Below are positions 1 through 64,000 of a stretch of 64,000 nt of DNA, in pieces. The notes under the pieces are model-generated. The model ran no database searches and was not told the origin of the DNA. It was given only the letters and a program-made list of their open reading frames with translations. This DNA comes from Clostridium sp. DSM 17811. GTDB lineage: Bacteria; Bacillota; Clostridia; Clostridiales; Clostridiaceae. Positions within the stretch are counted from its first letter, which is position 1; each line of letters starts with the position of its first letter. The translations under genes and the position numbers were made by a program. Where the stretch lies: positions 1 through 64,000 of the forward strand of contig NZ_JAHLDU010000008.1 in the NCBI RefSeq assembly GCF_018861905.1, read 5' to 3'.

Positions 1-774
1 GGTGCGATTGCAATGCTAATTCCATTTATATGGATGATACTAACTTCTTTAAAAACACTTACAGAGTCAACGTCATTACCAGTTACTATTATGCCTAAAA
101 GTTTTAAATGGAGTAATTACATAGATGTATGGAATCAACTACCATTTGCAAAATTCTATATAAATACAATGCTAATGATATTTTTTAGAGTTATAGGTTC
201 AGTTTTCTTTAGTGCCATGGCAGCGTATGCTTTAGCTAGAATTGAATTTCCAGGGAAAAATTTTTTCTTTATGTTAATACTTATTCAAATGATGATACCA
301 GGACAAATATTTATTATCCCGCAGTATGCTATAATTTCAAAACTTGGATTATTGAATACTGTTACAGCTCTAATAATACCCGGGATTATAAGTGCTTTTG
401 GTACATTTCTCCTTAGACAATTTTTTATTGGAATACCTAAGGAACTAGAAGAAGCAGCAATATTAGATGGATGTAACAGATGGCAAGTATTTTGGAAAGT
501 TATGTTACCTTTAACTAGATCAGGTCTAGTAGCACTTGGAATATTCACTTCAGTATTTGCTTACAAGGATTTGATGTGGCCTTTAATAGTAAACATGTCA
601 TTAGATAAGATGCCACTCGCGGCTGGAATGGCATCATTACAAGGTCAATATTCAACAAATTTTCCTCAACTTATGGCAGGCTCAATGATAGCTATATGGC
701 CAATGCTAATAATATTTATTATATTTCAGAAACAATTTATTGAAGGCGTTGCAAGTACGGGTTCTAAAAGTTAA
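1..774 (+). CDS. Carbohydrate ABC transporter permease (MalG type), 5' end outside window
   Basis: This is an inner-membrane permease subunit of a sugar ABC importer. The reading frame is open to base 1 (G-A-I-A before the first Met at 13), so the true start lies left of the window and the N-terminal membrane segment is missing. The visible 257 residues are mostly hydrophobic helices. The ATPase-docking EAA loop is clear near residues 140-165 (ELEEAAILDGCNRWQVFWKV, then LPL). The MalG/CUT1 assignment rests on this loop and on overall resemblance. An alpha-galactosidase begins 62 bases downstream, which suggests alpha-galactosides such as raffinose, melibiose or stachyose as cargo; the substrate is inferred from context only. 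The solute-binding protein and partner permease are presumably upstream. Confidence 0.9.
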   Translation, partial: GAIAMLIPFIWMILTSLKTLTESTSLPVTIMPKSFKWSNYIDVWNQLPFAKFYINTMLMIFFRVIGSVFFSAMAAYALARIEFPGKNFFFMLILIQMMIPGQIFIIPQYAIISKLGLLNTVTALIIPGIISAFGTFLLRQFFIGIPKELEEAAILDGCNRWQVFWKVMLPLTRSGLVALGIFTSVFAYKDLMWPLIVNMSLDKMPLAAGMASLQGQYSTNFPQLMAGSMIAIWPMLIIFIIFQKQFIEGVASTGSKS

Positions 775-836
775 TTTTGAATTTATATATTAGTGTTAAA
801 TAATTTGAACATTAAAAAGTAAGGGGGATAAAATAG

Positions 837-3020
837 ATGGCAATCTTTTTTGATAAAGACAACAATCTTTTTCATTTACGAGCTAAGGATACAAGTTATG
901 TTCTAAGAATTTTAGAGCCTGGATATTTAGCACATGTTTACTGGGGTAGAAAGGTTAGGAGTTCAAACTTAGATTATACGATTCCTTTTGTTAATAGAGC
1001 TTTTTCTACATGGACTGACAATATAGAAAACTTTTCTCTAGATGCAATTCCACAAGAATATCCAAGTTACGGTAACACGGATTTACGATCACCAGCCTAT
1101 CAAATTCAGCTTGAAAATGGATCGACAATTACAAATTTAAAATATGAAAGTTATAATATTTATAAGGGTAAGAAGAAACTAGAAGGTTTACCGGCTACGT
1201 ATGTGGAATCTGAAAATGAGGCAGAGACCTTAGAAATTATACTTAAAGATAATATAATAGGATTAAAAGTTTTATTAAGTTATACAGTATTTGAAAATTA
1301 TGATGCAATTACAAGATCAGTTAAATTAATTAATGAAGGTAGTGAAAAATTAAAGATTTTAAGAGCACTAAGTGCAAATGTGGATTTTAGAGATGATGAA
1401 TTTGATATGATTCAACTGTGTGGGGCACATGTAAGAGAAAGAAATATTATTAGAAAACCAATAACGGTAGGAAGTCAATCTATTGAAAGCAAAAGAGGGG
1501 CTAGTAGTCATCAAGCAAATCCTTTTATAGCATTACTAAGAAAAAATGCTGATGAAGATAATGGAGAAGTGTTTGGCTTTAGTTTAGTTTATAGCGGTAA
1601 TTTTCTAGCCAATGTAGAGGTGGATCAATATAAAACAACAAGAGTGCATATAGGAATAAATCCTTTTGATTTTAGTTACATATTAAGACCATTAGAAAGT
1701 TTTCAGACTCCTGAAGTTGTAATGGTTTATTCAGATAGCGGACTCGGGAAGCTTTCAAGAACTTATCATAAATTATATAGAACTAGGCTTGCAAGAGGTA
1801 AATATAGAGATAAGGAGAGACCTGTTTTAATAAATAATTGGGAAGCCACTTATTTTAATTTTAATGAAAATAAAATTAAAGAGATAGCTAGTACTGCAAA
1901 AGAACTTGGTATAGAGCTATTAGTGTTAGATGACGGGTGGTTTGGGAAAAGAGATACTGATAAAAATTCATTAGGTGATTGGGTAGTAAATAGAGAAAAA
2001 CTACCTGGAGGAATAAATAGTATTGCTGAAAATTTAAATTCTCAAGGTATGGGGTTTGGTCTTTGGTTTGAACCAGAAATGATATCACCAGATAGTGATC
2101 TTTACAGAAAACACCCTGATTGGTGCATGCATGTTCCAAATAGAAATAGGTCAGAAAGCAGGTATCAATTAATTTTAGACTTATCTAGAAATGAAGTTTG
2201 TGATGAAGTAATTAAAATGGTTTCAGATATTCTTTCATCAGCGGCTATTTCTTATGTTAAGTGGGATATGAACCGTAATATGTCAGAAATAGGTTCAGCT
2301 GTGTTGCCATCAGAAAATCAAAGAGAGACTGCACACAGATATATTCTAGGACTGTATAAAATTATGGAACAAATAACAAGCAGTTTTCCTGATATTTTAT
2401 TTGAAAGCTGCTCCGGTGGTGGTGGAAGATTTGATCCAGGATTTCTTTACTATATGCCACAAACATGGACTAGTGATAATACTGATGCTGTTGAGCGTTT
2501 AAAAATACAGTACGGAACAAGCTTAGTATATCCAATAATATCAATGGGAAGCCATGTGTCAGCTGTTCCTAATCATCAAGTTTACAGAAATACAAGCTTA
2601 GAAACTAGAGGACACGTAGCTATGTCAGGCAATCTTGGATATGAGCTTGATGTAACTAAGATGAGTGAAAAAGAAAAAGTGGCTGTTAAAAAGCAAGTAG
2701 ATTTCTATAAGGAGATAAGAAATACTATTCAATTTGGAGATTTCTACAGATTAAAAAGTCCTTTTGAAAGTAATGAAACAGCTTGGATGTTTATTTCAGA
2801 GGATGGAGGGGAAGTAATAGTGTATTATTTTAGAGTGTTAGCAGAGGCAAATGTAGATTATAAGCCCTTAAGGCTAAAAGGGCTAGATAAAAACTCTGAA
2901 TACAAAGTGACTAATAAAGACAGAGCATTCGGTGGTGATGAGTTAATGTTTATAGGATTAAATATACCTAGTTTACAAGGCGATTTCCAAAGCTATATCT
3001 GGAAATTTAAAAAGATCTGA
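837..3020 (+). CDS. Alpha-galactosidase, GH36 family
   Basis: This enzyme hydrolyses terminal alpha-1,6-galactosyl residues from raffinose-family sugars or melibiose. At 727 residues it has the usual length of bacterial GH36 enzymes, with an N-terminal beta-sandwich, a central TIM barrel and a C-terminal beta domain. The nucleophile aspartate lies in KWDMNR (about residue 478) and the acid/base aspartate in TSDNTDA (about 540). Other barrel signatures are LVLDDGWFG and FGLWFEPEM. There is no signal peptide, so it is cytoplasmic and acts on sugar imported by the ABC system ending just upstream. The start is set by a GGGGGA site a few bases before ATG 837. A decayed paralogue follows directly. 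Confidence 0.95.
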   Translation: MAIFFDKDNNLFHLRAKDTSYVLRILEPGYLAHVYWGRKVRSSNLDYTIPFVNRAFSTWTDNIENFSLDAIPQEYPSYGNTDLRSPAYQIQLENGSTITNLKYESYNIYKGKKKLEGLPATYVESENEAETLEIILKDNIIGLKVLLSYTVFENYDAITRSVKLINEGSEKLKILRALSANVDFRDDEFDMIQLCGAHVRERNIIRKPITVGSQSIESKRGASSHQANPFIALLRKNADEDNGEVFGFSLVYSGNFLANVEVDQYKTTRVHIGINPFDFSYILRPLESFQTPEVVMVYSDSGLGKLSRTYHKLYRTRLARGKYRDKERPVLINNWEATYFNFNENKIKEIASTAKELGIELLVLDDGWFGKRDTDKNSLGDWVVNREKLPGGINSIAENLNSQGMGFGLWFEPEMISPDSDLYRKHPDWCMHVPNRNRSESRYQLILDLSRNEVCDEVIKMVSDILSSAAISYVKWDMNRNMSEIGSAVLPSENQRETAHRYILGLYKIMEQITSSFPDILFESCSGGGGRFDPGFLYYMPQTWTSDNTDAVERLKIQYGTSLVYPIISMGSHVSAVPNHQVYRNTSLETRGHVAMSGNLGYELDVTKMSEKEKVAVKKQVDFYKEIRNTIQFGDFYRLKSPFESNETAWMFISEDGGEVIVYYFRVLAEANVDYKPLRLKGLDKNSEYKVTNKDRAFGGDELMFIGLNIPSLQGDFQSYIWKFKKI

Positions 3021-3148
3021 TAGTATGATTTAATTATGTAGAGCAAAGTTAAAGTATTCTAATATATATATCAACCGTATAGTATGTGCAAGAAATTAGA
3101 AGAAGTATGTTCAAATAATACATTATTTTATGAAGGATGGTTTACAAC

Positions 3149-4197
<1,049 letters not shown>

Positions 4198-4246
4198 CAC
4201 TCAAAATAAACCAGAAAGTTGGTTCATATAATTTAATATAATGAGA

Positions 4247-4333
4247 TTATTTTACCAACCAAAATATTTTTTTTATTGAAGTAACTACTCCATCCTCATC
4301 ATTAGTTAAAGTTACATCATTAGCTGAAAGCTT
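4247..4333 (-). pseudogene. C-terminal scrap of a Cof-type HAD phosphatase
   Basis: Read on the minus strand, about 28 codons end in a stop at 4247-4249. They contain SANDVTLTNDEDGVVTSIKK, which strongly resembles the last segment of Cof/HAD-IIB sugar phosphatases (a typical form is ADYVT.TNEEDGVA..I.K). Upstream of it on the minus strand the frame is broken and the catalytic core is absent. The call rests on this short motif only. The stretch 4132-4476 holds nothing else recognisable apart from the terminator at its start. Confidence 0.45.
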
Positions 4334-4476
4334 TAGCAAAACAAATTGTGGCTACAATTGGTTCACGTCCCCTGGGGTTTTTTATGAGAGAAACGAATTT
4401 GCTTAAAAATACTAAAGATAAACAACTTCAACTATAAATTTACGTAAGGTTTGTCTATAAATTGAGGAGTTTATAC

Positions 4477-4620
4477 ATGAGAAGAAAAGATATACTTGAG
4501 TTAAAAAGACGTTTTAAAAAAGAATAATGCATCTTCCCTAAAATGTGTGACTGCTATGTTAATGGAGAAAAACATACTATTTTAAAATTTAGACAAAGTT
4601 CTCTAAATGAATTTAACTAG
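4477..4620 (+). pseudogene. 5' remnant of a DUF4317 gene
   Basis: An ATG preceded by a good GAGGAG site opens a frame reading MRRKDILELKRRFKKE, then a TAA, then in the same frame CIFPKMCDCYVNGEKH and LKFRQ before a final TAG. This matches the N-terminus of DUF4317 proteins, common in clostridia, which begin with a Lys/Arg-rich helix followed by a C-x-C-Y-V-x-G-E-K motif. Only about 48 of several hundred codons remain. The ribosome binding site is preserved, so decay is probably recent. Confidence 0.65.
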
Positions 4621-4679
4621 ATAAAAAATTACGATTAGATTCATTGTAATAAATATTGTAAAATAATTATGTCATACGG

Positions 4680-4709
4680 TTGACATGTTAAATGGAAATA
4701 TTGTATAAT
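4680..4709 (+). promoter_or_regulatory. Sigma-A promoter for the PfkB kinase
   Basis: TTGACA and TATAAT are separated by 18 bases, both perfect consensus hexamers. Transcription should start near 4716, leaving a leader of about 90 bases before the ATG at 4806. The leader contains a weak inverted repeat (GGTTACA and TTGTAAC arms) that could be an operator. Confidence 0.8.
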
Positions 4710-4805
4710 GGAATTATGAGAAATGGGTTACATTAATTGACCGTGATGAAACAATAAAAATTATTGTAACTATACTATTGATATCGGGTATTTAGGGGGA
4801 TTAAT

Positions 4806-5762
4806 ATGATAAGTTTTAATAAGAAAATAGAATTTTATGATAAGGAAATCGATATATTAGCAATAGGTGAGCTACTTATAGATATGATATCAAAAGAATA
4901 CAGTAACAACTTCGAAAGTAATGATTACCAAAGGTATTTTGGGGGATCTCCAGCAAACATCGCAATGAATACAATGAAACTGGGAATAAAATCTCAAATT
5001 GTAAGTGCTGTAGGTAATGATGGCTTGGGAGAGTTTTTAATACAGCACTTAAAGAATAATAATATTAATACCGGGATGGTAAAGCAAGTTGATTATCCAA
5101 CTAGCATTGTTTTGATAACAAAAAGCATAGGAACTCCGGTCCCTATATTTTATAGAAATGCTGATTTTCAAGTAAAGTACAACGAAGAGCTAGAGGAAAA
5201 AATAAAAAAGAGCAAGATTGTACATTTCTCTTGTTGGCCATTATCAATGCAACCATTTAGAAACACCATAGAGAAAATTATTAAAATAGCCCAAAAGAAT
5301 AAAATTATTATTTCTTTTGACCCAAATTATCATCCAATGATATGGGAAAGAGGTCATGATGGCATAGAATATGTAAAATCAATTATTAAATATGTAGATA
5401 TAATAAAACCATCTGAGGATGATGCACAAAGATTGTTTGGTAAAGATACAATTGATAATCAAATTGATAAGTTTTTAAAGTTAGGAGCAAAACTTGTAAT
5501 AATGACTATTGGTAAAGATGGAGCCATTGTTTCAAATGGTAGTGAAAAGATAAAAATACCTACATTAGCTAGTAAGGTAGTTGATACAACAGGTGCAGGA
5601 GATGCATTTTGGTCGGGTTTTTATGCAGCAATTATAAAGGGGCATACAGTTAAGCAAGCTCTTTATTTAGCAGCAGCAGTTAGTGCTTTTAAACTTGAAT
5701 TTATGGGCGCAGTAGTTGATTTACCTTCAATAGAAAAGATAAAAAAAATTTATAAACTATAG
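4806..5762 (+). CDS. PfkB-family sugar kinase, probable fructokinase
   Basis: This cytoplasmic ATP-dependent kinase of the ribokinase/PfkB fold has 318 residues, the normal length. The N-terminal substrate-binding signature is FGGSPANIAMN (about residues 45-55), and the second PfkB signature DTTGAGDAFWSGF (about 261-273) carries the anion hole and the catalytic base Asp. A GGGGGA site precedes ATG 4806. Substrate specificity cannot be read reliably from sequence. Fructokinase fits the neighbourhood, because alpha-galactosidase acting on raffinose leaves sucrose and hence fructose; 2-keto-3-deoxygluconate or another keto sugar is possible. It has its own strong promoter and is the only intact gene between two stretches of decayed genes. 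Confidence 0.85.
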   Translation: MISFNKKIEFYDKEIDILAIGELLIDMISKEYSNNFESNDYQRYFGGSPANIAMNTMKLGIKSQIVSAVGNDGLGEFLIQHLKNNNINTGMVKQVDYPTSIVLITKSIGTPVPIFYRNADFQVKYNEELEEKIKKSKIVHFSCWPLSMQPFRNTIEKIIKIAQKNKIIISFDPNYHPMIWERGHDGIEYVKSIIKYVDIIKPSEDDAQRLFGKDTIDNQIDKFLKLGAKLVIMTIGKDGAIVSNGSEKIKIPTLASKVVDTTGAGDAFWSGFYAAIIKGHTVKQALYLAAAVSAFKLEFMGAVVDLPSIEKIKKIYKL

Positions 5763-5863
5763 GAGTAAGGGTATATAATGAGGTAATATTTTATTTTAAA
5801 CCTTAAATTATGATATAGGAAAAAAAGTTACTATTTTTTTAGAGGCCACTGAAAAACTATATG

Positions 5864-5899
5864 AAAAATCGTCATCAAATTAATGATGGCGATTTTTTT
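5864..5899 (+). terminator. Hairpin and T run just inside the IS left end
   Basis: Arms AAATCGTCATC and GATGGCGATTT (one G-U pair) are followed by a T run. It would stop read-through from the upstream kinase into the transposase, and it also serves as the kinase terminator. It lies within the insertion sequence, immediately after the left repeat. Confidence 0.7.
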
Positions 5900-5984
5900 A
5901 TATAAAAGATTAAAAAACAAAAAGGAATTCTAAAAGATATGTCGAATTAGTATAGTAAAATAAAATAAAAGGAGTTAAACTATT

Positions 5985-6731
5985 ATGCTAAAAGGACAAT
6001 TCGAAATAGAAATAAATACATACATACCATAGCTTATATTCGTTAATTATTCCAAAAGATAATATTTTAAAGCAAATTAATGACCTTGTTGACTTTTCAT
6101 TCGTTTATGATGAATTAGTTGTTAACTATAATTTATCAATGGGTAGAGGAGATATTAATCCTATAATGTTATTTAAATATTTGCTTTTAAAAGTTATCTA
6201 TGAATTGTCTGATGAAGATGTTGTTGGAAGAACCCTTTATGATATGTCCTTTAAATATTTTCTGAATTTAGCCCAGAAGAAACAAATTTAATAAACTTAA
6301 GCACATTAACTAAATTTAGAAAGCTTCGCCTTAAAGACATGAATTTATTGGATTTATTAATAAACAAGACTGTAGAACTTGCTATAAAAGAGGGAGTTTT
6401 AAAAAGTAAAGCAATAATAGTTGATGCTACGCATACCAAGTCACGTTATAACCAAAAATCAGCAGGAGAAGAATTATTGAAACGTGCAAAAAATTTAAGA
6501 AAAACATTGTACGGAGTACATCCTGAGATAAAAGAAGATTTGCCGAATAAAGTTACAACTGGCGAAAAAATTGATGGAAAGGAGCTCATAGCCTTAATAG
6601 AAAAAAGCCGTGAGGCTGGTATAGATGTTAATGAAGTAATTGGAGATACAGCTTATTCTGAAAAGAAAAATCTAGAATATACAAAAGAAAATAAAATTTT
6701 ACTCATTTGCCACCATCCTATCTATATATAA
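5985..6731 (+). pseudogene. IS1182-family transposase, broken
   Basis: A GGAG site and ATG 5985 open a frame reading MLKGQFEIEINTYIP, which stops at once. The homology resumes in another frame (SLYSLIIPKDNILKQINDLV to MSFKYFLNLA), shifts again near 6270, and continues as NLINLSTLTKFRKLRLKDMN into the longest open piece. That piece starts at 6339 and contains IIVDATHTKSRYNQKSA, the first catalytic Asp region of the DDE domain. Between KVTTGE and DGKELIALIEKSREAG a large central segment is missing, and after YTKENKI the C-terminal domain with the catalytic Glu is gone. The gene cannot encode an active enzyme. Confidence 0.85.
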
Positions 6732-6951
6732 ATTATACAAAAAAAGTACCTATGATCCAAACACTTTTTTTTCAAGTGTCCTTCCTATATGTACCAATAT
6801 ATTTCAGTGGCCTCGTTTTTTATAGTAACTTTTTTTCGTATATAGTTATTTATTTAATTTAAACTAATAAGTGGTATTAAAATTTTTAAAAAATAAAATT
6901 AAGGAAATTATGTTACAACTAACATATTTTTAACATAATTATTTGCTAATT

Positions 6952-6979
6952 TTGATACATTTCTTTGTTAGTATATAAA
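6952..6979 (+). promoter_or_regulatory. Candidate promoter for gtrA-galU
   Basis: TTGATA and TATAAA lie 16 bases apart, about 30 bases before the gtrA-like start. An inverted repeat (TTATGTTA and TAACATAA arms, about 6908-6938) lies just upstream and might bind a regulator. The rest of the gap after the insertion sequence shows nothing recognisable. Confidence 0.5.
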
Positions 6980-7006
6980 TATAGGATTAAAGAAGGAGTG
7001 AAGCAC

Positions 7007-7468
7007 ATGATTACTTTTAAAAATATTTACAATAATTTAAAAAACAATGAAAAACTTACACATATTTTAAGGTTTGGATTTGTAGGTGGGTTAAATACTG
7101 TAATTGACTTTGGAATATTCTCTGTGCTTAATAGTATTTTGGGTGTTAACTATGTTATAAGTCAAATAGTGTCATATTCAGGCGGTACGTTAAATAGTTA
7201 CTTCTTAAATAAATTTTGGACTTTTAATGATACGAAAACAAGTAAAAAAACGACAAAAGAGATTGTTCAGTTTGCTGTTGTTAATTCAGCTTCCCTAGGT
7301 GTAAGTTTATTAGGTATGAGTATATTACTGAGCAACGATTCCATGAATCCTTTAATTGCAAAAATTATTTCCATGGTTTTAGCTCAGGTTGTTAATTTTT
7401 TAGGATACAGATTTTGGGTTTTTGGTACAACTGTCAAATCGTCATCTGGAACCAATGGAATAGCTTGA
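7007..7468 (+). CDS. GtrA family membrane protein
   Basis: This small integral membrane protein (153 residues) has four predicted helices. The GtrA signature is at the N-terminus: LRFGFVGGLNTVIDFGIF, then SYSGGTLNSYFLNKFWTF between helices two and three. GtrA-family proteins are thought to help move lipid-linked sugars across the membrane or to partner with glycosyltransferases in cell-surface glycosylation. The start at 7007 is preferred over an in-frame upstream codon at 6965, because AAGGAG stands 8 bases before it and no site precedes 6965. It is followed closely by galU, which fits a role in surface polysaccharide. The transported lipid is not deducible. Confidence 0.88.
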   Translation: MITFKNIYNNLKNNEKLTHILRFGFVGGLNTVIDFGIFSVLNSILGVNYVISQIVSYSGGTLNSYFLNKFWTFNDTKTSKKTTKEIVQFAVVNSASLGVSLLGMSILLSNDSMNPLIAKIISMVLAQVVNFLGYRFWVFGTTVKSSSGTNGIA

Positions 7469-7517
7469 ACCTCATTTGAATTTATAAAGCAATAATATAT
7501 AAAAGGAGATGTTTTAT

Positions 7518-8432
7518 ATGAAAGTTAAAAAGGCAATTATACCAGCAGCAGGACTTGGAACAAGATTTTTACCAGCGACGAAGGCGTTACCTAAAGAAAT
7601 GTTACCTATAGTTGATAAGCCTACAATGCAATATATTATAGAGGAGGCTGTTGCATCAGGCATAGAAGAAATATTAGTTATTACAGGTAGAAATAAAAAG
7701 TCTATTGAAGATCATTTCGATAAATCAATAGAACTAGAGTTAGATCTTGAAAATAAGCATAAAGATATTCTTCTTAAACAAGTTCGAAATATATCAAATA
7801 TGGTAAATATATATTTTATAAGGCAAAAGGAACCTAAGGGTCTAGGGGATGCTATAAATTGTGCGAGAGCTTTTGTAGGTAATGAACCATTTGCGGTAAT
7901 GCTCGGTGATGATATAGTGGACGCGAAGACTCCATGTCTAAAACAACTTATGGATTGTTTTGAAGAGAGAAATACAACAATACTTGGAGTTCAGCAGGTA
8001 GAAAGAAAAAATGTAGATAAATATGGAATAGTTGATGGGACGCGAATTAGTGATCAAGTGTACAAAGTAGATAACCTTATTGAGAAACCGAAAGTAGACA
8101 AAGCACCATCAAATCTAGCTATACTTGGTAGATATATAATAACTCCTGAAATATTTGATATATTAGATAAAACGCTGCCTGGAAAAGGGGGAGAAATTCA
8201 ATTAACTGATGCCCTTAAAACATTAATATCACAGCAAGATATGTATGCATATATATTTGAAGGACGAAGATACGATGTAGGGGATAAATTAGGATTTCTT
8301 GAAGCAACAGTAGAATTCGCTTTAAAAAGGGATGAGCTAAAAATTCCATTTATGAAATATCTTCAGACTTTAAAAGATAATAAAACATTTAGTGATATAT
8401 ATAAAGAAGTAGCCTCAGGAATAGAAAGATAA
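7518..8432 (+). CDS. galU: UTP-glucose-1-phosphate uridylyltransferase
   Basis: This cytoplasmic enzyme makes UDP-glucose from UTP and glucose-1-phosphate, the donor for surface glycans and glycolipids. The nucleotidyltransferase signature IPAAGLGTRFLPATKALPKE is at residues 8-27, followed by LGDDIVD and a conserved IEKP loop. At 304 residues it is normal for GalU. The ATG at 7509 sits immediately behind AAAAGGAG with no spacing, so ATG 7518 is taken as the start. Together with the GtrA-like gene 49 bases upstream it forms a probable two-gene operon ending at the terminator near 8475. Confidence 0.94.
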   Translation: MKVKKAIIPAAGLGTRFLPATKALPKEMLPIVDKPTMQYIIEEAVASGIEEILVITGRNKKSIEDHFDKSIELELDLENKHKDILLKQVRNISNMVNIYFIRQKEPKGLGDAINCARAFVGNEPFAVMLGDDIVDAKTPCLKQLMDCFEERNTTILGVQQVERKNVDKYGIVDGTRISDQVYKVDNLIEKPKVDKAPSNLAILGRYIITPEIFDILDKTLPGKGGEIQLTDALKTLISQQDMYAYIFEGRRYDVGDKLGFLEATVEFALKRDELKIPFMKYLQTLKDNKTFSDIYKEVASGIER

Positions 8433-8474
8433 CAGCAAAGTTAACAGGGAAACAAATATAATAGAATTATTTGT

Positions 8475-8521
8475 AAAATTAAGCCATTCTAAATGTCAAT
8501 TTAGAATGGCTTAATTTTGTT
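8475..8521 (+). terminator. Rho-independent terminator after galU
   Basis: Perfect 19-bp arms (AAAATTAAGCCATTCTAAA and its complement) with a 6-base loop. The downstream T run is short because it is partly built into the stem. Confidence 0.8.
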
Positions 8522-8692
8522 TGGATTTAGGTGGGATAAAGAGGGGGTTATTAAATCATCTCCTGAAGAACTATAATAATAAAAACTTCAGAAAAGAATT
8601 TACATTACAACCATATTTGTAAAATTTAAACTTATAGTAGGAAAAATAACATAAAAGTATTTTATAAGTTAAATACTTATATTGTGTCAAAA

Positions 8693-8701
8693 TGGTATAA
8701 T
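8693..8701 (+). promoter_or_regulatory. Extended -10 element in the galU to mltG-like gap
   Basis: TGGTATAAT is an extended -10 with no clear -35. It is the only promoter-like signal in the 385-base gap 8433-8817. The gap otherwise holds the galU terminator and AT-rich sequence without a convincing small gene. It probably drives the MltG-like gene from a leader of about 110 bases. Confidence 0.45.
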
Positions 8702-8817
8702 ATTTTAAGAACTAAAAATTATGGAGGGTAAACTGAAGAAATAAGAGACTATAGTAGACATTTGACGAGAAAAGGAGTTGAAATTAGGTTTTATCAACTT
8801 AATTAGTTAAGGTGAGT

Positions 8818-9612
8818 ATGAACCTTGAAATTATGAAATTTAGAATAAGAATTTTAGTACTTATCATTTTTGTTATAGCAGCGTTTGGAATATTGAACGT
8901 AGGCAATATTTTATACAAAAAAACTAATGTTGTAAAAGTTACGGTGCCAGAAGGATATACATATGAAGAAGTAGGAAAGACACTTCAAAAGTCTGGATTA
9001 GTTTCACAAAAGGATTTTATAAAGGAAGCTGAAAATTGGTCAGATAATAATTATTGGTTTTTAAAAGATGTGCCAAATGATAAACATAAGTTAGATGGTT
9101 TTTTATTTCCGGCTACATATTCTTTTCAAAAGGATGCAACGAGCAAAGTAATTATAAAAAAAATGCTTGATACTTTTGAGTTTAATATGAAATCTAATAA
9201 AGTCTACATAATTAAAAACAAACTTAATATAAGAAATGTTGTAATAGAAGCTTCTTTAGTTGAGAAAGAAGCAGGAAAAGATGTAGATAGAACAAAGATA
9301 GCAAGTGTTATTCAAAATAGGTTAAAGATAAAGATGCCACTTCAAATAGATGCGACAATAATATATATAGTTGGAGATAAAAAAAAGCTGTATAATAAGG
9401 ACCTAGCAGTAAAATCACCTTATAATACCTACTTAAATAAAGGATTGCCTCCATCGCCGATATGTAATCCCGGGATTAAGTCGATAAATGCGGCAGTGCA
9501 TCCTGCGAAGACAAAGTATATTTTTTATGTATTAAATAGTAAAACTGATGAACATGTATTTTCTATAACGTATGCGGAGCACATTAAAAATGTGGCTAAA
9601 TATATAAAATAA
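8818..9612 (+). CDS. MltG-like endolytic murein transglycosylase (YceG-like)
   Basis: This is a membrane-anchored protein of 264 residues. One N-terminal helix (about residues 9-30) is followed by a LysM-like segment (VTVPEGYTYEEVGKTLQKSG) and the YceG-like catalytic domain. The conserved LDGFLFPATYSF, the catalytic Glu region EASLVEKEAG, QIDATI, SPYNTYLNKGLPPSPICNPG and the end motif VHPAKTKYIFYVL are all present. MltG cleaves nascent glycan strands and sets their length. The protein is shorter than many MltG homologues (about 330 or more residues), the difference lying in the N-terminal half. An in-frame GTG at 8812 overlaps the AAGGTG site, so ATG 8818 is preferred. Confidence 0.85.
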   Translation: MNLEIMKFRIRILVLIIFVIAAFGILNVGNILYKKTNVVKVTVPEGYTYEEVGKTLQKSGLVSQKDFIKEAENWSDNNYWFLKDVPNDKHKLDGFLFPATYSFQKDATSKVIIKKMLDTFEFNMKSNKVYIIKNKLNIRNVVIEASLVEKEAGKDVDRTKIASVIQNRLKIKMPLQIDATIIYIVGDKKKLYNKDLAVKSPYNTYLNKGLPPSPICNPGIKSINAAVHPAKTKYIFYVLNSKTDEHVFSITYAEHIKNVAKYIK

Positions 9613-9665
9613 TTTAAAAGATCCACAAGATGAATGTAAACTTCGTCTTGTGGATCTTTTAAATT
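9611..9665. terminator. Bidirectional terminator between mltG-like gene and nrdG
   Basis: A nearly perfect 20-bp inverted repeat (AATTTAAAAGATCCACAAGA and its complement) with A and T runs at both ends serves both convergent transcripts. Confidence 0.85.
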
Positions 9666-9668
9666 ATC

Positions 9669-10187
9669 TTAATTATCTAAAACACTGTATTTTATAATTC
9701 TATCTTGATTTAGGCTTTCCCTAACTGCTATCATTCTTTGATTTTTGGAACCACTTAAATATTGAGTAATATCTTTAAGATCTTCTATGAATTCACCATC
9801 TCTTAACATATCTATATATTGTAGAAACTCTAACCTTATAGGATTTTTAATAAGTTCTTCAAAAGTATAACCACTCCAACAAAATATAGTTTTGTGAGGA
9901 AACTTTGTTTTTATTGTTTTTACTAAATCAAGTAAAGCTCCACCGCGAAGATTATCCATCGGTTCTCCTCCGAGTATTGATAATCCTTTTACATATGGGT
10001 GTTTAAGGCTTTCTAAAATAGAAGCTTTAACATCTTTGGTAAAAGGCACTCCATAATCAAATTGTCTTGCCTCCGGGCTCCAGCATCCTTTGCAAGGAGG
10101 AGTTTTAGCACATCCGCTAACGAATAATGAGGTTCTAAATCCAATCCCATTTACAGTATCATCAAAGAAAATACTAGCATAATTCAT
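9669..10187 (-). CDS. nrdG: Anaerobic ribonucleotide reductase activating protein
   Basis: This radical-SAM enzyme installs the glycyl radical on NrdD. Its 172 residues and overall layout are normal for NrdG: GIGFRTSLFVSGC near the N-terminus and LSILGGEPMDN for the SAM-binding GGE motif. The cluster cysteines read CAKTPPCKGC, that is C-x5-C-x2-C rather than the usual C-x3-C-x2-C; the codons were checked on the minus strand. The gene starts directly after the nrdD stop (TAA then ATG), with its ribosome binding site inside the nrdD end, so the two are translationally coupled. Both lie downstream of a cobalamin riboswitch. Confidence 0.93.
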   Translation of the reverse strand: MNYASIFFDDTVNGIGFRTSLFVSGCAKTPPCKGCWSPEARQFDYGVPFTKDVKASILESLKHPYVKGLSILGGEPMDNLRGGALLDLVKTIKTKFPHKTIFCWSGYTFEELIKNPIRLEFLQYIDMLRDGEFIEDLKDITQYLSGSKNQRMIAVRESLNQDRIIKYSVLDN

Positions 10188-12338
10188 TTAATTACATCCT
10201 TTATTATTCTTTCTGTTCTTAATCTCCTTCATCTTTCCATTAACTACGGGTCTTTCGAAGATGCTACCAAGGTATCCACAAAGCTTTCTTATTATGCTTA
10301 ATAACATTTTATCGTCATTTTTACATACAGGACATTCAAATTCTGTATCACTATTCTCTTTTGTAAACATTTCTCCTGTATATCCACATTTTAAACATTT
10401 ATCACTTATTGAGGATATTCCGAGGAAATGTGTCTTGTCATATGAGTATCTTATAATATCCTCGAGTGCCACTAAATTTTTAGTCATATCTCCTAGTTCT
10501 ACAAATGATATTGCGCCGCCTGAGGATAAAGAAGATGATTCTGATTCTAAATCTAATTTATCAAAGGGTGATATTAATTCATTAGACGGATAATGGAATG
10601 AATTTTCATAATATCCATTGTCATTTACGCCATCTATAACTCCAAAATCTTTTACATCTTCTACGCAAAATTTTGTCGCAAGAGTCTCAGCAGGAGATCC
10701 ATATAAACTAAATCCTATTTTTGTTTTATTCTTTTGTTCATCACAATAATCTCTGAGATATTTCATGATTTTAGTTGCTCTTTTAGAGGTTTCTTCAGTC
10801 CTATCATCTAGTCCCTTACCGTAAAGTGCAGTTAGACAATTATGTAATCCAACATACCCAATAGATGCTGAAGCATATCCATTATTAAGTAATTGCTCTA
10901 TTGTATCTTCTGCATTTAATTTAGCAATTGCTCCACTCATGTATAGTATAGGTGCTTGTTTTGCTTTAACATTTTTTAGTATATCATATCTTATCATTAA
11001 TAAATCCTTGCAATCATTTAAAGCTTCATGTAGAGATTTGAAAAATGAATCTTCATTTCTATCTGCCTCAATTGCAAGTCTTACAAGATTTATTGATATT
11101 ACTCCAAAGTTAAATCTTCCAGCAGTTTTATAATTACCTGCCTCGTCTAAATAACTTCCGAGGAAAGATCTACACCCCATGCATTCCTTATAATCACCAG
11201 TAACTTCAATTGCTTTATCAGTATTAATATAATCAGGGTATTGTCTATGCGCACTACATACAACCGCTAATTTAAATAAGTCGTAGTATTTATCGGAAGG
11301 ATTAAGGTTATTTCCTTTTGTGTTTTGATACACTAGCTTAGGAAATACAGGAGTTACACCACCGGTTAATCCTTTAATTCTTTGATTTAATATAGCCTCG
11401 GTTATCATCTTTTGAATTTTTTGATCCTCTTCACTAGCATTTAAATCTACATTATTTATACCAAGTGTTAAAAATGGAGTCTCGGCACGACTTGTCATTA
11501 ATGTTTGAACTTCATATTCAAGTGATTGCATGCTATCTTCTATTTCTTTGCCTAATCTATCCCAGGCATATTCTTCTATTTTAAGGGGATCGCCGATCCA
11601 TTTTTTTCCAACAACCCTATGTTTGTTTAAACTTTTAACTGCATAAGGAGTAAGTCCGGTTATTAAAGTTGGGAAGGTAGTTCCCCCATATGTATTACTA
11701 GATATATGACTCGCAACTTGAGATAATACATTTATTGCGGTCTCAATTGAATTTGGTGTTCCTATAAGTGTTGTACCTAGGTCAAATCCATTCTCGAACA
11801 TACTAATCCAGTCAACGAGACAACAATTGAAAAGTGGTAAACCAAAATAAGTTTCATCATGTATATATATACTTTTTTTATGTTTTTTCAAATATTTTTT
11901 AGGTATTTTATGTCTTTGACTATAGTTGCTTCCTACAACATTTGAAATTAAGGCTCTTATAGTTTGAATTTTGCTTCCATCAAGATTTCCATTGGAATTA
12001 GTCTGCTCTGAAACTGCATTAATTATATTATCTATTTCTTTATCTAATTCTCCTTTTTTATCTCTTTCAAAAGTTCTTTCTTCTCTGTAACTTATGTAGG
12101 CTAGGGCTACTTTATTATCTAATAATTTTATTTGATCAACTATTATATCCTGTATTTCTTCTATTGGAATTATAGTCTCTCCTCTTTGTTTAAGAGTTTC
12201 AAGTACCCTGGTTAAGACAAGATTATTAAAACTCTTATCTTCCTTCCCGTATACTTCTGTAAAAGCTTTTCCAGCTGCTGTTAATATTCTTTCAGGTATA
12301 AATTCTTTTCTTCTCGAATCTCTTTTTATTACTTGCAT
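10188..12338 (-). CDS. nrdD: Anaerobic (class III) ribonucleoside-triphosphate reductase
   Basis: This enzyme reduces ribonucleoside triphosphates to deoxyribonucleotides under anoxia, using a glycyl radical. An N-terminal ATP-cone (about residues 1-90, beginning MQVIKRDSRRKEF) provides allosteric control. The long catalytic barrel ends with a zinc site made of two Cys pairs (CLKCGYTG and CPVCKND) and the glycyl radical loop KLCGYLG near residue 692. The length of 716 is normal. It is cotranscribed with nrdG. A cobalamin riboswitch with its own terminator sits 50-300 bases upstream, so expression is expected to fall when adenosylcobalamin is plentiful. Confidence 0.96.
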   Translation of the reverse strand: MQVIKRDSRRKEFIPERILTAAGKAFTEVYGKEDKSFNNLVLTRVLETLKQRGETIIPIEEIQDIIVDQIKLLDNKVALAYISYREERTFERDKKGELDKEIDNIINAVSEQTNSNGNLDGSKIQTIRALISNVVGSNYSQRHKIPKKYLKKHKKSIYIHDETYFGLPLFNCCLVDWISMFENGFDLGTTLIGTPNSIETAINVLSQVASHISSNTYGGTTFPTLITGLTPYAVKSLNKHRVVGKKWIGDPLKIEEYAWDRLGKEIEDSMQSLEYEVQTLMTSRAETPFLTLGINNVDLNASEEDQKIQKMITEAILNQRIKGLTGGVTPVFPKLVYQNTKGNNLNPSDKYYDLFKLAVVCSAHRQYPDYINTDKAIEVTGDYKECMGCRSFLGSYLDEAGNYKTAGRFNFGVISINLVRLAIEADRNEDSFFKSLHEALNDCKDLLMIRYDILKNVKAKQAPILYMSGAIAKLNAEDTIEQLLNNGYASASIGYVGLHNCLTALYGKGLDDRTEETSKRATKIMKYLRDYCDEQKNKTKIGFSLYGSPAETLATKFCVEDVKDFGVIDGVNDNGYYENSFHYPSNELISPFDKLDLESESSSLSSGGAISFVELGDMTKNLVALEDIIRYSYDKTHFLGISSISDKCLKCGYTGEMFTKENSDTEFECPVCKNDDKMLLSIIRKLCGYLGSIFERPVVNGKMKEIKNRKNNKGCN

Positions 12339-12386
12339 ATAATACCTCCGTGTATTTCATTTTCTATAAATCTTTCCTAAAACGTT

Positions 12387-12422
12387 AAAAGTCCCTTAAC
12401 TATTGAGTTAAGAGACTTAAAA
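12387..12422 (-). terminator. Riboswitch-controlled terminator upstream of nrdD
   Basis: On the minus strand, arms GTCTCTTAACT and AGTTAAGGGAC (one G-U pair) are followed by TTTTAACGTTTT. It lies between the cobalamin riboswitch and the nrdD start, as expected for ligand-induced premature termination. Confidence 0.8.
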
Positions 12423-12427
12423 TCATC

Positions 12428-12640
12428 GCAACTAAAAAAAGATATTGCTAGCACCTCTCCATCTCTCGTAGAGCTATTGTGTGTAATTATGGAAAGGTAT
12501 TCTGGCTTAAGCATCATTGTCCCCATTGTACCTTCCCGGTTTCCCAGTGGCATTTTATATAAGGACTCTTCTTTTACAGCGGCGGGACCGCGCAGGATTT
12601 ACACCTGTCTTCCCTTTTAAACTAAAATAATCTATACTTT
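12428..12640 (-). promoter_or_regulatory. Cobalamin riboswitch controlling nrdDG
   Basis: Read on the minus strand, the region contains the conserved cobalamin aptamer blocks in order: GGGAAGACAGGTGTAAATCC, GCGGTCCCGCCGCTGT, GCCACTGGGAAACCGGGAAG, and the B12-box-like AAGCCAGAATACCT. The spacing fits the family. The intrinsic terminator follows at once and nrdD starts 49 bases after that, so B12 is expected to shut off nrdDG. This logic is known for B12-independent ribonucleotide reductases in genomes that also encode a B12-dependent class II enzyme. No such enzyme is in the window. Confidence 0.93.
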
Positions 12641-12719
12641 AGTTACTCATAATTATAATATTAAATTTAATTATAGTTTATATCATGTTAACAATTAAAT
12701 CAATCCTTATATATTACTA

Positions 12720-13139
12720 TCATAGTTTTATTTTATTTTTTATATCGATAATAATGTCGTCAATAATATCTTTTATTTGAAGATTTCTTGTTCCTGGTAT
12801 GTAAATACCATGTTTTTGTAGTGGAATTATATATTTAGTACAATCCATATTATATATTGATGAGGCAATCATAGGGGTGATTTCTCCCTTTATTCCACCA
12901 CTACAAATCATGCCAATTGGCCCAATTATACTATCAACTTTATTTGTAGTGCAAAATGAGCAAATTTCTGTCTCTCCACTTATGCCCAAATTTGCACCGG
13001 ATTTCATCATATTAGAGGTAGCAAATGCATTTGTACCAAGTGCAATAATATAAATATTAAGATTGATTTCTTTATGGATTTTTTTTATAATTGTTTTTCC
13101 AAGACCTGCACCTTGAGCGTCTATTACAGCTATTTTCAT
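12720..13139 (-). CDS. DUF3842 family protein
   Basis: This is a conserved small protein of clostridia of unknown function (139 residues). It opens with a beta-strand and Gly-rich loop (MKIAVIDAQGAGLGKTI) reminiscent of a nucleotide-binding loop. It then has ALGTNAFATSNMMKSGAN, a CSFC pair at about residues 62-65, and IGPIGMICSGGIKGEITP. These blocks are typical of DUF3842. No membrane segment or signal peptide is present. GGAGG stands before ATG 13139. It may use the nrdDG strand but has its own upstream gap with a short palindrome. No function is proposed. Confidence 0.8.
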   Translation of the reverse strand: MKIAVIDAQGAGLGKTIIKKIHKEINLNIYIIALGTNAFATSNMMKSGANLGISGETEICSFCTTNKVDSIIGPIGMICSGGIKGEITPMIASSIYNMDCTKYIIPLQKHGIYIPGTRNLQIKDIIDDIIIDIKNKIKL

Positions 13140-13165
13140 TGTAATACCTCCAAAAAATATAGGAT

Positions 13166-13181
13166 AATGATAAGTATCATT
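13166..13181. promoter_or_regulatory. Short palindrome upstream of the DUF3842 gene
   Basis: AATGATA-AG-TATCATT is a perfect 7-bp inverted repeat 27 bases before the DUF3842 start. It loosely recalls Fur-like boxes (GATAATGATA) but is too short to assign. Confidence 0.3.
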
Positions 13182-13538
13182 TAAGGTTTCTATATAAGTT
13201 TAAAAAAGCCATATGTATTGCTTTTTTAGAATCATAGTTTCACACCTAAATTCTATAAATGTGTTTTAAATATTATATCATGAAATTTCAATATCAGTCT
13301 CAAACACTTATATTAAATCATATTACCGTATTATCAATAAGAAACAATATTTTTAGCTGGATCACAATATTCGACACAAGTTATTAGAAGTTAAGATTGC
13401 AGAATGAGGTTAGCTAGAAAGTGATTTTATTTGGTAACTATTGTTACTTACTTTTAAAGATAAGTATATTACTATATCATTGTGGAGATATATATATAGT
13501 AGTTATTTAAATAAAATTTGATTTAAGGAGTGATTTTA
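13182..13538. other. Intergenic region between DUF3842 and ferredoxin genes
   Basis: This 357-base AT-rich divergent gap shows a weak hairpin at about 13204-13230 (AAAAAAGC and GCTTTTTT arms). No recognisable gene, RNA or clear promoter hexamer pair is visible. Promoters for both flanking genes must lie here. Confidence 0.5.
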
Positions 13539-13727
13539 ATGGAAGCAATGGTTGATAAGGATACGTGTATAGGATGTGGGTTATGTCCTGAAGTATGTCC
13601 AGAAATTTTTACAATGGACGACGATGGAAAAGCAAAGGCATCTAAAGGTGAAATCTCAGCAAAATTAGTAAATAGTGCTAAAGATGCAGAAGAACAGTGC
13701 CCAGTTAATGCAATCACAGTAGAGTAG
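13539..13727 (+). CDS. Single-cluster [4Fe-4S] ferredoxin
   Basis: This small acidic electron carrier has 62 residues. The ligands are CIGCGLCPEVCP near the N-terminus and a distal EEQCPVNAI near the C-terminus. The pattern fits a monocluster [4Fe-4S] ferredoxin, in which the fourth Cys of the first block can pair with another Cys rather than bind iron. The classical clostridial ferredoxin has two full motifs, so this is the shorter type. ATG 13539 follows AAGGAG by 8 bases; an in-frame GTG at 13530 overlaps that site and is rejected. The gene stands alone before a strong terminator. Its redox partner cannot be told. Confidence 0.9.
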   Translation: MEAMVDKDTCIGCGLCPEVCPEIFTMDDDGKAKASKGEISAKLVNSAKDAEEQCPVNAITVE

Positions 13728-13763
13728 AAAAATTAATAATTAGTAGATAATTGATAAAAAAAT

Positions 13764-13816
13764 AAGATATACTTAAAAATAGCGAGAAAAATTCTCGCTA
13801 TTTTTAAGTATATCTT
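13764..13816 (+). terminator. Strong terminator after ferredoxin
   Basis: Perfect arms of about 25 bp (starting AAGATATACTTAAAAATAGC) with a 3-5 base loop. The perfect palindrome would work in both directions. Confidence 0.8.
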
Positions 13817-13872
13817 GAAAAAAAAAACTATCAACTTTATAATTAAGTTATAAGGTTTTAGGAAGGTGACAA

Positions 13873-15585
13873 ATGGATATAATTAGTGATTATTATAATG
13901 AAGTTATGAGCAACATTAATGAAGGTATTGTTGTTATAGATAAAAGAGGCATTATTCAAATAATTAATAATGCTGCTGAAAGAATGTTTGAAATTGATGC
14001 AGATAATAGCATAGGAGAATATATTTTAGATGTACTCTCCTCTAGCAAACTAATAAGTATAATTGAAAACAAAGAGGCCGAGGTAAACAAAAAAGAGGGC
14101 AAATTTATTGTAACTCGCAAATTAATAACTCAAAGTGGTGAGGTTATAGGTGCGTTTGAAGTTTTCCATGAAGAAAGTCAAAATAATCTATCAATGAACG
14201 TCCAAGATGATGGTAGAATACATGAAAAGATGTTAAACACAATTTTTAATACTGTAAATGAGTGCATAGTTGTAGTGGACCAGAATGGAATAATAACTAT
14301 GATGAGCGATGAATATAAAAGATTTATTAATTGCGAAAATCCAGAGGGAAAACATGTAACTGAGGTTATTGAGAATACAAAATTACATATAGTAGCAAGG
14401 ACTGGCGAAAAAAAAATTGGTGAAATTCAAGAAGCAAATGGGCATAGGATGATTTCTATGAGAGTACCTATAATAAAAGATGGTGAAGTTGTTGGTGCAA
14501 TTGGGAAAGTAATGTTTAAGGATTTGAGCAATTTTAAAATATTAAGTAATAAATTATGTCTTTTGGATAAGGAAGCTGAAGGCTGTAAAAGTGAATTAAG
14601 TACAGATCAAAAGGCAATATATACTTTTAATAATATTATAGGAGGCAGTGATAAAAGCCAAGAAGTAATGGGCCTTGCCAAAAGAGTTGCTAAGGTAGAT
14701 TCAAACGTTTTAATTACTGGAGAGAGTGGGACTGGTAAGGAACTTTTTGCACATTCTATCCATAATGATAGTAAAAGATGCTTAAAGCCTTTTGTAAAAA
14801 TTAATTGTGGAGCTATTCCGGCAGAACTTTTTGAGTCAGAAATGTTTGGTTATGAAGAAGGGGCTTTTACCGGTGCAAAAAAATCAGGTAGGAAAGGCAA
14901 GTTTGAATATGCAAATGGTGGTACCATATTACTAGATGAAATCGGTGATATGCCTATGAATATGCAAGTTAAACTTTTAAGGGTTATTCAAGAGAAGGAA
15001 CTCGTGAAGGTTGGTGGGAACGATGCTATTAAGGTTGATGTAAGAATTATAGCATCTACCAATAAATCTTTAGAACAGTTAATTAATGATGGAAAGTTTC
15101 GAGAGGACTTGTATTATAGGCTAGATGTTATGCATTTAAGATTACCGCCATTAAGGGAAAGAAGAGAAGACATTGAGGAATTGGCAAATAAGCTTTTAAT
15201 AAAAATATGTAAAAAATATAATGTCAAATCTGAAGGTATATCTAGGGAAGCTATTGATTTTTTAAAAGCTTATAGTTGGCCTGGGAACATAAGGCAACTT
15301 GAAAATGTAATAGAAAGAGCTATTAATTTGCTTGATGAGGATATATGCATAATGCCAAAGCATTTGCCGGAAAAAATAATTAAGAGTAAAATTAAGAAGT
15401 ACTCGCTCGAAAACAATTATTTGAAAGATGTTGTTGAAAGGATTGAAAAGGACATTATCATGGAATGTTTAAAAGATACCAGTGGAAATAAAAAAGAAGC
15501 AGCAAAAATATTGGGGCTTAGTAGGGCAGGATTATATAAAAAATTAAACCGATATAATTTAATAAAATCAACTAATCCACAATAG
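13873..15585 (+). CDS. Sigma-54-dependent activator with two PAS domains
   Basis: This transcription activator for sigma-54 RNA polymerase has 570 residues. Two N-terminal PAS-like sensor domains occupy about 1-105 (EGIVVIDKRGIIQIINNAAE) and 115-215 (ECIVVVDQNGIITMMSDEYK). A AAA+ domain follows at about 245-480 with Walker A GESGTGKE, the sigma-54 contact loop GAFTGA and Walker B LLDEIGD. A C-terminal Fis-type helix-turn-helix begins at KKEAAKILGLSRAGLYKKL. It lacks a response-regulator receiver, so it probably senses a small molecule or redox state through PAS. The next gene, thlA, has a sigma-54 promoter and a perfect palindrome upstream, making it the likely target. Confidence 0.93.
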   Translation: MDIISDYYNEVMSNINEGIVVIDKRGIIQIINNAAERMFEIDADNSIGEYILDVLSSSKLISIIENKEAEVNKKEGKFIVTRKLITQSGEVIGAFEVFHEESQNNLSMNVQDDGRIHEKMLNTIFNTVNECIVVVDQNGIITMMSDEYKRFINCENPEGKHVTEVIENTKLHIVARTGEKKIGEIQEANGHRMISMRVPIIKDGEVVGAIGKVMFKDLSNFKILSNKLCLLDKEAEGCKSELSTDQKAIYTFNNIIGGSDKSQEVMGLAKRVAKVDSNVLITGESGTGKELFAHSIHNDSKRCLKPFVKINCGAIPAELFESEMFGYEEGAFTGAKKSGRKGKFEYANGGTILLDEIGDMPMNMQVKLLRVIQEKELVKVGGNDAIKVDVRIIASTNKSLEQLINDGKFREDLYYRLDVMHLRLPPLRERREDIEELANKLLIKICKKYNVKSEGISREAIDFLKAYSWPGNIRQLENVIERAINLLDEDICIMPKHLPEKIIKSKIKKYSLENNYLKDVVERIEKDIIMECLKDTSGNKKEAAKILGLSRAGLYKKLNRYNLIKSTNPQ

Positions 15586-15622
15586 TGTACATGCAAACTT
15601 TGTTTACATGTACTATTTTTTT
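15586..15622 (+). terminator. Terminator of the sigma-54 activator gene
   Basis: GTACATGCAAAC and GTTTACATGTAC arms with a 3-base loop and a T7 run start right after the stop codon. The stem shares GTTTACA with the thlA palindrome, so it could also be a second protein-binding site. Confidence 0.75.
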
Positions 15623-15770
15623 ATGAAAAATAGTACATGTATTGTAAACTAGAATTGTTGGATAAACTAAATAGATAGTTATATCAATGCATTGAAAATA
15701 CTTTAAGTGATTTTTTTAACAAATAGGTTATAATATTAACAAGCTTAAACAAGATAAATTAATATAAGTA

Positions 15771-15795
15771 TTAGTGTAAACTAAGTTTACACTAA
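15771..15795. promoter_or_regulatory. Perfect palindrome, candidate activator site for thlA
   Basis: Eleven-base arms TTAGTGTAAAC and GTTTACACTAA are separated by TAA. The site lies 66 bases upstream of the -24 element of thlA, in the usual range for a sigma-54 enhancer. It is the natural candidate for binding by the activator encoded just upstream. Confidence 0.7.
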
Positions 15796-15861
15796 GGGCT
15801 GTATTTAATTTTGTTATAAAAAAATAAGTTGCTATAGTGAGGTTTACGGGGGATTGACAAC

Positions 15862-15878
15862 TTGGCATGAAAATTGCT
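15862..15878 (+). promoter_or_regulatory. Sigma-54 (-24/-12) promoter of thlA
   Basis: TTGGCATGAAAATTGCT matches the consensus TTGGCACG-N4-TTGCT, with the GG and GC doublets separated by exactly 10 bases. Transcription should begin near 15888. A short hairpin (ATAGGAA and TTCCTAT arms) follows in the leader. Confidence 0.85.
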
Positions 15879-15966
15879 AGTATTATATGCATAGGAAGAA
15901 ATAATTATATAATTCCTATTATATGTTAATAATAAATTAAATAAATAAATTAATGGAGGGTTACAT

Positions 15967-17148
15967 ATGAAAGAAGTAGTAATTGTAGGAGCAGCAAGAA
16001 CAGCAATAGGATCTTTTGGTGGAGGATTATCAAAAGTATCAGCTGTAGAAATGGGAACAGTTGCAGCTAAGGAAGCTATAAAAAGATCAGGAGTTAAATC
16101 AGAATTAATAGAAGAAGCTATAATAGGTAACGTAATTCAAGCAGGACTTGGACAAAATGTTGCTAGACAGATAGCTATAAAAGCAGGATTAGATGTTTCA
16201 TCTTCAGCACTTACAATAAATAAAGTTTGTGGTTCAGGACTTAGAGCTGTAAGTTTGGCTGCACAGATTATAATGTGTGGAGATGCAGAAGTAGTTTTAG
16301 CAGGTGGAACTGAAAGCATGAGTAATGCTCCATATGCACTTCCAAACAATAGATGGGGTGCAAGAATGGGAGACGGTAAAGTAGTTGATACTATGATTAA
16401 AGATTCTCTTTGGGATGCATTTAATGATTATCATATGGGAATGACAGCAGAAAATATTGCAGAACAATGGAACATCACTAGAGAAGATCAAGATCAATTT
16501 GCTTTAAAAAGTCAACATAAAGCTGAAGCAGCTATAAAGGGTGGCAAATTTAAAGACGAGATCGTTCCAGTGGTAATTCCTCAAAGAAAAGGTGACCCAA
16601 TAACATTTGATACTGATGAATTTCCAAAATTTGGTTCAACTATAGAAAAATTAAGAAAATTAAAACCAGCATTTAAGAAAGATGGTACTGTAACAGCAGC
16701 TAATGCATCAGGAATAAATGATGGTGCAGTTATGTTTATAGTGATGTCAAAGGATAAAGCTGATCAATTAGGACTTAAACCTCTAGTTACAATAAAATCA
16801 TATGCATCAGCAGGAGTAGATCCAAAGATAATGGGTTATGGTCCAGTTCCAGCAAGCAAAAAAGCATTAGAAAAAGCAGGACTTACTGTAGCTGATTTAG
16901 ATTTAGTTGAGGCTAATGAAGCATTTGCTTCTCAATCATTAGCAGTAGCTAAAGATTTAGGCTTAAATCCAGAAATAGTAAATGTTAATGGTGGAGCTTT
17001 AGCACTAGGTCATCCAGTAGGAGCTTCAGGTGGAAGAATACTTATTTCATTAATATATGAAATGATAAAAAGAGATTCTAAAACAGGACTTGCTACATTA
17101 TGTATAGGTGGCGGTCAAGGAACAGCAATTATTGTTGAAAGAAAATAG
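15967..17148 (+). CDS. thlA: Acetyl-CoA acetyltransferase (thiolase)
   Basis: This cytoplasmic enzyme condenses two acetyl-CoA to acetoacetyl-CoA, the entry step to butyrate and butanol formation in clostridia. It has 393 residues, the standard length. The acyl-enzyme Cys is in [10 protein letters not shown] (about residue 88), the catalytic His in [10 protein letters not shown] (about 349) and the second Cys in CIGGGQG (about 379). GGAGGG precedes ATG 15967. It stands alone between a sigma-54 promoter and a strong terminator. Butyrate-pathway thiolase genes are often constitutive, so sigma-54 control here suggests regulated use, perhaps a second thiolase. The codon use looks like that of a highly expressed gene. 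Confidence 0.96.
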
Positions 17149-17179
17149 AAAATAGAAAATAGAAAATAGAAAATAGAAT
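17141..17179 (+). repeat. 7-bp tandem repeat across the thlA stop codon
   Basis: About five copies of GAAAATA/AAAATAG run from the last thlA codons into the 3' flank. Because 7 is not a multiple of 3, changes in copy number would alter the distance to the terminator but not the protein, whose stop is inside the first unit. Confidence 0.85.
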
Positions 17180-17184
17180 AATGG

Positions 17185-17234
17185 GAGGTGCCTCTGAAAT
17201 GATTAAAAAATTATTTCAGAGGCACCTCTTTTTT
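17185..17234 (+). terminator. Strong terminator after thlA
   Basis: GAGGTGCCTCTGAAAT and its complement form a GC-rich stem followed by T6. The remaining bases to the next gene (17235-17483) contain no recognisable feature beyond AT-rich promoter-like sequence. Confidence 0.9.
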
Positions 17235-17483
17235 CTTTGACAGTTGTAAACTTTATGAAATGAGATTAAAAAAGTTTATACATTGTTTATAATTAGTTTA
17301 TAAAAAGTAGATATATAGAATTTATAATAGAATCATGTTAGTATATTGATTATAAGGTAGTTTTAGCTAAACTTTATGGGCATGAGTAAATATTCAAATT
17401 AATAAGGTAAACTGAATTTTAGTGGTTAATAATGTTATAAGATAATATGCTGCTGTCAAATATATTAAAAATGGGAGGATGAC

Positions 17484-18179
17484 ATGAAGCATTTGAAAAA
17501 CAAGTTGAATATGAAGTTAGTAGTATTGCTATTAGCTATCATATCAATTCTAGTTGTATTTAGATACCTACCGTGGATAATAGAAATAACCGTATCTCCT
17601 GAGAAATTTAGACGATATATTGTTTCAATGGGTAATTGGGGAATAATTTCATACTTATCTTTCCAAGTACTACAAACGGTAGTTGCGCCCATCCCAGGTG
17701 AAGTAATTCAGGCAGCAGGTGGATATATTTATGGTAGTGTATTAGGGACCTTTTATTCAACATGTGGGATGATGCTTGGTGGCATAATTATTTTCTATTT
17801 CACTAGGTTTATAGCATTTTCTTTTGTAGAAAAAATAGTGAAACGTACAAGTGCTCAATGGTTGACGAAAATAATAAGTAGTAATAAATTTCCTATTGTT
17901 ATGTTTGTTATGTTTATAGTTCCGGGAATGCCGAAAGACATTTTGATATATATGGCAGCATTAACACCTATAAAATCATTGAAGTTCTTTATGATTTTAC
18001 TAGTAGGTAGATTACCTGGTACTGCAACAGTTGTGTACATTGGTTCAAATATTCATCATGGAAATTATGTGTTTTCCATTGCATTAGTTGCGGTATCGGT
18101 ATTGCTTGTTATTCTAGGAATATTAAATAAGGATAAAATTATAAAAAAAATTTCTGAGGAACAGTGTAATTTATCATAG
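17484..18179 (+). CDS. VTT-domain membrane protein (TVP38/TMEM64 family)
   Basis: This is an integral membrane protein of 231 residues with an N-terminal helix (about 10-27) and a VTT core. VTT landmarks include APIPGEVIQAAGGYIYGSV (about 72-90), LGGIIIFYFTRF and VPGMPKDILIYMAALTPI. The family, related to DedA, has been linked to lipid scrambling and small-solute movement across membranes. No substrate can be read from the sequence. GGGAGG precedes ATG 17484. A DltC-like carrier protein gene follows 58 bases later on the same strand, with pssA beyond it, so this may be a membrane-lipid or envelope locus. Confidence 0.85.
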   Translation: MKHLKNKLNMKLVVLLLAIISILVVFRYLPWIIEITVSPEKFRRYIVSMGNWGIISYLSFQVLQTVVAPIPGEVIQAAGGYIYGSVLGTFYSTCGMMLGGIIIFYFTRFIAFSFVEKIVKRTSAQWLTKIISSNKFPIVMFVMFIVPGMPKDILIYMAALTPIKSLKFFMILLVGRLPGTATVVYIGSNIHHGNYVFSIALVAVSVLLVILGILNKDKIIKKISEEQCNLS

Positions 18180-18237
18180 GGTTTTATTAAATTATATATG
18201 ATAAGTTATAAAAATTTAATTAAATGGAGGAATTTAT

Positions 18238-18480
18238 ATGAATGAATTAATTTATGGTATACTCGAAGAAATTACTGGTGAGGATTTACGAGAAGAAAGT
18301 GATGTGAATTTATTTGACACGGGAAGATTGGATTCATTAGGGATAATTGAACTTATTGTAGCCATAGAAGATAACTTTAATGTTAAACTTGATCCTGCGC
18401 TTATGGAAAGAAAACAAATAGAAACTCCAAACAAAATTATGGAATATCTTCAAACTCGATCTGATTGTAAAATAGAATGA
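18238..18480 (+). CDS. Stand-alone acyl/D-alanyl carrier protein (DltC-like)
   Basis: This 80-residue acidic carrier protein has the phosphopantetheine attachment Ser in RLDSLGIIELI (about residue 38). The pattern F-D-T-G-x-LDSLG resembles DltC (FEEGLLDSFGTVELL) more than the fatty-acid carrier AcpP (GADSLD). DltC carries D-alanine for teichoic acid esterification, but no dltA, dltB or dltD is nearby. The role is therefore open: a spare Dlt carrier, or a carrier for some other acyl or aminoacyl group. GGAGG stands before ATG 18238. It lies between a VTT membrane protein and phosphatidylserine synthase. Confidence 0.85.
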   Translation: MNELIYGILEEITGEDLREESDVNLFDTGRLDSLGIIELIVAIEDNFNVKLDPALMERKQIETPNKIMEYLQTRSDCKIE

Positions 18481-18603
18481 AAAAAATCATAGCTTATATT
18501 AAGATTAACAAAATTTAAGGTTAATTTAATATTAATGTTATATAATACTAAGGAATAACTGCGAACATTATGTTATAATTATATAATGATAGGAGTGATA
18601 TAG

Positions 18604-19134
18604 ATGGTAAAAAAGATGGTAAAAATAAAGAATGCGGTGCCTAACATTTTCACCTTAAGCAATATGTCTTGTGGCATTTTGTCTATACTTATGAGTTTCG
18701 ACAGCAATTATAAATTAGCAGCGATGTTTATTCTTTTAGCAGGAATATTTGATAGATATGATGGGAAAATAGCTAGGTTTTTAAATGTAGATGGAGAACT
18801 AGGTAAAGAACTAGATTCATTATGTGATTTAGTATCTTTTGGTGTTGCACCTTCCATATTAATATTTAGTATTTATAATTTTGCAGGACTTGGACCAATT
18901 GGGTATTTGATGGTTTTAGTATTCCCAGTAGCAGGAGCATATAGACTTGCAAAGTATAATATTACAGATTTTGATGGGGTATTTTCAGGAATCCCTATAA
19001 CTGTTACAGGCACATTTTTAGCATTGTATGCATTCTTTATGTTTAATAGAGCATCAAATTTAGGTCCTACAATGTGTTTAATGGTTTTGTTATCATATTT
19101 AATGGTAAGTAAGTTTAAATTTAAAAAGCAATAA
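18604..19134 (+). CDS. pssA: CDP-diacylglycerol-serine O-phosphatidyltransferase
   Basis: This membrane enzyme makes phosphatidylserine from CDP-diacylglycerol and serine, the first step to phosphatidylethanolamine. It has 176 residues and about five helices. The CDP-alcohol phosphotransferase signature D-G-x2-A-R-x8-G-x3-D-x3-D is complete (YDGKIARFLN, GKELDSLCD, about residues 58-82), followed by SFGVAPS. These features match the Gram-positive PssA type. GGAG precedes ATG 18604. A TATAAT at 18541-18546 is a candidate -10. No psd decarboxylase gene is adjacent. Confidence 0.93.
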   Translation: MVKKMVKIKNAVPNIFTLSNMSCGILSILMSFDSNYKLAAMFILLAGIFDRYDGKIARFLNVDGELGKELDSLCDLVSFGVAPSILIFSIYNFAGLGPIGYLMVLVFPVAGAYRLAKYNITDFDGVFSGIPITVTGTFLALYAFFMFNRASNLGPTMCLMVLLSYLMVSKFKFKKQ

Positions 19135-19168
19135 TAATGTAAGTAAAATGTTTTTAATGCAATTATAT

Positions 19169-19199
19169 TAAAAACCTCACCGTAAAGTGAGGTTTTTTT
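19169..19199. terminator. Terminator between pssA and the deacetylase gene
   Basis: AAAACCTCAC and GTGAGGTTTT arms with T7 on the plus strand. It overlaps the stop codon of the convergent minus-strand gene and may serve both. Confidence 0.85.
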
Positions 19200-19968
19200 A
19201 ATTCTTAAATTTATAATAATATTCTGGAGTATCTTTAGTGATAGCTTTGAATTCATAACCCGAATCAAGGTAATACTTTATAATGCTTGGCAGTGATTTT
19301 ACAGTATTTTTATTATTAGAATTGCAATGCATAAGTATTATAGCCGTGTTTTCATTACCTCTAATGATTTTTGCATTTTTAATAAGTTGCGCAGTACTTA
19401 AATTGGGGTTGATCCCATCACTTGCATCAACATTCCAATCATATATTTTAAAGTTTTTTTTATGAAGCTTTTCTAAAGTAAGAGAATTTAAGCGTTTTGA
19501 ACTACCACCAGGAAATCTAATAATCTTAGAAGTGAAGCCTGTGATTTCTTGAATTTTATTAGAAGTTTTTTCCATCTCGTCAATGAATTTATCTGAACTT
19601 AGGTATATTTTTTTGAAATTATGGCTATAAGTATGAAGACCTATGCTATGACCTTCAGTATATATTCTCTTAAGGATAGATTCTTTTCCTTCAATTTCTT
19701 TTCCTACTATAAAAAAGGTAGCTTTAACTTTTTCACTTTTTAATACATCTAATAGTGCATCTGTGACAACGTACGTAGGTCCATCGTCGAAAGTTAAATA
19801 TACAAATTTAGAAGTAGGTATGTTTCCGCCATCTTTAAATGAAGTACTAGATGGGTTAAATGTTTGGATGCTTTTTTGAGCACTATTTGCATTTGAACTA
19901 TATACCAATAAGAAACAAATAATAGTGGTTGTAAAAATTATAACAATATTTTTTTTCATAAAATTCAT
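19198..19968 (-). CDS. Polysaccharide deacetylase (NodB domain), exported
   Basis: This protein probably removes N-acetyl groups from peptidoglycan or another surface glycan. A hydrophobic N-terminal signal or anchor segment (about residues 5-24) is followed by a NodB domain: YLTFDDGPT with the catalytic base and metal Asp, GLHTYSHN with the two metal His, RFPGGSSK, and a terminal LMHC motif. The 256 residues match PdaA- or CDA-type enzymes. ATG 19968 is preferred to an in-frame GTG at 19980, which overlaps the AAGGTGAG ribosome binding site. It is monocistronic and faces pssA. Substrate preference (GlcNAc or MurNAc) cannot be decided. Confidence 0.9.
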   Translation of the reverse strand: MNFMKKNIVIIFTTTIICFLLVYSSNANSAQKSIQTFNPSSTSFKDGGNIPTSKFVYLTFDDGPTYVVTDALLDVLKSEKVKATFFIVGKEIEGKESILKRIYTEGHSIGLHTYSHNFKKIYLSSDKFIDEMEKTSNKIQEITGFTSKIIRFPGGSSKRLNSLTLEKLHKKNFKIYDWNVDASDGINPNLSTAQLIKNAKIIRGNENTAIILMHCNSNNKNTVKSLPSIIKYYLDSGYEFKAITKDTPEYYYKFKN

Positions 19969-20115
19969 AGTATCACTCACCTTTAGTTTTTGTTGATATT
20001 AGTATACCCAAAGAAAAATCTATTAAAACAGTATAATAGTGAATTGAAAATTTAAAATCAAAAATTAAACTTATATAACATATGATATGAGTAATTAATC
20101 GTTAACAATTGATAC

Positions 20116-20144
20116 TTGAATTTTATATAATTACGATATATAAT
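20116..20144 (+). promoter_or_regulatory. Promoter of hydF
   Basis: TTGAAT and TATAAT are separated by exactly 17 bases, with about 62 bases of leader before the hydF start. Confidence 0.7.
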
Positions 20145-20212
20145 AAAAACAAATTAGTACACTTATTTATTATTTATATGGGTGCCTAAATAAGAAAGAG
20201 GAGGCATATAGT

Positions 20213-21418
20213 ATGCAGCAAACACCAAATTCTAATAGACTTCATATAGCTATATTTGGAAAAAGAAATGTGGGAAAATCAAGTTTAATTAATGCACTTA
20301 CAAATCAAGATATTGCATTGGTTTCTAGTTTAGCAGGAACCACAACAGACCCAGTATACAAGGCGATGGAATTACTTCCAATAGGACCAGTTGTGATTAT
20401 AGACACTGCAGGACTTGATGATGATGGAGAAATAGGTGAACTTAGAATAAAAAAAACTAAGGAAGTTATGGATAAAACAGATTTAGCTCTTTTGGTTATA
20501 GATGGTAATGAGAAGGATTTAATATTTGAAAAAATATGGTATGAAGATTTAAAAAATAGAAAAATTCCTATAGTAGGAGTTATAAATAAAATCGATAAAA
20601 ATGGAGTAGTGCTAGAGAAAACTGAACTTGCTAGCATCCAAAAGATAATAGACATAGATTTTGTTAAGGTTAGTGCTAAAGATAGAATAAATATTGATGA
20701 ATTAAAAAAAGCAATTATGGATGCCGCACCAGCTGATTTTGAGAAAAATACAATTGTAGGTGACATAGTAAAGCCAAAGTCAATTGTATTAGTTGTAGCT
20801 CCACAAGATATTCAAGCGCCAAAAGGAAGACTAATATTGCCACAGGTTCAAATTATAAGGGACCTACTTGATAATGATGTTATGGCTCTTGTTGTAAAGG
20901 ATAGTGAGCTAAGTGATATTTTAGCTGCGCTAAAGGTTAAACCGGATTTGGTGATTACAGACTCACAGGTATTTAAAAAAGTTAATTCTATTATTCCAAA
21001 AGATGTACCACTTACCTCATTCTCTATACTTATGGCGAGGTACAAGGGAGATTTAGATACCCTAGTTAAAGGAGCAAGAGCTATTGATACATTGAAACCA
21101 GGAGATAAGGTACTAATAGCAGAAGCTTGTACCCATCATCCACTTGAGGGTGATATAGGTAGAGAGAAACTACCGAAATGGCTTAACGAGAAGGTCGGTG
21201 GGAATCTAGATATAACGGTTTGTGCAGGTAGTGGTTTTCCAGAAGACCTGAGTGAATATAAGTTAATAGTTCATTGTGGAGCTTGTATGTTTAATAGACA
21301 ACAATTAATGTCAAGGATTAAAAAAGCTAATATAGTAGAACTACCTATTACCAACTTTGGTATAGCTATAGCTCACATTAATGGCATATTAGATAGAGTG
21401 CTAAGTGCTTTTGAATAG
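20213..21418 (+). CDS. hydF: [FeFe]-hydrogenase H-cluster maturation GTPase
   Basis: This scaffold and carrier protein assembles the 2Fe subcluster of FeFe-hydrogenase with HydE and HydG. Its 401 residues include an N-terminal GTPase domain with P-loop GKRNVGKSS (about 17-25), TTTDP switch I, DTAGLDD switch II and NKID. A dimerisation region follows, then the C-terminal cluster-binding domain with ACTHHPLEGDIGREKLP and HCGACMFNRQQ. All iron-ligand Cys and His motifs are present. GAGGAGG precedes ATG 20213. HydE, HydG and the hydrogenase are not in the window. The gene is direct evidence of hydrogen-based metabolism in the host. Confidence 0.97.
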   Translation: MQQTPNSNRLHIAIFGKRNVGKSSLINALTNQDIALVSSLAGTTTDPVYKAMELLPIGPVVIIDTAGLDDDGEIGELRIKKTKEVMDKTDLALLVIDGNEKDLIFEKIWYEDLKNRKIPIVGVINKIDKNGVVLEKTELASIQKIIDIDFVKVSAKDRINIDELKKAIMDAAPADFEKNTIVGDIVKPKSIVLVVAPQDIQAPKGRLILPQVQIIRDLLDNDVMALVVKDSELSDILAALKVKPDLVITDSQVFKKVNSIIPKDVPLTSFSILMARYKGDLDTLVKGARAIDTLKPGDKVLIAEACTHHPLEGDIGREKLPKWLNEKVGGNLDITVCAGSGFPEDLSEYKLIVHCGACMFNRQQLMSRIKKANIVELPITNFGIAIAHINGILDRVLSAFE

Positions 21419-21466
21419 AATTTTGTTTTGAATGCTGATAATAAAATAAATAAAGTATAAAAAAAC

Positions 21467-21495
21467 TTGAATAGTGACACTTGATATGCTACAAT
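21467..21495 (+). promoter_or_regulatory. Promoter in the hydF to copZ-like gap
   Basis: TTGAAT and TACAAT are separated by 17 bases. This implies a leader of roughly 200 bases for the copZ-like gene. The rest of the 290-base gap is AT-rich with short repeats of AAATTTAAAT and no recognisable operator. Confidence 0.55.
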
Positions 21496-21708
21496 TTGTT
21501 TGCAATTACAAAATAAGTAAAATGAAACATAAAAGCATATATTACTAGTTCAATATGGATTTTATTAAATACATATAGACAAATGGAATTTAAGAGACTA
21601 ATATAAAACTAAGTTAACTTAGTGAGGGTATAATTATAAATTTAAATATATAAATTTAAATTTAAGCATATAGGAATATAAATTAAACAATTGAAAGGGG
21701 AATTTTAA

Positions 21709-21921
21709 ATGAAGAAAAAACTATATATTGATGGAATGAGTTGTTCACATTGTGTAAGTCATGTAAAGGAAGCATTACTAGACATTGGTGCTACTAAAGT
21801 AAAAGTTGATTTAGAGGAAAAATTTGCAATGGCAGAATTTGAGGATGAAACAACGGATAATGATATCTCAGAAGCTATTGAAGAAGCAGGATATGAAGTT
21901 ACTGAAGTTGAAGAATATTAA
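21709..21921 (+). CDS. Heavy-metal-associated (CopZ-like) small protein
   Basis: This 70-residue protein consists of one HMA ferredoxin-like fold. The metal-binding GMSCSHCVSHV motif (Cys at about 12 and 15) matches the MxCxxC copper(I) site of chaperones such as CopZ, and the C-terminal half is very acidic. Such proteins shuttle Cu(I) to CopA-type ATPases. A CopA and its CsoR regulator are 16 kb downstream, so this copy is not in that operon. It has its own promoter and a strong terminator. The metal could also be another soft cation. AGGGG precedes ATG 21709. Confidence 0.88.
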   Translation: MKKKLYIDGMSCSHCVSHVKEALLDIGATKVKVDLEEKFAMAEFEDETTDNDISEAIEEAGYEVTEVEEY

Positions 21922-21924
21922 CAT

Positions 21925-21963
21925 AAAAAGTCCTACCATTATGAGTATGGTAGGACTTTTTTT
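21925..21963 (+). terminator. Terminator after the copZ-like gene
   Basis: AAAAAGTCCTACCAT and ATGGTAGGACTTTTT arms with a long T run; loop of about 7 bases. Confidence 0.9.
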
Positions 21964-21990
21964 AAAATGAAAGTTGTAGAACTTATAAAA

Positions 21991-22482
21991 TCAGCTGAAA
22001 AATTTTAAGTGCACATCTATTTTTTTATTTTCAATTTCTAAAACAACATAAGAATACCATGGCTCACGTCTTTTGCAGGAGGGCGAACCGGGATTAATCA
22101 TAAGCACTTTATTTTTAGTTAATATAAGTGGTTGATGAGTGTGTCCAAAGATTATTATATCTACCTTATCACTAATAAATTTATCATATGCTGTGGTTAG
22201 TGTATTTTTGCTGGTGCCATGACCATGATACAGACCAATTCTATACCCTTCTATGGATAATATTTCTTTTTCATTTAATATACCTCTTATATAACGTTTA
22301 TCATTGTTTCCCCATACTCCAACGAAATTCTCATGCTCTTTTAATTTTGATACAACGCTCGGTGAAATATAATCACCTGCATGAATTATCATATCAGCTT
22401 CTTTAAATAAATTGTCTATTAATTTGAAAAGTTTATCATTATGTTTTTTTGCATGCGTATCAGATAATATCACAATTTTCAT
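21991..22482 (-). CDS. YfcE/MJ0936-type metallophosphoesterase
   Basis: This is a small calcineurin-like phosphodiesterase of 163 residues. The dimetal motifs are complete: ILSDTHA at the N-terminus, HAGDY (about 35-39), WGNNDKR, YHGHG and FGHTHQP, with the end motif NPGSPSCKRR. Enzymes of this family hydrolyse phosphodiesters in vitro; their physiological substrate is unsettled. No signal peptide is present. ATG 22482 follows AAGGTG. It is monocistronic, convergent with the copZ-like gene and divergent from the next operon. Confidence 0.9.
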   Translation of the reverse strand: MKIVILSDTHAKKHNDKLFKLIDNLFKEADMIIHAGDYISPSVVSKLKEHENFVGVWGNNDKRYIRGILNEKEILSIEGYRIGLYHGHGTSKNTLTTAYDKFISDKVDIIIFGHTHQPLILTKNKVLMINPGSPSCKRREPWYSYVVLEIENKKIDVHLKFFS

Positions 22483-22729
22483 ATTTCATCACCTTTTAGT
22501 AGTATATTATTTTATATTATGTTTTGATACACAATTAATTATCTCTTTATAGATTATTAGCATATTACCTCGTTATATGTGTTAATGAGTTTTACTATTC
22601 ACATACTTTATTTTACAGTATAAATTCTATTTATATAACAATTCTGTTATAATTAATACATAATTATAAAAGCCAGATTATTTAATCTAAGAAAAATTGT
22701 AGAGGTTTATTATAGAGGTAGGAGAAGAA

Positions 22730-23464
22730 ATGGGACAAGTAGAAGAGAAAGTTTTAATTTATGAGCAAAATGGAATAAATATAAAAAATGAGAAGTCTTT
22801 GCATTCATCTATTAAACAGTGGTATGTCACTGATGGAGATAGATTTGAGGTAAAACTAGATAAATATGTAATTGATTTAGTGAGAGAAGATTCATTAATT
22901 GAAATACAAACAAAAAATTTTAGTGCAATTCGTAATAAACTTAGAGAATTGGTCAAGTATAATAAGGTAATGCTAGTACACCCTATAGCTGCTGAAAAAT
23001 ATATAGTAACTACAGAAAAATCTGATATAGTAATTAGTAGAAGAAAGTCACCTAAAAAGGGTAAGTTAGTTGATCTATTTGATGAATTAATTAGGATACC
23101 TGATTTAATGGGGTCAGATAATTTTATATTGGAAATTTTAATGATTAAAGAAGAAGAGATAAGATGCAAGGATGGTAAAGGAAGTTGGAGGAGAAAAGGG
23201 ATAAGTATAGTGGATCATAAGCTTTTAGAGGTAATTGAGAAAATCACTTTTAAAGAGGAGAAGGATTTCTTGATATTTTTACCAGATGAATTACCAGAAA
23301 ATTTTACAAACAAAAATTTGGCGAAAATATTGAAAGTTCCTGAAAATAAGGCAAGAAAAATAACGTATTGTTTTAGAAAAATGAAGATTATAAAAGAAAT
23401 AGGGAAACTTAAAAATGAACTTATATTTGAGAAGATTTCAAATGAAAGCGGCGAGTATTTATAG
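22730..23464 (+). CDS. Conserved protein with possible PD-(D/E)XK-like N-terminal motif
   Basis: This cytoplasmic protein of 244 residues has no signal or membrane segment. The N-terminal 80 residues contain YVIDLVREDSLIEIQTKNFS, where a D, then E-x-Q, then T-K-N sits in a beta-hairpin context that resembles PD-(D/E)XK nuclease-like folds. The next part has SRRKSPKKGKLVDLFDELIR and GKGSWRRKGISIVDHKLLEV, rich in basic residues. The C-terminal 60 residues look like a winged helix (FTNKNLAKILKVPENKARKI). A conserved family of similar layout exists across bacteria, without known function. The following gene starts 12 bases after the stop, so they form an operon. Nuclease activity is an inference only. 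Confidence 0.6.
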   Translation: MGQVEEKVLIYEQNGINIKNEKSLHSSIKQWYVTDGDRFEVKLDKYVIDLVREDSLIEIQTKNFSAIRNKLRELVKYNKVMLVHPIAAEKYIVTTEKSDIVISRRKSPKKGKLVDLFDELIRIPDLMGSDNFILEILMIKEEEIRCKDGKGSWRRKGISIVDHKLLEVIEKITFKEEKDFLIFLPDELPENFTNKNLAKILKVPENKARKITYCFRKMKIIKEIGKLKNELIFEKISNESGEYL

Positions 23465-23476
23465 GAGGTGGAATCT

Positions 23477-24454
23477 GTGGATAAAAAAAGAGTTTACGTA
23501 ACAAGAAGAATTCCAGATGAGGCTATTGAACTTTTAAGAAAGCATTTTGATGTAGAAATAAATCCTTGTGATAGAGGCTTATTAAGAGAAGAGCTTATTG
23601 AGAAGGTAAAAGGTAAGGATGCTGTTTTATGTCTTCTAACTGACAATATAGATAAAGATGTACTTGAGTCAGCAGGGAACAAATGTAAAATTTTTGCTAA
23701 TTATGGTGTGGGTTACAGCAATATTGATATAGTTACAGCTACCAAACAGGGAATAATAATTACAAACACCCCACGCGTATTAGATGACGCTACTGCAGAT
23801 CTTGCATGGACACTTCTAATGGTTGTGTCTAGAAGAATCGTGGCAGCGGATAAATTCACAAGAAATGGTGCTTATGAGTCTTGTGATCCTATGATGTTTC
23901 TTGGTCGTGAAATTACAGGCAAGACATTAGGTGTTGTAGGAGCAGGGCGAATTGGGTTTAACTTTGCAAAGAAAGCTAAGGCTTTTGATATGAAAATACT
24001 ATATACTGATATAGTTAGAAATCATAAAATGGAAAAAGAACTTGGCGCTATTTATGTAGATAAAGAAAATTTACTTAAAGAAGCTGATTTTGTATCATTA
24101 CACGTGCCACTTTTATCTTCTACCATTCATTATATAGGAGAGAAAGAATTTTCTATTATGAAAAATACTTCAGTTATTGTTAATACATGTAGTGGGCCAG
24201 TAATTGACGAAAAAGCATTAGTTAAAGCCCTCAAAGATGGTGAAATATGGGGAGCAGGACTTGATGTATTTGAATATGAACCCAATATTGAACCAGAACT
24301 TCTAGATATGTACAATGTTTCAATTGTTCCTCGTATTTCTTCAGCCACAATGGAAACAAGAACAAAGATGGGAATAGTTGCAGCTGAAAATATTATCAAA
24401 GTCCTAAATGGTGAAAATCCTGATGATTGTGTTAATATGGAGGTATTAAAATAA
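23477..24454 (+). CDS. D-2-hydroxyacid dehydrogenase family protein, catalytic residues altered
   Basis: This NAD-binding protein of 325 residues has the two-domain fold of glyoxylate/hydroxypyruvate reductases. It keeps NYGVGYSNID, NTPRVLDDATADLAW, Rossmann motif GVVGAGRIGFNF and DVFEYEP with the active-site Glu. The catalytic Arg normally found in N-T-x-R-G is Ser (NTCSGPVID). The catalytic His normally found in P-H-I-x-S-A is Arg (PRISSAT). Both were checked at the codon level. The NAD site is intact, so it may bind cofactor without the usual reductase activity, or use other chemistry. The start is GTG 23477 behind AGGAGG; an in-frame GTG at 23468 overlaps that site. Translation is coupled to the gene upstream. 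Confidence 0.85.
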   Translation: MDKKRVYVTRRIPDEAIELLRKHFDVEINPCDRGLLREELIEKVKGKDAVLCLLTDNIDKDVLESAGNKCKIFANYGVGYSNIDIVTATKQGIIITNTPRVLDDATADLAWTLLMVVSRRIVAADKFTRNGAYESCDPMMFLGREITGKTLGVVGAGRIGFNFAKKAKAFDMKILYTDIVRNHKMEKELGAIYVDKENLLKEADFVSLHVPLLSSTIHYIGEKEFSIMKNTSVIVNTCSGPVIDEKALVKALKDGEIWGAGLDVFEYEPNIEPELLDMYNVSIVPRISSATMETRTKMGIVAAENIIKVLNGENPDDCVNMEVLK

Positions 24455-24464
24455 TTTTAGTATC

Positions 24465-24505
24465 AAAGCACTTACATTCAAAGCAGTGGATGGAAGTGCT
24501 TTTTT
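24465..24505 (+). terminator. Terminator after the dehydrogenase-like gene
   Basis: AAAGCACTT and AAGTGCTTT arms with a loop of about 20 bases and a T run. Confidence 0.65.
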
Positions 24506-24554
24506 ATTTGAGATAATATGAGGATATGGAAGTAATCGTAGGGCTAAGTGTCAG

Positions 24555-25445
24555 CTATGTAATATTACGCTTACTAAACTTTTCTAGTTTCTCAACAAAT
24601 AATGTCGCAATCTTTGATAAGTTTTTCTCATGAACTAAGTAAGAAAAAAACCTATTATATTTTGTTTTAGTAGCTATAATTTTAAGTTCATTGTTAGTAG
24701 CGGCATCATCAACTACTAAAGATGAGATAAAAGTTACACCTAAATTATTTTTAACAGCTTCTTTAATTGAGTAATTACTTCCAAGAATAATAAAATTCTT
24801 TGGTGATATACCTTCTGTATTTAAAAATATATTTAGATACTCACCAGTTCCAGAACCTTCTTCCCTATGCATCCAAGTTTGATTTGACAAGTTAGGGTTA
24901 AGTCCAATATTTTTATCATAGGTAAAAGAATTTGGAGTTACAATAACCATTGTATCTTTATAAAAATTTTTAGAAGTATAGTTATGTGCAGGTACGCTGC
25001 CTTCAATTAAAGCAATATCAATATCATAGTTTTTAAACTTTTCATAAATATTATGTGTGTTTTCAATAGCGACTTCTAGTTTTATGTTTGGAAACTCTTT
25101 AATAAATTCTCCTAGTATTGAGGGGAGTAAGAATTCACCTATTGTCATACTTGCACCAATTTTTAAGGTTCCTGAGGTGGAATTATGATAATTGTTAAGT
25201 TCATCTTTTGTGTCATCAATTAGGGATATTATTTGCTTAGCCTTTTTGTATAATATTTCTCCAGTTTGTGTAATTAATATATTTCTTTGTTTGTTTGATC
25301 TTTCTATTAATTTTGTATTAAACTTTTTTTCTAGAATTTTAATGTGTAAACTAACACTTGGCTGGGATATGTTGATAGTACTTGCAGCTTTTGTGAAGCT
25401 TTTTTTGTCTACAACAGAAATAAAAGTTTTTAATTCCTCTATCAA
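24555..25445 (-). CDS. LysR-family transcriptional regulator
   Basis: This DNA-binding regulator has 296 residues. The N-terminal helix-turn-helix is standard (FTKAASTINISQPSVSLHIK, about 19-38), followed by a substrate-binding-type effector domain. The gene is divergent from a siroheme sulfite reductase 122 bases away, so it probably controls that gene in response to a sulfur or nitrogen metabolite. The likely start is TTG 25445 (reading M-I-E-E-L-K-T-F), because the GGGTGA site sits over an in-frame GTG at 25454. Inverted repeats between the two genes are candidate operators. Confidence 0.9.
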   Translation of the reverse strand: MIEELKTFISVVDKKSFTKAASTINISQPSVSLHIKILEKKFNTKLIERSNKQRNILITQTGEILYKKAKQIISLIDDTKDELNNYHNSTSGTLKIGASMTIGEFLLPSILGEFIKEFPNIKLEVAIENTHNIYEKFKNYDIDIALIEGSVPAHNYTSKNFYKDTMVIVTPNSFTYDKNIGLNPNLSNQTWMHREEGSGTGEYLNIFLNTEGISPKNFIILGSNYSIKEAVKNNLGVTFISSLVVDDAATNNELKIIATKTKYNRFFSYLVHEKNLSKIATLFVEKLEKFSKRNIT

Positions 25446-25461
25446 AATTATCACCCTACCT

Positions 25462-25508
25462 ATTAGTAATACTAATAAGTATTATAGAAAACATGTATTA
25501 TACTTATT
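25462..25508. promoter_or_regulatory. Nested inverted repeats between lysR and the sulfite reductase gene
   Basis: ATTAGTA-A-TACTAAT (25462-25476) is a perfect palindrome with the T-N11-A shape of LysR sites. It overlaps the left arm of a second repeat, AATAAGTAT and ATACTTATT (25474-25482 and 25500-25508). They fill the divergent promoter region. Confidence 0.6.
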
Positions 25509-25567
25509 GGTTAAAAACAAGTATACTATAGTCAGATGGATGTTGCAATACGAAAGGAATGATACAA

Positions 25568-27118
25568 ATGGATAATTTAAATGAGATTCTTCTTTCTGAA
25601 ATTGAAGGGTTTAGAGCACTTGGTAATAAATTTTTAAGTGGTGAAATGAGTAAGATGGATTTTAAAGGAGCTTCCGGTGGTATGGGAGTATATGCCCAGA
25701 GTAGTGGCAAGGATTTTATGGTAAGATTTAGAATGCCAGCTGGGATAGCTTCTATAAGGGATCTTAAACAAATTTATGACTTTGCAAATAGATATAAAGT
25801 AGAAAATATACATATAACTACTCGTCAAGCAATGCAATTACATGGAATTACTATAGATGAAGTTTGTAATATTATGAAGGAAGGTATAAACAAAGACTTA
25901 TACGTAAGGGGTTCAGGTGGTAATTATCCTAGAAATGTTTCTGCATCACCACTATCTGGGGTAGAAAAAAATGAGGTTTTTGATATATCACCTTATGCAA
26001 CTGCAGTGGGTAAACATTTTTTAAATAAGATATATACATATAAACTACCAAGAAAATTTAAAGTTGCATTTTCAAGTAACGACAAGGATGAGTCACACGT
26101 AACTGCTACTGATTTAGGGTTTTTAGCGGTTATTGAAAATGGCACCCAATATTTCAAAGTATACTTAGGTGGTGGAATAGGAAACAATTCAAGACTATCT
26201 GTTTCCAGTGGTCAATTAATAAATCCTGAGGATATTCTATACCATGTTGAAGCATTAACTGAGCTTTTTATTAATGAAGGCGATTATGTAAATAAGGGAA
26301 AAGCTCGTATAAGATATATTAAGGAAAGAATGGGCGATGAGAAATTTATAAATTGTTATAACAGTTATTTGGAGAAGGTTAAGGCTAAAGGCAATTTGAA
26401 GATTAAGGTAGAAACTAAGGTTTATGATAAGACTGGTATTGAAACTTCTATAAAAAGTCCAAGACTAATCTCACAAAAACAAAATGGGTTATATAGTGTG
26501 TATGTTCATCCAATGGGAGGACAATTAAAAACACAGTATTTAAAACTAATAATAGATAAAATAGAAGGTATGGATGATGTAGAAATAAGATTAACTATGT
26601 CAGAAGGATTATACATTAGAAATTTGAATGGTAAAGAAGCACAAATATTACTTGACTTAACAGAGGGAATGGGTGGAAATACTTCACTTGAATATTCTAC
26701 TTGCTGCATTGGAGTTCCCACTTGTCAAATGGGAATACTAGAAAGCCAGACTACTTTAAAGGATATTTTAAGCTATTTTAAAGAAAAGAACTTCACAAAA
26801 GATATATTGCCACCTGTTCATATATCCGGATGCACTAATTCTTGCTCCGTACATGAAATAGGAACAATTGGATTTCGTGGTAAAAAGAAAAAAATTCAAG
26901 ATGAACTTACAAATGTATTTGAATTACATATTGGTGGAGATCTTGGGATAGGTAAAACAAAGCTCGGTAAAATTTATGGAGATATTAAACAAGTGGATGT
27001 GCCAGAATTTTTATTTGAACTTGCAAGTGCCGTAGATAATTCAAACAAAGACTTCACTACTTGGATGGAACAAAACGTGGATGAGTTTAATGAAATAGTA
27101 ACTAAATATATAGTATAA
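25568..27118 (+). CDS. Siroheme nitrite/sulfite reductase family protein
   Basis: This cytoplasmic siroheme and [4Fe-4S] hemoprotein has 516 residues. The cluster/siroheme ligands are CIGVPTC (C-x5-C) and CTNSC (C-x3-C) in the C-terminal half. N-terminal ferredoxin-like half-domains carry NIHITTRQAMQLHGI and RGSGGNYPRNVSASPLSGV. The architecture is that of ferredoxin-dependent sulfite or nitrite reductases, and the six-electron reduction of either is possible. A LysR gene diverges upstream, as is common for assimilatory sulfite reductase. ATG 25568 is chosen over ATG 25559, which abuts the AAAGGA site. No other sulfate-assimilation or siroheme gene is in the window. Confidence 0.88.
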   Translation: MDNLNEILLSEIEGFRALGNKFLSGEMSKMDFKGASGGMGVYAQSSGKDFMVRFRMPAGIASIRDLKQIYDFANRYKVENIHITTRQAMQLHGITIDEVCNIMKEGINKDLYVRGSGGNYPRNVSASPLSGVEKNEVFDISPYATAVGKHFLNKIYTYKLPRKFKVAFSSNDKDESHVTATDLGFLAVIENGTQYFKVYLGGGIGNNSRLSVSSGQLINPEDILYHVEALTELFINEGDYVNKGKARIRYIKERMGDEKFINCYNSYLEKVKAKGNLKIKVETKVYDKTGIETSIKSPRLISQKQNGLYSVYVHPMGGQLKTQYLKLIIDKIEGMDDVEIRLTMSEGLYIRNLNGKEAQILLDLTEGMGGNTSLEYSTCCIGVPTCQMGILESQTTLKDILSYFKEKNFTKDILPPVHISGCTNSCSVHEIGTIGFRGKKKKIQDELTNVFELHIGGDLGIGKTKLGKIYGDIKQVDVPEFLFELASAVDNSNKDFTTWMEQNVDEFNEIVTKYIV

Positions 27119-27146
27119 AGAAATTAAATAACATAGACAGATAATT

Positions 27147-27190
27147 AAGAATAGGATATATGGGCTTAACCATATACTCTATTCTTTTTT
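27147..27190 (+). terminator. Terminator after the sulfite reductase gene
   Basis: AAGAATAG-GA-TATATGG pairs with CCATATA-CT-CTATTCTT around a 6-base loop, followed by T6. Confidence 0.75.
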
Positions 27191-27345
27191 GATTCACTTA
27201 GAGAAAAGTAACATGAAAACGACTAATAAGCAACTTTAAATACATATATATTATGCATGTATGACTATTTGAATTATAACGTTAATTATCTACCGTTAGA
27301 AGTATAAATTTGGCTATATTTCGTCAAAAATAGATTAATTATAGG

Positions 27346-27374
27346 TTGAAATGTTAGAATTAATAATATATAAT
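27346..27374 (+). promoter_or_regulatory. Promoter of the APC permease gene
   Basis: TTGAAA and TATAAT are separated by 17 bases, about 38 bases before the expected start-codon region. No operator is obvious. Confidence 0.7.
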
Positions 27375-27417
27375 AGAGAAATATTGTATAAATAAATTAG
27401 ACTACAGAGGTGCATTT

Positions 27418-29256
27418 ATGTTTTCAAAGATAAGAGAAATACTAATAGGTAAGACATTAAAAACAGAAGAATTAGAAGGAGAAAAATTAAACGTTTTATG
27501 GGGACTACCTATATTATCCAGTGATGCAGTTTCCTCCGTTGCATATGCAGGTGAGGAAATTTTAATTGTGTTAATTGGAGTTATGGGTTCTATGGCATAT
27601 AGATATATGTTTTATGCTGCATTGTGTATTGTTTTACTATTGCTCATACTCGTTTTTTCATACATGCAAACCATTGATAGCTACCCATCTGGTGGAGGAT
27701 CATACATAGTTGCAAAGGATAATCTGGGAGTAACCCCAGGGCTTACTGCGGGAGCAGCTCTTACTGTAGGTTATGTACTTACAGTTGCTGTTAGTATAAG
27801 TGCTGGAACAGCTGCCATAACATCGGCTATGCCATTTTTGTATAAGTACAAAGTAGCTATAGCTCTTATAATGTTATTAATTATAACAATAGGGAATTTA
27901 AGAGGAACGAAGGAATCATCTAAACTTTTTGGAGTTCCAACATATATATTCATAGGCTCTTGTGTAGTGCTTATTGTTACTGGTCTTGTTAGACATTATG
28001 TTTTTGGTTATTCGCCACAGCCTTTATTTTCAATGCCAAGGCAAGTAGGTGATATTACATTATTTCTGTTTCTTCGTGCATTTGCTTCAGGTTGTAGTGG
28101 GTTAACGGGAGTTGAAGCTGTAAGTAATGGTATACCTAATTTTCAAGAACCATCACAAAAAAATGCAAAAACTGTTTTGGTTTTACTGGGTGGGTTAGTA
28201 TTTTTTATTTTTGTAGGATTATCTTTCTTAGCAACAATTTATCATGCAGTACCTGTTAATCATATGACAGTACTTGCTCAAATTACTCAGCAAGTTTTCG
28301 GAAAAAATATTTTCTTTTATGTTATTCAATTTACCACTGCAATTATTTTAATAATGGCTGCTAATACATCTTATGCAGGTCTTCCATTATTACTTTCTTT
28401 AATGGGAAATGATGGATATGTTCCGAGGCAATTTTCTCAAAGAGGAAAAAGATTAAGTTTTTCAAATGGAATAATAGTACTAGCTGTAGCTTCTGCAATA
28501 TTAATTATTGTTTTTCAAGGCGATACACATGCACTTTTACCGTTATATGCTGTTGGTGTATTTATATCTTTTACACTTTCTCAAGTTGGAATGTTCTTAA
28601 AGTGGAAAAGGGAAAAATCACTTGGTTGGAAATTTAAGGCGGCCGTAAACGGATTTGGTGCTGTTATAACTTTTATTACAGTAATACTTATAGGCATTAT
28701 AAAGTTTACTCAAGGTGCTTGGATTGTTTGTATCATATTACCAATGCTTGTTTATTTTATGTTAAAGATTAAGGAACATTATACTCATGTAGTGGAGCAA
28801 ATAAGATTAACAAATGACCTAAGACCCAAAGTTGGGTCAGTAACAAATAATGATCAGCATGTAATAATACTTTTAGGTACATTAAATAAATCATTCCTAA
28901 AGGCATTAAACTGTGCTAAATGTTTATCACAAAACGTTGTTGCATTTCATGTATCAACTGATCCTGAAATTACTCAAAAATTAAAAAGAAAGTGGAAAGA
29001 GTATAATCCAGGAATTCCATTAATAATAGAGCACTCCTCATATAGAGACGTAATGGAACCATTAATGAATTTTATACAATCAGAAGAGCGTTCTTCAAAA
29101 CATGGAGAAACAGTGACTGTAGTTTTAACGCAGTTTGTTATTACTAAATGGTGGCATAATTTACTTCATAACCAAACAGGGTATTTTATAAAGAGTCAAT
29201 TATATAAAAATAGAAATGTGGCAGTGCTTACAGTGCCGTATATAATAAAAGAGTAG
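27418..29256 (+). CDS. APC-superfamily permease with C-terminal cytoplasmic domain
   Basis: This integral membrane transporter has 612 residues. About twelve helices span residues 35-450, starting with the APC signature VLWGLPILSSDAVSSVAYAGEE. A hydrophilic C-terminal domain of about 150 residues contains HVIILLGTLNKSFLKAL and FHVSTDPE, which looks like a USP-type regulatory fold. This layout is common in Firmicute amino acid or potassium-linked APC permeases, but the substrate cannot be read. The gene is monocistronic, with a consensus promoter and a bidirectional terminator. AGAGGTG precedes ATG 27418. Confidence 0.88.
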   Translation: MFSKIREILIGKTLKTEELEGEKLNVLWGLPILSSDAVSSVAYAGEEILIVLIGVMGSMAYRYMFYAALCIVLLLLILVFSYMQTIDSYPSGGGSYIVAKDNLGVTPGLTAGAALTVGYVLTVAVSISAGTAAITSAMPFLYKYKVAIALIMLLIITIGNLRGTKESSKLFGVPTYIFIGSCVVLIVTGLVRHYVFGYSPQPLFSMPRQVGDITLFLFLRAFASGCSGLTGVEAVSNGIPNFQEPSQKNAKTVLVLLGGLVFFIFVGLSFLATIYHAVPVNHMTVLAQITQQVFGKNIFFYVIQFTTAIILIMAANTSYAGLPLLLSLMGNDGYVPRQFSQRGKRLSFSNGIIVLAVASAILIIVFQGDTHALLPLYAVGVFISFTLSQVGMFLKWKREKSLGWKFKAAVNGFGAVITFITVILIGIIKFTQGAWIVCIILPMLVYFMLKIKEHYTHVVEQIRLTNDLRPKVGSVTNNDQHVIILLGTLNKSFLKALNCAKCLSQNVVAFHVSTDPEITQKLKRKWKEYNPGIPLIIEHSSYRDVMEPLMNFIQSEERSSKHGETVTVVLTQFVITKWWHNLLHNQTGYFIKSQLYKNRNVAVLTVPYIIKE

Positions 29257-29261
29257 AAATT

Positions 29262-29291
29262 AAAAATCATTAGCCGAGGCTAATGATTTTT
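29262..29291. terminator. Bidirectional terminator
   Basis: AAAAATCATTAGCC and GGCTAATGATTTTT arms with a 2-base loop end both the permease and the convergent flippase-like gene. Confidence 0.85.
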
Positions 29292-29296
29292 CTGAT

Positions 29297-30286
29297 TTAT
29301 TTCTTTTTAAGTGCATAAAACCCAAAAATTATACAGGAGTAAAAAGTAATTAACCTCCATAACAATATACCGGCCATTATATTACTAGCTGCAAAAAACA
29401 AACTAAAACAAATATAGAAAGCGCCTTCCGCGCCTCCCATGGCTCCAGGTGATGGTATAACAGCTGTTATCATCATTATGAAAGAAGTTCCCGCTATCAT
29501 ACTACCAATGCTAGCACCCTTCATTCCAAAACTAAGATAGATAAAATAAGGAATAATAAAATATATTGTTAGCTGCAGCGTTGTATATATAACAGCTTCA
29601 AAAATTAATCCTTTACTATGTTTTGCTATTTGCATATTATCATGGAATTGATCTAAATTCTGGTTAATATCTACTTCTAATTTTGATACATTTTTTACAA
29701 ATTTAAACTTTCGTAATATTTTAGATAAAATATTTATAAATTTGTGTGTTAATTTACGATACTTCGAAAAAATAATTAAACATACAATTACACTAGCATG
29801 AACTAAAAAACCTATGCCTATTAAATAAAATAAATTGCTGGTTTTTCGTCTAAAAAAATCTAATTTCCAAAATATAAGAACTAGAGAGTATATAGTTAAT
29901 ATAGCTTGATACATAATAAATTTAATCATAAGCGCTGAACCAGCTTTGCCAGCGGCCACTCCTTGTTTAGTAAGTGCATATAATTGCATTGGTTGACCAC
30001 CAGATGCAAAGGGAGTAATTGAATTAAAATATTGCCCAATAAGAGTGACTTTAAAAGCTTCTTTAAATTTATAGTCCTTTTTCATTAGAAATACAGTTAC
30101 TTGTAAGATTCTAGCTTCACAAACCCAATATAAAAACATGGAGAAAATAGCCGCAATTAGCCATTGAATATGTAAGTTTTTCATTTGATGAATCAAATCC
30201 ATCCAACCATGTGTGAATATAATTAATAGTATAAAAATACCCACAGAGGCTATACCTAATATCAAATTAAATTTATATTTTTTCAT
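29297..30286 (-). CDS. Flippase-like / lysylphosphatidylglycerol synthase TM-region protein
   Basis: This polytopic membrane protein of 329 residues has about eight helices and belongs to the UPF0104 family, which is related to the membrane half of MprF. Typical blocks are FNSITPFASGGQPMQLYALT (about 89-108) and AVIPSPGAMGGAEGAFYICF near the end. It lacks the cytoplasmic lysyl-transferase domain of MprF, so it cannot make lysyl-PG by itself. Such proteins are presumed to move lipids across the bilayer. AGGTAAATTA precedes ATG 30286. No functional partner lies next to it. Confidence 0.85.
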   Translation of the reverse strand: MKKYKFNLILGIASVGIFILLIIFTHGWMDLIHQMKNLHIQWLIAAIFSMFLYWVCEARILQVTVFLMKKDYKFKEAFKVTLIGQYFNSITPFASGGQPMQLYALTKQGVAAGKAGSALMIKFIMYQAILTIYSLVLIFWKLDFFRRKTSNLFYLIGIGFLVHASVIVCLIIFSKYRKLTHKFINILSKILRKFKFVKNVSKLEVDINQNLDQFHDNMQIAKHSKGLIFEAVIYTTLQLTIYFIIPYFIYLSFGMKGASIGSMIAGTSFIMMITAVIPSPGAMGGAEGAFYICFSLFFAASNIMAGILLWRLITFYSCIIFGFYALKKK

Positions 30287-30355
30287 TAATTTACCTACCC
30301 TTTATTAATAATACTTTTATAAAAAAATCAAATACAATTATATTATCTAAATCTA

Positions 30356-30832
30356 CTAAAGAACTTTATAGAATGTTAACAAGACATTTTCTGGCAATCT
30401 AGTAGCGTAACATACGAAAATGTTATTCATCATCCATTTATATTTCTCACTGTATGTTTCGAAAATTGGAATTGTACGAAAATAATAAACGCTAGGATCA
30501 ACGAATTTACCGGCCTTTACATCTTCTATGTATTTGAATGGTACTGTGCGAATTCCATTGTTTTCAATGTAAATTGTAGCACCATCATCTAACTTAATAG
30601 CATATCTTGCCGAAAGTTCACATTTTCCATCTGGGCGGATAACTTGACTATCAATTCCTCCCGGAAGTACTTTCCCTTTAAAGCCAAGACCATTTACCTC
30701 ACCTGATAAAATAGGGATTAATTGACGTCTTCCAACTATATCATCTTGTCCAACCAAAATAGGTTTATCTACTACAATTGTAATGCTAAATACTTCAACA
30801 AATCCTACATCCTTAGTATCAACAGTTTTCAT
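30356..30832 (-). CDS. DUF3237 family protein
   Basis: This soluble protein of 158 residues belongs to the DUF3237 beta-barrel family of unknown function. The hallmark block GRRQLIPILSGEVNGLGF continues into KGKVLPGGIDSQVIRPDG (about 35-70). NNGIRTVPF and a conserved FRTIPIFETYSEKYKWM segment follow. ATG 30832 is chosen over an in-frame GTG at 30841, which overlaps the AAGGAGTG site. It is monocistronic. The neighbours give no hint of function. The enclosed barrel seen in this family suggests small-ligand binding, but this is not demonstrated. Confidence 0.82.
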   Translation of the reverse strand: MKTVDTKDVGFVEVFSITIVVDKPILVGQDDIVGRRQLIPILSGEVNGLGFKGKVLPGGIDSQVIRPDGKCELSARYAIKLDDGATIYIENNGIRTVPFKYIEDVKAGKFVDPSVYYFRTIPIFETYSEKYKWMMNNIFVCYATRLPENVLLTFYKVL

Positions 30833-30974
30833 TAGTTTCACTCCTTATATTTTTCATTTATTAAATTTGTAGAAATAATATTTAGCCTTAATTACAATTA
30901 TGTCTTAAATATTATATCACGAAATTTAAACTACATTCTTAAATTTAGCTTACATTATTTTTAAAATGTAAATT

Positions 30975-31010
30975 AAAAAAGGAGAGTGATTTAAAACCAC
31001 TCTCCTAAAA
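30975..31010 (-). terminator. Terminator of the YitT gene
   Basis: On the minus strand, AGGAGAGTG and CACTCTCCT arms are followed by T6; it lies about 20 bases after the stop. Confidence 0.85.
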
Positions 31011-31030
31011 TCATTGTTTCTAATTATAAT

Positions 31031-31888
31031 TTAATGAATAGCTCTTTTCTTATAACTCTTTCCAGTTGTTTCAACGCTACCTATAGTTATGAATGCATCT
31101 TCATCAAATCCATTTACAATAGATTTTAGTTTAGAAATCTCCAAACGAGATACAACAACATAAATTACATTTTTATATTCTCCTTCTTTTCCACCCTTAC
31201 CATAAAGGTAAGTCATTGCTCGACCAAGTCTAGCCATTATTGCCTCAGATATTTCTTCATGTTTATCTGAAATAATTACTACAGCTTTTGATTCATCAGT
31301 ACCTTCAATTATAATGTCAATAACTTTGATTACTATAAAATAGGTTATGAGAGAATACATAGCTCTATCCCAACCAAAAATTAAGCCTGCTGAAAGTAAT
31401 ATAAAGAAATTGAAGAACATAATTATCTCTCCAACTGAAAATTTAATTCTTTTGTCAAGTATTATTGCTACGATTTCTGTGCCATCGGTTGATCCACCGC
31501 TTCTCATTATGAGTCCTATGCCTAGTCCAACTAGTATTCCACCAAAAACTGCTGCCAATAGTATATCATGTGTTATTCCGGGAATTGGCTTAAGGATAGA
31601 TACACCTATAGAATAGCATATTACAGAAAAGATAGTTGATATGGTAAATGTTTTTCCGATTTGCTTATATCCAATTATAAAAAATGGTATATTTAGTATA
31701 AAAGTAAGTAGCCCAAGTGGTACGCTGATAAAATGATTTGCCATAATTGATATTCCAACTACTCCTCCATCAATTATGTTGTTAGGTATTAAAAATATTT
31801 CTAAGCCGATTGAATATAGTGTTGCGCCAAGCATTATAATAATTACTTTACTAAAGCTCGCGTAAAATTTTTTGAAGCGTTTAGTCAT
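31031..31888 (-). CDS. YitT family membrane protein
   Basis: This membrane protein of 285 residues has five or six helices in the first 180 residues (DUF161 part: NNIIDGGVVGISIMANHF, GLGIGLIMRSGGSTDGTEIV). A C-terminal cytoplasmic DUF2179 ferredoxin-like domain (about 200-280) follows, with GRAMTYLYGKGGKEGEYKNV. The family is widespread in Firmicutes, often in several copies, and its transport or sensory role is unresolved. GAGAGG precedes ATG 31888. It is monocistronic. Confidence 0.9.
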   Translation of the reverse strand: MTKRFKKFYASFSKVIIIMLGATLYSIGLEIFLIPNNIIDGGVVGISIMANHFISVPLGLLTFILNIPFFIIGYKQIGKTFTISTIFSVICYSIGVSILKPIPGITHDILLAAVFGGILVGLGIGLIMRSGGSTDGTEIVAIILDKRIKFSVGEIIMFFNFFILLSAGLIFGWDRAMYSLITYFIVIKVIDIIIEGTDESKAVVIISDKHEEISEAIMARLGRAMTYLYGKGGKEGEYKNVIYVVVSRLEISKLKSIVNGFDEDAFITIGSVETTGKSYKKRAIH

Positions 31889-32190
31889 CGAATAACCTCT
31901 CTTTTTAAATACGTACCTTAATTATAACCTATTTTTACATTTCATTCAAGTTAATTTGAAGCATAATCTATATTTTCTGATAATTATGATAAAAAGAATA
32001 TTGAATAATACAGTGTTAAAATTGCTATTTCTTATTTCTAAAATGAATTATTTATTAAATTAAAATGAATACTATTTTATTAAAATATGTAGAATTTGTT
32101 TAGTGTAGCGAATATATTGTATAAAAAGATTAATATAAAAAAGGTAAGAATGCTAATTGTTTTGAGAAAGATAAAATGGAGGAAAATAAA
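31889..32190. other. Divergent intergenic region
   Basis: This AT-rich 302-base gap separates the yitT-like gene and the cyclic-di-GMP gene. Weak promoter-like hexamers (TTGTTT near 32097 and TATAAA near 32120) may serve the plus-strand gene. No repeat, RNA motif or small gene was recognised. Confidence 0.4.
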
Positions 32191-33627
32191 ATGAGCCAAT
32201 TATCTGAAATTGAAGGGCTAAGGAAAGAGGATGTACAACATGAAAGAACTATAGAAGAAGCAATATTTTATAATGGACCAGATATGCACTATATTTATGA
32301 TCAACAAGGAAGATTAGTGAGGTGGAATGAAAAGTTTCAGGATATAACAGGTTACTCATCTGAGGAATTATCTAAAATGAGTCTTTTGGATTGGTATAAG
32401 GGTGATGAAAAAAGCTATAGAGCAATCATGGATTGTATTACTAGGGCTAGAAACGATGGATTCGGTGTTATTGATGCAGAACTGCAAAAGAATGATGGTA
32501 CAATAGTACCCGTGTATTTTAAAGCATTTACTTTATGTTTAAATGGACAAAAATATATTGAATGTAGAACAATTGATATAACGGAGCGTAAAAGAAAGGA
32601 GAAAGAGATTTGCTATCTAAGTTACCATGATCAGTTAACGGGGTTATATAATCGTAGGTTTTATGAAGAAGAGGTAACAAGACTTGATACGGAAAGGAAC
32701 CTTCCTATGACAATTGTTATGGGGGACGTAAATGGGTTAAAATTTATTAATGATTCCTTTGGACATGTCATGGGTGATAAACTTCTTAAAAAAGTAGCAA
32801 AAATAATAAGCCTGGGATGTAGGGCTGATGACATTATTGCTAGGTTTGGAGGGGATGAGTTTGTTATTATATTACCTAAAACGGATGCTTTTATAGCAGA
32901 AGAAATTATAAAACGAATAAAAACTTTGTCATTAAATGAAAAAGTTGGTTTCATTGATATATCTGTTTCTTTTGGGTATCAAACAAAGAATAATAAAGAA
33001 GAAAAAACTGAAGAAATATTAATAAATGCAGAAAATAATATGTACAATAATAAGCTTTTTGAGGGCCCGATTATGAAAGTGAAAACAATTAAGGCAATAA
33101 TAAATACCTTATATGAAGAAAATAAAGAAGAAGAAAAACATTCTCATGAGGTTTCGAAGTTATGCGGGAAAATGGGAGAAGCCCTTGGTTTGTCTCAATA
33201 TGAGGTCAATGAACTCAAGGAAGTTGGATTGCTCCATAATATAGGTAAAATTGCAATACATGAAAATGTATTTAATAAAACAGGCAAACTTACAAGTGAT
33301 GAATGGAAGAAAATTAAGAGTCACTGTGAAATAGGTTATAGAATGCTTAACACAGTAAATGGTATGTCCGACATGGCGATATACATATTATATCACCATG
33401 AAAGATGGGATGGATTAGGGTATCCAAAAGGATTAAAGGGAGCAGAGATACCAATAACGTCAAGAATTATAAATATAGCAGATGCATATGATTCAATGAG
33501 TAGAGATAGATGTTGTCGAAGTGCATTATCAATGGAGAATATCATAAAAGAATTACAAAAAAATGCAGGTCATCAATTTGATCCTGAACTAGTAAGTGTA
33601 TTTGTTAAAAAAATATTAGGAAAATAA
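32191..33627 (+). CDS. PAS-GGDEF-HD-GYP cyclic-di-GMP protein
   Basis: This bifunctional cyclic-di-GMP enzyme candidate has 478 residues and no membrane segment. A PAS sensor (about 20-135: MHYIYDQQGRLVRWNEKFQD) is followed by a diguanylate cyclase domain (about 140-290) with intact ARFGGDEF and an intact upstream inhibitory site R-A-D-D. A HD-GYP domain (about 300-478) has HHERWDGLGYP, but the HD doublet reads LLHNIGKI, that is HN. Aspartate to asparagine at a metal ligand may weaken phosphodiesterase activity. ATG 32191 is taken as the start because GGAGG at 32178 overlaps the ATG at 32176. PAS control by redox or a ligand is likely. Confidence 0.9.
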   Translation: MSQLSEIEGLRKEDVQHERTIEEAIFYNGPDMHYIYDQQGRLVRWNEKFQDITGYSSEELSKMSLLDWYKGDEKSYRAIMDCITRARNDGFGVIDAELQKNDGTIVPVYFKAFTLCLNGQKYIECRTIDITERKRKEKEICYLSYHDQLTGLYNRRFYEEEVTRLDTERNLPMTIVMGDVNGLKFINDSFGHVMGDKLLKKVAKIISLGCRADDIIARFGGDEFVIILPKTDAFIAEEIIKRIKTLSLNEKVGFIDISVSFGYQTKNNKEEKTEEILINAENNMYNNKLFEGPIMKVKTIKAIINTLYEENKEEEKHSHEVSKLCGKMGEALGLSQYEVNELKEVGLLHNIGKIAIHENVFNKTGKLTSDEWKKIKSHCEIGYRMLNTVNGMSDMAIYILYHHERWDGLGYPKGLKGAEIPITSRIINIADAYDSMSRDRCCRSALSMENIIKELQKNAGHQFDPELVSVFVKKILGK

Positions 33628-33641
33628 GTAGGGGAAGGCAT

Positions 33642-34904
33642 CTATGAAATCTTATCGGTATAAAGCAAAACTTTTGATACCTTATTACCATTTTCATACG
33701 TGATTCTAAATACATTTACATGGTTACCTGATACTTCATTATCAATGTTATACTTTTTATTGCTAAGACTTGCATTTGAGTACACATTAAATGTTAGATT
33801 TTCATTTCGAATTCCAGATTCTATAAAAATAGGATAAGAATATGTATTCTTAAATCTATAATCAAGAAGTCCAAAAGAGACTGTAGCATCAAGACCTTTC
33901 CCTATATAGCTACAAGGCAAACTATGATGATATCTTTCCACAGAGGCAATATTTGTTCTAAGTATTGCATTATAAAGTGTAGTTGAGACTTGGCACACTC
34001 CACCACCTAAGTCATCTACAACTTTGTCATTTACAATTCCTTTTGCTAACTTATAGCCTTTTTTAGCAGATCTTTCACCAACTACATCATTAAAGCTAAA
34101 AGTATTATTAGGCATAACTATATGCCCGTTTATAGAATCAGAAGCTACTCGAATATTTTCTGACCGACTTTCATTTGAACTGCCAAAGTTAGTGGTAGAA
34201 CTAGATATTAAAGTATTTATACCTTTTAAATTGTTTTTTTTAATTTTAGGTTCAACATTTATTAATTTAGACTCTATTAGTAAATTTTGTTCTTGTTTTA
34301 TATTTTCAACTTTAGTTTTTATTTCCTTTTTTAGACTAGCAGAATCTATACTATGACCATATTCTTCTTTAGTTACAATTAAATCTCCTAAATCGTTTCT
34401 AACAATAGTGGCATCTATAGCCTTCTTACTATTATCTTTAATAATATTATTAAGAACTGTATCTACAATATCATAGTTGTATGTATGATTAAGTGTAATA
34501 TTTTTCTTGCCAGGAGAGGTTATAGCAAAATATTTTTTTAGTGAATTACCTTCTCTTCCAATATCATAAGCTTTATCAACTGCGAGACTATAATCATATT
34601 TCATATCAACTTTAGATAAAGCAATAGTATATTGTTTATTATTAATTTTTATTGTTATATTTTTTTTAGCAATGCTATTATTATGTTTTTGAATGATAGC
34701 ATTGCTAGCTTCTGTTTTAGTTTTTCCACCTATATTTGTATCTTCGACCCATACTTGTGGATATATTTTTAATTTATATTTTGAAATAGCATTATGAATA
34801 AGAATACTTTGTAGTAATAATAGAAATAGGACTACACCAATTATAATAGATACCGGTTTTTTTATCTTTTTATTTCTAGGACTTTTGACAATATTTGTGA
34901 TCAT
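33642..34904 (-). CDS. VanW family protein with peptidoglycan-binding-like domain
   Basis: This exported, membrane-anchored protein has 420 residues. One N-terminal helix (about 19-38) is followed by a PG-binding-4-like region (about 50-215, GGKTKTEASNAIIQ). The VanW domain (about 235-400) has FSFNDVVGERSAKKGYKLAK, DDLGGGVCQVSTTLYNAILR, and ERYHHSLPCSYIGKGLDATV. VanW-domain proteins occur with vancomycin-resistance clusters and as common cell-wall proteins in clostridia; no van genes are here, so ordinary wall metabolism is likely. GGAG precedes ATG 34904. It converges on the cyclic-di-GMP gene with only 14 bases between stops and no visible terminator. Confidence 0.9.
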   Translation of the reverse strand: MITNIVKSPRNKKIKKPVSIIIGVVLFLLLLQSILIHNAISKYKLKIYPQVWVEDTNIGGKTKTEASNAIIQKHNNSIAKKNITIKINNKQYTIALSKVDMKYDYSLAVDKAYDIGREGNSLKKYFAITSPGKKNITLNHTYNYDIVDTVLNNIIKDNSKKAIDATIVRNDLGDLIVTKEEYGHSIDSASLKKEIKTKVENIKQEQNLLIESKLINVEPKIKKNNLKGINTLISSSTTNFGSSNESRSENIRVASDSINGHIVMPNNTFSFNDVVGERSAKKGYKLAKGIVNDKVVDDLGGGVCQVSTTLYNAILRTNIASVERYHHSLPCSYIGKGLDATVSFGLLDYRFKNTYSYPIFIESGIRNENLTFNVYSNASLSNKKYNIDNEVSGNHVNVFRITYENGNKVSKVLLYTDKIS

Positions 34905-35131
34905 AGTAGTTGCTCCTTTTTTACAATTAATATTATATATTCCATATATAATATTAAAACTATTATAGAAATTTTACAATGGAAGTAATGCTTTACATTA
35001 AATTAATTATTTTAATGAATATTAAAAGTACGTAGTGTATTCTGAAAATATTTTTGCCCTATATTCTAACTTATCTGTTATATAGCATAGACTTAAATAT
35101 GGTATTATTTTTAAAACTGGAGGACTTTTTG

Positions 35132-35887
35132 ATGCTTATTAATTTTAATTTGCTTGTCAACATAAGTAATATAGGTTTTTTTACTGCATGGATTGGAACA
35201 ATGATTGGAATATTACTTTGTTTTATTACTACAGATAATGGGAGAAGATTTAAAGGTACTGTCTTGGGATTTCTTGGAGGTCTTATGCTTGCTATAATTT
35301 GTTTCGATTTAATTCCAGAAGCATTTGAAAATGGTAATGTATATATTGCAACACTGGGTATATTTATCGGACTTATTACTGCACTATTGATTGATAGTGG
35401 TGTTAGTTATCTTAATTTTGGAAATTCAGATGGTGGAAAACAGAGATATTTAAAAGTAGCTCTTTTTATGGCGATAGGTTCAGGAATACATAATATACCT
35501 GCTGGAATTGCATTAGGTTCACTCTTAAATATTTCCTATACTAGGGGATTACAGTTAGCGATTGCTCTACTACTTCATGGAATACCCGAAGGACTAACTT
35601 TAGGAATGTATCTTAAGGAAGGGGGCGCTAAAGTATATACAATAATACTTTTTTCAATTTTTACATCTATACCAATGGGTATAGGTGCTTTAATGGGAGG
35701 AATTTTAAATAGTGTATCGCCTATAATTATTTGCATTAGCTTATCATTTGCTGCTGGTTTAATATTATATACCGTGTGCAAAGAGATAATACCTGAATCC
35801 ATTGGACTTTGGCGGGGCAGGTTATCTGCAAGTGGTACAGTGCTTGGAATAATAGTAGGTAAGATCTTTGTTTCAATAATGCATTAA
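35132..35887 (+). CDS. ZIP-family metal transporter
   Basis: This divalent-metal importer of 251 residues has about eight helices. The metal-coordination helices read GSGIHNIPAGIALG and LLHGIPEGLTLGM, matching the H-N-x-P-A-G and H-x-x-P-E-G signatures of helices IV and V. The family usually takes up zinc, sometimes manganese or iron. ATG 35132 is preferred over the in-frame ATG at 35054 because GGAGG lies 8 bases before it and the upstream 26 residues have no family counterpart. The gene is monocistronic, and the gap before it shows no zinc-regulator box that I can recognise. Confidence 0.88.
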   Translation: MLINFNLLVNISNIGFFTAWIGTMIGILLCFITTDNGRRFKGTVLGFLGGLMLAIICFDLIPEAFENGNVYIATLGIFIGLITALLIDSGVSYLNFGNSDGGKQRYLKVALFMAIGSGIHNIPAGIALGSLLNISYTRGLQLAIALLLHGIPEGLTLGMYLKEGGAKVYTIILFSIFTSIPMGIGALMGGILNSVSPIIICISLSFAAGLILYTVCKEIIPESIGLWRGRLSASGTVLGIIVGKIFVSIMH

Positions 35888-36041
35888 GTACTTCTTGGTT
35901 GACATGACTTTTATTATTATAAGAATATAAAGATACAATACAAAAAAATATAAATATCGACAATCTTCATAATAAACACATAAGTTTTTGATATATTTAT
36001 TTTGTATTTTATAAAGTATAAACAAATGAGGAGATGTAATA

Positions 36042-37172
36042 ATGAAGACAGTCCTGAGAAGCCTTGCAGTTGTAATAATTTTTGTTTTAATTTCAAATGT
36101 AACAGTACTAGCAGCCCCAGTAAATGAGAAGTTACAACAGCAGAAAGATTCACTAACTATAATTAAGACCGAGAAAGAACAAGTTGAAATGAAAATAGAA
36201 GAGTTTGATAATGAAATTGAAAAGATTATGATTAAGATGGAAGACAATAAAAGAAAAATATCTGAAACTGAAAAGTCAATTGAAGTTGCCGCAGTGGATG
36301 TTAAAAAGGTTGCAAAGGAATCGCAGAAAGAACAGGGATTGTTTAATAGTAGAATGAGAGTTATGTACATAAATGGATCCGATGGATATTTGAGTATTAT
36401 ACTGGATTCAGAGAGTGTTGGAGATTTTATATCAAGAGTAGATAACATAAAAACCGTTGTAGAGTTTGATAAAAAATTAATGGTTAAGTTTGAAGCATCA
36501 CAAAAAAAATTAAATGAAAAACAACAAAGTTTGAATAAGACAAAGGAAGCATTACAGAGTTTACAAGTAGAAAACAAGCAGAAGATTGATAAGATAATGG
36601 TTACCAAAGAGTCACAAAACAAATTAGTAACGCAATTAAAGAACAAGGAAATTGTTGCTAAAGAATTACAGAATAAATTGATTACTGAAAATAAAAGTAA
36701 TAAGAACATTTCAGCGCAGATAATTGAACCTCAAGTGTCAGTAAATAAAAGTTTAACGAAAATAAGCGAATTAAAAAAATCAGTGCCTGCATATACGCCT
36801 TCAAGGGGCGGAGCAACAGTATCGCAAGGAGCTATAATAGCCTACGCTTCTAATTTTCTTGGAACGCCATATTTATGGGGTGGAACAACACCTTCTGGAT
36901 TTGATTGCTCAGGATTCACACAATATGTATATGCACATTTTGGGATATCTGTAGGAAGAACTACATTTGATCAGATAAATGATGGTGTAGAGGTATCAAG
37001 GGATAATCTTCAACCAGGAGATTTGGTGTTCTTTGGAAGTTTTGCTGATCCTCATCATATGGGTATGTACATTGGAGATAATAATTATATACATGCTCCT
37101 CATACAGGAGATGTAATTAAAATTTCAGCTTTGGGAAGAAATGATTATGTAACTGCTAGAAGGGTAAAATAA
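36042..37172 (+). CDS. Secreted NlpC/P60 peptidoglycan hydrolase with coiled coil
   Basis: This wall endopeptidase has 376 residues. The signal peptide (about 1-25) ends after VTVLAAP. A long coiled coil (about 30-245, rich in K, E, Q) resembles PcsB or CwlO, which are kept inactive and then triggered by FtsEX. A short linker leads to the NlpC/P60 domain (about 265-376) with catalytic Cys in GFDCSGFTQYVY, His in HHMGMYIGDNNY and a third polar residue in HAPHTGD. Cleavage of D-Glu to diamino acid bonds is expected. GAGGAG precedes ATG 36042. No ftsEX is nearby. Confidence 0.93.
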   Translation: MKTVLRSLAVVIIFVLISNVTVLAAPVNEKLQQQKDSLTIIKTEKEQVEMKIEEFDNEIEKIMIKMEDNKRKISETEKSIEVAAVDVKKVAKESQKEQGLFNSRMRVMYINGSDGYLSIILDSESVGDFISRVDNIKTVVEFDKKLMVKFEASQKKLNEKQQSLNKTKEALQSLQVENKQKIDKIMVTKESQNKLVTQLKNKEIVAKELQNKLITENKSNKNISAQIIEPQVSVNKSLTKISELKKSVPAYTPSRGGATVSQGAIIAYASNFLGTPYLWGGTTPSGFDCSGFTQYVYAHFGISVGRTTFDQINDGVEVSRDNLQPGDLVFFGSFADPHHMGMYIGDNNYIHAPHTGDVIKISALGRNDYVTARRVK

Positions 37173-37247
37173 ATTCTAAAGGTACAATTTCTTCACGAAA
37201 CCTACATAAAGAAGTGGTAACATGTAATTAAAGAAAAATATTATTGT

Positions 37248-37281
37248 GATGCCCCTCAGGATAGAGGTGGCATTGTTTTTT
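37248..37281 (+). terminator. Terminator after the NlpC/P60 gene
   Basis: GATGCCCCTC and GAGGTGGCATT arms (one mismatch) followed by G-T6. Confidence 0.75.
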
Positions 37282-37328
37282 GCTATTAAAAATAGCTATA
37301 ATCTTATGTGTTAGATTTTTTAAAGAAG

Positions 37329-37357
37329 TTGACATATCTTTTTTTTAGTATTAATAT
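37329..37357 (+). promoter_or_regulatory. Promoter of csoR-copA
   Basis: TTGACA and TAATAT are separated by 17 bases. The operator lies directly downstream, overlapping the expected transcription start. Confidence 0.85.
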
Positions 37358-37363
37358 GTAGTT

Positions 37364-37392
37364 ATACCCCCCCCACCTAGGGGGTAGGGTAT
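37364..37392. promoter_or_regulatory. CsoR operator
   Basis: The site begins ATACCCCCC and ends GGGGTAGGGTAT, a GC-rich palindrome in AT-rich DNA. It matches the known CsoR type (TACCC, G/C-rich core, GGGTA). It overlaps the start of transcription of csoR-copA, so Cu(I) binding to CsoR should relieve repression of both genes. Confidence 0.88.
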
Positions 37393-37407
37393 GAAAGAGG
37401 ATAAATA

Positions 37408-37674
37408 ATGAATAATGAGCAAAAAGAAGCTATGAAGATTTTAAAAATATCAAAAGGACAAATTGAAGCAACTATCAAAATGATAGAAGATGAGAGGTAT
37501 TGTGTAGATGTGTCAAATCAAATTATTGCTGCACAATCACTCCTAAAGAAGGCTAATTTATTGATTTTAAAGCAGCACATGAATCACTGTGTTATGGAAG
37601 CCTTTGAGCATGACAAAGGTAGTGAGAAGATAGATGAAATTATAGGTCTTTTATCAAAAATAATTGGTAAATAG
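37408..37674 (+). CDS. csoR: Copper-sensing repressor CsoR
   Basis: This all-helical DNA-binding repressor has 88 residues. The Cu(I) ligands Cys32, His57 and Cys61 have the exact spacing of CsoR (C-x24-H-x3-C). The family N-terminal helix ends in KGQIEATIKMIEDERYC. It binds the operator overlapping its own promoter and should release on Cu(I) binding. copA follows 27 bases later and is cotranscribed. Nickel- or sulfide-sensing relatives (RcnR, CstR) lack this ligand combination. Confidence 0.95.
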   Translation: MNNEQKEAMKILKISKGQIEATIKMIEDERYCVDVSNQIIAAQSLLKKANLLILKQHMNHCVMEAFEHDKGSEKIDEIIGLLSKIIGK

Positions 37675-37701
37675 AATATATGGAATAAGGAGGAGAATTA
37701 T

Positions 37702-40152
37702 ATGGTAACTAAGTCATTGAAAGTAGAAGGAATGACCTGCGGGGCATGTGCAAAAGCAATTGAAAGAGTAACTAAAAAATTGCCAGGAATTTCTGAGTCA
37801 AGTGTAAATATTGCAACAGAAAAATTAAAGATAGTTTATGATGATTCTTTGATTAAATTATCTGATATACAAAATGTTGTTGATAAGGCGGGATATAAAT
37901 TATTAGTCCAGACGACTAATAAAACATTAAAACTTGAGGGAATGAGTTGTGCATCTTGTGCAAAAAATATAGAAAGAATAACTAGAAAACTCAATGGAGT
38001 TATAGAATCAAATGTAAATTATGCTACTGAAAAACTAACGATTTCTTTTGAGCCATCTTTAGTTAAAACTTCGGATATAAAGAAGGCTATAGCAAAAGGC
38101 GGATATAAGGCTCTTGAGGAAGAAAACAATGTAGATCTTGATAAAGAGAAAAAAGAAAAGGATATAAAGGCATTATGGAATAGATTTTTAATATCTGCTA
38201 TATTTGGAGTGCCGTTATTACTAGTTGCAATGGTACCAATGATTTTTATGAAAATGAATATGATGCTACCGAGTGTCATTGATCCTATGATGCATCTTAA
38301 AGCGTATGCTGCTCTACAATTAATACTTGTTATTCCCATAATGATAACAGGTAGAAGATATTTCATAGTGGGATTTAAGTCTTTAGCACGGTTAAGTCCT
38401 AATATGGATTCGCTAATATCCATGGGAGCATCAGCTGCATTTTTATATAGTATATTTGCAGTTTATGAAATATTCATTGGTAATACTGGTTATGAGATGT
38501 ATTTTGAATCGGCAGGTATAATATTAACTCTTATAACTTTAGGAAAGTATTTAGAATCAGTAACAAAAGGAAAAACATCCGAGGCAATTAAAAAGCTAAT
38601 GGGACTTCAACCAAAAACTGCAATTATAATTAGAATGGATAAAGAAGTTGAAATTCCAATTGATGAAGTAGAGGTTGGAGATATAGTTGTTGTAAAACCT
38701 GGAGAGAAAATGCCTGTGGATGGTGAAGTTGTTTATGGAACTACATCTGTAGATGAGTCAATGCTTACGGGGGAGAGTATGCCGGTCGAGAAAAGCATTG
38801 GACACAAAATAATTGGAGCAAGCATAAATAAAAATGGTTCTATTAAGTTTAAGGCAACTAAGGTTGGTAAAGATACGGCTCTTGCACAAATTATTACATT
38901 AGTTGAAAATGCTCAAGGATCAAAAGCACCAATAGCTAAAATGGCAGATATTATATCTGGCTATTTTGTTCCAGTGGTTATAGGACTTGCGTTAATATCG
39001 TCTTTATCTTGGCTAATAGCTGGTCAAACGGGAGTATTTTCACTAACAATATTTATTTCAGTGCTTGTAATTGCTTGTCCTTGTGCACTTGGACTTGCAA
39101 CACCAACGGCTATAATGGTTGGAACAGGAAAAGGCGCAGAATATGGGGTGCTTATAAAAAGTGGTACGGCCCTTGAAACAGCACATAAAATTCAAACTAT
39201 TGTATTCGATAAAACTGGAACTTTAACTGAGGGGAAACCAAAAGTAACAGATATAGTTACTGTAGCTGATGTTGATGAGGACTATTTGTTAGTAATAGCG
39301 GCTACTGCAGAAAAAGGTTCAGAACATCCACTTGGTGAAGCAATAGTAAAAGAAGCAGAGGAAAGAAAACTAGATTTCAAAAGGACAGAAAAATTTAATG
39401 CTGTGCCAGGTAGGGGAATAGATGTAACTATAGATGGTAAAAAAATATTACTTGGAAACAAAAAACTTATGGGTGAGAGCAATGTTTCTTTATTAGATTT
39501 AGAGAAAATATCGGATAAACTTGCAGGAGAAGGAAAGACACCTATGTTTATAGCTATTGAAGGTAAATTAAGTGGCATAATTGCAGTAGCAGACACAGTT
39601 AAAGAAAACAGTAAAAAGGCTATAGAAAGGCTTCATAGTATGGGAATACAGGTTGCGATGATAACTGGTGATAATAAAAGAACAGCAGAAGCAATCGCAA
39701 GGCAAGTTGGGATAGATACAATACTTGCTGAAGTATTACCAGAAGATAAGGCAAATGAAGTTAAAAAACTACAAGCAGAAGGAAAAAAGGTTGCTATGGT
39801 CGGTGATGGAATAAATGATGCACCAGCACTTGCACAAGCGGATATCGGTATTGCTATAGGATCTGGAACCGACGTTGCTATGGAGTCCGCAGATATAGTA
39901 CTTATGAGAAGTGATTTAATGGATGTACCTACAGCTATTCAGCTAAGTAAGAAAACTATAACAAATATCAAGCAAAATCTATTTTGGGCTTTTGGATATA
40001 ATATTCTAGGAATACCAGTTGCAATGGGGGTGCTACATTTATTTGGGGGTCCGCTTTTAAATCCAATTATCGCGGCGCTTGCAATGAGTTTTAGCTCAGT
40101 TTCAGTATTAACAAATGCATTACGCTTAAAAGGGTTTAAGCCACTAAGATAA
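37702..40152 (+). CDS. copA: Copper-exporting P1B-type ATPase
   Basis: This Cu(I) efflux pump has 816 residues. Two N-terminal HMA domains carry GMTCGACAKAIE (about 8-19) and GMSCASCAKNIE (about 80-91). Eight helices include the transport motif CPCALGLATPTAI. The phosphorylation site DKTGTLTEG, actuator TGESMPVEK, HPLGEA nucleotide loop and GDGINDAPAL hinge are all intact. The membrane Met/Asn/Ser residues of P1B-1 pumps are consistent (YNILGIPVAMG, MSFSSVSVLTNA). It is cotranscribed with csoR. GGAGGAG precedes ATG 37702. Confidence 0.96.
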   Translation: MVTKSLKVEGMTCGACAKAIERVTKKLPGISESSVNIATEKLKIVYDDSLIKLSDIQNVVDKAGYKLLVQTTNKTLKLEGMSCASCAKNIERITRKLNGVIESNVNYATEKLTISFEPSLVKTSDIKKAIAKGGYKALEEENNVDLDKEKKEKDIKALWNRFLISAIFGVPLLLVAMVPMIFMKMNMMLPSVIDPMMHLKAYAALQLILVIPIMITGRRYFIVGFKSLARLSPNMDSLISMGASAAFLYSIFAVYEIFIGNTGYEMYFESAGIILTLITLGKYLESVTKGKTSEAIKKLMGLQPKTAIIIRMDKEVEIPIDEVEVGDIVVVKPGEKMPVDGEVVYGTTSVDESMLTGESMPVEKSIGHKIIGASINKNGSIKFKATKVGKDTALAQIITLVENAQGSKAPIAKMADIISGYFVPVVIGLALISSLSWLIAGQTGVFSLTIFISVLVIACPCALGLATPTAIMVGTGKGAEYGVLIKSGTALETAHKIQTIVFDKTGTLTEGKPKVTDIVTVADVDEDYLLVIAATAEKGSEHPLGEAIVKEAEERKLDFKRTEKFNAVPGRGIDVTIDGKKILLGNKKLMGESNVSLLDLEKISDKLAGEGKTPMFIAIEGKLSGIIAVADTVKENSKKAIERLHSMGIQVAMITGDNKRTAEAIARQVGIDTILAEVLPEDKANEVKKLQAEGKKVAMVGDGINDAPALAQADIGIAIGSGTDVAMESADIVLMRSDLMDVPTAIQLSKKTITNIKQNLFWAFGYNILGIPVAMGVLHLFGGPLLNPIIAALAMSFSSVSVLTNALRLKGFKPLR

Positions 40153-40163
40153 ATATAAGTTAT

Positions 40164-40208
40164 AAAAGGTTCAAGTATTGCACAAAATGTAATACTTGAA
40201 CCTTTTTA
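40164..40208. terminator. Bidirectional terminator after copA
   Basis: AAAAGGTTCAAGTATT and AATACTTGAACCTTTT arms with A and T runs on both sides serve copA and the convergent fusion gene. Confidence 0.88.
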
Positions 40209-40229
40209 TTAAATGCATTAAATAGTTAG

Positions 40230-41609
40230 TTATTTACAGCAAGGCATACCGCTAGATGGGGTTGGAATAGAAGAATCAGGTTTTGAGGTGTCAACAGTAT
40301 TTATATTATCAACAACTTTAATTACCCCACGAATCATACCCATTCCACAACTGAAGCTTATATCATTATCTTTTGGTGTGAATTCAAGTATATTATCGCC
40401 AGCTTGTAAATTCTTTTGAATGTTTAAGGAAGGTATAACAATTTGTCCATTGCAGGAATTTAATGATTTGCCATCAATTATCCATTTTACAGGCATATTC
40501 TTTTGTACGTATAGGCCATTTGGAGTATATCCATTATCATCTGCTGTCATTATTATTATTTGAACACCATTTTCAATTACAGGTTTATTGGACCGAGGCG
40601 ACAGTGATGATGCTATTTTATTATCAGATAAACTAGCGATCAAGGTAGTTGTGGTCGGTACGTTTATACCAGCGAGTGTTAGTCCGCGAGTCCCCATTAC
40701 AATACCCAAAACCACAACTAAAATACCACTGAATTTTAAAAGAGTTTTTGTATATCCTTTAGTAATCAAACCTGATAACGCTCCAAAGGTCAACATTAAA
40801 GGCACTGTGCCGAGAGAAAATAGTAGCATAGACATGGCACCATTAAATGTACTTCCAGTGCCTAGGGCATATAGTTGCATTGTTTGAAGTGGCCCACAGG
40901 GCATAAGTCCATTTAAAGCGCCGATTAAAAAGGGGGTTTTTGGTTTTTTCTTAATTGAACAAGCGGACCACGGCAATTTGAAGTTAAGTCTTCTAAATAA
41001 GCTAAAGCCACTCATATTAAGGCCCATTATTATCATAAACATACCTGCAAATATTTGAAGCCCAGCTTTTGCGGTTATGGATAGTGAAAGTACTGAACCT
41101 AGAGCACCAACTATCCCACCGATTATTGTATAGGATAGAACTCTTCCTGCATTGTATAGAAGGGCGGGTTTTACAGAATCAAATTTACTTTTGCTATCTT
41201 TAGTTATGCTTTGCGATAACATTATTCCACCACACATACCAACGCAATGTATTGAGGTAAGAACCCCAACAATGAATAGAACAAAATATGTAGCACCGTT
41301 TAGTTTAGATGTCATATCAAGTCCACTTGATGAATTGCCAATTAATACAATTGCCACTACGATTATAAATATGCCTGCTATTTTAGAGAGGCTTCCATCT
41401 TTTGTACTATAACCAGCTACATTTATAGCAGTTCTAATTTTTTCGAGATTGCAGAGATTAGTATCATATTCTACAGTTAGAGATTGACTACTGAAACTCG
41501 CCATAGCATTTTTAACACCAGTGAGTTTTGTAACTGCTCTTTCCACTCTTGATTGACAGGATGTACATGTCATGCCGAAGACTTTTATTTTTTCTTTTTT
41601 AACACCCAC
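40230..41609 (-). CDS. HMA / DsbD-like membrane / cupredoxin-like fusion protein
   Basis: This three-part membrane protein of 459 residues probably handles copper. An HMA domain (about 5-70) with GMTCTSCQSRVERAV binds soft metal. A six-helix sulfite-exporter/DsbD-like core (about 75-325) carries paired Cys motifs SIHCVGMCGGIML and LNGLMPCGPLQTMQLYALG. A C-terminal cupredoxin-like domain (about 345-440) has NSCNGQIVIPSLNI and FSCGMGMIRGVIKV as likely metal ligands, and the chain ends in MPCCK. This architecture is known from Firmicute copper loci. It converges on csoR-copA. Whether it exports copper, reduces it or loads cuproproteins is unknown. Confidence 0.85.
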   Translation of the reverse strand: MGVKKEKIKVFGMTCTSCQSRVERAVTKLTGVKNAMASFSSQSLTVEYDTNLCNLEKIRTAINVAGYSTKDGSLSKIAGIFIIVVAIVLIGNSSSGLDMTSKLNGATYFVLFIVGVLTSIHCVGMCGGIMLSQSITKDSKSKFDSVKPALLYNAGRVLSYTIIGGIVGALGSVLSLSITAKAGLQIFAGMFMIIMGLNMSGFSLFRRLNFKLPWSACSIKKKPKTPFLIGALNGLMPCGPLQTMQLYALGTGSTFNGAMSMLLFSLGTVPLMLTFGALSGLITKGYTKTLLKFSGILVVVLGIVMGTRGLTLAGINVPTTTTLIASLSDNKIASSLSPRSNKPVIENGVQIIIMTADDNGYTPNGLYVQKNMPVKWIIDGKSLNSCNGQIVIPSLNIQKNLQAGDNILEFTPKDNDISFSCGMGMIRGVIKVVDNINTVDTSKPDSSIPTPSSGMPCCK

Positions 41610-41815
41610 ATTAATACCTCCTAAAACTTTTTAATATAATTTCAATCCTTAGAATATAAATCTATAATTAAAATTATACGAGATAGTTATGTAGATTTTA
41701 TAAAGGAATTAGTGTTTTTAAAACAAAGATATCTGGGTGGTGAATTTATTTACATATGCATTAATGATTAACAGTATTAAGGTATATATCATATGAAGAA
41801 TTAGATCCTGATAGG

Positions 41816-43225
41816 TTATTTATCTAGATTTAATGATGATTTAGGAAAGGTAAGAGTGAAAGTACTTCCCTCACCTAAAGTGCTGGTAACATCAATGCTA
41901 CCTATATGAGCCTCAACGATAGTTTTTACAATAGTTAGACCTATGCCGGCACCACCAGTGTTTTTATCACGAGATTCATCACTTCTGTAAAATCTTTCAA
42001 AGATGAAAGGTAGATCTTTATTAGAAATACCAATTCCATTGTCATGTACTTCTATGATGATGTTATCATTATCAGATTTTAGAGTTAATAAAACCTCCCC
42101 ATTTATTTTGGAATATTTAAGTGAATTTGAAAGTAGATTATACATTACTTGCTTTAGTTTATCTTTATCCATTAATACTTTAACATTTGGAATCAAATTT
42201 GAATAAATTTTTATACCGGTAGTTTCATATAGTGGTTCAAAACATGTAATTATTTTTTTTAGTTCTAAGGATAAGTTGAATTCTGATTTATTTAAATTTA
42301 GATTGGTCTGTTCTAATTTTGATATGTTGTTAAGGCCCTCAACTAATTTTATTAATCTTTGTATTTCTTCATAAAAGCCTGTGAGCATTTCTTCAGTGGG
42401 CTCCCAAACTTTGTCTAGCAATGCCTCTATATGTGATTTTAGATTGGTAAGGGGTGTCCTAAGTTCATGAGCCATATCAGAAGTTAAACGTTTCCGAAGA
42501 TACTCTTGTTTTTGTAGAGTTTCTGCTAAATAGTTTATAGAAATTGTCAAATCATTTATCTCTTTGGTTTTAGATGCACCATGATATCTTGCTTCTAAAT
42601 TTCCATTTCGCATTCTATTAGCTGTATCAGTTATTTCTGTTAAAGGTGATGATATTTGTTTTGAAAGAAAGATACTAATTATTAATGCAATGATCAAAGC
42701 TATGAAGATAGAAAGAAAAAAAGAATGATTTAAGGTTGTCTTGAAAGTTAGTGCACCTGCATTTAAAAAAGAGGTCCCATAATAACCAAAGACTATAGTT
42801 CCTAATTTTTTATTGTTTTTAACTAATGGGTAACTTTCTTCAGTATATTGACCTGGTTTAATTGAAGAAAAATTATTCATCATTGAGCCCATCATTGAAC
42901 CCATCATTGTTTTGGTTTGTAAATTTGAACTTCCCGATGTAAAAACAACAAGTCCGGTTGAGCTTTTCACTTCAATATACAAATCTTCTGCATTTGAATA
43001 TTTCAATATCTCATTTCTGTTAGTAGTTGAAAAGTCTGTTTTCTCATCGTATAGGCCATCTATTACAGTTGCAATTTTAGCTACTTTTGCTTTGTGTTCA
43101 GTAATTAGATAATTGCTGAATTTTTTACTAATCATATAATTTGAGATGAAACCTGCAATCAGTATAGATACAAATGCAGTGAGGAGAAAACCTAAGGACA
43201 ATTTTTTTGTTAAGGATATTTTCAT
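41816..43225 (-). CDS. Sensor histidine kinase with Met-rich extracellular loop
   Basis: This membrane sensor kinase of 469 residues pairs with the response regulator 44 bases upstream. Two helices (about 10-31 and 163-186) enclose an extracellular domain of about 130 residues. It contains MMGSMMGSMMNN, encoded by a tandem 12-bp repeat, a plausible Cu(I) site. HAMP (about 187-240), HisKA with SDMAHELRTPLTNL (His about 252) and a HATPase domain with DNGIGI and GGAGIGLTIVK are intact. ATG 43225 is preferred to an in-frame ATG at 43240, which lies in the GAGGTGG site. Neighbouring copper genes support copper sensing. Confidence 0.92.
   Translation of the reverse strand: MKISLTKKLSLGFLLTAFVSILIAGFISNYMISKKFSNYLITEHKAKVAKIATVIDGLYDEKTDFSTTNRNEILKYSNAEDLYIEVKSSTGLVVFTSGSSNLQTKTMMGSMMGSMMNNFSSIKPGQYTEESYPLVKNNKKLGTIVFGYYGTSFLNAGALTFKTTLNHSFFLSIFIALIIALIISIFLSKQISSPLTEITDTANRMRNGNLEARYHGASKTKEINDLTISINYLAETLQKQEYLRKRLTSDMAHELRTPLTNLKSHIEALLDKVWEPTEEMLTGFYEEIQRLIKLVEGLNNISKLEQTNLNLNKSEFNLSLELKKIITCFEPLYETTGIKIYSNLIPNVKVLMDKDKLKQVMYNLLSNSLKYSKINGEVLLTLKSDNDNIIIEVHDNGIGISNKDLPFIFERFYRSDESRDKNTGGAGIGLTIVKTIVEAHIGSIDVTSTLGEGSTFTLTFPKSSLNLDK
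42878..42907 (-). repeat. 12-bp tandem repeat coding a Met-rich loop
   Basis: On the minus strand, ATGATG-GGTTCA, ATGATG-GGCTCA, ATGATG encode M-M-G-S units inside the kinase sensor domain. Copy number could change in frame by slippage and so alter the number of thioether ligands. Confidence 0.8.
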
Positions 43226-43269
43226 ATAGAGCCACCTCATATATTTACTAATTTTTAGTTCTTCAGTAA

Positions 43270-43965
43270 TTAACCCTGGAACTTATATCCCATTCCATAT
43301 ATTGAAATAATATATTTTGGATTTTTTGAATCGTCCTCTATTTTATATCTAATATTTTTAATGTGGGTATCAACAGTTCGATCAAATCCATCATAGTCTA
43401 GGCCAAAAGATTTATGTACTAATTGTTCTCTTGAAAATACTTGCCCAGGGTTAGTAAGAAGAGCTATCAAAATTTTAAACTCGTTAGAGGTTAATATAAT
43501 AGTTTTGCCTTGTTTTTTAATTATTTTTTTATCAATATTTATTTCTAAATCACCATTGTTAATAATAAGCAGCTCTGCTAGTGGATTATTATCTCTATAT
43601 GTTCTCCGTATAATGGCTTTAACCCTACTAACTAGTTCTCGATTGCTAAATGGTTTAGTTATGTAATCATCTGCTCCAATAGCAAGCCCGTCTATTTTAT
43701 TATCTTCTTCAGCCTTTGCTGTAAGCATAATAATTGGTACTGAGGAGGTAGCTCTAATTTTGTTGCATACGTCTTCACCAGACATTTTAGGAAGCATTAA
43801 ATCTAATATAATTAAATGTATCGGTTCATTTTTAAATATGTTTAATGCATCTTCTCCATCCATAGAAGTTAAAACTTCAAAGCCTTCTTTGATTAGGTAA
43901 GCTTTGATTACATTTAGAACCTTTTGTTCATCATCAACTACTAAAATCTTAATTTTCCCATCCAT
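43270..43965 (-). CDS. OmpR-family response regulator
   Basis: This response regulator of 231 residues has a receiver domain (VVDDEQ, phospho-Asp in LIILDLMLP about residue 53, Lys in DYITKPF) and a winged-helix DNA-binding domain (DRTVDTHIKNIRYKIEDDSK to IYGMGYKF). It is encoded just before the Met-rich sensor kinase and is its evident partner. GGAGGG precedes ATG 43965. Its C-terminal domain resembles that of the response regulator at 51683-52363, suggesting a duplicated two-component pair. Confidence 0.94.
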   Translation of the reverse strand: MDGKIKILVVDDEQKVLNVIKAYLIKEGFEVLTSMDGEDALNIFKNEPIHLIILDLMLPKMSGEDVCNKIRATSSVPIIMLTAKAEEDNKIDGLAIGADDYITKPFSNRELVSRVKAIIRRTYRDNNPLAELLIINNGDLEINIDKKIIKKQGKTIILTSNEFKILIALLTNPGQVFSREQLVHKSFGLDYDGFDRTVDTHIKNIRYKIEDDSKNPKYIISIYGMGYKFQG

Positions 43966-44033
43966 TGTTTCCCTCCAATATTCTTAATTAATATTTAGTT
44001 TATATTATTTAGATATGTAATTCGACACACTAT

Positions 44034-44088
44034 TAAAAGAACTAGGATAGTACTCCTAGCTCTTTTAGGAGAATACTCCTAGTTCTTC
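44034..44088 (-). terminator. Terminator overlapping the SHOCT gene stop
   Basis: AGAACTAGGA and TCCTAGTTCT arms with nested CTAGGAGTA repeats form a compact multi-stem structure. On the minus strand it is followed by T4. It separates the SHOCT gene from the downstream regulator gene. Confidence 0.65.
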
Positions 44089-44327
44089 CTAGAAAGAATT
44101 GTTTTCTTTTTAGTGTATTCTTCTTCATTGATTTCCCCTTTAGCATATCTTTCATTTAATATATCTAAAGCCAAATTACTTGATGATAAAGATGAAGGCG
44201 AATTAACTTTCATTAATTTGAAAACTAGAAAAACAAATGCTAAAAATATCAAAAAACCAAAGCCCATCATTAAAAACATTCCCCCTCCAGTTCCATATCC
44301 AGATCCTAAAAATCTATTACAGTACAT
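44079..44327 (-). CDS. Small SHOCT-domain membrane protein
   Basis: This 82-residue protein has a Gly/Met-rich N-terminus (GSGYGTGGGMFLMMGFG), one membrane helix (about 18-40), a Ser-rich linker and a C-terminal SHOCT helix pair (ALDILNERYAKGEINEEEYT). SHOCT domains are short oligomerisation or interaction modules often found at the end of membrane proteins. GGAGG precedes ATG 44327. It lies between the quinone-type operon and the copper two-component genes on the same strand. The role is unknown; the Met-rich start fits copper-associated membrane proteins but proves nothing. Confidence 0.82.
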   Translation of the reverse strand: MYCNRFLGSGYGTGGGMFLMMGFGFLIFLAFVFLVFKLMKVNSPSSLSSSNLALDILNERYAKGEINEEEYTKKKTILSRKN

Positions 44328-44417
44328 ATAATTACCTCCTTAAATAAGTTTAAATTTATTTACTTAATATAGCTAAATTATAAACTATAATTGTGGAGAA
44401 AATATGAAGAGCATAAA

Positions 44418-45140
44418 TTAATAAATTGGTTTATTCAATGGCTTAATACCATAGTGTATTGAGGCTATACCGAAGGTTAGTGATTTGAATCCAGAACTTT
44501 CAAAACCAATTTGTTCAAATTCACATTGTAGTTGATCTTTTGTCATGAAGTCATTAACTGAATTTCTTAAATAGTAATAAGCTGCTTTATCATGGGTACC
44601 TAAGTATCCAACAAATGGTAATACAAAATTGAAATATAAATTATATATGGTTTTTAAAACTGGAATCTTGGGTTTAGATAATTCTAAGCAAACTACTTTT
44701 CCACCAGGTTTTAAAACTCTATACATTTCTGAAATAGCCTTTATTTTATCAGGTACATTTCGTAGACCAAATGCTATTGTAATAGTTTGAAAGATGTTAT
44801 CAGCAAAAGGTAGATCCATGACATCCCCCTGTATTAAGTCGAATTTATAATTGATTAGTGATTTGTTAAGCTTTTTATAACCTACATCAAGCATCGCTTT
44901 ATTAAAGTCTAGACCTATAACTATAGTATTTACGCCTACTGCTTTGCATTCAAGTTCTATCATTTTGCAAGTACCGCAGCATAAATCTAATACTTTATCA
45001 TTTTCTTTAATGGCGCATAGGTTTATAGCTTTTTTTCTCCAAAGTTTATCTATGTTTAAGGTCAAAAGCGTATTTAATTTATCATATTTGGGGGCAATTG
45101 ATGAAAATATATCATGTATATTTATGGCCACTCGTTTCAA
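44418..45140 (-). CDS. UbiE/MenG-type quinone C-methyltransferase
   Basis: This SAM-dependent methyltransferase has 240 residues. It shows FSSIAPKYDKLNTLLTLNID at the start, SAM motif VLDLCCGTCKM, GDVMDLPFAD, ITIAFGLRNVPDK, EMYRVLKPGGKVVCLELSKP and a C-terminal GIASIHYGIKP. These are the signatures of UbiE/MenG, which converts demethylmenaquinone to menaquinone. The start is TTG 45140, eight bases after AAGGAGG. It is the last gene of a tightly packed minus-strand run containing a UbiA prenyltransferase and a prenyl diphosphate synthase, so a quinone product is likely. Confidence 0.9.
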   Translation of the reverse strand: MKRVAINIHDIFSSIAPKYDKLNTLLTLNIDKLWRKKAINLCAIKENDKVLDLCCGTCKMIELECKAVGVNTIVIGLDFNKAMLDVGYKKLNKSLINYKFDLIQGDVMDLPFADNIFQTITIAFGLRNVPDKIKAISEMYRVLKPGGKVVCLELSKPKIPVLKTIYNLYFNFVLPFVGYLGTHDKAAYYYLRNSVNDFMTKDQLQCEFEQIGFESSGFKSLTFGIASIHYGIKPLNKPIY

Positions 45141-45153
45141 GATTTATACCTCC

Positions 45154-45774
45154 TTACATTAAGGGGAATATTACGAAAATTGTTAAGTCCCAAATTGCAT
45201 GGGATATAATTACTGGAAGTAAGCTTTTTTCTTTTTTATAAAGCCATCCCCAGAATACCCCACATACTAATGCTGCGATTACAAGCATCACATTGCCTGT
45301 AATTATGTGAACACCAGCATACAATAAAACCGAGATTACATATCCTTTGGTATCACCCATTTTTTGTGATAGAGTATTTTGTATAAATCCTCTCCAATAT
45401 ATTTCTTCTCCTGGACCAATTATGAATAAAAGCAGTAATCCTATCCAAATTAAGTTTCCATTAGACCTATTACTGTAAACGGATAATACCTGGGAATCTT
45501 TAAAAGGAAATATGAAACCTGATACAATATTTCCTAAATAGAATATTGTATAAAGTGCTATAGCTGAGAAAATTCCAATTAGAATATGCCTTATGGTCAA
45601 TTTACCAAGCTTAAAAATATCTTTGTTAAAAATGAATGCCATTAAAACTAATGCTGAAATTGACAGACTCATTTCTAACCAAAAATTCATTGGTTTTATT
45701 ACAAAAAGTAAATACCAAAGAATCATTGCTACAATTAATGTAAAGATAGTATATTTAGAATTTGTTTTGCTCAA
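45154..45774 (-). CDS. CPBP-family intramembrane metalloprotease
   Basis: This polytopic membrane protein of 206 residues has about seven helices. The CPBP (Abi) motifs are present: GPGEEIYWRGFIQN with the Glu-Glu and Arg (about 130-143), GVHIITGN and SHAIWDL near the end. Family members include Rce1-like prenyl-protein proteases and bacteriocin self-immunity proteins. Here it sits between UbiA and UbiE genes with gaps of 17 and 13 bases, so it belongs to that operon. It may process a membrane partner, but the substrate is unknown. The start is TTG 45774 behind AAGGAGG. Confidence 0.88.
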   Translation of the reverse strand: MSKTNSKYTIFTLIVAMILWYLLFVIKPMNFWLEMSLSISALVLMAFIFNKDIFKLGKLTIRHILIGIFSAIALYTIFYLGNIVSGFIFPFKDSQVLSVYSNRSNGNLIWIGLLLLFIIGPGEEIYWRGFIQNTLSQKMGDTKGYVISVLLYAGVHIITGNVMLVIAALVCGVFWGWLYKKEKSLLPVIISHAIWDLTIFVIFPLM

Positions 45775-45791
45775 GTCTTTTCCTCCTTTTA

Positions 45792-46691
45792 TTATAATAG
45801 GAAACTTAATAGTATAGAAAATATTAGTAAAATTCCAAACTGAGCTTGAAGTTTTCCTGTAGACTTATCAAGGGTTATTAATCCAGAAATCGAAATATCG
45901 GAATTATATAATGTTTTTGAATTTGAAAATGCTATAGGTAGTGTAATTAAACAAGGCAAACTAAGTAGTGGAAGGACTCCGAAGAAAATCATAATTATAA
46001 GGGATAAGTATGATAAAATAAGCATCCCATAATAAATTTTCTTTGCATTATTTTTGCCAACCAATATTGATAAAGTTTTTATGCCTGCTTTTTTGTCGTG
46101 AATTATATCGCGAATGTCATTCGCGTGTAATATAGCTGTAGTTAAAAGGCCTACTGGAATTGAAATCAGAATGACATCAGCACTAATGTCTTGCATTTGG
46201 ACATAATAAGAACCAATTACCATTAAAGGACCAAATAAAATAAATACTAGTGGAGCTCCAAGCCCCTTATATTTTAGCATCAGAGGTTTTCCTGTATAGG
46301 AATAGCCGCCCAGGGCACCTATAAGTCCCAATATTAATACAAATACACCCTTTTCATAGGATAAAAATAATCCTATAAGACTTCCAAGTATTAAGCAAAG
46401 CATTCCAGAGCGAAGAATCTGTTTGGAAGATAATAAATTCTCCAGAATAACACCGCTTGAACCATAAGAATCTTTTGTATCAACTTTATTTTCATAATCA
46501 TCATGATCGCTTAGTAAATTAACAGCAGTGTGTAATAACAAAATAGCAACAACAGAGAGTATAAAGTAACCAAATTGAAAATTATTTTGTTTAATTGCGA
46601 GTATTGCGCCTATTGTAACTGGAATTACAGAACCAGTGAAGGAAAAAGGTCTTATAGCTCTTAACCATGTTTTGATATTGCCACTAATCAT
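45792..46691 (-). CDS. UbiA-family prenyltransferase (MenA-like)
   Basis: This membrane prenyltransferase has 299 residues and about nine helices. The first Asp-rich motif reads NLLSDHDDYENKVD (about 63-76) and the second NDIRDIIHDKKAGIKTL (about 190-206), as in 1,4-dihydroxy-2-naphthoate polyprenyltransferase MenA. It would attach the chain made by the prenyl synthase of this operon to an aromatic head group. No genes for making dihydroxynaphthoate (menFDCEB or the futalosine route) are in the window, so the acceptor is inferred. AAAGGAGAG precedes ATG 46691. Confidence 0.88.
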   Translation of the reverse strand: MISGNIKTWLRAIRPFSFTGSVIPVTIGAILAIKQNNFQFGYFILSVVAILLLHTAVNLLSDHDDYENKVDTKDSYGSSGVILENLLSSKQILRSGMLCLILGSLIGLFLSYEKGVFVLILGLIGALGGYSYTGKPLMLKYKGLGAPLVFILFGPLMVIGSYYVQMQDISADVILISIPVGLLTTAILHANDIRDIIHDKKAGIKTLSILVGKNNAKKIYYGMLILSYLSLIIMIFFGVLPLLSLPCLITLPIAFSNSKTLYNSDISISGLITLDKSTGKLQAQFGILLIFSILLSFLL

Positions 46692-46719
46692 AGATACTCT
46701 CCTTTTACCATTTTAGTTG

Positions 46720-48075
46720 TTACATACGCATTGCCATTGGAATAGAAAATAATACAATGTTAGCTACTGCAAGTAATACCATTAGAATTGTATAAACTAT
46801 GGATGTTCCTAAAAGTGTTCTCTTATTTTGACTACTTTTCGCAATTCTGTAAGCAGTGTATATTGAACCTATTGTTCCAATTACAATAATAATATATTGA
46901 AGAACTTGTATAGTTGGGCTAGAAAGTAGTGCAGTTGAAGCTCCATGAGATGACATTCCGAATAGCTCCATTGCAGTATAAATCACAGATTTGCCCTCTG
47001 CTAATAAGTGAAATAGGTTATGAGCTATATGTCCTGCTAAGTCTAACGGTATAACAGCATATCCAAATCTTGCGAAATTTTCCATGACGGAAGCTTTGTT
47101 AAATTTTTTAGCAATAAGACCTGTTAAAAGGAGTAATACAACAGGAATTAACATAGCTATAAAAAAAGTTACAGTAAATGTTATATAATAGTTAGTTGTT
47201 CCTAGTATATTCTCAAGAGAATGTAATAATTGACCCCATATGTTTAGCATGGTTATGTTTTGAACAAAAACTATACCCATAATTACAATGGCTAAAAATG
47301 CAACTTCTATTTTGGGCTTCTTAATATTCCATAATTCTTTAGTAGGTGTGCGAGGGCTTATTCTAATAGAGTCGTTTGGACAATTTTTCACGCAGTTACC
47401 ACATAGGTTACATTCTGCACTACTATCCATGGTTTTGGGAAACTCAAACATAGGACAGCCTGGAACTTCACTTGTTCCTTTGTAACAGTTTGATGTTTTG
47501 CAGTTTTTACATACTTCTGGAGTCCCTCGTAGTTCAACCATACCAGCTCTTGAATAATTACCAGATAATCCACCAAGAAAACATAAGTATCTGCACCAAG
47601 TCCTTCTCTCAAAGAGTGCACCAGAAAATATTACTGCGGTAGTTATCATTAAAAGCAGTATTGCTGAGCCACGAGGGTTCTCAACTACACCCCAAACATG
47701 ATCGCTCCAGGTAATCATAAGAAAAGTTATATCAATAATCCAAATACCATATTTTCTTAGAAATTTTGGTACAGGTTTGTTATTGCCTACAAATTTCTGA
47801 ACTACATCATTTAGAAGCCCAAAAGGGCATACAATGCACCAAAATCTACCGAAAAGTAGTAGAAGGATAGGCAGTAGCGGCCACCATAATACCCAGGTTC
47901 CAGCAGTACCAAAGTTATCGTGAGCGTCGCTTGGACCAACTATTAATTCATAGACTATAAAGGCAAAAACTAGTGCAACTGGCCACTGAAATATACCGGG
48001 ATACCATTTGCTTTTGATAAATTTTTTTAAAGTTTTATTTTTTAAAAAATTTGTTTGTTTTTTTATATCTGACAT
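46720..48075 (-). CDS. Membrane polyferredoxin (NapH/NosR-like 4Fe-4S protein)
   Basis: This is a membrane electron-transfer protein of 451 residues. N-terminal helices carry Cys pairs GRFWCIVCPFGLLND (about 75-90) and WCRYLCFLGG (about 161-170), as in NapH/FixG-type proteins. Two [4Fe-4S] motifs follow: CKNCKTSNCYKG with a distal GCPMFEFP, and the classical CNLCGNCVKNCPND (about 217-230). The C-terminal half has five or six helices. Such proteins pass electrons between membrane quinols and soluble or extracytoplasmic carriers. Quinone-synthesis genes flank it in the same run. GGAGG precedes ATG 48075. The terminal acceptor is unknown. Confidence 0.87.
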   Translation of the reverse strand: MSDIKKQTNFLKNKTLKKFIKSKWYPGIFQWPVALVFAFIVYELIVGPSDAHDNFGTAGTWVLWWPLLPILLLLFGRFWCIVCPFGLLNDVVQKFVGNNKPVPKFLRKYGIWIIDITFLMITWSDHVWGVVENPRGSAILLLMITTAVIFSGALFERRTWCRYLCFLGGLSGNYSRAGMVELRGTPEVCKNCKTSNCYKGTSEVPGCPMFEFPKTMDSSAECNLCGNCVKNCPNDSIRISPRTPTKELWNIKKPKIEVAFLAIVIMGIVFVQNITMLNIWGQLLHSLENILGTTNYYITFTVTFFIAMLIPVVLLLLTGLIAKKFNKASVMENFARFGYAVIPLDLAGHIAHNLFHLLAEGKSVIYTAMELFGMSSHGASTALLSSPTIQVLQYIIIVIGTIGSIYTAYRIAKSSQNKRTLLGTSIVYTILMVLLAVANIVLFSIPMAMRM

Positions 48076-48094
48076 TAGTATCAGGCCTCCATTT

Positions 48095-48634
48095 CTATAA
48101 TTTAATAGATTTTTTCTTATTTATAGCAGCTATAACTAAAATTAGCACAACTACTCCTGCAAATACACCAAGTATAAGAAAGTTAGGGCCTGCACTTTGC
48201 ACATTAATACCAAGGTCAATGTTCTTTGCTTGTCCATTTGCATCAAAAGTAGATTTAATAATCCATTGACCCTTACTTTTGAAGTCTACCATTCCTGTAT
48301 ATTCGCCTTTTTTAGAACCTTCTTTTAAATCTATAATCATGGGTGTATTTTCCGCTGTCATGCCACTCATACCCTTCATATCAGTAGAGTTGTCCATAGC
48401 TACAGTGATTTTTAAATTAGCGTTGGTTAAAGGCTTCTCGTTTTTATCAAGTAAGGAGAATGCAAATTCATTCTTTCCTGGTTTCAATTTTTCATTTTTA
48501 AAGGTTAAGGAAGCTTTTACACCATCAACCACTTTATTTGTTTGGGTACCAGTTGTAGATGCAAATGCCAAGGGTGAAACTGATAAGACTAATATTAATG
48601 TAAATACAAAGTTTTTTAATGTTTTTAATTTCAT
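48095..48634 (-). CDS. Exported FixH/YtkA-like protein with C-terminal anchor
   Basis: This extracytoplasmic protein of 179 residues has a signal peptide (about 1-25, ending near LAFAST), one beta-sandwich domain of the YtkA/FixH type (LKPGKNEFAFSLLDKNEKPL, KGQWIIKSTFDANGQ), a C-terminal helix (about 152-172) and a basic tail. FixH-like domains occur with copper or heme enzyme assembly factors. A Met-rich loop (MDNSTDMKGMSGM) could bind copper. It is cotranscribed with the polyferredoxin (19 bases apart) and DoxX. AAAGGGG precedes ATG 48634. Confidence 0.8.
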   Translation of the reverse strand: MKLKTLKNFVFTLILVLSVSPLAFASTTGTQTNKVVDGVKASLTFKNEKLKPGKNEFAFSLLDKNEKPLTNANLKITVAMDNSTDMKGMSGMTAENTPMIIDLKEGSKKGEYTGMVDFKSKGQWIIKSTFDANGQAKNIDLGINVQSAGPNFLILGVFAGVVVLILVIAAINKKKSIKL

Positions 48635-48669
48635 GTTTATTGAGCCCCTTTCGTTTCGAAAAAATTATT

Positions 48670-49188
48670 TTATGATGAGATTAGATCAGAATTTGATTTT
48701 TTGGTAAAGACTTTTTTAATAATGGGTAATATAAAGTGGTCAAGGCCAATAGTATAGGCATTAGCTCCAACAAATAAGAGTATGAATGCTACTGTATACA
48801 TATTTGGATTTGTACTAGTAGTGCCAGCTAACATATAATTTAGGTTCATAAGTGCACCGGCGATAAGACCGACAACTGTAAGAGCACCTAGGATTAAGCT
48901 AATACCAACAAGAAGCTCACCAAATGCAACTAGATAACTAAATGTTACAGCATTTGGCAGTGCTATATTTTTTATAAAGTCCGCATACCATGACTGAACT
49001 GCTGGGTGAGCACCTGTTGCTTTAACTAACGCAGCTTTTAAAAATCCGGTTATACCAGCGCCAGCAGTGCTACCAATCCATCCACCACCAGTAACTTTTT
49101 CAAGGCCTGCAGAAATCCATTGGTAACCTAACCATATACGGAGTACTGTCCATACGATACTTAGGTATTTATTTTTAAGTAGTTTCAT
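48670..49188 (-). CDS. DoxX-family membrane protein
   Basis: This protein of 172 residues has four helices in the DoxX/TQO arrangement: RIWLGYQWISAGLEKVTGG near the start, FGELLVGISLILGALTVVGL in the middle and GLDHFILPIIKK near the end. DoxX is a subunit of archaeal thiosulfate:quinone oxidoreductase, and bacterial relatives are linked to membrane redox complexes. In this operon it precedes the FixH-like protein and polyferredoxin, so quinone or thiol redox chemistry fits. AAAGGAG precedes ATG 49188. Confidence 0.87.
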   Translation of the reverse strand: MKLLKNKYLSIVWTVLRIWLGYQWISAGLEKVTGGGWIGSTAGAGITGFLKAALVKATGAHPAVQSWYADFIKNIALPNAVTFSYLVAFGELLVGISLILGALTVVGLIAGALMNLNYMLAGTTSTNPNMYTVAFILLFVGANAYTIGLDHFILPIIKKVFTKKSNSDLISS

Positions 49189-49263
49189 TTTAAAATCTCC
49201 TTTAATTTATATTTAGAATATTAGTTAGAAAATTTAAAATTTTCATTATGAGTTTTTTCCTTT

Positions 49264-50076
49264 TTAGTGGGAAAGATTAAGAATATAGTTCACAAGATTT
49301 ATTAAACTTGTTTTATAGGTCGAGTTTTCAAATATATTAAGAGATGATATTGCTTTATCTCCATACAATTTAGCATCTTTTGCGGTAATATTTAGATTAG
49401 TATAAATATCTTTATCCATACAGTCATCCATTATTTGGTATGTCATTCCTAAATTTAATCCATATTCTTCTAACCCAATTATTTGTTCTTTTGTTGCGCC
49501 AGAGAGTGATGCTGCAATTTTGCAACTAACAGACATAAATAATGCTGTTTTGCCTTTAATAATATTCAAATAAATTTCACGAGTTGGTAACTCATTTTCT
49601 GCTTGAATCATTTCAGCGGTGCACATGTTTTCAGTCAATTCAATTATAATTTGCTCAAATTCTTTTGGTAGAGAATTCGCAAGAGTAGAAAATGCCAAAG
49701 AATAAACAACATCACCAGCCAGTACTGATATTTTATTACCATAAATTTTATTTAGAGTTTTTTGACCACGCCTTAGAGTGTCGTTATCAAGGACATCATC
49801 ATGTATTAAGCTAGCACTATGCATGAGTTCAAGGCCGGTAGCAAATTTAATTAACTGATTACGAGTATTTTGTGGTAGATTATTATCTATAAGACCTGAC
49901 GAGAGTAAAGCTAGGATAGGGCGAAGCCTTTTACCAGGAATTTTAAAAAAATAACCTATAATTTCTTTTAAATAATTTGTACTTAGATTTTTACAGATTT
50001 TTTTTAGTTCTTCTTCAACAAGAAGGAGATCATTACTTATTGGGCTATAAATATCATCAAACTGCAAATTTTTCAT
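49264..50076 (-). CDS. Polyprenyl diphosphate synthase (HepT/IspB-like)
   Basis: This isoprenyl chain-elongation enzyme has 270 residues. Both Asp-rich motifs are present: LIHDDVLDNDTLRRG (DDxxD, about 85-99) and YQIMDDCMDKD (about 213-223), with GKRLRPILALLSSG near the N-terminus. The length is short for the family (usually about 320), mainly at the C-terminus. Heptaprenyl synthases need a small partner subunit, and none is visible here. It is the first gene of the run leading to UbiA and UbiE, so it probably makes the menaquinone side chain. ATG 50076 is preferred to the adjoining GTG 50079. Confidence 0.88.
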   Translation of the reverse strand: MKNLQFDDIYSPISNDLLLVEEELKKICKNLSTNYLKEIIGYFFKIPGKRLRPILALLSSGLIDNNLPQNTRNQLIKFATGLELMHSASLIHDDVLDNDTLRRGQKTLNKIYGNKISVLAGDVVYSLAFSTLANSLPKEFEQIIIELTENMCTAEMIQAENELPTREIYLNIIKGKTALFMSVSCKIAASLSGATKEQIIGLEEYGLNLGMTYQIMDDCMDKDIYTNLNITAKDAKLYGDKAISSLNIFENSTYKTSLINLVNYILNLSH

Positions 50077-50218
50077 CACCTTCCTATATTTATTAATTTA
50101 TTGATATATTATTTTGAAGTGGCTGGTTTTTTAAAATTTTGTAAGTACAATACGTAGTATATAAGAAGGGTATGAAGATATTATGTAGAAGAGATGTTAA
50201 ATTGTTTTTTGCAAAGCA

Positions 50219-50247
50219 AAAAGAGAAGCATTATGCTCCCCTTTTAA
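50219..50247 (-). terminator. Terminator of the second two-component operon
   Basis: On the minus strand, AAAAGGGGAGCAT pairs with ATGCTTCTCTTTT (G-U tolerated) around a minimal loop. It separates the regulator-kinase pair upstream from the quinone operon, so the latter should have its own promoter at about 50080-50215; none is clear by eye. Confidence 0.7.
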
Positions 50248-50311
50248 CTTACTTATGGATATAATTCAAGTGACTTTGATGTTTAAGACTCTTTGAATAT
50301 TTGGATAATAA

Positions 50312-51679
50312 TTACAAAACTCGATTAAAATATAAAATAAACACGCTACCTTTTCCTTCTGTACTTTTTACTTCTATGTCTGCCTTGTGGAGGGTCAATA
50401 TGTTCCTTACAATTGTAAGGCCTATACCAGAGCCTTCTATTTCATGTCTACTTTTATCTCCTCGATAGAGTCTTTCAAATATATAAGGTAAGTCCTCTTC
50501 ATTAATGCCAATGCCTGTATCTTGAATTTTCAATATTATTTTTTTATTAGATTCTTTTAAAGTAATATTAATTTCTCCTTGATTTGGGGTAAATTTAACC
50601 GCGTTTGAAAGTAAATTAATAATTACTTGTTTTATTTTATCTGTGTCTCCCCAAATATCACATTGGTTATTGGTGCTACATTTTAATGTCATTGTGATAT
50701 TCTTACTTTCAGATATTAGTTCGAATTCCTTTTGGACTAAAGTGAGGATATCTTTTAAAGAGATTATTTCCATATTTAAGGCAGTTTCTTCTCCTTCAAT
50801 TTGTTTTAAGGTATTTAAATTGTCTATAAGCTTTCCAAATCTAATAACTTCATCGTTAAGATAGGTTAATCTTTCATTGTCTGCTGGAAAAATACCATCA
50901 ATCATAGCTTCAAAATTGTTTTGAAGAATATTAAGGGGAGTTCTTACTTCATGGGATATATCGGATATTAACCTTTTTCTAATAGCATCTTGATTTTGAA
51001 GGTTTTCTCCAAGTGTATTTATACTATTTCTTAAATTTTCAAACTCTAAAATGGTGCTTTTGTCATTCGACCGTGCGCGATAGTTCCCATTTGAGAGATC
51101 AACTGAAATTTTAGAAACTTGCCTAAGAGGATTAGAAAATTGCTTGGAAATAAGCAAGCTAATTAATATTGTTATCAAAAGTGAGAGTATAATACTTAAA
51201 ATAATACCCTTGTTTATTGATGTCTTGAAAGTGATATCATCACTGGTTAATAATACTGGACCATTTTGTCCTATGTCTACATACCCTACAATTTTATCTT
51301 TATACTTTATTTGGAGAGTTCTTAAAGTATATACTCCGTTACTTTTATGGGGCATAGTAGTATTAGTGTTGTTAATTATGTCATTTGCATTCATTCCCCA
51401 AACAACTTTTTTATTTATATCCTTAAGAGTGAGGCAGTAATTACTCATATAGGCTTCATGTGTAATTTCTATTCCAGAAGTCTTTGACCACTTGACATTC
51501 TTTTCGTACACTGTTTCTAAATATTTTACTATTCCAGTGTCCCTCTTAGTTTGTATTTCAACTAAATACTTGTTAAAAGTTTTTGAAATTGCTATATTTA
51601 CAAAAAGTGTAGCTAAAAAGAGTGCTAATACGGATGTACATACTAATATAATACTTAATCTTTTTCTTATGCTTTGCAT
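50312..51679 (-). CDS. Sensor histidine kinase
   Basis: This membrane sensor kinase of 455 residues pairs with the response regulator whose gene ends 3 bases upstream. Two helices (about 8-28 and 157-180) flank an extracellular domain of about 125 residues without an obvious ligand motif. HAMP (about 180-232), HisKA with SDISHEVRTPLNIL (His about 245) and the ATPase motifs DTGIGI and GSGIGLTIVRN are intact. The cytoplasmic half is clearly related to the Met-rich kinase at 41816-43225, but the Met repeat is absent, so the signal is probably different. The gene lies upstream of the quinone operon on the same strand. Confidence 0.92.
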   Translation of the reverse strand: MQSIRKRLSIILVCTSVLALFLATLFVNIAISKTFNKYLVEIQTKRDTGIVKYLETVYEKNVKWSKTSGIEITHEAYMSNYCLTLKDINKKVVWGMNANDIINNTNTTMPHKSNGVYTLRTLQIKYKDKIVGYVDIGQNGPVLLTSDDITFKTSINKGIILSIILSLLITILISLLISKQFSNPLRQVSKISVDLSNGNYRARSNDKSTILEFENLRNSINTLGENLQNQDAIRKRLISDISHEVRTPLNILQNNFEAMIDGIFPADNERLTYLNDEVIRFGKLIDNLNTLKQIEGEETALNMEIISLKDILTLVQKEFELISESKNITMTLKCSTNNQCDIWGDTDKIKQVIINLLSNAVKFTPNQGEINITLKESNKKIILKIQDTGIGINEEDLPYIFERLYRGDKSRHEIEGSGIGLTIVRNILTLHKADIEVKSTEGKGSVFILYFNRVL

Positions 51680-51682
51680 AAA

Positions 51683-52363
51683 TTAATCACCACCAAATTT
51701 ATAACCGATTCTAGTTACTGTTATTATATATTTAGGATTTCTGCTATCCAATTCTATCTTTTTACGTATATTTTTAATGTGTACATCTATTGTTCTATCA
51801 AAACCTTGAAAATCAATTCCCATAATTCTTTCAATGAGATGTTCTCTTGTAAATACTTTGCCACCGTTAGATGAAAGAATCTGTAATAGGTCGAATTCAT
51901 TTGGAGTAAGTGATATTTCTTCCCCTCGCACAAAAACTACTCTTTTGTCATAATTAATTTCTAAATCTCCATTGTCATAAACCATTGTTTCAGATTTATT
52001 TATATTAATCCTTCTAAATAAAGCATTTACTCTTGCGGTTAATTCTCTTGGACTAAACGGCTTAACCAAGTATTCGTCTGCCCCAAGGTTTAATCCTTCT
52101 ATCCTATCATCTAAGGTGCTTTTGGCAGTAAGCATAAATATATGTACCTCAGAAATTTTTCTTAAAATGCTGCAGACCTCTTCTCCAGATATGTCTGGTA
52201 ACATCAGGTCTAATATAACTAAATTAAATTCAATTTTCTCAAAAAGTTTTATTGCGTCTAAACCTTTTGTCGTGGTATGTACACTATAGCCTTCTTTTTC
52301 AAGATATGCTTTTAGTATTTCAGAGATCTTTTCCTCGTCTTCAATAATCAATATATTATTCAA
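51683..52363 (-). CDS. OmpR-family response regulator
   Basis: This response regulator has 227 residues. The receiver domain has IIEDEEK, the phospho-Asp in LVILDLMLPD, and Lys in EYLVKPF. The winged helix has FDRTIDVHIKNIRKKIELDS and RIGYKFGGD. The likely start is TTG 52363 (reading M-N-N-I-L-I-I-E-D), nine bases after AAGGAG. An in-frame ATG at 52432 would add 23 unrelated hydrophobic residues and has no ribosome site. It is the partner of the kinase 3 bases downstream. Its output domain is close to that of the regulator at 43270-43965. Confidence 0.92.
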   Translation of the reverse strand: MNNILIIEDEEKISEILKAYLEKEGYSVHTTTKGLDAIKLFEKIEFNLVILDLMLPDISGEEVCSILRKISEVHIFMLTAKSTLDDRIEGLNLGADEYLVKPFSPRELTARVNALFRRININKSETMVYDNGDLEINYDKRVVFVRGEEISLTPNEFDLLQILSSNGGKVFTREHLIERIMGIDFQGFDRTIDVHIKNIRKKIELDSRNPKYIITVTRIGYKFGGD

Positions 52364-52585
52364 GTTTATACACTCCTTGTATAATGTAGTTGTAATAGTT
52401 ACTAATGCTATAATAACTATTAATCTCATCAAGCTTAGTATTATAATTATCTTATTTATAATACATTAAACTCTTCAAGTCAATGAAATATGTTCGATAT
52501 AAACTATATTTTATAATTAAATGGGTAAACTATATAATGCACGCTATGTATATAGTGTAGTTTTATATATGAAGGGAGAATATTT

Positions 52586-52909
52586 ATGGGTGAAAAAGAT
52601 TTAGAAAAAGCAGAAAAAAACAGAAATACTATTGAAATTACAATCCCTTTTAACGGTGCTATTTCAGGAGCTAATGTAGGTTCAAACTCTTCAGATGATG
52701 ATGCTTCGAAAAAGAAACAAAAGAGTGATCAATCAGATGATGATAATCTCAAAGAAGGACAGATGAGTAGTAAAGCAGATTCAGGCGATTTTTCTAATGT
52801 GGACCCTTCACAAAAGGAAAAAAAGAGTAATAAATCAGATGAAAGTAATATTTCTGTTGACGCTATTTCAAAAAAAGGACAAATGATAATTAATATATCA
52901 GAAAAGTAG
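52586..52909 (+). CDS. Low-complexity hydrophilic protein, function unknown
   Basis: I do not recognise this 107-residue protein. It is rich in Ser, Asp, Lys, Glu and Asn, with no Cys, signal peptide or membrane segment, and it is probably disordered. Two halves look like a diverged duplication: SDDDASKKKQKSDQSDDDN then LKEGQM, and SQKEKKSNKSDESN then ISKKGQMI. The N-terminus has one more ordered stretch (NTIEITIPFNGAISGANVG). AGGGAG precedes ATG 52586 by a normal spacing and a strong terminator follows, so it is probably a real gene. It is isolated between two divergent two-component systems. Confidence 0.6.
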   Translation: MGEKDLEKAEKNRNTIEITIPFNGAISGANVGSNSSDDDASKKKQKSDQSDDDNLKEGQMSSKADSGDFSNVDPSQKEKKSNKSDESNISVDAISKKGQMIINISEK

Positions 52910-52953
52910 GGCTAAAAGTGATAGTTTCAGAAGAATAATCATAGTTTATATTT

Positions 52954-52999
52954 CATGTAAAAATACATATGAGAAATCATATGTATTTTTTACATGTTA
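52954..52999 (+). terminator. Terminator after the low-complexity gene
   Basis: CATGTAAAAATACATATGA and its near complement form a long stem with a short loop; it is nearly palindromic and so may act both ways. Confidence 0.8.
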
Positions 53000-53143
53000 T
53001 TTATTTTATTAATATAATAGTATTAATAAGAACGAGCATATATGAAATACTCATAAATATGGCTAAGACTAGCAAGGTGGTGTATATTAGTAGTATATGG
53101 AATCTGTTTGCTCACTAGATTATCGTAAAAGGAAGGTGCTATT

Positions 53144-53824
53144 TTGAAGGATTTTAGAATTCTTTTAGTGGAAGATGAAAGGCTAATGTCAACATTTATT
53201 GAAATGGAATTGAGTCATGAAGGATATAAAGTTGATGTTGCTTATGATGGACGAGAAGGTTTAACAATAGCTGAGGAAAATGAGTATAATTTAGTACTTC
53301 TCGATGTTATGTTGCCGGGGCTTAATGGAATTGAGGTTTGCAGAAGAATAAGACAGTTGTCGCTCGTACCTGTAATTATGCTTACTGCGAAAAGCGATAT
53401 ATCAGATAAGGTTTTAGGATTAGATGTAGGTGCAAATGATTATCTCACAAAACCATTTGCAATAGAAGAACTATTAGCAAGAATTAGGGTGTATCAAAGA
53501 GCTACATCTATAGGGAATAAGACTGATGAGATTAAAGTGAAAGACATAGTTATGGACAATAAAGCGCATAATGTTAAAAGAGGCAGCAAAGAAATCGAAC
53601 TTACAAAAAAAGAGTTTGACCTTTTAGAAATACTTTTAATAAATAAAAATGTTGTACTTACAAGAGCACAATTAATTGAAAATGTGTGGGGTTATGACTA
53701 CATAGGGGATACTAATGTTGTAGATGTGTTTATAAGATATTTACGATGCAAAATTGATGATGGTTTTGAGGATAAACTTATAACCACTGTAAGGGGGGTA
53801 GGATATGTTGTTAAAGGTGAGTAA
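53144..53824 (+). CDS. OmpR-family response regulator
   Basis: This response regulator has 226 residues. The receiver domain has LLVEDERL, phospho-Asp in LVLLDVMLPG and Lys in DYLTKPF. The winged-helix domain ends VDVFIRYLRCKIDDGFED, TTVRGVGYVVKGE. The start is TTG 53144 behind GGAAGGTG. The kinase gene begins 2 bases after the stop. It differs from the two regulators on the minus strand, being closer to envelope-stress types. The following PAP2/DedA genes are the likely targets. Confidence 0.92.
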   Translation: MKDFRILLVEDERLMSTFIEMELSHEGYKVDVAYDGREGLTIAEENEYNLVLLDVMLPGLNGIEVCRRIRQLSLVPVIMLTAKSDISDKVLGLDVGANDYLTKPFAIEELLARIRVYQRATSIGNKTDEIKVKDIVMDNKAHNVKRGSKEIELTKKEFDLLEILLINKNVVLTRAQLIENVWGYDYIGDTNVVDVFIRYLRCKIDDGFEDKLITTVRGVGYVVKGE

Positions 53825-53826
53825 TT

Positions 53827-55236
53827 ATGAATTTTAAAATTATAAGTTCTAAAATTATGAATTTGAAAATGATCAAAAGTGCAAAAATATCTTTGAAATT
53901 AACGGCGATTTATGCTGTAATGTTCTCATTAATATTACTTATTTTAAATGCTTCTATTCTATATGGTATAAAATACTACTTGTACGGTCAGGCAAATAAA
54001 CAAATAGAAGATGTCAAAACAATAGTATTAAATAATATCGTGTCTCGGAATGAGCATGGAGATTTGTCAGATAAAGAACTTATTTCGGATGTTACATCAG
54101 AACAAAATATATCAATAAGAATACTAAAGCAAGATGGCAAAATATTAAACAAATCAAAAGAATTTAATTATAATATTATAAGCAAAGAACCATTTGATAA
54201 AATAACAAAAATTAAAGAAGATGATAAACACTTAGTATATAAAATTTTAAAAATTAAAACCCAGAAATATGGAGTAATTTATATTCAAATTGTTAAGTGG
54301 ATGGGTAATGAATATAATTTTATGCAAATTTTGTTTGTTTTAATGGCAATAGCTGATTTTATAGGGATGATCGCTTCAATTATATTGGGGTACATCATAA
54401 GTAAAAAGATGTTAGAACCTATTGATCAAATAACTAAAGCTGCTGATAATATTAGTATTAATAATTTATTGGGTAGAATTGAGGTTGCGGGTCCTGATGA
54501 TGAACTTAAAAGATTGGGTATAACTTTTAATAAAATGATAGATAGGCTTCAAAAATCATTTGATAGGCAAATTCAGTTTGTGTCTGATGCATCACATGAA
54601 CTTAGAACGCCTATTGCAGTTATCCAAGGGTATGCAAACCTAATCGATAGATGGGGTAAAGATGATAGAGAAGCCTTAGAAAAATCTATTCATGCTATAA
54701 AATTAGAAACTAGTAATATGGCAAATTTAGTTGAGAAATTATTGTTTATTGCTAAGGGGAGTAGCGGAAATCAAAAAATTGAGAAAGAAGATTTCTTGCT
54801 TAATGATCTTATTTGCGAAGTGATTAGGGAAACTAAACTTATAGATCATAGTCATATAATATCAAGTTACAAAAATGATTCCATTAGTATATTTGCAGAT
54901 TATAAAATGATGAAGCAGATGCTTAGGATATTAATTGATAATAGTATTAAATTCACACCAGAAAAAGGTACAATAGATATAAGCTCAGAGATTCATTATG
55001 ATACAGTAAAAATTACCGTTAGTGATAGTGGCATGGGAATACCAGAAGACGAAATACAAAACGTATTTGAAAGATTTTATACTGTTGATAAATCTAGATC
55101 TAAAGAAAAAGGTGGTACTGGTCTTGGACTATCTATTGCTAAATTAATAGTGGATGTACATAAAGGAACTATAAGTGCAGAAAGCACGGAAGGTTTTGGA
55201 ACAAAGATAACTGTTATATTAAATATTAATTATTAA
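53827..55236 (+). CDS. Sensor histidine kinase with HAMP domain
   Basis: This membrane sensor kinase of 469 residues is the partner of the regulator gene it nearly touches. Helices at about 24-47 and 165-190 enclose an extracellular domain of about 115 residues rich in Lys, Asp and Glu. HAMP (about 190-245), HisKA with SDASHELRTPIAVIQGYANL (His about 258) and the ATPase motifs DSGMGIPEDE and GGTGLGLSIAK are intact. The layout suits sensing of envelope or antimicrobial-peptide stress, an inference from the lipid-phosphate phosphatase genes downstream. ATG 53827 follows AAAGGTGAG. Confidence 0.92.
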   Translation: MNFKIISSKIMNLKMIKSAKISLKLTAIYAVMFSLILLILNASILYGIKYYLYGQANKQIEDVKTIVLNNIVSRNEHGDLSDKELISDVTSEQNISIRILKQDGKILNKSKEFNYNIISKEPFDKITKIKEDDKHLVYKILKIKTQKYGVIYIQIVKWMGNEYNFMQILFVLMAIADFIGMIASIILGYIISKKMLEPIDQITKAADNISINNLLGRIEVAGPDDELKRLGITFNKMIDRLQKSFDRQIQFVSDASHELRTPIAVIQGYANLIDRWGKDDREALEKSIHAIKLETSNMANLVEKLLFIAKGSSGNQKIEKEDFLLNDLICEVIRETKLIDHSHIISSYKNDSISIFADYKMMKQMLRILIDNSIKFTPEKGTIDISSEIHYDTVKITVSDSGMGIPEDEIQNVFERFYTVDKSRSKEKGGTGLGLSIAKLIVDVHKGTISAESTEGFGTKITVILNINY

Positions 55237-55276
55237 GTTAAATCTAATATTGCAGCTCCAAAGGAGATAATTTAAT

Positions 55277-55336
55277 GTGATTTTAATCTTACAAATGTAT
55301 TATATAAGACATGGGGGACATTATATAATCTCCTAG
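55277..55336 (+). CDS. Possible 19-residue leader peptide upstream of PAP2 gene
   Basis: GTG 55277 follows AAGGAGA by about 9 bases and opens a short frame (V-I-L-I-L-Q-M-Y-Y-I-R-H-G-G-H-Y-I-I-S) ending at TAG 55334-55336. The bases TCTCCT just at its stop can pair either with its own ribosome site or with the AGGAGG of the PAP2 gene 18 bases downstream. This would allow translational attenuation. The frame is short and the case rests on arrangement only. Confidence 0.25.
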   Translation: MILILQMYYIRHGGHYIIS

Positions 55337-55353
55337 CAATCAAAGGAGGAACG

Positions 55354-55908
55354 ATGATAATGATGTACCTACTACAGAAATTTGATATCTCTATACTATT
55401 GTTTATAAAATATAATATGCATGGAATTATTATGGATAAAGTTATGGTTATATCGAGTTACTTAGGAAATGCAGGAATAATATGGATTATAATAGCATCG
55501 ATACTTATAAGTAACGAAAAATATAGAAAAGTTGGGTTTATGGCTCTAGCAGCGTTAATCCTAAGCGCGATTTTAGGTGATGAAATACTGAAAAACATAT
55601 TTAAGCGTTTGCGGCCATCAGACACTATATCAACAATGAACCTTTTAATAGAAAGGCCATTATCTTATTCATTTCCATCAGGGCATTCTATGTCGTCATT
55701 TGCAGTTGCAGGGGTGCTTGCAAAATATTTTAAAAAGTATGTTATTGAAATTATAAGTTTAGCATCTTTGATAGCGTTTTCTAGGGTATATTTATATGTA
55801 CATTATCCTACAGATGTTTTAGTAGGTGCAATTTTAGGGCTTGTATGTAGTGCTTTAGTAATTTATATATTTGATAATATAAAGCATAGTTCTAAGGATA
55901 GTATATAA
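55354..55908 (+). CDS. PAP2-family phosphatase (undecaprenyl-PP phosphatase-like)
   Basis: This membrane lipid phosphatase of 184 residues has five or six helices. All three PAP2 motifs are intact: KNIFKRLRPSD (K-x6-RP), FPSGHSMSS, and SRVYLYVHYPTDV. BcrC-like members dephosphorylate undecaprenyl pyrophosphate and confer bacitracin tolerance. AAAGGAGG precedes ATG 55354; the in-frame ATGs at 55360 and 55363 are also possible. It begins a run of DedA and PAP2 genes behind a two-component system. A second, similar PAP2 gene lies at 58184. Confidence 0.9.
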   Translation: MIMMYLLQKFDISILLFIKYNMHGIIMDKVMVISSYLGNAGIIWIIIASILISNEKYRKVGFMALAALILSAILGDEILKNIFKRLRPSDTISTMNLLIERPLSYSFPSGHSMSSFAVAGVLAKYFKKYVIEIISLASLIAFSRVYLYVHYPTDVLVGAILGLVCSALVIYIFDNIKHSSKDSI

Positions 55909-55941
55909 GAAGTTTATCTTTAAAATGGGGGGGGCGAGATT

Positions 55942-57255
55942 TTGCATTCTGTAATATTATTAATTAATAATTATGGTTATATCATTTTATTTATGGCTTT
56001 GGTGCTTGAATTAATTGCATTTCCTCTTCCTGGTGAGTTAATGATGACGTATTGTGGGTTCCTCGTTTTCCAATCTAAAATGAATTGGGGTATAAGTATT
56101 CTAGTAGCTACGGCTGGAGTAATACTAGGGATTACTATATCTTATTTTGTTGGTACTAAATTAGGTGTAAGATTTTTTGAGAAATATGGTTCATATATTC
56201 ACCTTGGGCCTGCTAAAATTGAAAAGACATCCAAGTGGTTTAATACATCTGGGAATAAATTATTAATTTTAGCGTATTTCATACCTGGGGTTAGACATAT
56301 TACAGGATATTTTTCAGGTATAACAAAAATATCATATGTAAGGTTTGCTAGTAACGCCTATTTTGGAGCATTTTTGTGGACTACTACTTTTATTTCATTA
56401 GGTAAAGTTCTTGGTCCAAACTGGCATAAATTTCATGGGTACATATCAAAATATTTGATTATTGGTAGTATAATTATATCTTTAATATTAATTATTATAT
56501 ATGCTTATAGGAATCATAGGATACAGATAATAGAGAATACATATAAAGTTTTAAATAAAACTATAATCATAGTTCATTCTATGGGGAAAATGAAAGTTGC
56601 TATAGCAGCTGTAGCAACTACTTTTTTAGGATTTTCAGTTCTTGTAATTGGTGTAATACAAGATTATTTGTCACATGAATTTGATCAATTTGATATTGTT
56701 GTATCATATTTGGTGAAAGTAATTTTTAATTCTAAATGGTCATTTGTGATAGGGTTATTTAAACTAACAACATCAATGAGGGTATTAGTACCAATTACTA
56801 TCTTTATGTTTATATGGATTATAAGAAGAAATACAAACCGGATTCTTGAAATTCAGTCCCTGTTTATTGTAATTTTGGGCGGAGAAATACTGCAATATGT
56901 TTTAAGACATATTTTTAGGCGTTTAGGACCTTCTTCAATAAGCTTAATAAGTCATAATCAATATACTTTTCCAAGTTATCAAGCTTTAATGGCAATTGTT
57001 GTTTATGGATTCTTTGTTTATCTAATATTACGTTATGCAAAGAAAGTTTGGTCTAAAATGGTAGCATTTATTATAACTTTATTTATTTGCATCATTTCAG
57101 GTCTAAATCCGATATTCTTTGGAATGGAATATCCAAGTGATGTTTATGCAGGGTACATTTTTGGTGGAGTTTGGCTTACCGTAAATATTATTTTATTAGA
57201 AGTTTATCGCATACTACCTACAATAAAATTTAAAAATAGTGATTTCTTAAAGTAA
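55942..57255 (+). CDS. DedA-PAP2 fusion with degenerate PAP2 half
   Basis: This large membrane protein has 437 residues. The N-terminal half (about 1-190) is DedA, with LELIAFPLPGELMMTYCGFL and YFIPGVRHITGYFSG; DedA proteins flip undecaprenyl phosphate or phospholipid. The C-terminal half (about 205-430) has the helical layout of PAP2 but its motifs are broken. The first reads RHIFRRLGPS, the PSGH motif reads FPSYQALM (catalytic His replaced by Gln), and the third reads LNPIFFGMEYPSDV (Arg and His lost). It is thus unlikely to be a phosphatase. The start is TTG 55942 behind a G-rich stretch. Confidence 0.87.
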   Translation: MHSVILLINNYGYIILFMALVLELIAFPLPGELMMTYCGFLVFQSKMNWGISILVATAGVILGITISYFVGTKLGVRFFEKYGSYIHLGPAKIEKTSKWFNTSGNKLLILAYFIPGVRHITGYFSGITKISYVRFASNAYFGAFLWTTTFISLGKVLGPNWHKFHGYISKYLIIGSIIISLILIIIYAYRNHRIQIIENTYKVLNKTIIIVHSMGKMKVAIAAVATTFLGFSVLVIGVIQDYLSHEFDQFDIVVSYLVKVIFNSKWSFVIGLFKLTTSMRVLVPITIFMFIWIIRRNTNRILEIQSLFIVILGGEILQYVLRHIFRRLGPSSISLISHNQYTFPSYQALMAIVVYGFFVYLILRYAKKVWSKMVAFIITLFICIISGLNPIFFGMEYPSDVYAGYIFGGVWLTVNIILLEVYRILPTIKFKNSDFLK

Positions 57256-57394
57256 TAGTACGTGAGGGCCAGAAGTATTTTATTTATGATATTATCTTAA
57301 AAAATAATATTTTTTAATCAAATTTTAATCTTATAGATATATAATACTAGCATCAAGACATCTACATAAGTGTTTAATAACGAGGAGAGAAAAT

Positions 57395-58072
57395 ATGGAT
57401 ATTTTAATCAACTTTATAAACGTAATAATGCATATTGATAAGTATTTAACCTTAATGGTTCAACAGTATGGTATGTTAACATACGGAGTTCTTTTTTTAA
57501 TTATATTTATTGAAACGGGGTTAGTAATTACACCATTTTTACCAGGTGATTCAATGTTATTCGCTGCAGGAGCACTAGCGGGAATTGGATCAATGAATAT
57601 ATTTACCCTACTGATAATATCATATCTTGCGGCTATACTAGGAGATACTGCTAATTATTTTATTGGTAAAAAGATTGGGAAAAAGATACTCGCAAAAGAA
57701 AAAGTAAGGTTTATAAATAAGGATTATTTAATAAGGGCTCAGGAATTTTATGAAAAACATGGCTCAATGACAATAGTAATTGCAAGATTTATTCCTATAA
57801 TTAGAACTTTCGCACCTTTTGTAGCTGGTATTGGCGAAATGAATTATTCGAAGTTTGTACCATATAATATTGTTGGCGGAGGACTATGGGTAAGTTTATT
57901 TTTAGGCGGAGGCTATTTCTTTGGTAATCTATCATTTGTAAAAACTCATTTCTCTTATATGTTAGTAGCTATAATAATAATTTCATTATTGCCTGGAGTT
58001 ATAGTGTTTATAAAAGAAAAAAGAAAAAAAAATGATGACAATGAAGATGAGGTTCAGAGTAACGACATTTAA
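57395..58072 (+). CDS. DedA family membrane protein
   Basis: This is a membrane protein of 225 residues. Diagnostic DedA blocks are IETGLVITPFLPGDSMLFAA (about 42-61), LGDTANYFIGKKIG and IARFIPIIRTFAPFVAGIGE (about 129-148), with the conserved acidic and Arg residues. The C-terminus is highly charged. DedA/UPF0104-type proteins recycle undecaprenyl phosphate across the membrane (UptA/PopT work). GAGGAG precedes ATG 57395. It lies between the DedA-PAP2 fusion and the second PAP2 gene. Confidence 0.93.
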   Translation: MDILINFINVIMHIDKYLTLMVQQYGMLTYGVLFLIIFIETGLVITPFLPGDSMLFAAGALAGIGSMNIFTLLIISYLAAILGDTANYFIGKKIGKKILAKEKVRFINKDYLIRAQEFYEKHGSMTIVIARFIPIIRTFAPFVAGIGEMNYSKFVPYNIVGGGLWVSLFLGGGYFFGNLSFVKTHFSYMLVAIIIISLLPGVIVFIKEKRKKNDDNEDEVQSNDI

Positions 58073-58183
58073 TAAAATTAGTAATAAGTATAATGTTATG
58101 GATCGCATAAAGGGGAATAGCATTTTAAGGTTTATAGTGAATTATAATACATAGGATAGAATATAGGAGAAAGAGGGGATAAG

Positions 58184-58759
58184 GTGTATCTCAAAATTGG
58201 CAATGAAATACAAAAAATTGATGATTATATTCTATTTTTTATTAAAAAGTATGGACAAAATAGATGTTTAGATATTATAATGCCTATAGTTACATTTATG
58301 GGGAATATGGGGATTATTTGGTTTATAATATCTATTGCTTTAATATTAGATAAGCCATATAGGATAATTGGGAATTCAGTAATTCTAACATTAATTATAA
58401 GTACAATTGTTGGTGAAGGGATAATGAAACACATAGTACGACGAGTTAGGCCTTGCAATAAGCAGGATTATGTTAGCAATTTTTACTTGAAACCAACATC
58501 TTATTCTTTTCCTTCGGGACATACATTATCATCCTTTGCTGCTGCAGAAATGCTCTCTATATATTTTATACAATATAAATTAGTATTTATGATAATAGCA
58601 TTTTTGATAGCTCTTTCGAGACTATACTTATATGTTCATTATCCTACGGATGTTATAGCAGGAGTTATAGTGGGGGTATTATGTTCGAAAATAATTTTTA
58701 TTGTTTTGCAACAAGGATATAACAGTTCAATTCAACAAATACTTATAAATGTAAAATAA
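58184..58759 (+). CDS. PAP2-family phosphatase, second copy
   Basis: This membrane phosphatase of 191 residues is closely related to that at 55354. It has the same layout and intact motifs MKHIVRRVRPCNKQ, FPSGHTLSSFAAAEM and SRLYLYVHYPTDVIAG. It is expected to act on undecaprenyl pyrophosphate or a related polyprenyl lipid. The start is GTG 58184 behind GAGGGG. The paralogous pair flanking two DedA genes suggests a local duplication. Confidence 0.9.
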   Translation: MYLKIGNEIQKIDDYILFFIKKYGQNRCLDIIMPIVTFMGNMGIIWFIISIALILDKPYRIIGNSVILTLIISTIVGEGIMKHIVRRVRPCNKQDYVSNFYLKPTSYSFPSGHTLSSFAAAEMLSIYFIQYKLVFMIIAFLIALSRLYLYVHYPTDVIAGVIVGVLCSKIIFIVLQQGYNSSIQQILINVK

Positions 58760-58810
58760 AGTGTGAGATTTTCGTTAGAGTTGTTTGATTATAGGTGAAG
58801 GTGGTTTATT

Positions 58811-60004
58811 ATGTCTATTTTAGTTTTTTTAATAGTTATTTCTCCTTATACGACCATAATACCAATAATATATATGCTATATATGGTATTATTTAAAAAA
58901 GTAAGCATACACAAAAATCACTGGAACATAGGACTTTGTTTACTTTTTATTTGGTCTTTAATAGTAGGAGTTATAAATTATAGTTTTTCATCAATTGTTG
59001 TATCCTTTGCTCTTTTTATGTATTTATGTGTTAGTATTTTTTTACAAAATTATTGCAAAAATGAAAGTATAGTGGAAAAGATATATATGCATTTAGTATC
59101 GTTTTCACTGATTTCAGTTATTTTTGGAATTATTGAGAAAGTTATATATGTTTATTTTAATGTTAATATTTGGTCGAAGTTTCTTCGAATTACATCTCAG
59201 CCAGTAGTTAATGATAGAATATATAGTACTTTTGGAAATCCAAATGTAGCCGGTAATTGGTTTGCCATAATGATTATTGTAGGTCTTTATTTTTGTAGTA
59301 TTAAATCTAAAAAAACAAAATTATTTTATAGAGCAGCAACACTCTTATTTTTTATTGCATTGTATTTAACAGGATCACGTGGTGCTTTTATCGGTCTATT
59401 ATGTGGACTTTTCATTTTTTATCTACTTAAAGGCAGTAAAAAGGATATGTGGCTGTTTATAACAATATTCATAATTACAGTTGTAGTTACTTTTATGCCA
59501 TCTGAGATTTCGAAAAATATAACGGCACATGGGTTTGATGATTCATTTATTAGCCGTGTTGGAATATGGAAAGGATGTTTAAAAATGATAAGGATTAAGC
59601 CCTTTACAGGTTGGGGGCTTATGGGAATTACCGAGCATGGAGCAGACTTTATGAAAGGTTACTTTTATGCAACGTTATACCATGGTCATAATATCTGGAT
59701 TACGATTATGACAACACTTGGAGGCGTTGGGCTTTTAATATATGCTTATTTGAAAATTAATTTATTTAGAAATTTAAAGATACTTTATGCACAAAAGTGT
59801 AGAGTGGTTCCAATGCTAGCAGGCATTCAAGCCGTAATAATCGGGCATGGATTGGTTGATTTCACAATGATTGCACCTCAAACTGGGTTATTATTTATAG
59901 CTAGTTCAGCTATAATAAGTTCTCTTGTAAAACAAGATAATAGTCCGTCGTTTTATGATGATTCGAATGATTCTAATCATGAAAAATCATCGAAAATTAG
60001 TTAG
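58811..60004 (+). CDS. O-antigen ligase/polymerase-like membrane protein
   Basis: This polytopic membrane protein of 397 residues has ten or more helices and belongs to the O-antigen ligase (PF04932-type) group. The typical central block is TGSRGAFIGLLCGLFIFYLL (about 183-202). The large periplasmic loop has RVGIWKGCLKMIRIKPFTGW and the conserved YHGHNIWITIMTTLGG. In Gram-positives such proteins polymerise or transfer lipid-linked glycans. No glycosyltransferase genes adjoin it; the PAP2 and DedA genes upstream would recycle the lipid carrier released. GAAGGTGG precedes ATG 58811. Confidence 0.86.
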   Translation: MSILVFLIVISPYTTIIPIIYMLYMVLFKKVSIHKNHWNIGLCLLFIWSLIVGVINYSFSSIVVSFALFMYLCVSIFLQNYCKNESIVEKIYMHLVSFSLISVIFGIIEKVIYVYFNVNIWSKFLRITSQPVVNDRIYSTFGNPNVAGNWFAIMIIVGLYFCSIKSKKTKLFYRAATLLFFIALYLTGSRGAFIGLLCGLFIFYLLKGSKKDMWLFITIFIITVVVTFMPSEISKNITAHGFDDSFISRVGIWKGCLKMIRIKPFTGWGLMGITEHGADFMKGYFYATLYHGHNIWITIMTTLGGVGLLIYAYLKINLFRNLKILYAQKCRVVPMLAGIQAVIIGHGLVDFTMIAPQTGLLFIASSAIISSLVKQDNSPSFYDDSNDSNHEKSSKIS

Positions 60005-60014
60005 GTATATGTAC

Positions 60015-60060
60015 AAAAGCATTTAGATCACAGCTTAGTCTGTTATCTGAATGCTTTTTA
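60015..60060 (+). terminator. Terminator after the ligase-like gene
   Basis: AAAAGCATTTAGAT pairs with ATCTGAATGCTTTT (one G-U) around a 16-base loop, then a short T run. Confidence 0.75.
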
Positions 60061-60201
60061 TTATAGGAATTCATATTAGTTTATATAAAAAATAACATGC
60101 ATGTAACCTATAAAACAAATCATATAATATATAGAGTTATAGTTACCTATTTTGAATCTTTAAAATTATAGAATAAAGCATTATATAAAAGGAAGGGAAG
60201 T

Positions 60202-61221
60202 ATGAAAACAATAAATAAAAAAGAAAAAGGTAAAATGAGTAAAAGCAGATTAGTTTTATTATTTATTATATTTCAAATTGTTTTCACAACAATTACAGGG
60301 CCATTTATGATTTATTATGGCCCGTTTAAAAATGTAAGATCTACGGTTGTAGGTTCTGCAATGACTACTTTTACCTTACAATGGTTAGTGACATCATTTT
60401 TATCTGATGATAAAATAAACAAAATTATGAGTCAGCAGAAAGCAGATATTATAGTTCAAGATAATTCACATGGAATAGGAACAGGCGTAAAGGTAAAAAA
60501 TAAAAATGATAAAAGTGTTACAAGGTATGAAATAGTAGGGACTAAATTTAAGGGATATCTGCTAGTAATTAATGATCCGACCAGAGTGAAAGTGGGATAT
60601 AGTAGCAAGATCGGCAAGGAAGGAGAATTAACTAGTGATATTGCAAGAAGTAACAATGCCATTGCAGCCATTAATGGTGGAGGGTTTACAGATAAAAGCG
60701 CGGGATCACTTTGGACGGGGACTGGGGCAAATCCAGCTGGAGTTATAATGTCTGGTGGAAAGATTGTTTATAATGGTATAAACAATGACAATGAAAAAAT
60801 AGAAATTATAGCGTTAACTAAATTGGGAAAGTTATTAGTTGGTACTTATACAATTAAAGAAATGATAAAATTTGGGGTGAGTGAGGCAGTGTCCTTTGGT
60901 CCTGCTATGATAGTTAATGGATTTAAGACAATAAATCATGGGAATGGTGGTTGGGGAATTGCACCTAGAACATGTATAGCGCAAAGAAAGGATGGGGCAA
61001 TATTATTTTTAGTTATTGACGGTAGACAGATACGTAGCTTAGGGGCTACGCTAAGAGAGGCACAAGACGTGTTATATGATCATGGAGCTTATAATGCCGC
61101 TAATTTAGATGGAGGTTCATCCTCTACATTATTTTATGATGATGAGGTTATAAACAATCCTTGTGATAGTTTGGGAGAAAGATCTGTACCTTCAATTATA
61201 TATGTAGAAAATAGAAAATAG
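60202..61221 (+). CDS. Phosphodiester glycosidase family (NAGPA-like) exported protein
   Basis: This membrane-anchored extracellular protein of 339 residues has one N-terminal helix (about 13-35) and a NAGPA domain (about 140-335, PF09992-type). Conserved blocks are AAINGGGFTDKSAGSLWTGT, FGPAMIVNG, RTCIAQRKDGAILFLVIDGR and NAANLDGGSSSTLFYDDEVI. The family includes the enzyme that uncovers mannose-6-phosphate in animals and bacterial exopolysaccharide proteins; it hydrolyses sugar-phosphodiester links. Here it follows an O-antigen ligase-like gene, so it may trim a surface phosphoglycan. AAGGAAGGGAAG precedes ATG 60202. Confidence 0.87.
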   Translation: MKTINKKEKGKMSKSRLVLLFIIFQIVFTTITGPFMIYYGPFKNVRSTVVGSAMTTFTLQWLVTSFLSDDKINKIMSQQKADIIVQDNSHGIGTGVKVKNKNDKSVTRYEIVGTKFKGYLLVINDPTRVKVGYSSKIGKEGELTSDIARSNNAIAAINGGGFTDKSAGSLWTGTGANPAGVIMSGGKIVYNGINNDNEKIEIIALTKLGKLLVGTYTIKEMIKFGVSEAVSFGPAMIVNGFKTINHGNGGWGIAPRTCIAQRKDGAILFLVIDGRQIRSLGATLREAQDVLYDHGAYNAANLDGGSSSTLFYDDEVINNPCDSLGERSVPSIIYVENRK

Positions 61222-61241
61222 AGAATATATTTTGTTTGTTC

Positions 61242-61284
61242 AAATTTATAAGGCAATCTCTATAGAGGTTGCCTTATAAATTTG
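61242..61284 (+). terminator. Terminator after the NAGPA-like gene
   Basis: AAATTTATAAGGCAATCTC pairs with GAGGTTGCCTTATAAATTT around a 4-base loop; near-perfect symmetry. Confidence 0.85.
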
Positions 61285-61317
61285 GTAGGATTAAATAAAC
61301 TGTATATAGTTGTATTG

Positions 61318-61352
61318 AAAAACAGATAAGACTAATATAAGTTTATCTGTAA
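61318..61352 (-). terminator. Terminator of the chemoreceptor gene
   Basis: On the minus strand, ACAGATAA and TTATCTGT arms are followed by a T5 run, about 15 bases after the stop. Confidence 0.65.
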
Positions 61353-61367
61353 TTATTTTTAAATGTT

Positions 61368-63080
61368 TTATAACTTGAATTTTTTAACCATAATATTTAG
61401 TTTCTCTGCAAGTATTGCTTGGTTTTGGGATGCAGTTGTAATTTCCTGAATGGCCATAACAGACTCATTAACACTAGATAATATCTCCTCTGAACTAGCA
61501 ACAGATTCTTCAGCTGTACTTGATACGTTCGCAATAGCTTTATGAATTTCTGATACAGTCTCATTTACTATGTTCATAGAAATTCCAATATCTGAAGATA
61601 TCTTATTAAATTCTACAGCATCTTCGCCGTATTGTTTACCTGTATCTACAAATAATTTATAATCAGGTTTGACTTTATTATCAATAAAATTTAATACATC
61701 TTGTGCGTTGATTGAAAGATTTTTGAATGCATTTTCAACACTGATTGTTATCTCTTGAATTTTTTGAACTGCGATTTCTGACTCTTCAGCTAATTTTCTA
61801 ACCTCATCAGCAACCACGGCGAAGCCTTTACCTTTTTCTCCTGCTCTTGCCGCTTCGATAGCCGCATTAAGTGCAAGAAGGTTAGTCTGACTTGCTATAT
61901 CTTGTATTTTATCCGCCATTAATTTAACTTCACTAACCACTGAACCTTCTGCGATCGCTTTTAATATACTTGCTTGCTTTTCCAAATATAATCCATTTGC
62001 AGTATTAGAGCTATCTTCAGCAGCTTTTCTAACCCGAATTGCTTTTATTTCTATATCATTTGCAAGAGCATTTCCTTTAACTGCGCGCCCCGTAACTTCG
62101 GCCACATTTTCTGCAATATTCTCTGTAGTCGCATTTACTTCTTCTGCTGTTGCACTTAGTTGTTCTGCTCCTAGTGATACTTGTCTTACTGATTCATTGA
62201 CAATATCCATTTTCGATGATATTTCTTTTGTTGTAGCAGAAAGTCCTTCACTTGTGGTGCTAATGTCAGTAGCACTTTCTGATATTTCTTTAATTAACGT
62301 TTTTAAGTTTGCTATAGCTATGTTTATTGCTTTCGCTAAACTTCCAATTTCACTCTTATTATCAAGATCAATAGTTTTTGATAAATCATTTTCTCCGAGA
62401 GCTTTAGCTACAGATACAACTTTTTTTATTTGCGTTGAAATTCCTATAGAAATTATTAAACCGAGTGTAATGGCAACAAGTAATCCTATAGCAATTATTA
62501 TTATAATTTGAACTATTGCATTATTATATGATGATTGACTATTGTCATAATCAGCTTTTGCCATACCATCAGTTAAGCTAACCTCATTATCTAGAATTGT
62601 CTCCATGTCAACTCTAAATTTAGAAGCAGTAATTAAAAGTGTATTTGCTTTAACATAATCACCTTTACCAGCATTTGTAATTAATTCATCTCTTGAAACA
62701 CGATATTGTGAAAGTAATTTCTCGAACTCAGTAAATTGTTTTCTAGCTAAATCAGTAGATATATTTGTTTTATAATTTGTAATAAGTGTATCATTTTTTG
62801 TTTTTATATATGCAATACTGTCTTTGTATGTATTAAAATCATTCTTATTTTTAGGGTCAATAATTAACAAGGTAATACTTCTTATTTCAGAAAGATTTTC
62901 TTTTATATTAAGGATATTCTTCATACCTTTCATATCATTAGTATAGATATTTTTAACATTTGAATTAATACTTTTCATACCATATACCCCAATGAATCCT
63001 ACAACACCTATAAATAATGCAACTATAACGAAGCCTGATACAAGTTTCTGAACTATTTTGAAATCGGTAAACCTTTTCAT
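61368..63080 (-). CDS. Methyl-accepting chemotaxis protein
   Basis: This membrane chemoreceptor has 570 residues. A first helix (about 10-32) is followed by a four-helix-bundle sensor (about 33-185), a second helix (about 188-210), HAMP (about 211-265) and the cytoplasmic signalling hairpin. The hairpin tip that docks CheA and CheW is present ([20 protein letters not shown], then [19 protein letters not shown]). The sensor has no recognised cache or PAS fold, so the ligand is unknown. It is a lone gene without che or flagellar neighbours. AAAGGAG precedes ATG 63080. Confidence 0.94.
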
Positions 63081-63231
63081 TAATTACACTCCTTTAACAA
63101 TATATTATTTCCTTATTGATATAGACTAAATTATTTTACGATTTACCGTAAAATTTTAAATTATAGTGTATACGCTTATCTTAAATTAAAGTATAACGTA
63201 TTGTGTTAATATTATCCATGTTTTTGTTATG

Positions 63232-63278
63232 AAAAAAGACTTTTAACACAATGATATAACAATTGTGTTAAAAGTCTT
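63232..63278 (-). terminator. Terminator of the rubrerythrin operon
   Basis: On the minus strand, AAGACTTTTAACACAAT and its complement form a 17-bp perfect stem with T6 behind it. It ends the two-gene run starting right of the window. Confidence 0.88.
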
Positions 63279-63306
63279 GCTTGAAACAATCAAGTAACTA
63301 TATCCA

Positions 63307-63621
63307 TTATTTAATACTGTCATTTACGTATTCTTCATCAACCTCGTAAAAAAGATCTTCATTTATAGTTCTGTATGTGTTATAGATTTCGCTAGTTTCT
63401 ATAGTATACCCAGAGTCATGATTGTCATTGTACTCATTATTTTGAGGAATGGTGGAGGCATAGCTGTAGTCATCGCTATAAATATCGCTGTGCTCATCAT
63501 TATAAGGAACATTTAACTCATCATTGTAAAAAGAGTTGCAACGAGTGTTGTATTCATCTTCATAGGAAAACATTACAGGTGCTATTGGAACTAAGTAGTA
63601 AGTAGGATAGTAAATTATCAT
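63307..63621 (-). CDS. Tyr/Asp/Asn-rich small protein, function unknown
   Basis: I do not recognise this protein. It has 104 residues. A hydrophobic N-terminus (MIIYYPTYYLVPIAPVMFS) is followed by about 80 residues made largely of Tyr, Asp, Asn, Glu and Ser in short repeats such as YNDE, YSDD and NEYND. The composition recalls spore coat or surface proteins of clostridia, but no family motif is visible. ATG 63621 is chosen because AGGAGG lies 7 bases before it; an in-frame GTG at 63627 is too close. It starts 11 bases after the rubrerythrin stop and shares its terminator, so the two are cotranscribed. Confidence 0.7.
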   Translation of the reverse strand: MIIYYPTYYLVPIAPVMFSYEDEYNTRCNSFYNDELNVPYNDEHSDIYSDDYSYASTIPQNNEYNDNHDSGYTIETSEIYNTYRTINEDLFYEVDEEYVNDSIK

Positions 63622-63632
63622 ATTCACACCTC

Positions 63633-64000
63633 CTATTTGTAGTCTTCACAATAGATTTTAAAGTAAGCTCTTGGGAACTTACAGAGTGGACAAAAGGCAG
63701 GGGCTTCTTTTCCAATATGAATATATCCACAATTCATACATTGCCATTTTACATCAGTGTTTCTTTTAAATATCATGCCTGCTTCAAGATTTTCATATAT
63801 TTTCATAAACCTCATTTCATGATTTCCTTCTACTTCTTGTAATTCCTTATAGAAATTTGCAATTTCAGTAAAGCCTTCTGCTCGGGCTTCTTTTTCAAAT
63901 TGTTTATATAGGTTATTACTTTCATGAGCTTCTCCCTCAGCCGAGTCTTTTAAATTATCTGCTGTACTTTTATTCATCTTAAGAAACCTATTGAAAACTT
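63633..64000 (-). CDS. Rubrerythrin, 5' end outside window
   Basis: This di-iron and rubredoxin-like peroxide-detoxifying protein is seen from its C-terminal side. The rubredoxin-type iron site is complete at the end (CMNCGYIHIGKEAPAFCPLC, then YFKIYCEDY). The second di-iron helix pair has SAEGEAHESNNLYKQFEKEA and LQEVEGNHEMRF. The frame stays open upstream of the Met at 63977 to the window edge (V-F-N-R-F-L-K before it), and no ribosome site precedes that Met. The gene therefore continues beyond base 64000 and lacks its first helices here. Rubrerythrin reduces hydrogen peroxide in anaerobes. Confidence 0.9.
   Translation of the reverse strand, partial: VFNRFLKMNKSTADNLKDSAEGEAHESNNLYKQFEKEARAEGFTEIANFYKELQEVEGNHEMRFMKIYENLEAGMIFKRNTDVKWQCMNCGYIHIGKEAPAFCPLCKFPRAYFKIYCEDYK

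Follow-up and report, generated by a model that had tools for sequence, protein, structure and literature searches.

A recurring clostridial gene module joining late menaquinone-type steps to a membrane polyferredoxin, with a possible link to copper

The window, i.e., the whole analysed stretch of 64,000 nucleotides from Clostridium sp. DSM 17811, harbors an operon that is a recurring clostridial module of a polyprenyl diphosphate synthase (PPS), a DoxX-like protein, a Met-rich YtkA-like protein, a membrane polyferredoxin (PFd), a MenA-type prenyltransferase (MenA_B), a CPBP protein, and a UbiE methyltransferase. Judging by its gene content, the operon probably (at an estimated 55%) builds and uses a small quinone pool of its own, most likely of a prenyl-naphthoquinone, PFd oxidizing the quinol and reducing extracytoplasmic Cu(II) or a similar acceptor. 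The present analysis adds to an earlier, sequence-only reading of this DNA that PFd is present in 26 of 206 genomes sampled from the window's family (scored on the best 8 candidates of each) and that the module is tied to the quinone reductase EtfABCX and, in some relatives, to adjoining men genes. It may explain the Fix electron-transfer complex in bacteria thought to be quinone-free. No description of the operon was among the literature matches listed, the coverage extending to few subscription journals.

The layout claimed by the sequence-only reading is seen in the sequence: seven open reading frames, all on the minus strand (44418–50079), are separated by 13, 17, 28, 19, 35, and 75 bases, i.e., by the 13 to 75 bases it had given. 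The operon and its neighbours are as follows:

49264..50079, minus strand: PPS, polyprenyl diphosphate synthase, operon gene 1 (PF00348, 1.6e-48; alternative ATG at 50076)
48670..49188, minus strand: DoxX-like membrane protein (PF07681, 1.8e-6; DoxD, 4.1e-6)
48095..48634, minus strand: exported, membrane-anchored, Met-rich YtkA-like protein (PF13115, 3.3e-10)
46720..48075, minus strand: PFd, membrane polyferredoxin, NapH-like (Fer4_5, 6.1e-10)
45792..46691, minus strand: MenA_B, MenA-type UbiA prenyltransferase of the module (PF01040, 7.9e-32; TIGR00751 over cut-off)
45154..45774, minus strand: CPBP (Rce1-like) membrane protein (PF02517, 1.6e-21)
44418..45140, minus strand: UbiE/MenG methyltransferase with C58 in the SAM motif (NF001244 over cut-off)
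44079..44327, minus strand: SHOCT small membrane protein adjoining the operon, not a member (PF09851)
50312..52432, minus strand: upstream sensor HK2 (50312–51679, HisKA/HATPase) and regulator RR2 (51683–52432)
40230..41609, minus strand: HMA-DsbD-cupredoxin copper protein, a neighbour, not a member (PF13386, PF00403; Cupredoxin_1 below cut-off)
37702..40152, plus strand: CopA copper P-type ATPase, a neighbour (TIGR01511, copper-transporting ATPase subfamily, over cut-off)

The HK2/RR2 pair is syntenic with the module in three other genomes (G003, G006, G007) and is a possible regulator of it. Promoter and terminator scans gave results at chance level, and PADLOC returned no match for the CPBP and SHOCT proteins.

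Chance adjacency was rejected, since the gene set recurs in other species, where the fetched module loci display 67–96% identity in PFd and 47–93% in MenA. A genome-specific oddity was likewise rejected on the above family count of PFd. This family search provides a better PFd count than the class-wide search (391 genomes, 1e-20), which returned the window's own genome only, with 18 other genomes of the family among those listed. Of the 80 PFd loci kept, 19 had PPS nearby and are referred to as module loci; they contained MenA_B (16), CPBP (17), UbiE (18, one of them a remnant), and DoxX (16), whereas PPS, MenA_B, CPBP, and DoxX were each found at none of the 61 other PFd loci. MenA_B was detected in 21 of the 206 family genomes, 20 of them PFd-positive and the exception bearing an in-frame stop.

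PFd is also tied to quinones where MenA_B is missing. Eight of the 31 PFd clusters in the family are without MenA_B, and each of the eight is accompanied by nearby men genes, by MenD at another place in the genome, or by a different MenA next to it. Of 20 PFd genomes searched that do not belong to the module group, 19 had MenD or MqnA/D over the cut-off, the exception being an Anaerolineales MAG. The men genes adjoin the module in five relatives, and a men-type MenA stands in for MenA_B next to the same partners. This exchange is not strict, since MenA_B coexists with MenD or with a men-type MenA in C. frigoris, sp. LS, C. folliculivorans, and C. zeae.

As the sequence-only reading held, the late steps of menaquinone synthesis are present here without the ring-making markers tested, namely MenD, MenB, and MqnA/D, which were searched genome-wide (MenF, MenC, MenE, MenH, and MqnB/C being outside the search) in a genome with a listed completeness of 100% and contamination of 2.68%. 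The best matches to MenD (69 bits vs. a cut-off of 244) and MenB (158 vs. 343) fell below the cut-offs, and MqnA/D gave no match, on which the futalosine route was put aside for the window genome. Thirteen of the 17 module genomes were devoid of MenD, MenB, and a convincing MqnA/D; three of these 13 are MAGs (L038, L039, L094) and may be incomplete. Two MqnA/D matches were rejected, one in C. algifaecis (23.9 bits, or 26.7 with its neighbours, passing the 26-bit cut-off only so) and one in OS1-26, a genome with MenD and MenB (33.4 bits, over the cut-off, spanning 137 of 252 positions); both were judged not real because the full-length matches of that search all reach at least 195 bits.

Since the markers of both known routes are absent from the window genome, the head group most likely comes from outside. 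In the proposed mechanism, PPS would provide a polyprenyl tail to be joined by the MenA-type enzyme to a dihydroxynaphthoate (DHNA)-type head group, either taken up from outside or produced by an as yet unrecognised route, and UbiE, where intact, would methylate the prenylated product. Similarly, lactic acid bacteria such as Lactiplantibacillus plantarum carry the genes to prenylate and methylate DHNA but not those to make it; in the window genome, PPS, MenA, and UbiE (altered at the SAM-motif glycine) are present, and the DHNA genes are absent as far as MenD, MenB, and MqnA/D are concerned. In a paper on this subject, L. plantarum forms MK-6/MK-7 with DHNA, no quinone being detected without it, and Group B Streptococcus is cited for quinone cross-feeding (PMC10746273). 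In contrast to lactic acid bacteria, the genes here constitute one operon with PFd, DoxX, the YtkA-like protein, and CPBP, some relatives have EtfABCX alongside, scavenging is putative, and cytochrome bd is absent from all 17 module genomes searched, on which it was put aside as a quinol sink.

Alternatively, the MenA_B/CPBP form of the module might produce another quinone, one that is endogenous and takes its head group from an unrecognised pathway without any import, a rather unlikely possibility. In its favor, acetogens are among the 13 module genomes lacking the markers, MenA_B and the men-operon MenA of the relative G006 share only 28% identity, and CPBP mostly goes with MenA_B. However, MenA_B scores as a MenA (119.2 bits vs. 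the TIGR00751 menA cut-off of 102.15, and below the PRK06080 equivalog cut-offs), with no 4-hydroxybenzoate UbiA model matching at 1e-3; the men-type MenA beside the same partners suggests the same substrate class; and inspection by eye of the 60 neighbour clusters with the widest distribution brought up no ring-making genes. The sole PDB sequence relative of MenA_B at 0.01 is UBIAD1 (3.1e-34), and the first Asp-rich motif of the window enzyme carries Ser, as in 5 of 17 aligned MenA_B, with mostly Asn elsewhere, a point against the preferred reading. Yeast extract is among the ingredients of ATCC medium 1754; hence, scavenging is possible in this medium, which counts against an endogenous quinone. 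The medium was used in the 2013 work on C. ljungdahlii, which mentions an LC-MS hint of a "menaquinone-like derivative" speaking for such a quinone as well as for the preferred reading (PMC4222884).

The link to EtfABCX was traced by its FixC subunit, scored at 1e-100 among the best 8 candidates per genome. On this basis, FixC was found in 11 of the 206 family genomes, all PFd-positive (chance of such overlap 1.4e-11, kinship ignored), and was found neither in the 14 other PFd genomes nor in the window genome (best 8 of 29 candidates). EtfA, EtfB, FixC, and FixX occur together in relatives, and the window genome falls short of this set for want of a FixC match. FixC of G006 matches EtfC of the Thermotoga maritima complex (7koe) at 7.1e-120, and its EtfB is a clear relative as well; EtfA and FixX were assigned by their best NCBIfam matches, which lie below the equivalog cut-offs. 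In two of the 11 genomes (G514, G546), the FixC frame is interrupted by stops. The T. maritima complex is described with menaquinone bound (PMC10734219).

The exclusive occurrence of FixC, a member of a quinone reductase family, with PFd (11 of 11 genomes in the family sample, best 8 candidates scored) and the men genes adjoining the module in five relatives argue against UbiA and UbiE acting on a non-quinone substrate, e.g., a polyprenylated lipid or natural product. Such a substrate is very improbable, although most of the carriers tested lack the markers of the known head-group pathways, which would agree with it.

A 2021 review lists Fix complexes in C. ljungdahlii, C. autoethanogenum, C. 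coskatii, and C. magnum and states that their function "cannot be as described", calling them unexplained because these organisms are "quinone-free" (PMC8578096). C. ljungdahlii ERI-2 and C. magnum DSM 2767 possess two module copies each, and FixC is no more than about 20 kb away. EtfABCX (NADH to ferredoxin and quinone) would supply the quinol in some relatives. A bolder and rather doubtful extension is that such "quinone-free" clostridia, C. ljungdahlii and C. magnum included, might run a cytochrome-free mini-respiratory chain, in which a MenA_B quinone would have an unrecognised endogenous head group, EtfABCX would bifurcate electrons from NADH to ferredoxin and quinone, and PFd would unload the quinol's electrons on a metal outside the cytoplasm. 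Should the module work, these two acetogens would possess a quinone in the membrane and one more way of reducing ferredoxin, with consequences for energy conservation, electrosynthesis, and metal tolerance.

In the preferred reading, PFd would oxidize the quinol and pass the electrons via its iron–sulphur clusters to an extracytoplasmic metal site common to PFd and the Met-rich YtkA-like protein, the acceptor most likely being Cu(II), as in CcoG-type cupric reductases. The cysteine sets of two [4Fe-4S] clusters are predicted in PFd (Fer4_5 over the cut-off, Fer4 just below), the ferredoxin-type cysteines are conserved across 77 aligned sequences, and so are H349, H352, and H356 in the C-terminal membrane part. 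PFd failed the NapH test (36.7 bits vs. a cut-off of 213.05), a weak match to this model being common to all 44 PFd members scanned; compared with the NapH quinol dehydrogenase ferredoxin subunit, it is longer and has an extra C-terminal membrane part. The PDB sequence search returned two ferredoxin-domain chains and nothing else for PFd, and no match at E 1 for the YtkA-like protein.

The latter protein had been termed FixH/YtkA-like; the YtkA part of this name stands (PF13115), whereas FixH obtained no curated match. It has a hydrophobic segment near each end and, in most relatives, a Met-rich core, weak in C. ljungdahlii (L034). Frames adjacent upstream at PFd loci were Met/His-rich in 66 of 68 cases vs. 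178 of 716 control frames. A quarter of the control frames thus also pass the threshold. Together with CopA and the HMA-DsbD-cupredoxin gene lying near the operon, as noted earlier, these features support the proposal, made from the sequence, of a membrane redox module that may be linked to copper. Copper appears contextual, since a CopA relative is near only 3 of the 19 module loci (and 11 of the 61 other PFd loci); HMA-DsbD-cupredoxin relatives or fragments are near four module loci.

The CcoG/FixG cupric reductase (ccoGHIS cluster) resembles PFd in combining Fer4_5-type and ferredoxin-type cysteines in a membrane protein and in its exported YtkA-like neighbour, and the window has a copper ATPase not far off. 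In contrast, PFd has no CcoG/FixG family match in Pfam or NCBIfam at 1e-3, carries the C-terminal membrane part with conserved histidines, and has its own quinone genes. A paper on CcoG describes the electron donor of CcoG as unknown and YccM-type homologues as devoid of the Ig-like tail, so the absence of this tail alone is no ground for exclusion (PMC7558416). A working module would suggest an electron donor for CcoG-like metal reductases.

Iron is the other candidate metal: the module might serve iron uptake or extracellular iron reduction, with PFd partnering FTR1 or P19-type systems instead of a copper reductase. FTR1-like frames (one member of the cluster tested, PF03239, 2.8e-53) are near three PFd loci (L032, L033, L038), and in Desulfosporosinus (L101) PFd is followed by a DUF2318 (FtrD-like) gene and FtsX/MacB-like ABC genes, an arrangement similar to a portion of the P19 iron cluster of Campylobacter (PMC6083913). 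These neighbours, reminiscent of P19/FTR1 and FtrABCD, point to iron in some lineages. This reading is unlikely: FTR1, DUF2318, and ABC genes are all outside the window operon, the usual PFd partner is Met/His-rich, which fits copper better, and CopA and the HMA-DsbD-cupredoxin gene are close by.

UbiE is the component that looks to be decaying in the window's clade. The window protein scores 256 bits (NF001244 cut-off 216), but its position 58 in the SAM motif is Cys vs. Gly in all 15 aligned module relatives, a comparison made without frames shorter than 191 aa and six non-module loci. In the three same-genus relatives with the window's cluster type (G003, C. frigoris C13, C. psychrophilum), nothing but remnants of UbiE is left. 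Hence, the enzyme of the window genome looks compromised and is possibly failing, so "menaquinone" may be the wrong name for the end product.

The Listeria-type flavin-based extracellular electron transfer (EET) locus comprises an FMN-binding lipoprotein, ApbE, Ndh2, and EetAB beside demethylmenaquinone genes. The loss of UbiE in the window's clade with MenA kept would lead to demethylmenaquinone, which is the EET carrier of L. monocytogenes (PMC10746273). However, a scan of ten proteins from the operon and its flanks gave none of the Listeria-type proteins, the FMN-binding protein and ApbE included, and a Listeria-like EET via demethylmenaquinone is quite improbable here.

Whereas UbiE is lost, purifying selection acts on MenA, CPBP, PFd, DoxX, and PPS, with dN/dS of 0.07–0.11 for PFd, 0.11–0.29 for MenA_B, and 0.14–0.26 for PPS (six pairs of intact copies). 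One C. frigoris PPS copy has an in-frame stop, which upset codon pairing; all rows with the C. frigoris C13 PPS were dropped, the HK3 control rows involving C. frigoris were left out because of a stop flag, and the gene ends in some relatives were taken from tblastn ends. The loss of UbiE, this PPS stop, and a remnant in G539 might indicate decay of the entire system in certain lineages. The SHOCT gene adjoins the UbiE remnant in C. frigoris and HK2 in G006.

The seven-gene operon proposed in the sequence-only reading is real and placed as claimed: it occupies the minus strand at 44418–50079 with gaps of 13 to 75 bases, and each gene has a family match. The genes encode a polyprenyl diphosphate synthase (PPS), DoxX, a Met-rich YtkA-like protein, a membrane polyferredoxin (PFd), a MenA-type UbiA prenyltransferase (hereafter MenA_B), CPBP, and UbiE. 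Markers of head-group synthesis searched across the whole genome (5.19 Mb, listed as 100% complete) did not exceed their cut-offs: MqnA/D gave no matches, and the best matches to MenD and MenB (69 and 158 bits) lie below the cut-offs of 244 and 343, respectively. The analysis bears out the earlier observation and extends its significance; no description of the operon was found in the literature searched.

A gene-order survey across relatives revealed that the module arrangement recurs in genus mates and in loci titled Clostridium. With the window proteins as tblastn queries, the same order was detected in the genus mate G003, in Clostridium psychrophilum, and on contig C13 of C. frigoris, the latter two being cold-loving species. 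Another arrangement of the same neighbourhood occurs in the genus mate G006: PPS, YtkA, PFd, UbiE, EtfB, EtfA, FixC (the quinone-reductase subunit of EtfABCX/FixABCX), FixX, DoxX, and YtkA, followed on the opposite strand by MenA, MenI, MenC, MenE, MenB, MenH, MenD, and MenF. There, MenC, MenE, MenH, isochorismate synthase, MenD, and MenB exceed curated cut-offs; EtfA, EtfB, FixC, FixX, MenA, and MenI were assigned by best match and stay under the equivalog cut-offs. For FixC and EtfB, similarity to the T. maritima complex 7koe was detected as well. A scan of the GTDB collection with the PFd alignment yielded 119 relatives; among the best 80 of the 119, PPS lies near PFd in 19 loci, including all 17 records titled Clostridium. 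In these 19 loci, PFd is also accompanied by MenA_B (16), CPBP (17), DoxX (16), and UbiE (18, taking in the C. frigoris C13 remnant and two frames cut by contig ends). None of the remaining 61 loci, which are unequal in length and in some cases ended by the contig, showed PPS, MenA_B, CPBP, or DoxX.

Within the genus, MenD exceeds the cut-off in 2/17 genomes (G006, C. frigoris). A second search covered 17 module-carrying genomes, 5 of the genus and 12 reached via loci, with C. psychrophilum and C. frigoris each counted once. Both MenB and MenD are over cut-off in the same four of them (G006, C. frigoris, Clostridium sp. LS, and OS1-26) and below it in the other 13, e.g., in the window genome, C. 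ljungdahlii ERI-2, C. magnum, C. muellerianum, C. folliculivorans, C. zeae, C. aminobutyricum, and three MAGs. For MqnA/D, C. algifaecis alone of these 13 genomes passed the cut-off, marginally (23.9 bits; 26.7 with neighbours); the MAG of locus L094 gave a match that did not reach it (21.4 bits). A head group of the DHNA type, scavenged or otherwise supplied, is somewhat favoured; an endogenous route of an unrecognised kind seems unlikely. In L. plantarum, late genes of this type are able to work on supplied DHNA (PMC10746273). Rosenbaum and Mueller (2021; PMC8578096) marked C. ljungdahlii, C. autoethanogenum, C. coskatii, and C. magnum as quinone-negative and stated that the function of the Fix-like complex in these four species “cannot be as described”. 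Their table shows no Fix for Clostridium sp. P21; contrary to it, FixC was found in the genome of C. muellerianum P21. In a modelling paper of 2013, preliminary LC-MS work is said to have hinted at a menaquinone-like derivative in C. ljungdahlii, grown there in ATCC medium 1754 (PMC4222884).

Co-occurrence was assessed in 206 genomes of the family (46 genera) at thresholds of 1e-100 for PFd and FixC, with the best 8 candidates scored per genome, and 1e-60 for MenA_B. PFd was detected in 26 genomes (6 genera), FixC in 11 (3 genera), and MenA_B in 21 (5 genera). All 11 FixC genomes possess PFd (hypergeometric 1.4e-11, kinship ignored), in nine of them on the same contig, ~23 kb apart or less; FixC of G514 and G546 contains internal stops. 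FixC was not found at 1e-100 in 15 PFd genomes, the window genome among them. C. ljungdahlii ERI-2 and C. magnum each harbor two copies of PFd, MenA_B, and FixC. PFd is present in 20 of the 21 MenA_B genomes, the exception being G539, where a module remnant (L175, 8554–11187) comprises a MenA_B interrupted by an in-frame stop, a partial FixC next to it, and matches to CPBP, UbiE, and FixX of full or nearly full length; PFd was not found in the 20 kb around this MenA_B. It looks as if the module genes of G539 had decayed together.

The family contains 31 PFd places, with MenA_B within ~7 kb at 23. Of the eight others, five (G006, OS1-26, G465, G556, and G557) show men genes in the surrounding sequence retrieved, two (the second C. 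frigoris cluster and one cluster of sp. LS) sit in genomes with MenD elsewhere, and one (G545) carries a men-type MenA next to EtfABCX. This distribution suggests that the two MenA types are equivalent in function and that a prenylated quinone is required by the module. Exceptions to the swap exist: C. frigoris and sp. LS hold both MenA_B and MenD, and in C. folliculivorans and C. zeae (L042, L043, ~13726) MenA_B and a men-type MenA adjoin in one cluster, MenD and MenB over cut-off being absent from both species despite the two MenA types. The module probably depends on a quinone (a probability of roughly 0.8). A MenA-like frame (31% identity, 1e-29) is also present at G001:C21:27995-28747 (L122), in a genus mate lacking a close PFd relative.

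Outside the module group, MenD (3) or MqnA/D (16) exceeded the cut-off in 19 of the 20 PFd genomes searched, which makes a link between PFd and quinone likely. The 77 PFd sequences conserve the ferredoxin cysteines, H126, and H349/H352/H356. An upstream frame adjoins PFd (within 100 bases) in 68 of the 79 loci analysed, many of them closely related; it is Met/His-rich (5 or more in 40 residues) in 66/68 cases vs. 178/716 control frames, or 54/68 vs. 108/716 at 6 or more, and has hydrophobic segments at both ends in 61/68. PFd and such a neighbour are reminiscent of CcoG and its copper partners; CcoG reduces Cu(II) via two [4Fe-4S] clusters, with a donor reported as unknown (PMC7558416). Family models rejected PFd as a member of CcoG or NapH. 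In some lineages, iron-uptake genes are located near PFd instead. A metal, copper first, is tentatively considered as the electron acceptor, at slightly less than even odds.

Several other neighbours of PFd were recorded. In Desulfosporosinus (L101:11479-15354), PFd is followed by a DUF2318 (FtrD-like) gene and, as named by eye, an ABC ATPase and two FtsX/MacB-like permeases, possibly a metal system akin to the P19 cluster; other loci of this genus have comparable gene sets. A small Met/Cys-containing membrane protein (~95 aa; L037:6478-6765 and six other loci, neighbour cluster 17) precedes UbiE or PPS in the maps seen, and a ~102 aa protein (five loci, including L037:11512-11823 and L034:11386-11694, neighbour cluster 23) directly follows PFd in both maps seen; neither has a Pfam match. 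PFd loci of Desulforamulus and Desulfosporosinus (L055, L056, L057, L067, L089, L091, and L092) contain a SigI/RsgI-like sigma–anti-sigma pair, judged by eye (neighbour clusters 18 and 19).

In six pairs among four clusters of the window's type, dN/dS was 0.11–0.29 for MenA, 0.10–0.15 for CPBP, 0.11–0.25 for DoxX, and 0.27–0.44 for YtkA; with G006 added, it was 0.07–0.11 for PFd and 0.14–0.26 for PPS, the C. frigoris copy of the latter left out. In contrast, G003, C. psychrophilum, and C. frigoris C13 each retain a different remnant of UbiE; PPS of C. frigoris C13 also carries a stop, but the PPS and UbiE frames are open in the second C. frigoris cluster. The window UbiE has Cys58 in the SAM motif vs. 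Gly in 15/15 aligned module relatives; its TTG start is weak evidence, since the window CPBP also starts with TTG. In the simplest reading, methylation would be dispensable in the window's clade, or decay would have begun.

Elsewhere in the window, hydrophobic segments of the sensor kinase HK1 (41816–43240) flank a Met-rich stretch, MMGSMMGSMMNN, a feature that might suit a sensor of copper or another metal. A short frame at 6339–6731 resembles, by eye, an IS transposase fragment.
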